A stretch of DNA of 38,593 nucleotides, taken from positions 1-38,593 of the forward strand of contig JARKVN010000016.1 of assembly GCA_029851645.1 (NCBI GenBank). Direction: 5' to 3'. The position numbers were made by a program, and so were the translations under genes. The notes below the pieces were generated by a model, which was not told the DNA's origin, searched no databases, and worked only from the letters and a program-made list of their open reading frames with translations. The DNA is from Cellulosilyticum sp. (GTDB taxonomy: Bacteria > Bacillota > Clostridia > Lachnospirales > Cellulosilyticaceae). Shown here piece after piece: positions 1 to 38,593 of the stretch; position 1 is the stretch's first letter, and every line of letters starts with the position of its first letter.

Positions 1-1
1 T

Positions 2-721
2 ATTCTATCAGGTGTACAGCTTATAGAAAAAATTTCTAGTCAAGAGATGATTAGTAAAGAGCAGTTAGAAGGCTATTTAAACAAGCTTAAAAGGAATGCC
101 TTCAGACTCTTAAAGCTAGCTAATAACTTAATTGATTTAACAGGAATGAGCGTTGGTTTTGAAACACTAAATTTGGAGAATCATAATATTATCAATATTA
201 TTGAAGAAACGACTTTGTCTGCTGTACAGTATGCCAAGAGCAAAGAGATAACACTTATTTTTGACACAGAGGAAGAAGATGTTATTATGGCATGTGATGC
301 TGAGAAAATTCAGTGTATCGTATTAAATTTGCTAAGTAATGCAATTAAATACACACCTCAAAAGGGGCAGATTGAGGTAAATATCTTAAGAAGGGAAGAT
401 ACTATTGATTTATCAGTAAGTGACACAGGAATAGGAATTCCAAAGGAAAAGAGAGAAATTATTTTTGAGGGTGGTGTTCAGTTAGATACTTCTCTAAGAC
501 GTATAAGTGAAGGTAGTGGCATGGGGTTAGCTATTGTAAAAGGAATTGTAGAGTTGTGTCAAGGGACAGTTCATGTAGATAGTATAGAAGGTGAAGGAAC
601 AACATTTACTGTAACATTGCCAATACATATTTTAGAGGGTAGTGAAAGTATAAATGAAGTGGAAAGTATCCTTAAAGTAGAGCGATGTAACATGGAATTT
701 TCAGACTTATTAGGTGTTTAA
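2..721 (+). CDS. Sensor histidine kinase, C-terminal part (5' end outside window)
   Basis: Frame is open to the window edge (ILSGVQLIEKISSQEM...). HATPase motifs: N box 'IVLNLLSNAIKYTP', G1 'DTGIGIP', G2 'GSGMGLAIVKGIVE'. Confidence 0.9.
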   Translation: MLSGVQLIEKISSQEMISKEQLEGYLNKLKRNAFRLLKLANNLIDLTGMSVGFETLNLENHNIINIIEETTLSAVQYAKSKEITLIFDTEEEDVIMACDAEKIQCIVLNLLSNAIKYTPQKGQIEVNILRREDTIDLSVSDTGIGIPKEKREIIFEGGVQLDTSLRRISEGSGMGLAIVKGIVELCQGTVHVDSIEGEGTTFTVTLPIHILEGSESINEVESILKVERCNMEFSDLLGV

Positions 722-822
722 TTAAAATAAAGAAGAGTGAGTAGCAGAAAGTATATAGTCAGGCATTCATAAGGTATGATAGAATGAAACTAATTCTGAT
801 ACGCATGGGAGAGGTGAAGTAA

Positions 823-1953
823 ATGAGTAGGTTCCATGTAGAACTAAAAAAGGTAGTAGATGATTCTTATGATATTGAAGTGGGTAAAAATTTGTTTGAT
901 ACCTTACTTAATGATTTAAAAGGAAAACTAGGAGAGGGCATTAGCCGTTATGCAATTATAACAGATTCCAATGTGAAAACATTGTATGGTGACCAACTTT
1001 TAGAAAGCATGTTACTAGAAGGCTTTCAGGTGGATTTAATCAGTTTTCCAGCAGGAGAAACTTCTAAGGTAAGAGCCACAAAGGAAATGATAGAAGATGA
1101 AATGCTAGCAAGAGGGCATCGCAGAGATAGTTGTATTATTGCTTTAGGTGGAGGCGTTGTTACAGATTTAGCAGGATTTGTAGCAGGCACATTTGGAAGA
1201 GGGATTCCTTTTATCAACTACTCCACAAGTATGCTAGGTGCTGCTGATGCTTCTGTAGGTGGGAAAACAGCAGTAGATACACCCCTGGCAACTAATTTAA
1301 TTGGACTCATTTATCAACCTAGGAAAGTTTATATTGATTTAGCAACATGGGAAACTTTACCTAAGGAGCAAATTAGTAATGGACTTGCCGAAACCATTAA
1401 GCATGCCTGCATAGCAGACTATACTTTCTTTGCTTTTCTAGAAGAAAATATAGATAAATTATTAGAGGAAGATGGTATTAGCAAACAATATGAGATTTGT
1501 CAGCATCTAGCAGAAACGAATTGCAAAATTAAATATGAAGTGGTCAAACAGGATGAGAAGGAATTTAACCTTAGACAGGTACTTAATTTAGGTCACACTA
1601 TAGGACGTGCTATTGAAACGCTGAGTCATTATACTTTACTTCATGGGCAAGCGGTAGCTATAGGAATGGCATTACAAGTTAAAATAGGACAAAAATTAGG
1701 CTATATCACAAAAGAAGAGGCTCATAGGGTCATTGCACTCTTTGAAAAAGCAGGACTTTGTACCAAGCTACCAGAGGACATGGCAACAGAAGAGGTTGTA
1801 CAAAAGCTTTATACGGATAAGAAAGTACGACAAGGAAAGATTCGCTTCGTATTTCAAGAGGGAATTGGCCAGATTAAATGCCATGAAGATGGGAATTACT
1901 CTATTGCCTTGGAGGAAGATTTCATTAGAAGGACGATAAATGAGGTGCGTTAA
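823..1953 (+). CDS. aroB: 3-dehydroquinate synthase family protein
   Basis: 'GGGVVTDLAGFVAGTFGRGIPFINYSTSMLGAADASVGGKTAVD', 'GLAETIKHA', 'LNLGHTIGRAIE', 'LHGQAVAIGM' match the DHQ synthase fold and metal-ligand motifs. Confidence 0.88.
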   Translation: MSRFHVELKKVVDDSYDIEVGKNLFDTLLNDLKGKLGEGISRYAIITDSNVKTLYGDQLLESMLLEGFQVDLISFPAGETSKVRATKEMIEDEMLARGHRRDSCIIALGGGVVTDLAGFVAGTFGRGIPFINYSTSMLGAADASVGGKTAVDTPLATNLIGLIYQPRKVYIDLATWETLPKEQISNGLAETIKHACIADYTFFAFLEENIDKLLEEDGISKQYEICQHLAETNCKIKYEVVKQDEKEFNLRQVLNLGHTIGRAIETLSHYTLLHGQAVAIGMALQVKIGQKLGYITKEEAHRVIALFEKAGLCTKLPEDMATEEVVQKLYTDKKVRQGKIRFVFQEGIGQIKCHEDGNYSIALEEDFIRRTINEVR

Positions 1954-2002
1954 CAGAGAGTAGATAACTTTTAGATAAAATAATAGATAGGAGAAATGAA
2001 AA

Positions 2003-2425
2003 ATGAATTTTGATAACGATTGTTTTTACTGTGTAAAAGATTCAAGACTTACAGACCTTATGATTAAAGTATGTGATTTAGAAGCATCTACATTGTATAT
2101 GTTCAAAGAGCAAACTTATAAAGGACGTTTACTTGTAGCCTATAAAGAGCATGCAAGTGAAATCTGTGATTTAACAGATGAAGAAAGAAATACTTTTATG
2201 AAAGATGTAGCTAGAGCAGCTCAAGCTATGCATAAAGCGTTTAGTCCAGCTAAAGTAAACTATGGTGCTTATGGCGATACCATGAAACACTTACATTATC
2301 ATTTAGTACCTAAATACGAAAATGGACCAGATTTTGGTGGTGTATTCCAAATGAATCCAAGAGCAGTTTATTTAACAGATGCTGAATATAACGAAATGAT
2401 TGAAAAGGTTAAAGCACATTTATAA
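2003..2425 (+). CDS. HIT family protein
   Basis: Histidine triad 'KHLHYHLVP'; preceded by RBS gataggag. Confidence 0.9.
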   Translation: MNFDNDCFYCVKDSRLTDLMIKVCDLEASTLYMFKEQTYKGRLLVAYKEHASEICDLTDEERNTFMKDVARAAQAMHKAFSPAKVNYGAYGDTMKHLHYHLVPKYENGPDFGGVFQMNPRAVYLTDAEYNEMIEKVKAHL

Positions 2426-2443
2426 AAACTAAATAGAGGTAAG

Positions 2444-2478
2444 AAAGCCATGATATACTAATAATGTCATGGCTTTTT
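2444..2478 (+). terminator. Rho-independent terminator after HIT gene
   Basis: AAAGCCATGA (2444-2453) / TCATGGCTTT (2467-2476), perfect 10-bp stem, T-rich tail. Confidence 0.75.
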
Positions 2479-2501
2479 AATTGAAGGAGTGAAACAACAA
2501 T

Positions 2502-3077
2502 ATGAACTATAAAGAAGCGATCGAAAGATATAAGCCAATCAACGAGCAAGAGGCAAGTGAGAAGAAAGTTATATTAGATTATATTAATCAATATCCTCAT
2601 AACATTTTACTTCGAGATAATGAATTTGGGCATTTAACAAGTTCTGGATTTATTATGAATAAGGATTTAACAAAGACGTTAATGATTCACCATAATATTT
2701 ATAATACATGGGCATGGACAGGTGGACATGCAGATGGAGATGAAGATTTACTTTATGTAGCCATAAAGGAAGCAAAAGAGGAAACAGGTGTTACAAAGAT
2801 AGAGCCTCTTACAAATGAAATTGCTTCAATAGATATCCTTCCTGTATGGGGACATGTTAAAAAAGGGAAATATGTAGCAACTCACATGCACCTATCTGTA
2901 GCCTATATCCTTATAGCAGATGAAGCGCAAGAACTATACATAAATGAAGCAGAAAATAGTGGTGTGAAGTGGATTAAGATAGAAGAAATGAAGCAGTATT
3001 GTAAAGAAGAAAAGATGCTTCCTGTCTACTATAAACTGATTGAGAGAGCGAAAAGTTATAGAGAAAATCTAAAATAA
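2502..3077 (+). CDS. NUDIX hydrolase
   Basis: Nudix box 'GHADGDEDLLYVAIKEAKEETGV'. Confidence 0.9.
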   Translation: MNYKEAIERYKPINEQEASEKKVILDYINQYPHNILLRDNEFGHLTSSGFIMNKDLTKTLMIHHNIYNTWAWTGGHADGDEDLLYVAIKEAKEETGVTKIEPLTNEIASIDILPVWGHVKKGKYVATHMHLSVAYILIADEAQELYINEAENSGVKWIKIEEMKQYCKEEKMLPVYYKLIERAKSYRENLK

Positions 3078-3111
3078 GTATCAAATGATTTAAGTCTAAA
3101 GCTAAAAAGGG

Positions 3112-3140
3112 TTGCAATTTAAGCCTAAGTATAATATATT
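3112..3140 (+). promoter_or_regulatory. Putative sigma-A promoter of the mutS2-like leader
   Basis: TTGCAA (3112-3117), 17-nt spacer, TATATT (3135-3140). Confidence 0.55.
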
Positions 3141-3175
3141 ATGAATAACACTATATTATTAAAAAGGAGGAGTTT

Positions 3176-3211
3176 ATGTTAAGTGTAGTGAAAGAGGTTA
3201 TTGGATACTAA
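3176..3211 (+). CDS. Putative 11-aa leader peptide MLSVVKEVIGY
   Basis: ATG...TAA, with strong Shine-Dalgarno AAAAAGGAGG (3161-3170) 5 nt upstream; followed directly by alternative hairpins. Confidence 0.55.
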   Translation: MLSVVKEVIGY

Positions 3212-3346
3212 TTTAATAGTATGATTTTAGAAAAAGTTTCTAAAGCGCGATAGGTAGTAGAACTTTTTCTAAGATGTTGCTTTTGCCTTTCATTGCTTAA
3301 CAAAACACTCTTTTAAGATATAGAAATCGGAATTTGGAATGGTAAG

Positions 3347-3399
3347 AGGCTACATAAGCTCTATCTAGGTTAGACTGGATAGAGCTAGGTGGCCTTTTA
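3347..3399 (+). terminator. Leader terminator 1
   Basis: AGGCTAC..AGCTCTATC (3347-3365) pairs with GATAGAGCTAGGTGGCCT (3378-3395), followed by TTTTAT. Confidence 0.6.
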
Positions 3400-3504
3400 T
3401 CATAGCTTGCTTATTTCTGAAGTAATATTTCTTTAAAGCTTTACAGAGCATCTGATTTATTTTGTGGATGTTTATAGACGTTATCTTAAATTAGAAAATA
3501 AGAG

Positions 3505-3559
3505 TGACCTACAAGGTAGCTATGCCAATAAAGGCAAAAGCAACTGTAGGTCATTTTTT
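3505..3559 (+). terminator. Leader terminator 2, just upstream of the MutS2-like start
   Basis: TGACCTACA (3505-3513) / TGTAGGTCA (3545-3553), perfect 9 bp, followed by TTTTTT. Confidence 0.65.
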
Positions 3560-3601
3560 ATGCTGTAAATTACAAAAAAGATAAAGGAGAATAGAAAAAT
3601 A

Positions 3602-5554
3602 ATGATTTTAGCAAAGGAAATATTAGAATTTGGAAAAGTATTAGAAATGCTTAGCGAATGCGCAGTCTCAGAACGTGCAAAGAAAGAGTTACAAGGATTA
3701 GAGATGATTTTAAATCAAAGTCAGCTTGAGATAAAAATGAGAGAAACAACAGAAGCTAGAAAATTACTAGATAGTTTGGGAATGCCACCATTAAGTAGTA
3801 TGAAAGGGCTAGAGCGTATGACTAAAGAAGTAGAAATAGGAACGATGCTAGAGCCTGAGACTTTAATCGAAATAGCCTCTTTTATTAAGGCAACTAGGCA
3901 GATGAAGCGTTACTTGGGAAGAGGAGAATATTTAGAATGTGAACTCGCTTTATATGGAAGAGGGTTTTATAATTTGGAAGCCTTAGAGGAAGAAATTGAA
4001 AGAAGTATTCGTAATGGGGGAGTAGATAGTGAAGCTTCACCAACGCTCAGAAGTTTAAGACGTAGTATTGAGCTGAAAAAAGAGATGATGAAAAGCAAGT
4101 TAGAGAAAATCATTCAAACCAAAAAGAATTATTTAGCAGATTCTTATATTCTGAATCGAAATGGACATTATGTGATTGCGGTTAAGAAAGAATACAAGCA
4201 TCAGGTAGAGGGGCAGTGTTTTGATACTTCACGTAGTGGTAATACTGTGTTTATTGAGCCAGCGATTCTAGGTAAATTGCAAGAAGAGTTAAATATGCTG
4301 GAAATAGAGGAAAGCAATGAGGTAAGAAGAATTCTCTATACTTTAACCAATGAGGTTGAAGCTTACTTAGCAGAAATAAAAGGGAATATGGAAATGATGC
4401 TTGCTTTAGATATAGCTTTTGCTAAAGGGAAATTATCAGCTAATATGAAAGGAAGAGCAGTGGAACTTGTAACAGATAGGCAGATTATGATTAAACAGGG
4501 AAGACATCCCTTACTACCTGCTGCTTCATGTGTTCCTCTAGATTTTGAAATAGGGGGAGAAACCAAAGGGATTATTATTACAGGGCCTAATACAGGAGGT
4601 AAAACAGTCGCACTTAAGACAATAGGGCTGCTTTCTATGATGGTTCAGTGCAGTTTACATGTACCAGTTGGTGAAGGAAGTAAGTTTGCTATGCATAATG
4701 AAATCCTGTGCGATATAGGAGACGGACAAAGCATAGAGGAAAATTTATCTACCTTTTCTGCACATATTAAATCCATAACAGCTATTTTAGAGAGGGTAAC
4801 AAATGAAAGTCTAGTATTGTTAGATGAGTTGGGGTCAGGGACAGACCCTAAAGAAGGGATGGGAATTGCGATCGCTATTTTAGAAGCTTTAAGGAAAAAT
4901 GCTGGACTATTTGTCGCAACAACCCATTATCCAGAAGTTAAAGATTATGCTTTAAAAACACCAAAACTTCAAAATGCCTGTATGCAATTTGATAAGGAAA
5001 CTTTAAGACCACTTTATACACTTAGAGTAGGCGAGTCAGGAGAAAGTTGTGCATTATATATTGCTGAGAAATTGGGATTTCCTAAACAACTTATCTCTAT
5101 TGCTAAGAATTGTATTGGTAGTGATTTAGGAGTTAAAGATACCAAGGAGTATGCTACTTTAGAAAAGGAGAAAGTAACCCATGAGCCTGTTAGTAAAGGC
5201 CCTAAAATAGAAAAGCGTAAAGAAAAAGTAAAGGCTAAACAGATTAAAAAATTTAATAGAGGAGATAGTGTGTTAGTCTTTCCTAATAAAGAAAAAGGCA
5301 TTGTATTTGAAGCAGCCAATGAAGAGGGCATGGTAGGTGTTCAAGTTCAAGGAAGAAAAAGGTGGGTCAATGCCAAAAGGCTAAAACTATTAGTTGCTTC
5401 TAGTGAACTTTATCCAGAGGACTATGATTTCTCAATTATTTTCGATAGCGTTGCCAATCGTAAAGCAAAGAAGAAAATGAGTAAAGGGTATAGACCAGAA
5501 GTAATGGCTGTTTATGATAGTCAAGAAGAGGCAAAGTGGGGGAAAACTGAATAA
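3602..5554 (+). CDS. MutS2-like ATPase lacking the C-terminal Smr domain (650 aa)
   Basis: 'GIIITGPNTGGKTVALKTIGLLSMM' Walker A, 'LVLLDELGSGTDPKEG' Walker B, 'ATTHYPEVK', and a KOW-like 'FNRGDSVLVFPNKEKGIV...' tail. No Smr signature in the remaining C-terminus. Confidence 0.9.
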   Translation: MILAKEILEFGKVLEMLSECAVSERAKKELQGLEMILNQSQLEIKMRETTEARKLLDSLGMPPLSSMKGLERMTKEVEIGTMLEPETLIEIASFIKATRQMKRYLGRGEYLECELALYGRGFYNLEALEEEIERSIRNGGVDSEASPTLRSLRRSIELKKEMMKSKLEKIIQTKKNYLADSYILNRNGHYVIAVKKEYKHQVEGQCFDTSRSGNTVFIEPAILGKLQEELNMLEIEESNEVRRILYTLTNEVEAYLAEIKGNMEMMLALDIAFAKGKLSANMKGRAVELVTDRQIMIKQGRHPLLPAASCVPLDFEIGGETKGIIITGPNTGGKTVALKTIGLLSMMVQCSLHVPVGEGSKFAMHNEILCDIGDGQSIEENLSTFSAHIKSITAILERVTNESLVLLDELGSGTDPKEGMGIAIAILEALRKNAGLFVATTHYPEVKDYALKTPKLQNACMQFDKETLRPLYTLRVGESGESCALYIAEKLGFPKQLISIAKNCIGSDLGVKDTKEYATLEKEKVTHEPVSKGPKIEKRKEKVKAKQIKKFNRGDSVLVFPNKEKGIVFEAANEEGMVGVQVQGRKRWVNAKRLKLLVASSELYPEDYDFSIIFDSVANRKAKKKMSKGYRPEVMAVYDSQEEAKWGKTE

Positions 5555-5585
5555 TGCAAAAGTGATGAACTGTAAAAATTCTTAA

Positions 5586-5630
5586 TTGACAAGGAAAGGG
5601 AACGTGATATAATAGATAGCGTGCTATCTA
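5586..5630 (+). promoter_or_regulatory. Promoter and perfect palindromic operator of the MarR-ABC operon
   Basis: TTGACA (5586-5591), 16 nt, TATAAT (5608-5613); palindrome TAGATAGC-GT-GCTATCTA (5613-5630). Confidence 0.8.
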
Positions 5631-5647
5631 AATAAGGAGTGAGAAAA

Positions 5648-6091
5648 ATGAACTATAATATCGAGAAAAAGGATATTGGTTTGCTTCTAAAATGTATTAA
5701 TAACAAGATTATATGTAGCTTAAATAAAGAACTAGAAGTTTTTGATATTACATTAATGCAAGCAGAAGTGCTAGGTTATATGTATACTCATCACAAGGAT
5801 CAAGATATTTTTCAGAAGCAAATAGAGGAGTTTTTTAACTCTAGCAATCCCACAATTACAGGTATATTAAAGCGTTTAGAAGCCAAAGATCTCATTGAGC
5901 GTAAGGCGAGTGCTACAGATGGTAGATATAAGAAACTCACCTTAACAGATAAGGGGGTTAAGCTTATTAACCAACTTGCTGAATTGGGTCCAAAGAGGTT
6001 GGAAGTAAAGATAACCAAGAAACTTTCAAGTAAGGAAAAAGATGAACTTGAAAGATTATTAGCCCTTGTATTAGAAGGTTTGGAAGAATAA
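5648..6091 (+). CDS. MarR family transcriptional regulator
   Basis: Winged-helix pattern 'NPTITGILKRLEAKDLIERKASATDGRYKKLTLTDKG'. RBS aaggag favours ATG 5648 over the ORF-track GTG 5639. Confidence 0.9.
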   Translation: MNYNIEKKDIGLLLKCINNKIICSLNKELEVFDITLMQAEVLGYMYTHHKDQDIFQKQIEEFFNSSNPTITGILKRLEAKDLIERKASATDGRYKKLTLTDKGVKLINQLAELGPKRLEVKITKKLSSKEKDELERLLALVLEGLEE

Positions 6092-6122
6092 AATATGAAA
6101 TACTAAAAAAGGAGAGGATAAA

Positions 6123-7856
6123 GTGATAAAGAAGCTAATACCTTACATAAAAAAATATAAAGTAGCGACGTTCTTATCAATTACCTTTGCTGTACTTGAA
6201 GCATTGTTCGAGCTACTTATTCCTTTAGTTATGGCACAAATTGTAGATGTAGGGATTGTTAATGGAGATGCAGCTTATACCATTAAAATGGGGATTCTTA
6301 TGATTGTTATCGCACTTATCTCATTAAGTTGTGGCTTAGGGCTTGCTAAATATGCAGCAGTAGCTGGTCAAGGATTAGGGGCAGAACTGAGAAGTGCACA
6401 ATACAAGAAAATTCAAACATACTCATTTAAAAATATTGAGAAGTTTAGTACAGCATCACTCATTACACGTTTAACAACAGATGTAACAGCTATACAAAAT
6501 TCAGCAACGCTAGGCATTAAATTATTAGTTAGGGCGCCTATTATGCTTATTTTTGCAGCTATTTTAGCAGCCATGATTAATGCAAAACTTGCACTTGTTT
6601 TCGTAATCTCAGCACCTATACTTGTTATTTGTATTGGTATCTTGATTTTCAAGGTAAAACCAAGATTTGAGCGTATGCAACAACAAGTAGACAAGCTCAA
6701 TACTGTTTTACAAGAAAATTTAGTTGGTATTCGCGTTGTTAAAGCTTTTGTAAGAGATAAGAAGGAAAAAGAAAAATTTAAAAGTGGCAATGATGGCTTA
6801 CAAGAAGCTTCTGAAAAAGCATTTGGTTTAGTTGTATTAGGTATGCCAATCATGCAAATGGCTATGTTTTCAAGTTTAATTGCTATTTTCTGGTTTGGTG
6901 GTAATATGATTTATACCGGCGAACTTGAAGTTGGTAAAATGACAAGTTTCATCGCCTACTCTATGCAAATTTTAATGTCACTTATGATGCTTGCAATGGT
7001 ACTTATGATGATTTCACGTTCTATAGCATCTCTAGCTCGTATTATTGAAGTACTTGAAGAAGAACCAGATATTGTAGACCCAGCTAGGCCCGTACTTGAA
7101 GTGAAAAACGGTGATATTGAATTTAGAAATGTTAACTTTAAATATGAAGAAGATAGCCCTGAAAATAATTTAGACCAGATTAATCTTAAGATTAAATCAG
7201 GGGAAACCATTGGTATTATTGGTGGAACAGGTTCTGCTAAGACATCACTAGTGCGGCTTATTCCAAGACTCTATGATGCAAGTTCAGGTGAAGTACTAGT
7301 AGGTGGGGTTAATGTAAAGGATTATGAACTTGAAACCTTACGTAACTCTGTAGCTATGGTGCTTCAAAAGAATACGCTTTTCTCAGGAAGTATTAGAGAA
7401 AATCTTAAATGGGGAAATGAGAACGCAACTCAGGAACAAATCGAGGCAGCATGTCAGGCATCTTGTGCAGATGAATTTATCAGCCGCTTACCAGGAGAGT
7501 ATGAAATGGATCTTGGGCAAGGTGGGGTGAATGTATCTGGAGGACAAAAGCAAAGACTATGTATTGCAAGAGCCTTATTAAAAACACCTAAAGTACTTAT
7601 TTTAGATGATAGTACCAGTGCAGTAGATACAGCAACAGATGCTAAGATTAGAGCAGGCTTTGCTGATAATTTAAAGGATACAACTAAGATTATTATTGCA
7701 CAAAGGGTTAATTCCGTTTGTGAAGCAGATAAAATTATTGTTATGGATGATGGTAAGATTTCAGCTGTAGGGACTCATGATGAACTGATGGCAACTAGCG
7801 AAATCTACCGAGATGTTTATATTTCACAACAGGAAGGAGTTGGTTTAAGTGAGTAA
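6123..7856 (+). CDS. ABC exporter half-transporter, degenerate-site subunit (TMD-NBD)
   Basis: Walker A 'GGTGSAKTS', signature 'VSGGQKQR', noncanonical Walker B end 'ILDDSTSAVD', Q in place of H-switch ('IIAQRVNSV'). GTG start with ggagagg RBS. Confidence 0.93.
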   Translation: MIKKLIPYIKKYKVATFLSITFAVLEALFELLIPLVMAQIVDVGIVNGDAAYTIKMGILMIVIALISLSCGLGLAKYAAVAGQGLGAELRSAQYKKIQTYSFKNIEKFSTASLITRLTTDVTAIQNSATLGIKLLVRAPIMLIFAAILAAMINAKLALVFVISAPILVICIGILIFKVKPRFERMQQQVDKLNTVLQENLVGIRVVKAFVRDKKEKEKFKSGNDGLQEASEKAFGLVVLGMPIMQMAMFSSLIAIFWFGGNMIYTGELEVGKMTSFIAYSMQILMSLMMLAMVLMMISRSIASLARIIEVLEEEPDIVDPARPVLEVKNGDIEFRNVNFKYEEDSPENNLDQINLKIKSGETIGIIGGTGSAKTSLVRLIPRLYDASSGEVLVGGVNVKDYELETLRNSVAMVLQKNTLFSGSIRENLKWGNENATQEQIEAACQASCADEFISRLPGEYEMDLGQGGVNVSGGQKQRLCIARALLKTPKVLILDDSTSAVDTATDAKIRAGFADNLKDTTKIIIAQRVNSVCEADKIIVMDDGKISAVGTHDELMATSEIYRDVYISQQEGVGLSE

Positions 7857-9696
7857 AGGATCAAAAGGGATGCCAAAACCAAAAAATATGAAGCAAACTT
7901 TAGGAAGACTGATGCGCTACTTAGGTAAATACAAACTTGCACTAGTAGCAGTAAGCTTTTTAATCATAATCAACTCTATTTCTATGGTAGCAGGAGTATT
8001 TTTCCTAAAGCCAATTATTAATAATTATATTTTACCAGGTGACTTTGTTGGATTAGCTAAAATGCTTGTAGTATTAGCAGTTATATTTATAATAGGGGCT
8101 CTAAGTTCTTTTGCTTATGCTAGAATTATGGTTCATATTGGTCAAAAATCCGTACAACAAATCCGTACAGATCTTTTTAACAAGATGCAAACCCTTTCTA
8201 TTAAATACTTTGATGGACATACACATGGGGATTTAATGAGTCTTTATACAAATGATATTGAGAGTATCAGCGAAGCCCTTAATAATAGTGTGGCTAATGT
8301 GATTTCTTCAATATTCCTTTTTGTAGGTGTTGTGATTATGATGCTTACATTAAGTCCCATCTTAGCGCTTCTTACTTTTGCTATGCTTGGGATATTACTT
8401 TTCTGTATGAAAAAAATCGGACAGAAAAGTGGCTATTACTTTGGAATGCAACAAGCTAAAATTGCAAATTTAAATGGTTATGTTGAAGAGATGATTGAAG
8501 GACAAAAGGTTGTTAAAGTTTTCTGTCATGAAGATAAAGCCATTGAAGCCTTCGATAAACTTAATGAAGAATTAAGAGAGGCTTCAACTGGAGCTCAAAC
8601 ATTTGCTGGTGCTATGATGCCACTAATGGGGAACTTATCTCATATTAACTATGCGGTTAACTGTTGTGTAGGTGGTCTTTTAGCCATTTCTGGGATATTA
8701 GATGTAGGGGCACTGATTGCTTTTCTTCAATATGTACGTCAAATATCACAACCTGTAACACAAGTATCGCAACAAATGAACGTTGTTATTGCAGCTTTAG
8801 CTGGTGCTGAACGTATTTTTAATGTTTTAGATGAAGAACCTGAGATAGATAATGGAAGTGTTACTTTAGCTAAAGTAAATGTTAAAGCAGATGGCCAGTT
8901 AGAAGAAACAGATCATTATACAGGGCACTGGGCATGGAATAATAATGGGAAGTTAGTAGAACTTCGAGGTGATGTAAGATTTGAGAATGTAGTCTTTGGC
9001 TATAATGAAGAGAAAACTATCTTAAAAGGCATTTCATTATTTGCTAAACCAGGACAGAAGATTGCCTTTGTTGGTTCAACAGGTGCTGGTAAAACAACAA
9101 TTACTAACTTGATTAACCGTTTCTATGAAATTAACTCAGGAAATATCACTTATGACGGAATTAAGATTACAGATATAAAGAAGGATGAACTTAGAAAATC
9201 CATTGGTATTGTTCTTCAGGATACACATCTTTTCACAGGAACAATTGCAGATAATATTCGTTATGGAAATCTTCATGCAACAGATGAAGAGGTTATCGCA
9301 GCAGCAAAACTGGCGAATGCACATTCATTTATTAAGCATCTAGCACATGGTTATGACACTGTTCTTACAGGTGATGGAGAAGGTTTATCTCAAGGACAAA
9401 GACAACTTCTTGCAATTGCTAGAGCAGCTGTAGCCAACCCACCAGTACTTATTATGGATGAGGCGACAAGTTCGATTGACACAAGAACAGAGAAGCTGAT
9501 TGCAGAAGGTATGGATAAATTGATGGAAGGTAGAACTGTATTTGTTATTGCTCACCGTTTGTCAACTGTACGTAATTCAGATGCCATTATGGTATTAGAA
9601 CAAGGTGAAATTATTGAACGTGGTACTCACGAAGAGTTACTGGATCAGAAAGGCCGATATTATCAACTTTATACAGGTAAGGCTGAACTTGACTAG
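7849..9696 (+). CDS. ABC exporter half-transporter, canonical catalytic subunit (TMD-NBD)
   Basis: Walker A 'GSTGAGKTT', noncanonical signature 'LSQGQRQ', Walker B 'LIMDEATSSID', H-switch 'VIAHRLSTV'. Overlaps the upstream gene by 8 nt. Confidence 0.93.
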   Translation: MSKGSKGMPKPKNMKQTLGRLMRYLGKYKLALVAVSFLIIINSISMVAGVFFLKPIINNYILPGDFVGLAKMLVVLAVIFIIGALSSFAYARIMVHIGQKSVQQIRTDLFNKMQTLSIKYFDGHTHGDLMSLYTNDIESISEALNNSVANVISSIFLFVGVVIMMLTLSPILALLTFAMLGILLFCMKKIGQKSGYYFGMQQAKIANLNGYVEEMIEGQKVVKVFCHEDKAIEAFDKLNEELREASTGAQTFAGAMMPLMGNLSHINYAVNCCVGGLLAISGILDVGALIAFLQYVRQISQPVTQVSQQMNVVIAALAGAERIFNVLDEEPEIDNGSVTLAKVNVKADGQLEETDHYTGHWAWNNNGKLVELRGDVRFENVVFGYNEEKTILKGISLFAKPGQKIAFVGSTGAGKTTITNLINRFYEINSGNITYDGIKITDIKKDELRKSIGIVLQDTHLFTGTIADNIRYGNLHATDEEVIAAAKLANAHSFIKHLAHGYDTVLTGDGEGLSQGQRQLLAIARAAVANPPVLIMDEATSSIDTRTEKLIAEGMDKLMEGRTVFVIAHRLSTVRNSDAIMVLEQGEIIERGTHEELLDQKGRYYQLYTGKAELD

Positions 9697-9730
9697 AGGT
9701 ATCAGTAAGTAGCAAATAGAATAGAAAGTA

Positions 9731-9773
9731 AAAAAGGGCCAACTAATCCCTAAGGGATGAAGTGGTCCTTTTT
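9731..9773. terminator. Bidirectional terminator between convergent genes
   Basis: AAAAAGGGCCA..ATCCC-TAA-GGGAT..TGGTCCTTTTT. It overlaps the last codons of the minus-strand CDS. Confidence 0.75.
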
Positions 9774-11096
9774 ACTATTAGAGGAAAGTGATAAAGAGGG
9801 TTTAGAAGGCAGATAGAAGCTACTTAGTAATTCTGAGCTTTGAATAAAAGTTGTCGCTGTTAGTATTTCATCATTACAGGTAAAATAGGGATGTTTAAAT
9901 TGAGATAGACTGTCAAAAATGCACTGGAAAGAAGAGGAGTCTGCAAAAAATAAATTAACAGTAGAAGGCCCTAGAAAAGTAGTAGTATCTGGAGCAAGAC
10001 CTACAAAGGAGTAAGCAGCGCGTGTACCTGTTTCAGGGTATGGGGAAAAGAAATAAGCACCATATCGAAAAGGCGCTGCTCGAAGAAGTGTTTGAATTCG
10101 AGTAATGATGTCTGATAAAGTGATGAGAGCATTTTGTACACATTTATTTTGCTGAGTAAAACTGATATTATGATGCCTAGTACGATTATCTGCACATAGT
10201 TTACTAACAGAATGTGCATCTGCTTTACTAAAGGTCTCTCCTTTGGCACAGGAGTCTGTATGACCTTGAGTACATCCAGCAGCTCGATTAAGAAGATAGG
10301 ATAGACCAATATTCTGGTTGTTAAGAGCAGCAATAGGAACATTTGTGGAGGTAGTTTGATTGGTATAGCTATTATGACTATTACTCATATTGCTACCTAC
10401 CGTTTCTGTATGAGAGTTACCTTTATTAATGGTTTCACTATTAGACATAGTAGTAGAAATATTCTTAGCTATTGCCCTAGCATGACTGATATTAGATTGG
10501 CTAAAAATAGAGAGTATATAGTAGAGTTCACACAGTTCATCAAGATACTGGGTTAATTTACAATAAGATAAAGGAGAGGCTAAAAAGAACGCATTAAACT
10601 CGGCAGTAGTCCCCATTAAATTGATAAAAGTAGTAAGAAGAGGTGTAGTAGATGTTGTGTTAGGAATGACTGTGCCTAGAGCAATTTGCGCATAGTGCTT
10701 GGCACAAAAGAACTGATTTAAAAATTCAGGGGGATTAGAAATTACTTCAAGTTCAATCCCAGGGAAAAAGGCCGTTAATCCATCTTGAAGTAGTTGAAAA
10801 GCAAAGCCGTGGATTCCTTTAATACCTACATAGATAGCATATTTATTTTTATTAAAGCTTAGTAGAACGCCAATCACTTCATCCAATGCATTTAGGGCAT
10901 TAAAAATAAACTGAAATTGGGACGCTGTAGTACTAGCAGGCCAATTTTTAATCTGAACTAGGCAAATAGGTGTATCTGAACAATGAGGTGGATTGATACA
11001 GAATTTAGACAGTTCATGTAAGAAGGGACGATTAATAAGAAACTCAAAACGTGTGAGTGCTTCTTGCAAAAGTTCTATATCTCGCACATCATCCAC
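9750..11096 (-). CDS. HerA-type ATP-binding protein N-terminal-domain homolog, without the ATPase domain
   Basis: Intact ORF. 'KNKYAIYVGIKG...LLQDGLTAFFPGIELE', then an Asn/Ser/Thr-rich segment, then 'LLRAAPFRYGAYFFSPYPETGTRAAYSF', the layout I associate with the N-terminal half of large HerA/DUF87 ATPases. No Walker motifs. RBS GGAGGG favours GTG at 11096 over the ORF-track start at 11111. Confidence 0.5.
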   Translation of the reverse strand: MDDVRDIELLQEALTRFEFLINRPFLHELSKFCINPPHCSDTPICLVQIKNWPASTTASQFQFIFNALNALDEVIGVLLSFNKNKYAIYVGIKGIHGFAFQLLQDGLTAFFPGIELEVISNPPEFLNQFFCAKHYAQIALGTVIPNTTSTTPLLTTFINLMGTTAEFNAFFLASPLSYCKLTQYLDELCELYYILSIFSQSNISHARAIAKNISTTMSNSETINKGNSHTETVGSNMSNSHNSYTNQTTSTNVPIAALNNQNIGLSYLLNRAAGCTQGHTDSCAKGETFSKADAHSVSKLCADNRTRHHNISFTQQNKCVQNALITLSDIITRIQTLLRAAPFRYGAYFFSPYPETGTRAAYSFVGLAPDTTTFLGPSTVNLFFADSSSFQCIFDSLSQFKHPYFTCNDEILTATTFIQSSELLSSFYLPSKPSLSLSSNSKKDHFIP

Positions 11097-11196
11097 AGGG
11101 CATCCCTCCACATTGACATTGATAATATCACTTTATGCAAGACAATCATAAAAATATGATCATTTAGCCCACAGATGTATAAAAGATAGATTGAAA

Positions 11197-11237
11197 TGTG
11201 GATAAATGAAAGAAAAAATTTCATGGGGTGTGGATAA
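11197..11237 (-). promoter_or_regulatory. Two perfect DnaA boxes (TTATCCACA, read on minus strand)
   Basis: TGTGGATAA at 11197-11205 and 11229-11237, same orientation, 32 bp apart, in an AT-rich intergenic region. Confidence 0.6.
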
Positions 11238-11344
11238 ATGTTGGTTAGAGAGGGTATTTTTATTCCATAATAATAATGGTATGATTAAAGAGAACAGATA
11301 AAATAAATTACTTTTATAGATTGACTGTAAATTAGGAGGAAGAA

Positions 11345-12103
11345 ATGTTAAATCAGTTTTCAAGAACAGAACTTTTATTTGGTAAGGAGGCTATGGAAAA
11401 GCTTGCTAATGCTAGAGTTGCCGTATTTGGAGTCGGTGGAGTCGGTGGCTTTGCTGTAGAAGCATTAGTTAGAAGTGGGGTAGGTGCTTTCGATATCATT
11501 GATGATGATAAGGTATGCCTAACCAATCTTAATAGACAAATTATAGCTACCAGAAAAACAGTTGGAAAATATAAAGTAGAGGTTATGAAGGAGAGAATTT
11601 TAGAAATCAATCCTAAAGCCCAAGTAACCACACATCAATGTTTCTATTTACCAGAGGAAGCTGATAAGTTTGATTTCTCGCAATATAATTATGTAATAGA
11701 TGCTATTGATACAGTAACAGCTAAAATTGATCTAGTTGTAAGGGCGCAAGAAGCAGGTGTGCCTATTATAAGTTCAATGGGAGCAGGAAATAAGCTTGAC
11801 CCAACTAAGTTTGAAGTAGCAGATATTTATAAAACCTCTGTTTGTCCATTAGCAAAGGTTATGAGAAGAGAACTTAAAGCAAGACGTGTAAAGAAATTAA
11901 AAGTTGTATACTCTAAAGAAGTAGCAAGAAAACCAATAGATGATATGTCCATTAGTTGTAGAACAAACTGTATTTGTCCTCCTGGAGCAGAAAGAAAATG
12001 TACAGATAAAAGACAAATTCCAGGAAGTACAGCTTTCGTACCATCTGTAGCAGGACTTATTATTGCAGGTGAAGTGATTAAAGATATTACAGGAGTAAGA
12101 TAA
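11345..12103 (+). CDS. tcdA: tRNA threonylcarbamoyladenosine dehydratase (ThiF/E1-like)
   Basis: 'FSRTELLFGKEAMEKLANARVAVFGVGGVGGFAVEALVRSGVG', 'DDDKVCLTNLNRQI', and a C-terminal Cys-rich 'CRTNCICPPGAERKC'. Confidence 0.92.
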   Translation: MLNQFSRTELLFGKEAMEKLANARVAVFGVGGVGGFAVEALVRSGVGAFDIIDDDKVCLTNLNRQIIATRKTVGKYKVEVMKERILEINPKAQVTTHQCFYLPEEADKFDFSQYNYVIDAIDTVTAKIDLVVRAQEAGVPIISSMGAGNKLDPTKFEVADIYKTSVCPLAKVMRRELKARRVKKLKVVYSKEVARKPIDDMSISCRTNCICPPGAERKCTDKRQIPGSTAFVPSVAGLIIAGEVIKDITGVR

Positions 12104-12107
12104 GAAG

Positions 12108-12140
12108 TAGGGTAGCTTAGTGAAGCTACCCTATTGCTAT
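12108..12140 (+). terminator. Terminator after tcdA
   Basis: TAGGGTAGCTT-AGTG-AAGCTACCCTA, perfect 11-bp stem. Confidence 0.7.
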
Positions 12141-12269
12141 TTTAAAAGGAGGACAGTACATAACAAAAGGTATGATAAAAGTTAAAGATAGGATGGATAA
12201 CTAATTAGTAAGTGGCATTTTGACGAAAATAACTACAGACATGATTAATACATAAATGGGAGAAGAAAG

Positions 12270-13643
12270 ATGGATAAAGGTACAAAAGCCTTCATAATAA
12301 CGGCTATAATTGGTACAGTGATTGTTTCTATGTATGTTGGAGCTTCTGTATTTTTTATGGACAGTTTTTATTTTGGAACAACACTAAGTGACCTTAAGAT
12401 AGGAGGAAAAACTGTAGAGGCTGTTAAAGTAGCTATTGAGGAAAAGGGAAAAAATTATGAGCTCAATTTATATGGAAGAGACGGTGAAAAACAAACACTT
12501 AAAGGAGAGTTATTTGAGTTAGTTTATGAAATTAAAGAAGATGTAGAGCAGTTAAAAAAGGGACAAAAGGCTTTTGGATGGCCTTTAGCTCTGTTTAGTT
12601 CAAAAGCACTTAATATATCTGAAACAGCTACCTATAATGAAGCAAAATTAGAAGAGGCTATTAAAGGACTTTCTTACCTTGAGGAAGAAAATATCATAGA
12701 ACCAGAAAATGCCACTTTGAGTTTTAATGGGACAAGTTATGATATTATTCCAGAAAAAGAAGGGAATAAACTTAACTTTGAACGTGTTAAGGAGGTTGTA
12801 AAACAAGCTATTGAAAAGAGTAATAGGGTAGTAAATTTGGAAGAGAGTGGGTGTTATGAAACGGCTAAGTTTACAGAAGAATCACCAGAAATTATAAAAG
12901 CTCAAGAAGCGTTTAATGAGTACTTACAGGCAGATATTACATATCTTTTTGGAAAGCAGGAAGAAAAGGTAGATGCAGAACTTATTAGTTCATGGCTAGA
13001 ATTTACAAGTCAAGGTGAGGCTTTATTAAATGAAAATAAAGTAAGAGGATACATAAGAGAGTTAGATAAGAAATATAGTACTTTGGGTGCGACAAGACAG
13101 TTTAAAACTTCTGATGGTACCATAGCAACAGTGAGCGGAGGGGACTATGGTTGGCAGATTAGTGTATCGAAGGAAACAGAGGCGCTTCTTACGGCAATCA
13201 AAGAGGGACAGACTATTTATCGAGAGCCTATTTCAACATCTGTATCTCAAAGTTATAATAGTAATGATATAGGAGATACATATGTAGAAATTAGTTTAAC
13301 TAAACAATACTTATGGTTTTATAAAGATGGGAAATTACTTACTCAAGGAGGGATTGTAACAGGAGATCAAAGAAGAAACTATAGTACGCCTCAAGGAATT
13401 TATAAGCTTGATTATAAGCAAAGAAATGCAACTTTAAGAGGGCCAGGCTATGTAACGCCGGTTAACTACTGGATGCCATTCAATAAGAATATTGGTCTTC
13501 ATGATGCGACATGGAGAAATTCTTTTGGGGGGAATATCTATATAGCTAATGGCTCACATGGATGTGTCAATGCACCTTATGATATGGCACAAATTATTTT
13601 TAATAATATAGAGTCAGGTATGCCTATTGTGTGTTATTATTAA
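12270..13643 (+). CDS. L,D-transpeptidase (YkuD) with peptidoglycan-binding region and N-terminal TM
   Basis: 'ISLTKQYLWFYKDGKL...GDQRRNYSTPQGIYKL' and the catalytic motif 'HGCVN' ('NGSHGCVNAPYDMAQ'). Confidence 0.92.
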   Translation: MDKGTKAFIITAIIGTVIVSMYVGASVFFMDSFYFGTTLSDLKIGGKTVEAVKVAIEEKGKNYELNLYGRDGEKQTLKGELFELVYEIKEDVEQLKKGQKAFGWPLALFSSKALNISETATYNEAKLEEAIKGLSYLEEENIIEPENATLSFNGTSYDIIPEKEGNKLNFERVKEVVKQAIEKSNRVVNLEESGCYETAKFTEESPEIIKAQEAFNEYLQADITYLFGKQEEKVDAELISSWLEFTSQGEALLNENKVRGYIRELDKKYSTLGATRQFKTSDGTIATVSGGDYGWQISVSKETEALLTAIKEGQTIYREPISTSVSQSYNSNDIGDTYVEISLTKQYLWFYKDGKLLTQGGIVTGDQRRNYSTPQGIYKLDYKQRNATLRGPGYVTPVNYWMPFNKNIGLHDATWRNSFGGNIYIANGSHGCVNAPYDMAQIIFNNIESGMPIVCYY

Positions 13644-13689
13644 AGAAAATAAATAAAAAATAGGCTTTAATAAGAGGTTCTATGTAAAT

Positions 13690-15048
13690 ATGAAAATAGA
13701 TATGACAAAAGGAAATATAAGTGGGCATTTAGCTCAATTTGCTATGCCACTTATATTGGGGAATATTTTTCAACTGACATATAATGAAGTAGATTCTATT
13801 ATTGTAGGGCGCTTTGCAGGGGACGTTGCACAAGCTGCTATAGGTACAGCTAATCCTATTATGAATATTGCAGTATTTTTTATTGTAGGGATTTGTACAG
13901 GGACATCAGTACTTATGAGTGAGTATTTTGGTGCTAAAGACTATGAGAAACTAAGAAAAGAGATTGGAACATCTATGTCTGTAGGCTTTTTATTTTCTCT
14001 AGGCTTATCTATAATCTGTATGTTATTAGCTAAGCGATTTTTAACTTGGATTAATACACCAAGTGAAATCTTACAGATGGCAACAGGTTATATTAGAATT
14101 GTTTTTGGAGGGCTTGTATTTACTTTCTTATATAACATTTATGCAGCGACCATGCGAAGCATAGGTGATGCAAAAACACCTATTTATTTTGTAGCTTTTT
14201 CAGCAATACTCAATATCATTTTAGATTTACTATTCATTGTGAAGTTTGATATGGGAGTTCAAGGAGCTGCTATAGGGACGGTTCTATCACAAATAATATC
14301 GGCTGTTTTATGTGCTATATATGTTTATTTTAAAATGCCGATCATTAGTATGAAATGGAAAGACTTAAGAATTGATAGTAAGCTACTAAAAGATACAGTA
14401 AACTATAGCTGGGCAACAGGCATGCAGAAAATTACACTTAATGTAGGTAAAGTATTAGTTCAAGCTTTTGTTAATGACTTAGGTGTAGCTAGTATTGCTG
14501 CTTTTAATGCTGTAAGTAGAGTGGATGACTTTGTTTTTCAACCACAACAAAGTATTGGCTCAGCTATAACAACTTTTGTTGCTCAAAACCGTGGTGCAAA
14601 ACAGTATAAACGTATTCAAAAATCCTTTAAAATTGGTATGCTGATGGAAGCTTTATATTGGATTATAATTGGCATTTTGGTATGGATTTTTGCTACTCAA
14701 ATTATGGTTTTATTTGTAGGGGATGTAACAACAGAAGTTGCTAAGTTAGGCGTTATTTATCTTAAGACCATGGCATTTATATACATTCTTCCAGCTATGA
14801 CGAATGGCCTACAAGGTTATATGCGAGGTTGGGGTGAGATGAAAATTTGCTTAGCAAGTACCTTTGTTCAGATTGTGGGGAGAGTAGCAGCGGCAGCACT
14901 TTTAATTCCAAAATTTCAGGTGGCAGGTATCTCTTATAGTTGTTTGTTTGGATGGTTATGTATGTTAGCTTTTGAAATACCTTGTTATATTAAATTAAAG
15001 AAGAAGGGTGAGAAACTAATGGTCAAATCTAAAAATAGAAAGGCATAA
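13690..15048 (+). CDS. MATE family efflux transporter
   Basis: 12-TM hydrophobic pattern; N-terminal 'PLILGNIFQLTYNEVDSIIVGRFAG'. Confidence 0.92.
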   Translation: MKIDMTKGNISGHLAQFAMPLILGNIFQLTYNEVDSIIVGRFAGDVAQAAIGTANPIMNIAVFFIVGICTGTSVLMSEYFGAKDYEKLRKEIGTSMSVGFLFSLGLSIICMLLAKRFLTWINTPSEILQMATGYIRIVFGGLVFTFLYNIYAATMRSIGDAKTPIYFVAFSAILNIILDLLFIVKFDMGVQGAAIGTVLSQIISAVLCAIYVYFKMPIISMKWKDLRIDSKLLKDTVNYSWATGMQKITLNVGKVLVQAFVNDLGVASIAAFNAVSRVDDFVFQPQQSIGSAITTFVAQNRGAKQYKRIQKSFKIGMLMEALYWIIIGILVWIFATQIMVLFVGDVTTEVAKLGVIYLKTMAFIYILPAMTNGLQGYMRGWGEMKICLASTFVQIVGRVAAAALLIPKFQVAGISYSCLFGWLCMLAFEIPCYIKLKKKGEKLMVKSKNRKA

Positions 15049-15103
15049 GAGTTGGAGCAAGAGTTTTTTAATATACTATGAAGATATAGGCAGGAGGCGC
15101 TCT

Positions 15104-15511
15104 ATGAAACTACAAAGTTGTGAAGTTTGTAAGAAAATATTTAAGACAGCGACTGATAGTAAGGTATGCCCAAGGTGTATGATGGGTAATGAATCACATT
15201 TTGAGTATATAAAAAAATATCTACAAAAACATCCAGGAACATCTATGCAAATTCTAGTAGAAGAAACAGGGGTACCAATTGCTGCGATTGAACAATATTT
15301 AAGACAAGAGCGTATAGAGGTTGCGTATGGATCTCCAGTTACGTTAGGGTGTAATAAATGTGGCACACAGATTGTGACAGGAATGTATTGTGATCAATGT
15401 GCGAGGAGTATGGTCAGAGACTTTCAGAAAATAAAAAACGAAATTATAAGTAAAGAAAAAGAAGAAAAAGGGCAACTAAAATACGTAGCAGCAAAGTGGA
15501 GAAGTAAATAG
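15104..15511 (+). CDS. Zn-ribbon protein similar to flagellar-operon protein YvyF
   Basis: Paired CxxC motifs (CEVCKKIF...CPRCM; CNKCG...CDQC) around a helix-turn-helix-like 'QILVEETGVPIAAIEQYLRQERI'. Confidence 0.6.
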   Translation: MKLQSCEVCKKIFKTATDSKVCPRCMMGNESHFEYIKKYLQKHPGTSMQILVEETGVPIAAIEQYLRQERIEVAYGSPVTLGCNKCGTQIVTGMYCDQCARSMVRDFQKIKNEIISKEKEEKGQLKYVAAKWRSK

Positions 15512-15522
15512 AGTTTTTTGTT

Positions 15523-15570
15523 AAAGGTCCCAAAACTTAAAGACCCCTTAAGTTTTGGGGCCTTTAGTTT
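15523..15570 (+). terminator. Strong terminator hairpin
   Basis: AAAGGTCCCAAAACTTAA (15523-15540) / TTAAGTTTTGGGGCCTTT (15548-15565). Confidence 0.75.
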
Positions 15571-15677
15571 GCATAAAAAGAGTATTTATCCTAAACTCTA
15601 ACCTTTTTATTAACAATAAAAGCTGATATAGTAAGAATAAATTATCTGAATCAAATTGAACAATGAAAGGTGGTAAT

Positions 15678-16277
15678 ATGTCAGACTCTATTTTAACAAA
15701 AAAAGCAATTGCAGAAGCACTTAAGGAGCTTACATTAACGAGGCCTTTTGATAAAATATCTATTTCAGAAATTACTAAGGCTTGTAATTTAAATCGTCAA
15801 ACTTTTTATTATCATTTTCAAGATAAATATGAACTTCTAGGTTGGATATACTATACAGAAGGGTTTTCTGTTGCAACTCATGATATTAGTTTTGAGAACT
15901 GGCACCAAAAGATTTTAGATTTTCTAAAGGTGTTAAGAAAAGATAAGACTTTTTACTGTAATACGATTAAGTCCGCCGAAAAGGATTTTGTAGAATATTT
16001 ACTCCAAATTACAATTGCATTATTTGAAGAAGCCATTAAAGTAGTTGATGTGCAGCAAAAAGTAAAGACGGAGGAGAAGAAGTTTATTTCGGAGTTTTAT
16101 GCTTATGGGGTATGTGGCACTATTACCAATTGGATTCATAAGGGGATGAAAGAAGAGCCAGAAACCGTCGCACATAACTTAAAGCTTCTAGCTCTTAATA
16201 CAGAGCAGCTTGCCTATAAAATTTGCATAGGTGAAATAGTTACTTCAAGTGAAACTTTAGAATCAGCCAAGCTTTAA
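15678..16277 (+). CDS. TetR/AcrR family regulator
   Basis: 'ISEITKACNLNRQTFYYHFQDKYELLGWIY' HTH. Start at ATG 15678 after RBS aaaggtgg. Confidence 0.92.
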   Translation: MSDSILTKKAIAEALKELTLTRPFDKISISEITKACNLNRQTFYYHFQDKYELLGWIYYTEGFSVATHDISFENWHQKILDFLKVLRKDKTFYCNTIKSAEKDFVEYLLQITIALFEEAIKVVDVQQKVKTEEKKFISEFYAYGVCGTITNWIHKGMKEEPETVAHNLKLLALNTEQLAYKICIGEIVTSSETLESAKL

Positions 16278-16485
16278 TTTGCTCTTCAGTTGCCTCGTGA
16301 AGTAGCGATTTAAGCTCTATTTGAAGCTGATTTAGTACATCAGGTGTAAAATGCTCATTGCTTAAATCCTTACCTAGAGCAATGACATTACGGCAAGTAC
16401 GTTCAAGAGATTTATGTGTATTGCGTAAAATATGATGTAATGTGATTTTTAGAGTAACTTCTTTAATGCGAGTATTAAGTGACAT
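16240..16485 (-). CDS. Small hypothetical protein (81 aa)
   Basis: Strong RBS (ATAGGAGGGttctccATG on minus strand), non-repetitive helical sequence; overlaps the 3' end of the TetR gene tail-to-tail by 38 bp. Confidence 0.65.
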   Translation of the reverse strand: MSLNTRIKEVTLKITLHHILRNTHKSLERTCRNVIALGKDLSNEHFTPDVLNQLQIELKSLLHEATEEQIKAWLILKFHLK

Positions 16486-16574
16486 GGAGAACCCTCCTAT
16501 ATTGGTTTTAACTTCCTTAACTAATTTTATATTTTTATTATAGTTCCTATCTATGGGTGTGTATACTAAGTGAT

Positions 16575-16605
16575 ATTAGACAATTTTGTATATCTGTCTA
16601 ATAAT
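16575..16605 (+). promoter_or_regulatory. Operator-like inverted repeat over the oleate hydratase promoter
   Basis: ATTAGACA-N12-TGTCTAAT (16575-16602) embedding -35 TAGACA (16577-16582), 17 nt, -10 AATAAT (16600-16605). Confidence 0.6.
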
Positions 16606-16712
16606 GTGACAAAGAAGATAATTTGTCTAGTTACCTTTTAGAGTTTATTAGATATACTCTGTTTATAGGCAAGAGATTCATAATCTATTTGAGAAGAGAA
16701 AGGATGACAGTT

Positions 16713-18431
16713 ATGAATAAAAAAGGATTAGGAACTATTTTAGCAGGAACAGCATTAGTAGGCGCTGCAGTAGCAGCAACTTGTTACAATAAAGAGAAAA
16801 AGAAAAAAGAAGCTAAAGGATTACCTGAAATAAGTAGTGCATCATTTGAAGAAGGTCGTCAAATTTATTTTGTTGGTGGAGGACTTGCTTCATTAGCAGG
16901 GGCAGCTTACTTAATTCGTGATTGCCATATTGCAGGGGCTAATATTCATGTGTTTGAGGGGATGCATGTTTTAGGCGGAAGTAATGATGGAGCTGGAGAT
17001 GTAACAAATGGTTTTGTGTGCCGTGGTGGTAGAATGCTTAATGAAGAAACTTATGAAAATTTCTGGGAGCTTTTCTCTAGTATTCCATCTTTAGATATGC
17101 CAGGCATGAGTGTTACAGAAGAAATCTTGAACTTTGACCATTTGCATCCAACTCATGCACAAGCACGTTTAATTGATAAACATGGGGTGATTCAAGATGT
17201 TCACTCAATGGGATTTGATACAAAAGACCGTTTATTACTAGGGAAATTGATGGCAACACCAGAAGAAAAATTAGATGACTTAACCATTGAAGATTGGTTT
17301 GAAAGTAGTCCACACTTTTTCACTACAAACTTCTGGTATATGTGGCAGACTACTTTTGCTTTCCAAAAATGGTCCAGTCTATTTGAATTCAAACGTTATA
17401 TGAACCGTATGATTTTTGAATTCTCACGTATTGAAACCCTTGAAGGTGTTACAAGAACGCCTTATAACCAATATGAATCAGTTATTGTACCATTACACAC
17501 TTTCCTTGAAAAACATGGGGTGCAATTCCATACGAATACAACAGTTACAGACATTGATTTTAGGGAAGGTAAAGCACTTACTGTTTCAAGAATCCACCTT
17601 GAAAGGCCAGAAGGTAAAGAAACCATTGAACTAGCACCACAAGATATTTGTATTATGACTAATGCTTGTATGACAGATAGTGCAACGCTAGGAGATTTCC
17701 ATACAGCACCAGAATACAATCCAAGTAAGCCAATTTCAGGGGAACTTTGGAGTAAAGTGGCAGCTAAAAGAGAGGGACTTGGAAATCCAGAACCATTTTT
17801 CGGACATCCTGATCAAACCAACTGGGAGAGCTTTACAGTAACTTGTAAAGGAAATAAACTTCTTAAAATGATTGAGAAATTCTCAGGAAATATTCCAGGT
17901 AGTGGTGCACTAATGACCTTTAAAGACTCTAACTGGCTGATGAGTATTGTAGTAGCAGCGCAGCCACACTTCAAAAATCAACCTATAGATACTACCATTT
18001 TCTGGGGCTATGGTCTATATACTGATAAGGTAGGAAATTATGTAAAGAAACCAATGCGTGATTGTACAGGAGAAGAACTTCTTACAGAACTCATTCATCA
18101 TTTCCATTGGGAAGACCAACTAGATGAAATTATGGAAGATGTTGTGAATGTTATTCCATGTATGATGCCATATATTGATGCACAGTTCCAACCACGTAAA
18201 ATGACAGATCGTCCACAAGTGGTTCCAGAAGGCTCAACAAACTTTGCAATGATTAGCCAATTTGTTGAAATTCCTGAAGATATGGTATTTACAGAGGAAT
18301 ATTCAGTACGTGCAGCAAGAATTGCTGTTTATAAACTACTAGGATATACTGACAAAGAAATTTGTCCAGTCACACCATATCACAAAAATCCAAAGGTATT
18401 AAAGCAGGCCTTAAAAACAGCCTATAGATAA
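16713..18431 (+). CDS. ohyA: Oleate hydratase (MCRA family) with N-terminal TM-like segment
   Basis: 'QIYFVGGGLASLAGAAYLIRDCHIAGANIHVFEGMHVLGGSNDGAG', 'RGGRMLNEETYENFWELFSSIPSL'. ATG 16713 preferred (RBS agaaagga) over the ORF-track start 16623. Confidence 0.93.
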   Translation: MNKKGLGTILAGTALVGAAVAATCYNKEKKKKEAKGLPEISSASFEEGRQIYFVGGGLASLAGAAYLIRDCHIAGANIHVFEGMHVLGGSNDGAGDVTNGFVCRGGRMLNEETYENFWELFSSIPSLDMPGMSVTEEILNFDHLHPTHAQARLIDKHGVIQDVHSMGFDTKDRLLLGKLMATPEEKLDDLTIEDWFESSPHFFTTNFWYMWQTTFAFQKWSSLFEFKRYMNRMIFEFSRIETLEGVTRTPYNQYESVIVPLHTFLEKHGVQFHTNTTVTDIDFREGKALTVSRIHLERPEGKETIELAPQDICIMTNACMTDSATLGDFHTAPEYNPSKPISGELWSKVAAKREGLGNPEPFFGHPDQTNWESFTVTCKGNKLLKMIEKFSGNIPGSGALMTFKDSNWLMSIVVAAQPHFKNQPIDTTIFWGYGLYTDKVGNYVKKPMRDCTGEELLTELIHHFHWEDQLDEIMEDVVNVIPCMMPYIDAQFQPRKMTDRPQVVPEGSTNFAMISQFVEIPEDMVFTEEYSVRAARIAVYKLLGYTDKEICPVTPYHKNPKVLKQALKTAYR

Positions 18432-18519
18432 TATAAGTAAGAAAGATTAAGCTCTTTATATCCCCTTAAGTTTCTGTTAGTTATTAAGAGGATTTCAGCT
18501 GATGAAATGAATAAGTAGA

Positions 18520-18570
18520 AAAATAGGGACGGTTCTGACCGGTATATTTGGCCAGAACCGTCCCTATTTT
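18520..18570. repeat. Perfect 18-bp inverted repeat, REP-like hairpin (AGGGACGGTTCTG family)
   Basis: AAAATAGGGACGGTTCTG (18520-18537) / CAGAACCGTCCCTATTTT (18553-18570), with an additional inner CC/GG pair. Confidence 0.65.
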
Positions 18571-18591
18571 ATATTATTAATGGCAGAAAAT

Positions 18592-18655
18592 TAATTTATA
18601 TTTTAGTGCACTAAAGTGTTGACTTTAATGCTTTAGCATACTAAAATATAAATTA
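18592..18655 (+). promoter_or_regulatory. Promoter with paired operators for the amino-acid ABC operon
   Basis: TTGACT (18619-18624), 17 nt, TAAAAT (18642-18647). Dyads TTTAGTGCACTAAA (18602-18615) and TTTAGCATACTAAA (18632-18645) lie 30 bp apart within a 16-bp inverted repeat (18592-18607/18640-18655). Confidence 0.7.
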
Positions 18656-18686
18656 GTTAAAAAAGCTAGATTAAGGAGCGATTGGA

Positions 18687-19511
18687 ATGCAAATAAAAGA
18701 ATTAATGAAGAAAGCTGTTGTATGTACAGTAGCAACAGCATTAAGTTTAGGTTTTACTGGATGTAGCAATATGAGTGGAGACGGACAAATAGAATTAGCA
18801 AGTGTATTAGATAAAGAGGCACTAATTGTAGGGCTAGATGATACTTTTGCACCCATGGGGTTTAAAGATGAAAACGGAGAAGTTACAGGCTTTGATGTAG
18901 ACCTTGCAAAGGCTATTGGGGAAAAGCTTGGTAAGGAGATTGAATTTCAAAGCATTGACTGGAGTATGAAAGAAGCAGAACTTAATGCAGGAAATATTGA
19001 CTTTATTTGGAATGGCTATACCATTACAGAAGAAAGAAAGGCTCAAGTTGCCTTTGGGACGCCTTATCTTAAAAATAGACAAATCATTGTAACGTTAGCA
19101 GGTTCAGAAATTAATTCTAAAGCTGATTTAGCTGGTAAAACTGTGGCTGCTCAAACAGGGTCTAGTGCAGTAGATGCCATGGAAGCAGAGCCAGATATTT
19201 TAGCTAGCTTTAAAGATGGTAAGCCTATTACCTATGAAAGCAACAATGATGTTTTAATGGACCTTGAAGCAGGGCGTGTGGATGCAGTCGTGGCAGATGA
19301 AATTATTGTAAAGTACTACATGAGCAAAAAAGGTGAAGAAAAATTTAAAGTGCTGGAAGAGGATTTTGGCAAAGAGGAATACGGTGTAGGTATGAGACAA
19401 AGTGATACAGATTTAGTAGAAGCATTTAACAAAGCTTATAGCAAGTTAAAAGAAGAAGGGGAACTTGCAGCCATTTCAACGAAATGGTTTGGTGAGGATA
19501 TTACAAATTAA
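18687..19511 (+). CDS. Polar amino-acid ABC transporter substrate-binding lipoprotein
   Basis: Lipobox 'LGFTGCS'; 'FAPMGFKDENGEVTGFDVDLAKAIGEKLG'. Confidence 0.95.
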   Translation: MQIKELMKKAVVCTVATALSLGFTGCSNMSGDGQIELASVLDKEALIVGLDDTFAPMGFKDENGEVTGFDVDLAKAIGEKLGKEIEFQSIDWSMKEAELNAGNIDFIWNGYTITEERKAQVAFGTPYLKNRQIIVTLAGSEINSKADLAGKTVAAQTGSSAVDAMEAEPDILASFKDGKPITYESNNDVLMDLEAGRVDAVVADEIIVKYYMSKKGEEKFKVLEEDFGKEEYGVGMRQSDTDLVEAFNKAYSKLKEEGELAAISTKWFGEDITN

Positions 19512-19563
19512 AATAGAAAATCTAGTAAGTTAGTAAGTAGTAAAAGTTTAGAGGAGGATTGAC

Positions 19564-20238
19564 ATGACAGAAGTATTGGGCAATATAGGAGAAATCATAT
19601 CATATATAGGCAAAATGATGCCACAGATGGGTGAGGGCTTAAAAGTCACCCTAAATGTATTTACATTAACACTTCTATTATCTGTGCCATTAGGTGTAGT
19701 AGTTGCCTTATGTCGGCTGTCAAAGATTAAGTTACTAAGTAAGGCTATGGCATACTATATTTTACTGATGAGAGGAACGCCTTTATTACTTCAGATTATA
19801 TTTATCTTCTTTGGATTACCTATTCTTAATATTAGTATTGACCGTATGCCAGCAGTTATTTTAGCATTCACTCTAAACTATGGTGCCTATTTTGCTGAAA
19901 TCTTTAGAGCAGGGATTGCTTCTATTGATGAGGGACAATATGAAGGGGCGGAAGTATTAGGACTTACTAAGGTAGATACATTCTTTAGAATTATTATGCC
20001 ACAAGCTATTAAGAGGGTATTGCCACCAGTAGCTAATGAAATCATTACTTTGGTGAAAGATACAGCGTTAGTCTATGCCGTTGGATTTGATGACCTCTTA
20101 AAAATAGGAAAAACAGCTACTAATAGGGACGCAACGCTAATGCCACTAGTCATGGTAGCAGTCATTTACTTACTGCTTATCTTTGTTTTATCGAAAATAC
20201 TATTCTATGTAGAAAAGAAATTTGATTACTATAAGTAA
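19564..20238 (+). CDS. Polar amino-acid ABC transporter permease
   Basis: 'GLKVTLNVFTLTLLLSVPLG', 'MRGTPLLLQI', 'EIFRAGIASIDEGQYEGAEVLG'. Confidence 0.95.
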   Translation: MTEVLGNIGEIISYIGKMMPQMGEGLKVTLNVFTLTLLLSVPLGVVVALCRLSKIKLLSKAMAYYILLMRGTPLLLQIIFIFFGLPILNISIDRMPAVILAFTLNYGAYFAEIFRAGIASIDEGQYEGAEVLGLTKVDTFFRIIMPQAIKRVLPPVANEIITLVKDTALVYAVGFDDLLKIGKTATNRDATLMPLVMVAVIYLLLIFVLSKILFYVEKKFDYYK

Positions 20239-20250
20239 GGAGGGACAGAT

Positions 20251-20937
20251 GTGTTAAAAGTAGAAGGCTTGTATAAAAATTTTGGAGAAGCAGAGGTATT
20301 AAAAGGAGTTAACTTGGAGATTAAACCAGGTGAAATAGTCGTAGTGGTCGGCGCATCAGGAGGGGGAAAAACAACTTTTCTTAGAAGTATCAACTACTTA
20401 GAGAAGTGTTCAAAGGGCAGTATACAGATTGCTGGAGACTATTTATTAAAAAATGGAGTCTATGCTTCTAAAGAGAAAATTAGAGAGATTCGCAAAAATA
20501 TTGGTCTAGTTTTTCAAGGCTTTAATCTTTTTCCACATCTATCTGTTCTAGAAAATTTAATAGAAGCACCTATCAGGGTCTTAGGGCAAAAGCCTGAAGA
20601 GGCAAAAGAAAAAGCTATGGAAATTTTAAGCTTTTTAGAGTTAGAAGCTAAAGCACAGAGCTATCCTTATGAGCTTTCAGGCGGTCAGAAACAACGTGTA
20701 GCGATTGGGAGGGCACTGGCTATGAAGCCAAAGCTGATGTGTTTTGATGAACCCACATCGGCATTAGACCCTACGCTTACAGGAGAAGTAGCAAAGCTTA
20801 TCAAAAGTCTAAGTGGTGAAGGAATGGCAATGCTTATTATTACGCATGATATGGACTTTGCCAAGATGGTGGCAGACCGCATTGTATCTATGAGTGCAGG
20901 GATGATTCTAGAGCAACATATGTATGAAAAGGTATAG
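20251..20937 (+). CDS. Polar amino-acid ABC transporter ATP-binding protein
   Basis: Walker A 'GASGGGKTT', 'LSGGQKQRVAIGRALAMKPKLMCFDEPTSALDP'. GTG start with aaggaggg RBS. Confidence 0.95.
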   Translation: MLKVEGLYKNFGEAEVLKGVNLEIKPGEIVVVVGASGGGKTTFLRSINYLEKCSKGSIQIAGDYLLKNGVYASKEKIREIRKNIGLVFQGFNLFPHLSVLENLIEAPIRVLGQKPEEAKEKAMEILSFLELEAKAQSYPYELSGGQKQRVAIGRALAMKPKLMCFDEPTSALDPTLTGEVAKLIKSLSGEGMAMLIITHDMDFAKMVADRIVSMSAGMILEQHMYEKV

Positions 20938-21005
20938 GGATATGATATAATGAGGCTAATTAATGTTAACACTTGAACTAAAGTATGTTTAGAAAGAGGA
21001 AACAA

Positions 21006-22370
21006 ATGCTTAAAGAGTATAATAAACAAATCCCAAGTGATGCCATTTGTATAATAGATAGAATAGAGAAAGCTGGTTATGAGGCCTATATAGTAGGAGG
21101 ATGCGTAAGAGACTTGCTAATGGGTAGAATACCTCATGATTGGGATATTACGACCTCGGCTAAGCCAGAGGAAGTAAAGAAAATCTTTAGAAGGACCTAT
21201 GATACTGGAATTAAACATGGAACGGTGACGGTTATACTAAATGAAGAACATTATGAAGTGACAACCTATCGAATTGAAGGGGAGTATAAGGACTTTAGAC
21301 GCCCAGAGGAGGTAAGCTTTGTAGAAGATATTACCTTAGATTTATCAAGACGTGACTTTACGATGAATGCTATTGCATATCATCCAGAAAGAGGATTTGT
21401 CGATCCGTATGAAGGACAAGAGGCGATTAAGCATAAGCGTATTTGTTCAGTAAGAAACGCAAGAGAGCGTTTTACAGAAGATGCTTTAAGAATTTTAAGA
21501 GCAGTTAGATTTTCAGCTCAATTAGGCTTTGATATAGATGAAGATACTATTATAGGAATAGAAGCTTGTAAGAGTTTATTAAGTCATATTAGTAAGGAGC
21601 GAATACGTGATGAGTTCCTAAAAATTTGTGTATCTAGTAGGCCAAGCCATATTAATCTCCTGAAAGACCTTGGTTTGTTAGAGTATATTATTCCTGAGTT
21701 TGAAAAGACTTACGGTATGCCACAAAATCATCCTCATCATGTTTATGATGTGGCACAGCATACATTAGTAGCTATGGCGAATATAGAGCCAACCGTTAGA
21801 ATGAGGCTTACTATGTTGTTACATGATTTAGGAAAGGCCTATACACGGACAACAGATCAGTATGGGATTGACCATTTTTACAATCATCCTAAGAAGTCTG
21901 TAGAGTTAGCGACTAATATATTAAAGACGTTGAAGCTAGATAATCGTATGATTAAAGAAGTAGGTTCTCTCATTTATTATCATGATTATCACATTAAGCA
22001 TAGTATTGATAGGGTTTATGTGAAGAAAGTGCTGATGGAAATTGGACCAGAGCTTTTTGACGAATTGCTTAAAGTACAAGGAGCGGATGCCAAAGCACAA
22101 AATCCAGATAAACTAGAGCCTAAGCTCGCCAGTATAGAAAAACAAAGACGATTGAAAGAAGAGATATTAGAAAGTGGAGAACCTTATCAAAAATCGATGT
22201 TAGCAATTACTGGTTTAGATTTAATGAAGGCTGGTATTCCAAAAGGAAAAGAAATAGGCTGGTTATTAGATAAGGCACTCAATCAGGTCATTTGTGACCC
22301 AAACTATAATGAGAAGGAAAAGTTATTAAACTACTGCCACAAGATTTATAAGAGTCATAATGGAGAGTAA
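21006..22370 (+). CDS. cca: CCA tRNA nucleotidyltransferase with HD domain
   Basis: 'YIVGGCVRDLLMGRIPHDWDITTSA', 'RRDFTMNAIAY', 'LLHDLGKAYT'. Start at ATG 21006 after agaaagagg. Confidence 0.94.
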   Translation: MLKEYNKQIPSDAICIIDRIEKAGYEAYIVGGCVRDLLMGRIPHDWDITTSAKPEEVKKIFRRTYDTGIKHGTVTVILNEEHYEVTTYRIEGEYKDFRRPEEVSFVEDITLDLSRRDFTMNAIAYHPERGFVDPYEGQEAIKHKRICSVRNARERFTEDALRILRAVRFSAQLGFDIDEDTIIGIEACKSLLSHISKERIRDEFLKICVSSRPSHINLLKDLGLLEYIIPEFEKTYGMPQNHPHHVYDVAQHTLVAMANIEPTVRMRLTMLLHDLGKAYTRTTDQYGIDHFYNHPKKSVELATNILKTLKLDNRMIKEVGSLIYYHDYHIKHSIDRVYVKKVLMEIGPELFDELLKVQGADAKAQNPDKLEPKLASIEKQRRLKEEILESGEPYQKSMLAITGLDLMKAGIPKGKEIGWLLDKALNQVICDPNYNEKEKLLNYCHKIYKSHNGE

Positions 22371-22375
22371 AATGA

Positions 22376-22429
22376 AATGCTAAAAGGACTGTTACATATT
22401 CGTTAGTATGTAACAGTCCTTTTAGCATT
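22376..22429. terminator. Bidirectional terminator between cca and the DUF4340 gene
   Basis: AATGCTAAAAGGACTGTTACATA / TATGTAACAGTCCTTTTAGCATT, perfect 23-bp stem, 8-nt loop. Confidence 0.8.
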
Positions 22430-23393
22430 AGCCTAGATAATCCTCAGTCTCTCCATGTAATTGGGCATATAAAGCACTAAACTGAGAAAGATCAAAGTAA
22501 GGAATCGCAACAATATTATTACTGCCATTGATTGTTGCATAACAAATGTTTTCTTCTTTACTAATGTTACCTATAACAAGTGACAGCTTGGAACCTGATT
22601 TTAAAGAAATCGTACATTTTAGAGAGGGATTATTAAACCCATAAACACTTAAAACATGCTCTGAGGCATTATCAGTAATAAACTGCTGAATCTTACTGCT
22701 TTGTAAGAAGTGAACAAATTCTGCAGCAAGAGCATCATTAATATTACTACTTGTAAAAGTAATTTCATCAGTTTCACTGTCAGAAGCTATAGGCGTTAAT
22801 ACGGCATTAACGCTCTTATAAGAAAATGATATTTGCGCCACATCAGATAAATTAAAATCTAAAAGCTGTTTATTACGCCAATCTACCTCATCTATTTTTA
22901 AAGAGACAAAGGCAGAAGAGTCCATAGTATATACTGTATTGGATAGAGGGGCATAGACATAATCCGTTGTCTTATTAACACTATCCCCTTTAATTAAGCT
23001 ATATTCGGTATTCTCCTTATCATAAAGAGAGAAAGTCATAGAAGTCTCATCAATACCATATTTACTAAGGTCTTGAGGAGCAATCTCAATGACTTCATTA
23101 AAAATAGGTTCTGCAAAGTTTTCGATTATTGTATAGATGTATAAATCATCAGCGTGTTGATTATTTAAGTTAGGTAAAACCCAGATATTATCTTGACGAA
23201 CTGCTTCAATTTGGTTTCCAGCATAAGAATAAACCACTTTATGTACATCTGTTGGAACGAGTGTCCATAAAATAGATGGAACTTCTATGGTATTTGCTAA
23301 AGAAAATGTATTTTGTTCTTTTTGATAAAAGAATAATATAGAAATGGATAATATAAATACTAAAATAGGAATCAACCAACCTGTACGCTTCAT
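22428..23393 (-). CDS. DUF4340-like protein with N-terminal TM anchor
   Basis: N-terminal TM 'WLIPILVFILSISILFFYQ', repeated 'YGIDETSMTFSLYDKENTEYSLIKGD' and 'WRNKQLLDFN' patterns. Confidence 0.7.
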   Translation of the reverse strand: MKRTGWLIPILVFILSISILFFYQKEQNTFSLANTIEVPSILWTLVPTDVHKVVYSYAGNQIEAVRQDNIWVLPNLNNQHADDLYIYTIIENFAEPIFNEVIEIAPQDLSKYGIDETSMTFSLYDKENTEYSLIKGDSVNKTTDYVYAPLSNTVYTMDSSAFVSLKIDEVDWRNKQLLDFNLSDVAQISFSYKSVNAVLTPIASDSETDEITFTSSNINDALAAEFVHFLQSSKIQQFITDNASEHVLSVYGFNNPSLKCTISLKSGSKLSLVIGNISKEENICYATINGSNNIVAIPYFDLSQFSALYAQLHGETEDYLG

Positions 23394-23599
23394 TGTACTA
23401 ACCTCACGAAATTTTGCTCATTTTTATATAACATTTGTATTATATCATAGACTAATAAATATAAAAGCAAAATTTAAAACTTCTTTTTAAAAATAAATGG
23501 GAATTAGATATTTTTTAACAAGACCTATCATATAAATTAAAAGATGAGAGAGTATTGAGGACGAGAGTAAGTGATTATTGCAAGATAGGAGGAGAAGAT

Positions 23600-24592
23600 G
23601 TGAGACCACTAGGCAAGGAGTTGACTAGCCAATATGATTTAAATATAAAAAAATATCAGTACGTACGAAGTAGCTACTACTTAGAAACCAATAAAGGCAA
23701 ATTTGCCTTGAGGAAAGTGGATTTAACAAAAGAACAATTGGGCTTTAGCTATGAGGTGGATACACATCTTAGTCAATGTAATTTCCAAGAAATTAATCAT
23801 ATTTATGCAACGAGGAAAAAAATGCCCTATGCCATATTGGGGGATGAATATTATGTCATGCAAAATTACAAGCCTTGCGAGGAAACGGACTTTAAAGATT
23901 ATGATGATTTAAGAGGCATTGTTATGACTTTGGCAAGGTTTCATAAGTGTGCTGTAGGGGTACAAAGTAAGATAAGAGCACCTGAAAAGATAAAAATTAA
24001 AAATATTTATGAATACTATATGAAGAGGCAGACTGAAAATAATAAATTAAAGAAAAATATTGCTATGCTTAAACAAAAGTCTAATTTTGAATTACTTTTC
24101 TTAGAAGATTGTGAGGATTATCGGAAACTAGAAGAGATGGCACTTGCTAATATTAGTAGAGAATTAGCAGATAAGTTGATTCAAGTTACTTTAGAAAGTA
24201 GGAGTATTAGGCATAAAGATTTTACCTATCATACAGTTAATAAGACAAGGGAAAATCAGTACATAATGAGCCAAGTTGATTTATGTAACTATGATATTCA
24301 AGTCTTAGATTTTGCACAGATACTAAGCAAAATGATGCAGAAAAATGAGTGGGATAAAAGACTTTTATTTAACCTAATTAATGAATATGATAAGGAAAGA
24401 ACTTTGTCAAAAGATGAGATGTGTCTGCTTAAATTTATGATGATTTATCCTGAAAAATATAACGGTATATGCCTTAAATATATGAGTTCAAGAAGACGAT
24501 GGAACTATAGTATGTTTGAGCAGAAATGGCAGAATATGTTATCCTATAAATCGCAGCAGATAGAAGTTGCAAAGGAGCTTCAGAATTGGTAA
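23600..24592 (+). CDS. CotS/YsxE-like spore-coat kinase-fold protein
   Basis: Resembles CotS-family architecture ('YYLETNKGKFALRKVD...', 'RHKDFTYHTV', 'QVDLCNYDIQVLDFAQIL'). RBS aggagg favours GTG 23600 over TTG 23555. Confidence 0.65.
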   Translation: MRPLGKELTSQYDLNIKKYQYVRSSYYLETNKGKFALRKVDLTKEQLGFSYEVDTHLSQCNFQEINHIYATRKKMPYAILGDEYYVMQNYKPCEETDFKDYDDLRGIVMTLARFHKCAVGVQSKIRAPEKIKIKNIYEYYMKRQTENNKLKKNIAMLKQKSNFELLFLEDCEDYRKLEEMALANISRELADKLIQVTLESRSIRHKDFTYHTVNKTRENQYIMSQVDLCNYDIQVLDFAQILSKMMQKNEWDKRLLFNLINEYDKERTLSKDEMCLLKFMMIYPEKYNGICLKYMSSRRRWNYSMFEQKWQNMLSYKSQQIEVAKELQNW

Positions 24593-24611
24593 TAAAGGTT
24601 ATTTGAATGGG

Positions 24612-24648
24612 GTTAGGGGCTACTAATAGTAGCCTATAGCCTCTTTTT
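24612..24648 (+). terminator. Terminator after the CotS-like gene
   Basis: GGCTACT-AAT-AGTAGCC core stem, then CTCTTTTT. Confidence 0.65.
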
Positions 24649-24729
24649 ACTTTAATGCCATTTTACTTACATTGACTTTTTACATGAAAAGGTTAAAATG
24701 GACTAAAGTACTTATAAAGGGGTGAAAGG

Positions 24730-26046
24730 GTGAGAAGAAATAACAAACAATTTGTAAGAAATATTATTATTGTTTCAGTAGTTGGACTTGTTATACTTAT
24801 GATCGCATTATTTGCTACACTACAAACATTTTTAGGTAAACAAAATCATAATATAGATATAGAAGAACCAGTTAGAGAAGAAGCTATGGCGCTAATAGAG
24901 GTTAGTGAAACTAGAATGATTTTAGTAAGTGAGATTAATGAGAATCAGGTTATTGGATATGATATAAAGGATAGGCGCGTATTTAATAGGAAAGTTTCAG
25001 ATACAGTTAGAATTAGTGATGCTTATGGAAAAGTACTTCCTATTACACAGATTAAGAAGGGTGATATGATAGAAGTAAGCTATCAAGAAGAAAAAGGAGA
25101 GGTTGTAGCTATTAGTAAATCGATACAAGTACAAACCTATAGACGAATTAATGGGGTTACAATAGATAAAGTGAGTCAACAAATCAATATAGGTGGGACA
25201 AACTATGCCTACACAGATAATACAATGGTTATGAGTGCTGATGGTGAAGAAATAGAAATAGGTCAGTTAGGGCCATTTGATAGTGTAAGTATTCAAATGC
25301 TACATGGTACAGTGTGGAGCATTATACTTGAAGAAATGGCTGCAAGCATGAATATGGTAGATTTACCAACCCAAAATGGACAGATAGAAATAGATAATTC
25401 TAGACTGCTTCCATTTAAGGATATCACAGAGCCTATTAAGCTCACACCAGGTAGTCATAAGATTATTATTAAAATGGAGGGATATGTAACAATTAGTGAA
25501 ACCCTTACTGTTACATCTGGAGAAGTTTATGAAATGTCTTTAGCTGATGCAGAGATTGCTTATACGACCATTCAGCCTCGTATGAATGCTGATGTTATAG
25601 ATTACACAATTAAAGTAGGAGATAAGGCGTATAAGCCAGGTGAGGCAATTAAAGTGCCACAAGGTGAGTATCTTATTGAAATAAGTGCTGAAGGCTATGA
25701 AAAATGGTCTAGAAAGGTTAAATTAGAAAAAGATATATATACTTTAAATGCAAATCTTACATTGATTAAAGATGAAAGTGAAGAAGAAGAGAATCAAAAA
25801 GTAGAGGAAGAGGCAAACAAGGAGGCTAGCCGTACCATTGTCTTAAATACAGATCCATCTGGTGCTAAGGTTTATATTAATGGTGAATATAAAGGCAATA
25901 CACCTTATACAACTACCTTGCCACATGGAAGCTATAGTGTACTATTTGAGAAAGAAGAATACATAGTATATGGTACAAATATTGTACTAAATAGTACTGA
26001 TGACCAAAGTAATTTTCTATATGTTCTAACACCACAAGGAGATTAA
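24730..26046 (+). CDS. PEGA-domain membrane-anchored protein
   Basis: N-terminal TM; PEGA-like repeats 'TPGSHKIIIKMEGYVTISETLTVTSGE', 'VPQGEYLIEISAEGYEKWSRKVKL', 'NTDPSGAKVYINGEYKGNTPYTTTLPHGSYSVLFEKEEY'. Confidence 0.85.
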   Translation: MRRNNKQFVRNIIIVSVVGLVILMIALFATLQTFLGKQNHNIDIEEPVREEAMALIEVSETRMILVSEINENQVIGYDIKDRRVFNRKVSDTVRISDAYGKVLPITQIKKGDMIEVSYQEEKGEVVAISKSIQVQTYRRINGVTIDKVSQQINIGGTNYAYTDNTMVMSADGEEIEIGQLGPFDSVSIQMLHGTVWSIILEEMAASMNMVDLPTQNGQIEIDNSRLLPFKDITEPIKLTPGSHKIIIKMEGYVTISETLTVTSGEVYEMSLADAEIAYTTIQPRMNADVIDYTIKVGDKAYKPGEAIKVPQGEYLIEISAEGYEKWSRKVKLEKDIYTLNANLTLIKDESEEEENQKVEEEANKEASRTIVLNTDPSGAKVYINGEYKGNTPYTTTLPHGSYSVLFEKEEYIVYGTNIVLNSTDDQSNFLYVLTPQGD

Positions 26047-26131
26047 GACGGTAGACTGATTTTTAGGGCATAGGAAAAGCCAAGATTTAATAAACATAGT
26101 AATAAGTAGCAATGAAGAAGGTGGTTAAGCT

Positions 26132-27145
26132 ATGTTTAGTTTGGGCGATTATGTTGTAAGGTTGTCCTATAAGAAGGATATCCTTTTTCGTATTACCTAT
26201 ATCTCTCCTAATCAGATTGCACGTCTTAAAGGCGTGTCTTATAGAGTGGTAGCAGATGCGCCATTAGCAGATTTGGAATTGGCAGAAAGTATGAGATACA
26301 CCTCTAAAGAAGATCATATTATGAGTGCTATTGAAAGTTCAGTTCAAAGCATTATAAAGAAAAGAGAAGAAGAAAAGAAAGGTAAGCATCCAACGTTTCA
26401 AAAAACAGGGACAGTTCTTCATATTGATGGAGATGCGTATTATTTAAATTTATGCTTAAAATACTACAAGCTATTAGATATTCCTGCAATAGGAGAGCAT
26501 GTAGCAGAAGCAGATCAGCCTAAGAAAATCAAATATTTTCTAGAGAAATACTCTCCAGATATATTGGTTCTAACAGGTCATGATGCTTTAAATAAGACAT
26601 ATAAGAGTATTTATGATGTTAATGAATATAGGAATTCCAGTTATTTTATAGAGGCAGTTAAACGGGCAAGAGCCATTAGACCTAATATGTCTGAGCTTGT
26701 TATTTTTGCTGGAGCCTGTCAGTCTTACTTTGAGGAAATACTTGCAGCAGGTGCTGACTTTGCAGCTTCTCCAGGTCGAGTTCTTATACATGCTTTAGAT
26801 CCAGTTTTTATTGTAGAAAGAATTGCACAGTGTCCATTTTATAAAGTATTACCTCTTGAAGAAGCTTTGGAGTATACCATTACAAAGTTTAAAGGGCTAG
26901 GAGGATATGAAATTTTAGGAAAGTGTAGACGTGGAGGACCTGTAGTAAGTGAAGCAGATAACAAGAAGGAAATAGAGAAGGAGAAAGATATAGACGAAAG
27001 AAAAAGGCTTGTTCCTGAAAAAATGACTAAAGAACAAATAGAAAGAGAACTGGCCAAGCCCTTATTTAAGGACTCAACAAGTGAGTTTGAAAATAAAATG
27101 CAGGCATATCTTAATAAATGTAGACTTATTTCACAGCAAAAATGA
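26132..27145 (+). CDS. yabG: Sporulation peptidase YabG
   Basis: 'GDYVVRLSYKKDILFRI', 'VLHIDGDAYYLNLCLKYYKLL', 'PDILVLTGHDA', 'VIFAGACQSYFEEILAAGADFASSP'-like core. Confidence 0.92.
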   Translation: MFSLGDYVVRLSYKKDILFRITYISPNQIARLKGVSYRVVADAPLADLELAESMRYTSKEDHIMSAIESSVQSIIKKREEEKKGKHPTFQKTGTVLHIDGDAYYLNLCLKYYKLLDIPAIGEHVAEADQPKKIKYFLEKYSPDILVLTGHDALNKTYKSIYDVNEYRNSSYFIEAVKRARAIRPNMSELVIFAGACQSYFEEILAAGADFAASPGRVLIHALDPVFIVERIAQCPFYKVLPLEEALEYTITKFKGLGGYEILGKCRRGGPVVSEADNKKEIEKEKDIDERKRLVPEKMTKEQIERELAKPLFKDSTSEFENKMQAYLNKCRLISQQK

Positions 27146-27273
27146 AAAAATACGTGAGAGGAAAAAGAGTCATAAGATACAAATGATAAGAATATATATA
27201 AGACTAGATAAAGTAAGTCCCATTTTTTAAGGAGCATATATTGGTATATAAGTGTCGTAGGAGGGGGAAAGCA

Positions 27274-28845
27274 ATGTCAGTCGAACTGGTTAAAAAGCCG
27301 ATTACATTAGAAGAAGTGACAAAGAAAGAAAGTGTGCAAGTCATTAAGGAACGAGATCTTATTGTGCCTGATGGAAAGCCAGATTTGCAGTCCGTTGTAG
27401 AGTTAGATGGTAAAGTTTGTATTGATCAAATAGATGTGAGTCAAGATAGAATTATGTATAGAGGTAGAATTGATGTGTGTATTATCTATAGAACGATAGG
27501 CAATCAAAAGTGTCTCTATACAATGAAAGGCTCTATACCAATAGAGGACTTTGTTATTTTAGAAGGTGTAGACAAAGACCAGCGGGTAGATTTTGATTAT
27601 GAAATTGAACATATGAGTTATAACGTTTTAAATGAACGTAAAATTAATGTAAAAGCAATTATGCAACTTACAGTAGCAGCCACAGGTTGTAAAGAAACAA
27701 CAATTATTACGGATATTCAGGCAGATGGTCCATTAGAACTAAAGGAAGAGGCTATTGAAATTGTCAGCTTGTGCCACGAAAAAGAAGATAAGACCATTGT
27801 AAAGGAAGATTTAACAATTGCCTCTTCGAAACCTTGTATTGGAGAAGTGCTTAAGACCTGCCTTCAAATTCAAGATGAACAGATTAAGAGGACTGAAAGT
27901 GAAATTAAATACAATGGTATGATTGAAGTCATTACAATGTATAAAGCTTCAGGAGATGATGATGTTCAGCTGGTCACACATCGTGTACCTTTTGAAGGTA
28001 CGATTGAAGCACCTCAAGATGAAGATGAGATGTATTGGGACTGTAAGCTAACGGTAGAACCTTCTTTTGTGCAGGTAGCACCAGACTATGATGGTGAAGA
28101 CCGTATTATGGAGTGTGAACTGATTGTAGCAGCTAAATACTGTACTTATAATAAATCCATGTATGATACAGTTTCAGATATCTACTGTCCAGGTAAAAAG
28201 GTAACAACAAAAGAGAAAGTACTAGACTATATGAATCTTAAAGACAAAGTGGTAATGGATTTTCCTAAGAAAGAATCTGTGCCTCTAGAGGGGGAATATC
28301 CAGATGGCGTTGAAGTGGTGAGCGCTCAAATTAGGCCAACAATAGAAGAGAAAAGCTTAGAAAATGGTGTCTTAACACTTAGTGGTATGTTAGAAATTAA
28401 ATTATTACTCCTTTATAAGACAGAGGAAGCTAGTGCACTAGACACAGTCATTCATGTGGTTCCTTTTACTCAAGAATTAGAGGTAAGTAGAGTTGAAGGA
28501 AAACCAGTTGTAATGCCTTATGTGGAGGCAAGAGATGTTAATATCTATGCACAAACAAAGAAAGAAGTAGTATTAGAATACCGATTAGAGAGTGCCGCTC
28601 AAATTTATGAGCAAAGTAGACTCAATGTATTAGAAGAAATTGAAATTGAGGATATGACAAAAGAAGAAATGGATGCTTATCCAAGTATGACTGTTTACCA
28701 AGTAAAAAAAGGGGATACGCTTTGGAATCTTGCAAAAAGGTATAATACCACCGTTAAAGATATTCAGGAACTTAATGATTTAGATACACCTGAGAGCTTA
28801 AGAGAAGGACAGAAAATCATTATTCTTAAAAAGATACGATTTTAA
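27274..28845 (+). CDS. SPOCS (DUF3794) and LysM domain protein
   Basis: 'VKERDLIVPDGKPDLQSVVELDG' type SPOCS repeats; C-terminal LysM 'YQVKKGDTLWNLAKRYNTTVKDIQELNDL'. RBS ggaggggg favours ATG 27274. Confidence 0.92.
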   Translation: MSVELVKKPITLEEVTKKESVQVIKERDLIVPDGKPDLQSVVELDGKVCIDQIDVSQDRIMYRGRIDVCIIYRTIGNQKCLYTMKGSIPIEDFVILEGVDKDQRVDFDYEIEHMSYNVLNERKINVKAIMQLTVAATGCKETTIITDIQADGPLELKEEAIEIVSLCHEKEDKTIVKEDLTIASSKPCIGEVLKTCLQIQDEQIKRTESEIKYNGMIEVITMYKASGDDDVQLVTHRVPFEGTIEAPQDEDEMYWDCKLTVEPSFVQVAPDYDGEDRIMECELIVAAKYCTYNKSMYDTVSDIYCPGKKVTTKEKVLDYMNLKDKVVMDFPKKESVPLEGEYPDGVEVVSAQIRPTIEEKSLENGVLTLSGMLEIKLLLLYKTEEASALDTVIHVVPFTQELEVSRVEGKPVVMPYVEARDVNIYAQTKKEVVLEYRLESAAQIYEQSRLNVLEEIEIEDMTKEEMDAYPSMTVYQVKKGDTLWNLAKRYNTTVKDIQELNDLDTPESLREGQKIIILKKIRF

Positions 28846-28856
28846 AATGGTAATAG

Positions 28857-28908
28857 ATGAAGGGGAAGAAGGCCTACTAAATTGTCAGGTAGCCCCTTCT
28901 CTTTTTTT
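28857..28908 (+). terminator. Terminator after the SPOCS-LysM gene
   Basis: GAAGGGG ... CCCCTTCT followed by CTTTTTTT. Confidence 0.65.
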
Positions 28909-29058
28909 GATTAAAAATAAACTATGGGAGAATTAGGATAATATTTAGGAAAAACACAAACGTATATTGTATACAGGAAATGCATTCTAATTGACTTTAT
29001 AATTTAAGTGAGTTTATAATAATAATAAATAGACCATTTATATTAAGGGAGCAAGAAG

Positions 29059-29991
29059 ATGAACTCAATCATATTAAAAGGAAGGGCGAAGATTAATTTA
29101 ACACTTGATGTCGTTGGAAAAAGAGAAAATGGTTATCATGACTTAGAGATGATTATGCAGACGATTAATTTGTATGATACCATCTACATTCGTAAGACAA
29201 AAGTGCCTGGTGTTAGATTAAAAGCGAATTTCTCATGGCTTCCGACAAATGATAAAAATATTGCATATCGTGCGGCAGAGCTTTTCTTCCAAGAGTCAGG
29301 AATTCATGGAGGTGTTGCTATTGAGATTACCAAACGAATTCCAGTAGCAGCAGGTCTTGCTGGTGGAAGTACTGATGCAGCAGCAACTTTAGTTGGGTTA
29401 AATAGAATCTATGAAACACATTATTCCAAAAAAAAGCTTATGGAGATGGGACTTAAATTAGGAGCTGACGTGCCATTTTGTATTGCAAGAGGTACAATGT
29501 TAGCAGAAGGGATTGGTGAGATTTTAACACCACTTAACCCTATGCCTTATACCTATGTGGTATTGGTTAAGCCACCAATTAGTGTATCTACAGCAACAGT
29601 ATATAAGAACTTAAATATAAGTCAGATTAAACATCATCCAGATACTCAAACAGTTATTAAAGCGCTAGAGGAAGGCAATGTGCAAAAGATAGCAAACCAT
29701 ATGGCAAACGTGTTAGAAGAAGTAACCATTCCAATGCACACAGAGATAGAAACGATTAAACAAAACTTGATGAAACATGGTGCTATAGGAGCTATGATGA
29801 GCGGAAGTGGTTCTACAGTATTTGGACTTTTTGATACGAAAGAAGCAGCAAGTAAAGCTGCAAGATATTTTAAAGTACAACATAATATAAGAGAAGTATA
29901 TGTAACAACAACCTACTCACCTATTATAAGAAGGGCATGGGATAAAAGGCAAAAAAATGGATTAAGAAGAAGAGGGGTTAAAGGATGTTAG
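29059..29991 (+). CDS. ispE: 4-diphosphocytidyl-2-C-methyl-D-erythritol kinase
   Basis: 'RAKINLTLDVVGKRENGYHDLEMIMQTI', GHMP motif 'PVAAGLAGGSTDAAATL', 'MMSGSGSTVFGLF'. Confidence 0.95.
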   Translation: MNSIILKGRAKINLTLDVVGKRENGYHDLEMIMQTINLYDTIYIRKTKVPGVRLKANFSWLPTNDKNIAYRAAELFFQESGIHGGVAIEITKRIPVAAGLAGGSTDAAATLVGLNRIYETHYSKKKLMEMGLKLGADVPFCIARGTMLAEGIGEILTPLNPMPYTYVVLVKPPISVSTATVYKNLNISQIKHHPDTQTVIKALEEGNVQKIANHMANVLEEVTIPMHTEIETIKQNLMKHGAIGAMMSGSGSTVFGLFDTKEAASKAARYFKVQHNIREVYVTTTYSPIIRRAWDKRQKNGLRRRGVKGC

Positions 29992-30665
29992 AAGATACTT
30001 ATAATATGAAGATAAATGAATATCTGCCTCTAAGAGATATTGTTTTTCAAACACTTAGAAATGCCATTATTACAGGAGAACTCCAACCAGGAGAGAGATT
30101 AATGGAGACACAACTTGCGGAAAGGTTAGGTGTAAGTAGAACCCCTATTAGGGAGGCTATTCGCAAGTTAGAACTTGAAGGACTTGTTATTATGGTACCA
30201 CGTAAAGGGGCCCAGGTAGCACAATTTACAGAGAAAGATATTCAAGATGTATTAGAAGTACGAGCAGCACTAGAGTCATTAGCGGCTAAGTTAGCGTGTA
30301 ATCGTATGGATGATAGGTCGTTTCTTAAGTTACAACTGGCTATTGCAGAGTATAGCTATGCCGCTAAGAATAAAGATTTAGAAGCGATGATTGAGAAAGA
30401 TGTAGAGTTTCATGATATCATCTGTAATGCCACGCAAAATGATAAACTCATTCAGATTTTTACGAATTTAAAAGAGCAAGTGAATCGCTATCGTATTACT
30501 TACCTTAAAAATGTAGAAGAGAGTGAAACAGTAGAAGCAGAGCATCTAGCGATTTTAGAGGCACTTAAGAATAAGAATGAAGAAGTGGCAGGAAATCTGG
30601 CATCTAAACATATTCATACACAATTTCATACGATTACGGACTATGTAAAAAGTCAATGTCGCTAG
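29985..30665 (+). CDS. GntR family (FadR-type) transcriptional regulator
   Basis: 'GELQPGERLMETQLAERLGVSRTPIREAIRKLELEGLV' HTH; FCD domain. Overlaps the ispE 3' end. Confidence 0.93.
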   Translation: MLEDTYNMKINEYLPLRDIVFQTLRNAIITGELQPGERLMETQLAERLGVSRTPIREAIRKLELEGLVIMVPRKGAQVAQFTEKDIQDVLEVRAALESLAAKLACNRMDDRSFLKLQLAIAEYSYAAKNKDLEAMIEKDVEFHDIICNATQNDKLIQIFTNLKEQVNRYRITYLKNVEESETVEAEHLAILEALKNKNEEVAGNLASKHIHTQFHTITDYVKSQCR

Positions 30666-30675
30666 AGTTTAAAAC

Positions 30676-30722
30676 AAATCCTAAGAGAAGGCCCAAAGGG
30701 GGATTCTTAGGATTTTTATTTT
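30676..30722 (+). terminator. Terminator after the GntR gene
   Basis: AAATCCTAAGA / TCTTAGGATTT, perfect 11 bp, then TTATTTTT. Confidence 0.75.
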
Positions 30723-30802
30723 TATTATAGTGGTCAGTAAAAAAAAATAATGTTAAAATAAACACAATGAAAGATATGCATTAAAATTTATAGGAGGAAA
30801 AT

Positions 30803-32527
30803 ATGATGAATTTTGAAGAAAGCTATAAAGCTTGGCTCCAAAGCAGTAAGATTGATGAAGAAACAAAAGAGGAGTTAAGAGGTCTTACTGACACAAAAGA
30901 AATAGAAGATAGATTTTATAAAAATTTAGAGTTTGGTACAGGTGGACTTAGGGGAAAAATTGCTGCTGGAACTAACCGTATGAATACATATACAGTAGGT
31001 AAAGCAACACAGGGACTTGCAACTTACCTTGTTAAAAACTTTGAAAATCCAAGTGCAGCTATTGCATATGATTCAAGAAATTTCTCAGATGTTTTTGCTG
31101 AAACAGCTGCAAGAGTCTTAGCAGCTAATGGAGTGAAAGTATACTTATTTGAAAGTCTTCGCCCAACACCAATGCTTTCATTTACAGTAAGACACTTAAA
31201 AGCACAAGCAGGTATCGTTTTAACAGCTTCTCACAACCCTAAAGAATATAATGGATACAAGGTGTATGGTAGTGATGGTGGACAAGTTACAGATTATGCA
31301 GCTAACGAAATATTAGGCTATATTAATAACATAGATTTATTTAATGATGTAAAAATGATGAGTAAAGAAGAAGCATTAGAAAAAGGACTCATCGAATACA
31401 TTGGTGAGGCAGTAGATACTGCTTACTATGAACAAGTAGAGACTCTCGTAGTGAATAAAGAGATGGTTAAAGCCCATGCTTCAGAGCTTAACATTATTTA
31501 TACACCAATTCATGGTAGTGGTAATATTCCTGTTAGAAGTATGTTAAAGCGTTTAGGGTATACCAATGTACATGTTGTAAAAGAGCAAGAATTACCAGAT
31601 GGAAATTTCCCAACTGCGCCTTATCCAAATCCAGAAGCAGCACAAGTATTTGAACTTGCTATTGAAATGGCAAAAGAGGTACCAGCTGATTTAATTTTTG
31701 GAACAGATCCAGACTGCGATAGAATTGGTGTTGTTGTAAAAGAAGATAATGGGCAGTATAAGGTTTTAACAGGAAATCAAGTAGGGGTTCTTCTTTGTGA
31801 GTACATGCTTAATGCAAGAAAAGAAGCAGGTGTACTGAGCAAAAAAGACACACTTATTAAAACTATTGTAACTACAGAAATGGCTGCAAGGGTAGCTGAA
31901 AGCTATGATGCACAGATTATGAATGTTCTTACAGGGTTCAAATATATTGGTGAGAAAATCGAACAATTCGAGCAAACAGGTTCTAATAACTTTATTTTAG
32001 GATTTGAAGAAAGCTATGGTTATTTATCAGGTGGTTTTGTAAGAGATAAAGATGCAGTTATTGCATCCGTACTGATTGCTGAAATGGCACTTTACTATAA
32101 AACACAAGGTAAAAACTTAGCTCAAGCACTTCATGACTTATTTGAAAAATATGGTTACTATCAAGAAAGTCTCATTTCTATTACCATGGAAGGTAAGGAT
32201 GGTCAAGAGCAGATTGCAGCTATGATTGCAAATCTTAGAGAAAATATGCCAGAAGCAGTAGGTGGTGTTAAAGTTGCTGTTTCAGAGGACTACAAACTTT
32301 CTAAACATGTAGATTATATGGCAAATACATCTGAAGTGATTGATTTACCAAAATCAAATGTACTTAAATTTGTTCTTGAAGATAAGAGCTGGTTTGTTGT
32401 ACGTCCATCAGGAACAGAACCAAAAGTTAAAATTTATGCTTCTGTAGTAGGAGGAAGTTTAGAAGACGCAGAAAGTAAATGTGATACTTTTGTTAAAGCA
32501 ATTAAAGAACTTCTAAACGTTAAATAA
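30803..32527 (+). CDS. Phospho-sugar mutase (phosphoglucomutase/phosphomannomutase)
   Basis: 'FGTGGLRGKIAAGTNRMN', catalytic 'TASHNPKEYNGYKVYG', 'GTDPDCDRIG', 'RPSGTEPKVKIY'. Confidence 0.95.
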   Translation: MMNFEESYKAWLQSSKIDEETKEELRGLTDTKEIEDRFYKNLEFGTGGLRGKIAAGTNRMNTYTVGKATQGLATYLVKNFENPSAAIAYDSRNFSDVFAETAARVLAANGVKVYLFESLRPTPMLSFTVRHLKAQAGIVLTASHNPKEYNGYKVYGSDGGQVTDYAANEILGYINNIDLFNDVKMMSKEEALEKGLIEYIGEAVDTAYYEQVETLVVNKEMVKAHASELNIIYTPIHGSGNIPVRSMLKRLGYTNVHVVKEQELPDGNFPTAPYPNPEAAQVFELAIEMAKEVPADLIFGTDPDCDRIGVVVKEDNGQYKVLTGNQVGVLLCEYMLNARKEAGVLSKKDTLIKTIVTTEMAARVAESYDAQIMNVLTGFKYIGEKIEQFEQTGSNNFILGFEESYGYLSGGFVRDKDAVIASVLIAEMALYYKTQGKNLAQALHDLFEKYGYYQESLISITMEGKDGQEQIAAMIANLRENMPEAVGGVKVAVSEDYKLSKHVDYMANTSEVIDLPKSNVLKFVLEDKSWFVVRPSGTEPKVKIYASVVGGSLEDAESKCDTFVKAIKELLNVK

Positions 32528-32549
32528 ATGACTACTAGTGCCTAATGAT

Positions 32550-32592
32550 AAAAACACATCGTATAATTTAGGTTGTATGATGTGTTTTTAGT
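32550..32592 (+). terminator. Terminator after the phosphosugar mutase gene
   Basis: AAAAACACATCGTATAA / TTGTATGATGTGTTTTT. Confidence 0.75.
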
Positions 32593-32639
32593 ATGTGGTG
32601 ACAAAAACTAGATAGGAAGGTATAAAAAAGGTTAGGGCA

Positions 32640-34163
32640 ATGAAAAGAACACTAGAAATGTATTATACAACAGATACACATGGATATCTTTTTCCAACAG
32701 ATTATGTCAGTCAAGCAGAAAAGAATATGGGCGTATTAAGCTGTATTAAAGAATATAAGAAAGATGGTAACACACTTATTCTGGATGCAGGAGATACAAT
32801 CCAAGGTTCAGCTTTTGTAAAATATATGTGGGAAAAAGATAAAGAGGGATGTACGATTACAGATGTTTTTAATGATGGGGGATATGATTATATAACACTT
32901 GGAAATCATGATTTTAATTATGGTTATAAAGGTATGTCTCGTTACCTTAAGCGTTTAAATGCACAGTGTGTTGTAGCTAACGTTGTAGACCATACAGGTG
33001 AATTGAACATAAAGCCTTACGTGATTCATACTTTAGAAAATGGGCTTAAAGTAGGTATCGTAGGAATTGTTACAGACTATGTAACACTTTGGGAGAAACC
33101 AGAACATCTTACGAACTTTGAGATTTTAGATACTTTTTCATCAGCTCAGCAGGCATTTGAAGAAATTAAAGGTCAATGTGATGTAACTGTATGCCTTTAT
33201 CATGGGGGTTTTGAGTGTGACCTTCAAACAGGAAAGAAATTAGCTAAGGGAAAAGAAAACGTAGGCTATCGTATTTGTAAAGAACTTGACTTTGATGTGC
33301 TATTAACAGGGCATCAACACATGCCCGTAGAGGGAAGGATGCTTTTTGGAACTTATACCATGCAACTGATTCCTAATGCTCAGAAGTATGGCTATGTAAA
33401 AATTGAGGTAGATGAAAGTGGAACGTTAGAAATTACTTCGGAAAGTGTAACACCCAAGGCTATTAGCATGAGTGAAGTACCTGAAAAATGGGCAAAGATG
33501 CAGGAGGATGTGCAAGCCTGGTTAGATATGAAATTAGGTGGTTTCACAGAAGAAATTCCTGCTTTAAATAAGCTTGAAATAGCAGTCAATGGTTCAAGGC
33601 TTGCCGATTTTTTTAATCAAATTCAGTTAGAGCATACAGGAGCAGATTTTAGTTGTATCAGTCTTGGTAATAATCCAGTAGGCTTTGGCAAAGAAGTAAC
33701 AACAAGAGATGTTGTGGCAGCCTATCAATTTCCTAACACAATTAAAGTCTTAGAAGTAGATGAATCAGTACTGCGTCAGGCTCTTGAACGTTGTGCAGAA
33801 TACTTTACACTGAAAGAGGGTAAGATTGTCATTTCAGAATGTTTCTTAAGTCCTAAAGTAGAGCATTATAATTACGATTACTTTGCAGGATTTAGTTATA
33901 CATTTGATATCTCAAAGCCAGTTGGGCAAAGAGTAGTAGAGATTAGAGTAAATGGGAAACCTCTTGGTGATAAGAAATACACATTAGCCATGAGTGATTA
34001 TAGAGCAACAGGAACAGGTGGCTATGCATGCTATAAAAACTGCCCAGTTGTGAGAGAATATGCTGTAGATATTCAGGAATTAGCTATTGAATATATTAAA
34101 GCCCATCAAGAAGTTCAAATTATGGCTAAACCTGGTTTTAAAATAGTTCTAAAAAAGTTTTGA
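32640..34163 (+). CDS. 5'-nucleotidase/metallophosphatase family protein
   Basis: 'YTTDTHGYLFP', 'LDAGDTIQGSAFV', 'TLGNHDFNYG', 'LLTGHQHMP', C-terminal 5'-nucleotidase domain. Confidence 0.93.
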   Translation: MKRTLEMYYTTDTHGYLFPTDYVSQAEKNMGVLSCIKEYKKDGNTLILDAGDTIQGSAFVKYMWEKDKEGCTITDVFNDGGYDYITLGNHDFNYGYKGMSRYLKRLNAQCVVANVVDHTGELNIKPYVIHTLENGLKVGIVGIVTDYVTLWEKPEHLTNFEILDTFSSAQQAFEEIKGQCDVTVCLYHGGFECDLQTGKKLAKGKENVGYRICKELDFDVLLTGHQHMPVEGRMLFGTYTMQLIPNAQKYGYVKIEVDESGTLEITSESVTPKAISMSEVPEKWAKMQEDVQAWLDMKLGGFTEEIPALNKLEIAVNGSRLADFFNQIQLEHTGADFSCISLGNNPVGFGKEVTTRDVVAAYQFPNTIKVLEVDESVLRQALERCAEYFTLKEGKIVISECFLSPKVEHYNYDYFAGFSYTFDISKPVGQRVVEIRVNGKPLGDKKYTLAMSDYRATGTGGYACYKNCPVVREYAVDIQELAIEYIKAHQEVQIMAKPGFKIVLKKF

Positions 34164-34188
34164 CAAATTAAAAGATAGAGGTTATACT
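34160..34188 (+). promoter_or_regulatory. Promoter for the T-box/trpXYZ operon
   Basis: TTGACA (34160-34165), 17 nt, TATACT (34183-34188); the -35 overlaps the stop codon of the upstream gene. Confidence 0.75.
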
Positions 34189-34224
34189 ATGTAACAAGTT
34201 AATATTTTAGAGAAATAAATTAAA

Positions 34225-34493
34225 CCGTTGATGGGGAGATAAAACTATTAGCGCACTCAAAGCGAGTTAGGGGTGGTGAAAGCCTAGCAGAAAGCGAGAT
34301 AGACAAATGGACCCCTGAGGGTTAGGTGAAAAGGCGTAAGCTCTAGTATCCTATACCGCAAGGCCAGCGTTATCATAGGTCAAGAATGTGATGGCATTCT
34401 TAAGTAGAGGTGAGTCTAAGTTTTATTGGGCTAATCAAGGTGGTACCGCAGAGCATATGCATCTGTCCTTGGCATAAGGACAGGTGCTTTTTT
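34225..34493 (+). ncRNA. T-box leader, likely tRNA-Trp specific
   Basis: T-box sequence AAGGTGGTACCGC (34437-34449). Stem I base GGGG (34233-34236)/CCCC (34312-34315) with TGG-A specifier candidate at 34308-34311. Terminator GCATCTGTCCTT/AAGGACAGGTGC + T6. Confidence 0.9.
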
Positions 34494-34585
34494 ATTTCTC
34501 ATAATACTCACCTTCTAAAAAATTTTTATACAAGATAGCAAGGTGAAGTTAAAAATTTAAAGATGAGCACATGGGAGGATATGAA

Positions 34586-35563
34586 ATGAAAAAAGGATTA
34601 GCATTTTTATTAACAATTATGATGACAGGATTATCAGTAGGATGTGGAAGTAGTGCACCTAAAGAAGAAGGAGGAAGCGAAGGCTTAAAAAAAGTTGCAA
34701 TCGTACAATACGTAGAGCATCCTAGTTTAGATACGATTCGTGAAAGCACTATTGCTGCTTTAGCGGAAGCAGGTTATGTAGAGGGACAGAATATAACTAT
34801 TGACTATGCCAATGCACAGGCTGACCAATCTAACTTAAATACGATTGCTAGCAAATTCGTTGGTGATAATGTAGATTTAATTATTGCCATTGCGACACCA
34901 GCAGCACAATCTATGGCAGCAGCAACAAGTGAGATACCTATTGTATTTTCAGCTGTAACAGATCCAATAAGTGCTAAGTTAGTAGATAATTTAGACAGCC
35001 CTTCTGGAAATGTGACAGGTACTTCAGATTTAATTCCTGTAGACCAAGTTTTTGAACTTTGTAAAGAACTTACACCAGATGTTAATAAAATGGGCTTTTT
35101 ATATACAGCAAGTGAAGTGAATTCACAATCTGTTATTGAAGAGGCAAAATTAATAGCAGCAGACTATGGATTTACTTTTGAAGAAGTAACTGTAACAAAT
35201 AGTTCAGAACTTCAACAAGCAGCAGAACTTTTAGCAGGAAAAGTAGATGCGATTTACACGCCAATTGATAATGGGATTGCATCAGCTATGCCAATATTAT
35301 CAGAAGTAGGTAAAAATGCGGGTATTCCAGTTTATGTAGGTGCTGATTCTATGGTAATTGATGGGGGCTATGCAACAGTAGGTATTAATTATGAAGATTT
35401 AGGAGCTAAAACAGCAGAAATGGCAGCAGATATTTTAGGTGGTAAAGCAGTAAGTGAAGTACCTGTTGCAACACTTGACAATTTCTATAAAGTAATTAAT
35501 AAGACAACAGCAACTGCAATTGGTGCACCAGCGGCAGTTGAAGGTGCTACCATTGTGAAATAA
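34586..35563 (+). CDS. trpX: ABC transporter substrate-binding lipoprotein (TrpX family)
   Basis: Lipobox 'LSVGCGS'; 'VAIVQYVEHPSLDTIRESTIAALAEAGYVEGQNI...'; T-box leader. RBS ggagg favours ATG 34586. Confidence 0.88.
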   Translation: MKKGLAFLLTIMMTGLSVGCGSSAPKEEGGSEGLKKVAIVQYVEHPSLDTIRESTIAALAEAGYVEGQNITIDYANAQADQSNLNTIASKFVGDNVDLIIAIATPAAQSMAAATSEIPIVFSAVTDPISAKLVDNLDSPSGNVTGTSDLIPVDQVFELCKELTPDVNKMGFLYTASEVNSQSVIEEAKLIAADYGFTFEEVTVTNSSELQQAAELLAGKVDAIYTPIDNGIASAMPILSEVGKNAGIPVYVGADSMVIDGGYATVGINYEDLGAKTAEMAADILGGKAVSEVPVATLDNFYKVINKTTATAIGAPAAVEGATIVK

Positions 35564-35624
35564 TATTTATAAATCATTAGCATAGCTTTTCGGCCATGAC
35601 TTTAATATATTAGGAGGAAGTCAT

Positions 35625-36554
35625 ATGAATATGACATTGATTCTATCAGCAATAGAGCTAGGGTTATTTTATACTCTGCTGACTTTGGGACTATTTATAT
35701 CTTATAGAATATTAGATATACCAGACTTAACAGTAGATGGAAGCTTTACTTTAGGGGCAGCTGTGGCAGTTATTTTAACAATTTCAGGATACCCTATTGC
35801 TGCCATTTTTGGTGCAGCTCTCGCAGGCATTTTAGCAGGTATAGTAACAGCGACATTACAGACTAAACTAAAAGTTCAACCTATCTTAGCGGGTATTCTA
35901 ACTATGACAGCTTTATATTCTATTAATATTATGGTCATGGGAGATAAAGCTAATATTTCTTTATTAGGTGTAGAAACACTTTTTACAAAAATGAAAACAC
36001 TTATAGGGGGCAGTCAATCTGGACTTATACTAGGCGTGGGGATTGTACTCATTACTTGTATTTTACTAGTCATATTCTTATACACTAAATTAGGCCTGTC
36101 TATTCGTGCAACGGGTGATAATGAGGAGATGGTACGTTCTTCTTCTATCAATGTAGATTTAATGAAAATTATTGGGTTAGCTATTGCGAATGGTCTAGTA
36201 GCGATATCGGGAGCCCTCATTGCACAGAAGCAATCTTTTGCAGATGTGAGCATGGGAACAGGAATGGTTGTTATTGGGATAGCTTCACTTATTATAGGGG
36301 AAGTCATTGTAGATATCTTTGTAAAACAAAGAGGAATCAAAAGTAACATACTTGCAGCCGTTTTAGGTTCTATCATTTACCGACTCATTATTTCAGCAGC
36401 TCTATCTGTAAATATTTCAGCAACTAGTATGAAGCTTGTTTCAGCAATTATTGTTGTAGGTGCTATTTCGTACCCTACTATTAAATCAAGTATTCAAACT
36501 AGGATAAGTCAAGCTCAGAGACAAAAAGGAGGGTTAAGTGATGTTAGAAATTAA
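35625..36554 (+). CDS. trpY: ABC transporter permease (TrpY-like)
   Basis: Branched-chain-type permease hydrophobicity; 'ISYRILDIPDLTVDGSFTLGAAV'. Confidence 0.88.
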   Translation: MNMTLILSAIELGLFYTLLTLGLFISYRILDIPDLTVDGSFTLGAAVAVILTISGYPIAAIFGAALAGILAGIVTATLQTKLKVQPILAGILTMTALYSINIMVMGDKANISLLGVETLFTKMKTLIGGSQSGLILGVGIVLITCILLVIFLYTKLGLSIRATGDNEEMVRSSSINVDLMKIIGLAIANGLVAISGALIAQKQSFADVSMGTGMVVIGIASLIIGEVIVDIFVKQRGIKSNILAAVLGSIIYRLIISAALSVNISATSMKLVSAIIVVGAISYPTIKSSIQTRISQAQRQKGGLSDVRN

Positions 36555-37338
36555 ACACTTAAAGAAAACTTTTAACTCAGGAACCGTTAATGAAAAGGTA
36601 GCAATGAATGATATTAACTTAAAGTTAGATAAGGGAGATTTTGTTACGATTATTGGTTCTAACGGAGCTGGAAAATCTACACTATTTAATTTGATTAGTG
36701 GACATTTTTTGTCTGATGAGGGTCAGATTTTATTAGATGGTAAGGATGTTACCTTTATGAAAGAACATAAAAGAGCTAAGGACATTGGAAGACTATTTCA
36801 AGATCCTTTAAAGGGAACAGCACCTTCCATGACCATAGAAGAAAATCTTGCTTTGTGTTATATGAGAAGTACGAATAGTGTTTTAGGATTAGGGATTAGA
36901 AAAAAAGAAAGAGAATTATTTAGAGAACGATTAGCACAGTTAGATTTAAACCTAGAAAACAGAATGAAAACGAAGATGGGCCTACTTTCAGGAGGACAAA
37001 GACAAGCTGTTACTTTATTAATGAGTACACTAGTTGTACCTAAACTGCTCTTGCTAGATGAACATACAGCGGCACTTGACCCTGCCACAGCAGATAAGGT
37101 GTTAAAGATTACGAAAGAGATTATTAGTGAAAATAATATCACAGCTATGATGATTACACATAATATTCAATCTGCATTAGACCTTGGGAATAGGACAATC
37201 ATGATGGATAATGGACAGATTGTTTTAGACATTAAAGGAAATGATAGGGCTGCCTTAACAGTACCAGACTTATTAGAATTATTTAAAAAGGAAAGTCATA
37301 AAACTCTAGATAATGATAGGATATTGTTAGCTCAATAG
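36538..37338 (+). CDS. trpZ: ABC transporter ATP-binding protein (TrpZ-like)
   Basis: Walker A 'GSNGAGKST', 'LLSGGQRQAVTLLMSTLVVPKLLLLDEHTAALDP'. Overlaps the permease end. Confidence 0.9.
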   Translation: MMLEIKHLKKTFNSGTVNEKVAMNDINLKLDKGDFVTIIGSNGAGKSTLFNLISGHFLSDEGQILLDGKDVTFMKEHKRAKDIGRLFQDPLKGTAPSMTIEENLALCYMRSTNSVLGLGIRKKERELFRERLAQLDLNLENRMKTKMGLLSGGQRQAVTLLMSTLVVPKLLLLDEHTAALDPATADKVLKITKEIISENNITAMMITHNIQSALDLGNRTIMMDNGQIVLDIKGNDRAALTVPDLLELFKKESHKTLDNDRILLAQ

Positions 37339-37358
37339 GTAAGAAGTACACAGGAGAT

Positions 37359-37395
37359 TTCATGCAAAGTGAATAGTGTTTCACATAAAGTGAAT
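37359..37395 (+). repeat. Two tandem dyad elements TTCAnnnAAAGTGAAT upstream of rlmH
   Basis: TTCATGCAAAGTGAAT (37359-37374) and TTCACATAAAGTGAAT (37380-37395), 21-bp period. Confidence 0.5.
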
Positions 37396-37444
37396 GATAG
37401 GTGTTATAAGAGACTAACCAATAGACTAACATAGGAGTGAATTT

Positions 37445-37924
37445 ATGAAGATAGAATTAATTTGTGTTGGAAAACTTAAAGAAAAATATCTTGTACAGGC
37501 TATAGATGAGTATAGCAAACGATTAAGTCGCTACTGTAAGCTTAATGTGATTGAATTAGCAGATGAAAAAACACCAGATAATGCTTCGGAAAAAGAAGAA
37601 CTAATGATTAAAGAAAAAGAAGGCGAGAAAATTCTTGCAAAAATCAGTGATTCAGCTTATGTTGTGGCATTAGATCTACAAGGAAAAATGCTTTCATCAG
37701 AAGAGCTAGCAGCCTTTATGGCAGACTGCGGAGTAAGAGGAAACAGCCATTTAGTCTTTGTTATAGGCGGGTCCTTAGGACTTTCAGATACTGTAAGACA
37801 GCGTGCTAATTATAAATTGTGCTTTTCTAAAATGACGTTTCCTCATCAATTATTTAGAGTCATGTTATTAGAGCAAATTTATAGAGGGTTTAGGATTAAT
37901 AACGGTGAACCATACCACAAATAA
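37445..37924 (+). CDS. rlmH: 23S rRNA (pseudouridine1915-N3)-methyltransferase RlmH
   Basis: '[42 protein letters not shown]', '[55 protein letters not shown]'. Confidence 0.97.
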
Positions 37925-37961
37925 GGGCGGTTTTTTATGGGAAATGATAAAATAAATGAAG

Positions 37962-37986
37962 GTGGAGATTGCTCTGCCTTTTTTAT
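37962..37986 (+). terminator. Probable rlmH terminator
   Basis: AAGGTGGAGA-TTGC-TCTGCCTTTTTT, an imperfect stem with T-tract. Confidence 0.5.
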
Positions 37987-38089
37987 TTGTGTTGGTAATA
38001 AACCTTTACTTTATAATGATAGGTAAAATATAATATTGAATAGTAGAGAAGAAAATATGAAAAACTACTGATAAAAAAGGAGTCGTGAG

Positions 38090-38593
38090 ATGTTAAAACC
38101 ATTTTTAAAGTGGCCTGGTGGAAAGAGTGACGAGTTAGAAATTATTCATAAGAATATGCCTAATAATATTAGAGACTATGTAGAACCATTTTTAGGTGGT
38201 GGAGCATGCTTATTATCTTTAACCCAAGATAAATATAGAATGGCGTATGCTAATGATTTGGCAAGTGAACTTATTGATTTTTATAATATGATAAAAGAAA
38301 AAAATGAAAGATTTTTTAGCTATGCACTTGATATATGGAATTATTGGGCAAGTATGGAATATTGCTCAGAAGAATTATATGAAACTATTAGGATAATATA
38401 TAAAGAGTATAAAGAAAGTATTTCATCTGATAAAGATAAAGTATTGAAGCAGCAAGTTAATCAATTGGTTGAAGATAACTTACAGTTATTGTTGAGAAAA
38501 CTACCTGATAGTTTGAAAATAGATGAGAAAAGATTAGTAAGTGAGTTTAAAAAATCTATTTTGTCAAAATTGAAGAATATAAATAGAAAAGAG
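38090..38593 (+). CDS. D12-class DNA adenine methyltransferase, 5' part (continues past window)
   Basis: My translation: MLKPFLKWPGGKSDELEIIHKNMPNNIRDYVEPFLGGGACLLSLTQDKYRMAYANDLASELIDFYNMIKEK... SAM motifs 'FLKWPGGK' and 'EPFLGGGA'; RBS aaaaaggag. No stop before the window end, so missing from the ORF track. Confidence 0.85.
   Translation, partial: MLKPFLKWPGGKSDELEIIHKNMPNNIRDYVEPFLGGGACLLSLTQDKYRMAYANDLASELIDFYNMIKEKNERFFSYALDIWNYWASMEYCSEELYETIRIIYKEYKESISSDKDKVLKQQVNQLVEDNLQLLLRKLPDSLKIDEKRLVSEFKKSILSKLKNINRKE

Follow-up and report, generated by a model that had tools for sequence, protein, structure and literature searches.

A uORF-containing leader, probably a ribosome-mediated transcription attenuator, in front of Smr-less MutS2 paralogs of Clostridia

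The window discussed here is the whole stretch of 38,593 nucleotides of Cellulosilyticum sp. DNA that was analysed. In it, a NUDIX gene ends at 3077 and a gene for a paralog of MutS2 starts with the ATG at 3602. Between them lie a promoter, a short upstream open reading frame (uORF), and two intrinsic terminators. The features of this region are given below with the basis of each in brackets.

3112..3140, + strand: sigma-A type promoter TTGCAA-N17-TATATT (-35 TTGCAA at 3112-3117, 17-nt spacer, -10 TATATT at 3135-3140)
3164..3172, + strand: Shine-Dalgarno (SD) of the uORF, AAGGAGGAG (8-nt contiguous match to the anti-SD complement)
3172..3197, + strand: uORF start and segment A, the anti-antiterminator side, with segment B as partner (minimum-energy fold; covarying pairs in congeners)
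3176..3211, + strand: 11-codon uORF MLSVVKEVIGY* (read from the sequence; 11 codons also in most clade I leaders, from other families)
3205..3222, + strand: stop-codon hairpin of the uORF, ATACTA..TAGTAT (sequence)
3229..3270, + strand: internal hairpin between A and B (predicted minimum-energy fold)
3277..3295, + strand: antiterminator half of segment B, TTGCTTTTGCCTTTCATTG (complement within T2)
3286..3306, + strand: anti-antiterminator half of segment B, CCTTTCATTGCTTAACAAAAC (pairs with 3172-3197 in the minimum-energy fold)
3347..3401, + strand: intrinsic terminator T1 (hairpin 3347-3395, -30.0 kcal/mol, then a T-rich run)
3502..3562, + strand: intrinsic terminator T2 (hairpin 3502-3556, -24.9 kcal/mol, then a T-rich run)
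3525..3543, + strand: segment A' within T2, complementary to B, CCAATAAAGGCAAAAGCAA (duplex search; compensatory C-G to U-A change relative to congeners)
3583..3594, + strand: SD region of the main gene (sequence)
3602..5554, + strand: Smr-less MutS2 paralog, 650 aa (TIGR01069 match, domain searches, tree, structure model)

The product of the downstream gene scores 577.6 bits against TIGR01069 (mutS2, cut-off 400) and contains the MutS2 core and the ATPase. The Smr domain (PF01713) is absent from it, whereas the canonical MutS2 of the same genome, encoded on another contig, carries one. In a maximum-likelihood tree, the Smr-less proteins of Clostridia group together, separate from canonical MutS2 (support 100/99), and divide into three subclades (I, II, and III). 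These proteins have kept the ATPase motifs, and a conserved C-terminal tail (LYPxxYD...RK) replaces Smr. Residues 556-598 form a five-stranded KOW/SH3-like barrel in the AlphaFold2 model of the window protein (mean pLDDT 81), at the position of the MutS2 KOW domain, and the solved structures closest to this model are those of MutS2 (PDB 7qv3, 8qpp, and 9kce). At the sequence level, the match to the KOW region of 8qpp is weak, PF20297 finds no match in the window protein, and the uS10-binding loop of Bacillus subtilis MutS2 is kept only in part in the alignment. Ribosome binding by the paralog is plausible from these comparisons, and by analogy with canonical MutS2 it most likely acts on stalled ribosomes. 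One paralog elsewhere (L080) has two in-frame TGA codons and is probably a decayed copy. Directly downstream of the window's paralog, the region 5586-9696 begins with a consensus promoter (TTGACA-N16-TATAAT at 5586), followed by a gene for a MarR-family regulator (5639-6091) and a pair of MsbA/SmdAB-type ABC exporter genes (6123-7856 and 7849-9696).

An earlier note on this DNA had described the promoter and an 11-codon ORF with a near-perfect SD, and both were borne out in coordinates and sequence (3112-3140 and 3164-3211); most of the congeners (L005-L007) have a TTGCAA / TAATATATT arrangement at the equivalent position. The two intrinsic terminators it had placed ahead of the ATG are likewise present, as hairpins of -30.0 and -24.9 kcal/mol with a T-run behind them. 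A simple promoter/terminator consensus scan missed both T1 and T2 because its stem and loop limits exclude them. The window leader folds better than all of 100 shuffles (z -9.4), and Rfam covariance models, at gathering as well as relaxed thresholds, gave nothing at or near the gathering score over it. Other leaders likewise have a stop-codon hairpin at this position, built from sequences of their own (TTAAGC/GCTTAA, AGTAAC/GTTACT, CAAC/GTTG).

Smr-less paralogs, identified in the match table by the length of their open frame, are found in 49 of 246 genomes sampled from the order and in further families of the class. By reading upstream regions we assigned an SD-preceded uORF to 67 leaders, which represent 20 clostridial families; the uORFs, like the B and A' segments discussed below, were assigned partly by eye after alignment reading, and the pairing statistics are not fully blind. 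At least one small ORF with an SD of 5 or more occurs in 81% of the leaders; since such ORFs are frequent by chance, conservation of uORF length and sequence was used as the criterion. Most clade I uORFs are 11 codons long (MSVLSVKVINN, MSANMVSVIKT, MLSVVEEVLNY), those of clades II and III mostly 7 (MIEVVLN, MAKVFFN, MSVVVSK), and two leaders have a uORF of only 3 (MSV). At least one intrinsic terminator stands between uORF and gene in 66 of the 67, compared with 11 of 30 upstream regions of equal length from canonical mutS2 genes and 20-24 of 67 shuffled leaders; at least two are present in 27 of 67 leaders versus 1 of the 30 canonical regions. The earlier note had staked its reading on such conservation upstream of orthologs, and the comparison found it.

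One might still ascribe the layout to coincidence, the terminators being those of the NUDIX gene and the small ORF a product of chance. That gene does end upstream, at 3077, but the layout is kept in 20 families irrespective of the upstream gene, and both the terminator controls and the covariation described below contradict chance; we give this explanation virtually no weight. Judged by these comparisons, the combination of uORF and terminators in front of Smr-less paralogs is not a chance arrangement. One subclade is leaderless (L011-L013, L017, L019, L021, and L023-L025), and four of its paralogs (L021, L023, L024, and L025) lie directly behind rpsU, the gene for ribosomal protein bS21, an adjacency that supports a ribosomal role. 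Among the leaders, that of L049 retains the uORF region, with a frame of only M-L-A or a shifted reading (possibly an indel), and those of L074 and L077, from one family, have a small ORF of about 35 codons instead of a short uORF.

Within the window leader, two predicted pairings compete for the same segment. The minimum-energy fold pairs 3172-3197 with 3286-3306, and B at 3277-3295 is a near-perfect complement of 3525-3543 in T2 (-25.5 kcal/mol, z -5.4), a B:A' duplex that none of 200 shuffles equalled. The antiterminator and anti-antiterminator halves of B overlap by 10 nt (3286-3295), and because these ten bases are common to both, A:B and B:A' are mutually exclusive. The earlier note had sought the switch elsewhere, in hairpins at 3226-3244 and 3227-3272; the latter does exist, as 3229-3270 in the minimum-energy fold, but the conserved alternatives are uORF:B (3172-3197/3286-3306) and B:T2 (3277-3295/3525-3543). 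In all six members of the genus of the window, B finds its best complement within the last terminator (mean z -3.9), and at one position B changes jointly with A and A': GTGGAAG (uORF), CTTCTGC (B), and GGCAGAAG (T2) of the relatives correspond to GTGAAAG, CTTTTGC, and GGCAAAAG of the window. The pairing of the uORF start reads GTTAAGC:GCTTAAC in L005 and GTTAAGT:ACTTAAC in L006 and L007.

Outside the genus, the uORF end and B of clade II covary at 9 of 12 columns (GTTCTTAACTAA:TTAGTTAAGAAC vs CTTGGCTTAA:TTAAGTCAAG) in an arm table made by hand, MAFFT of the short concatenated arms having misregistered this clade. For clade I, compensatory changes affect 3 of 7 columns of A:B, and its helices have 94.5% paired cells, as against 32-44% when the helix is slid. 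Its B:A' pairing in the terminators (CAGACTGCTTC with GGAGCATTCTG) has changes on both sides in 3 of 11 columns. Beyond the window genus this pairing is weaker (mean z -0.8 in 15 leaders), and a scan recognised no B motif in several clade I leaders (L053-L065), whose internal sequences differ. An unrestricted search for the best duplex between the uORF and the whole downstream leader did mildly better than shuffles (mean z -0.7); such a search is weak because long AT-rich regions yield chance duplexes, and aligned covariation was used in its place.

Clade III leaders have the partner of B past the terminator, between it and the gene start (about -78 to -25), and in this clade control may be exerted partly at translation. 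This position would fit an explanation in which regulation is mainly translational, with pairing that hides or frees the SD of the main gene and with terminators of secondary importance, as would the last 60 bases before the gene in L103 and L109, where hairpins that would cover the paralog's SD suggest an added translational control. Intrinsic terminators are, however, present in 66 of 67 leaders, and T2 contains the partner of B in the window as well as in its congeners; as a general account, we consider translational control unlikely. A further complementarity links the transcript 5' end of the clade III leaders L014-L028 (TAGGTAGATATA in L016) to the sequence that immediately precedes the gene (TATATCTGCCTA); the complementarity and its apparent covariation across the clade were judged by eye only.

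A large structured RNA that recurs across families, with conserved stop-codon and internal hairpins, could also be a riboswitch or a protein-bound leader whose fold senses a ligand, the uORF being incidental or serving translational coupling. Yet it is the internal hairpins that vary in length and sequence, whereas conservation is found in the SD, in the length of the uORF, and in the A segment anchored to its start, and no Rfam family matches; ligand sensing by the RNA itself appears quite improbable to us.

The leader is not confined to mutS2 paralogs. A covariance search in other Clostridia, proposed in the earlier note, was run with a model of the clade I leaders (R2) against 392 genomes from the class and 296 from the order, and most of its matches precede Smr-less mutS2 genes. 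R2 reached further than the corresponding clade III model (R1), which matched its own family only. It recovered the leader of L009, a member of the window genus left out of model building (E 0.0013), and, with filters off, scored the window leader weakly (E 0.18) but in the correct position. Three matches precede a gene for a DrrA-like ABC ATPase (L137, E 1.4e-17; L140, 1.3e-12; L146, 0.004), and another (L143, E 2.8e-8, 1501-3138) lies ahead of a CD3324-family gene that is followed by an RsgA-like GTPase. Each of these four leaders has an 11-codon uORF, and none was used to build R2. The same DrrA-like ABC ATPase also lies directly downstream of the MutS2 paralog, in operon-like fashion, in L009, L088, L100, and L101, four loci that span clades I and II. 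These links to ABC ATPase and GTPase genes, which were not looked for beforehand, point to a response to translation stress or drugs. Of the remaining matches, L145 and L147 were discarded as weak and looking like chance, and L144 has uORF and motif with no gene behind them. In L106, a different ABC ATPase is encoded downstream of the paralog (best match E 4e-20).

The position of segment A relative to the uORF start codon is constant. It begins at uORF nucleotide 12-15 in all 40 leaders in which it is definable, a regularity to be read as an observation and not as a blind test, the segments having been chosen with knowledge of the alignments. The uORFs of these leaders measure 12, 21, 24, 27, 30, or 36 nt including the stop codon, and in the 3-codon ones the pairing segment crosses the stop codon. 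A ribosome in initiation would have the beginning of A within its footprint or at its leading edge; for the vmlR uORF, the toeprint of the initiating ribosome lies 16 nt downstream of the start (PMC9226507). Such fixed geometry suggests that what the leader senses is a ribosome arrested while initiating or early in elongation, and not any one codon.

It also bears on classical amino acid attenuation, in which stalling at uORF codons would sense a shortage of charged tRNA for valine or other branched-chain amino acids. The uORFs of clades I and III are indeed rich in valine (MLSVVKEVIGY, MSVVVSK), but clade II uORFs lack this bias (MAKVFFN, MLAVYLA), those of two members consist of M-S-V alone, the spacing of A is fixed relative to the start codon with no such tie to a particular codon, and the genes behind the leader encode ribosome or exporter factors. 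An attenuator of amino acid biosynthesis was rejected on the clade-dependent composition of the uORFs and the non-biosynthetic genes, and we regard codon-specific sensing as very improbable.

We consider it likely that the leader is a ribosome-mediated transcription attenuator of the vmlR/hflXr kind, placed in front of a new class of genes. Of the elements that make up such an attenuator, the leaders contain an SD-preceded uORF early in the leader, an intrinsic terminator before the gene, and, by prediction and with compensatory changes, an anti-antiterminator that includes the uORF. An antiterminator that competes with the terminator is predicted for the window genus and part of clade I, and clade III differs. 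Without stress, a ribosome would initiate on the uORF, complete it, and depart. The uORF start region and codons 5-9 would then be free to pair with B (as anti-antiterminator), and with B occupied, the terminators would halt transcription ahead of the gene. A ribosome parked on the first uORF codons, be it by an inhibitor of early elongation or by another early stall, would cover A, so that B could pair with its complement in the last terminator, the terminator could not form, and the paralog would be transcribed. If the paralog acts on stalled ribosomes, the circuit would be self-limiting.

Sequence comparison demonstrates the conserved uORF and terminators, the covarying exclusive pairings, the fixed geometry, and the sharing of the leader with exporter-type genes. 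From these we infer in what order events occur, what induces the switch, and what the protein does, and with them the release of transcription upon stalling and the link to drugs. The attenuation layout put forward in the earlier note is thereby well supported for an Smr-less MutS2 paralog; its assignment to the erm/ABC-F type does not extend to the downstream gene, which encodes neither an ABC-F protein nor an rRNA methyltransferase. Taken together, the findings suggest an inducible defence, hitherto undescribed, that is directed at translation-blocking drugs or stress. We see an even chance that the Smr-less MutS2 proteins of Clostridia are a family of their own, made up of stress-inducible factors for ribosome rescue or resistance (a counterpart of HflXr) and that one start-anchored switch, common to them, the DrrA-like exporters, and the RsgA-like GTPase, defines a small regulon against early-elongation inhibitors. 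A widespread, unnamed branch of MutS2 would hereby obtain a testable function, namely that of a ribosome factor produced in response to stalled translation, and the leader class, found before ribosome factors and exporter-type genes, may serve as a tool to find candidate inducible resistance genes in Clostridia.

The mechanism is of a kind already known, and it is the leader family, its target gene, and its sharing across gene types that appear new. The earlier note knew of no such leader for a mutS2 paralog, and our literature search likewise found no description that joins MutS2 with a uORF or a leader of this type. Two systems described by experiment, HflXr and VmlR, operate in this manner. 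The first is HflXr (lmo0762) of Listeria monocytogenes, a paralog of a ribosome-splitting GTPase behind the leader rli80 with its 14-codon uORF, for which induction by lincomycin and erythromycin has been demonstrated (PMC6310831). As predicted for our leader, a uORF, an anti-antiterminator, an antiterminator, and a terminator stand before a paralog of a ribosome-splitting factor (PMC6310831). HflX is, however, a GTPase unrelated to MutS2, the 14-codon rli80 uORF has an RLR motif, and inducers have been demonstrated for rli80, whereas the MutS2-paralog leader is known here from sequence.

VmlR of B. subtilis is preceded by a 3-codon uORF, an anti-antiterminator, and a terminator (PMC9226507). 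Its short uORF within the anti-antiterminator, its terminator ahead of a gene for a ribosome-acting ATPase, and its sensing of ribosomes on the first codons (PMC9226507) would all recur in our leader, although vmlR is an ABC-F gene with the uORF MIN and one terminator, and its RNA sequence is unrelated as far as seen. In Clostridioides difficile, control of CplR combines the levels of transcription and translation (PMC10201436). Its leader is also clostridial and uORF-controlled, with a terminator that overlaps the gene start (PMC10201436), but it is a compact leader of 212 nt with the uORF MRI, in front of an ABC-F gene. As for the protein, canonical MutS2 (RqcU) of B. subtilis splits collided ribosomes, and the authors of that work note that contacts through KOW may be enough for partial activity when Smr is missing (PMC10897456). 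The paralog resembles it in core and ATPase fold and in the position of its predicted KOW/SH3-like barrel, and differs from it by the missing Smr domain, a shorter linker, a divergent KOW loop, and a new conserved C-terminal tail.
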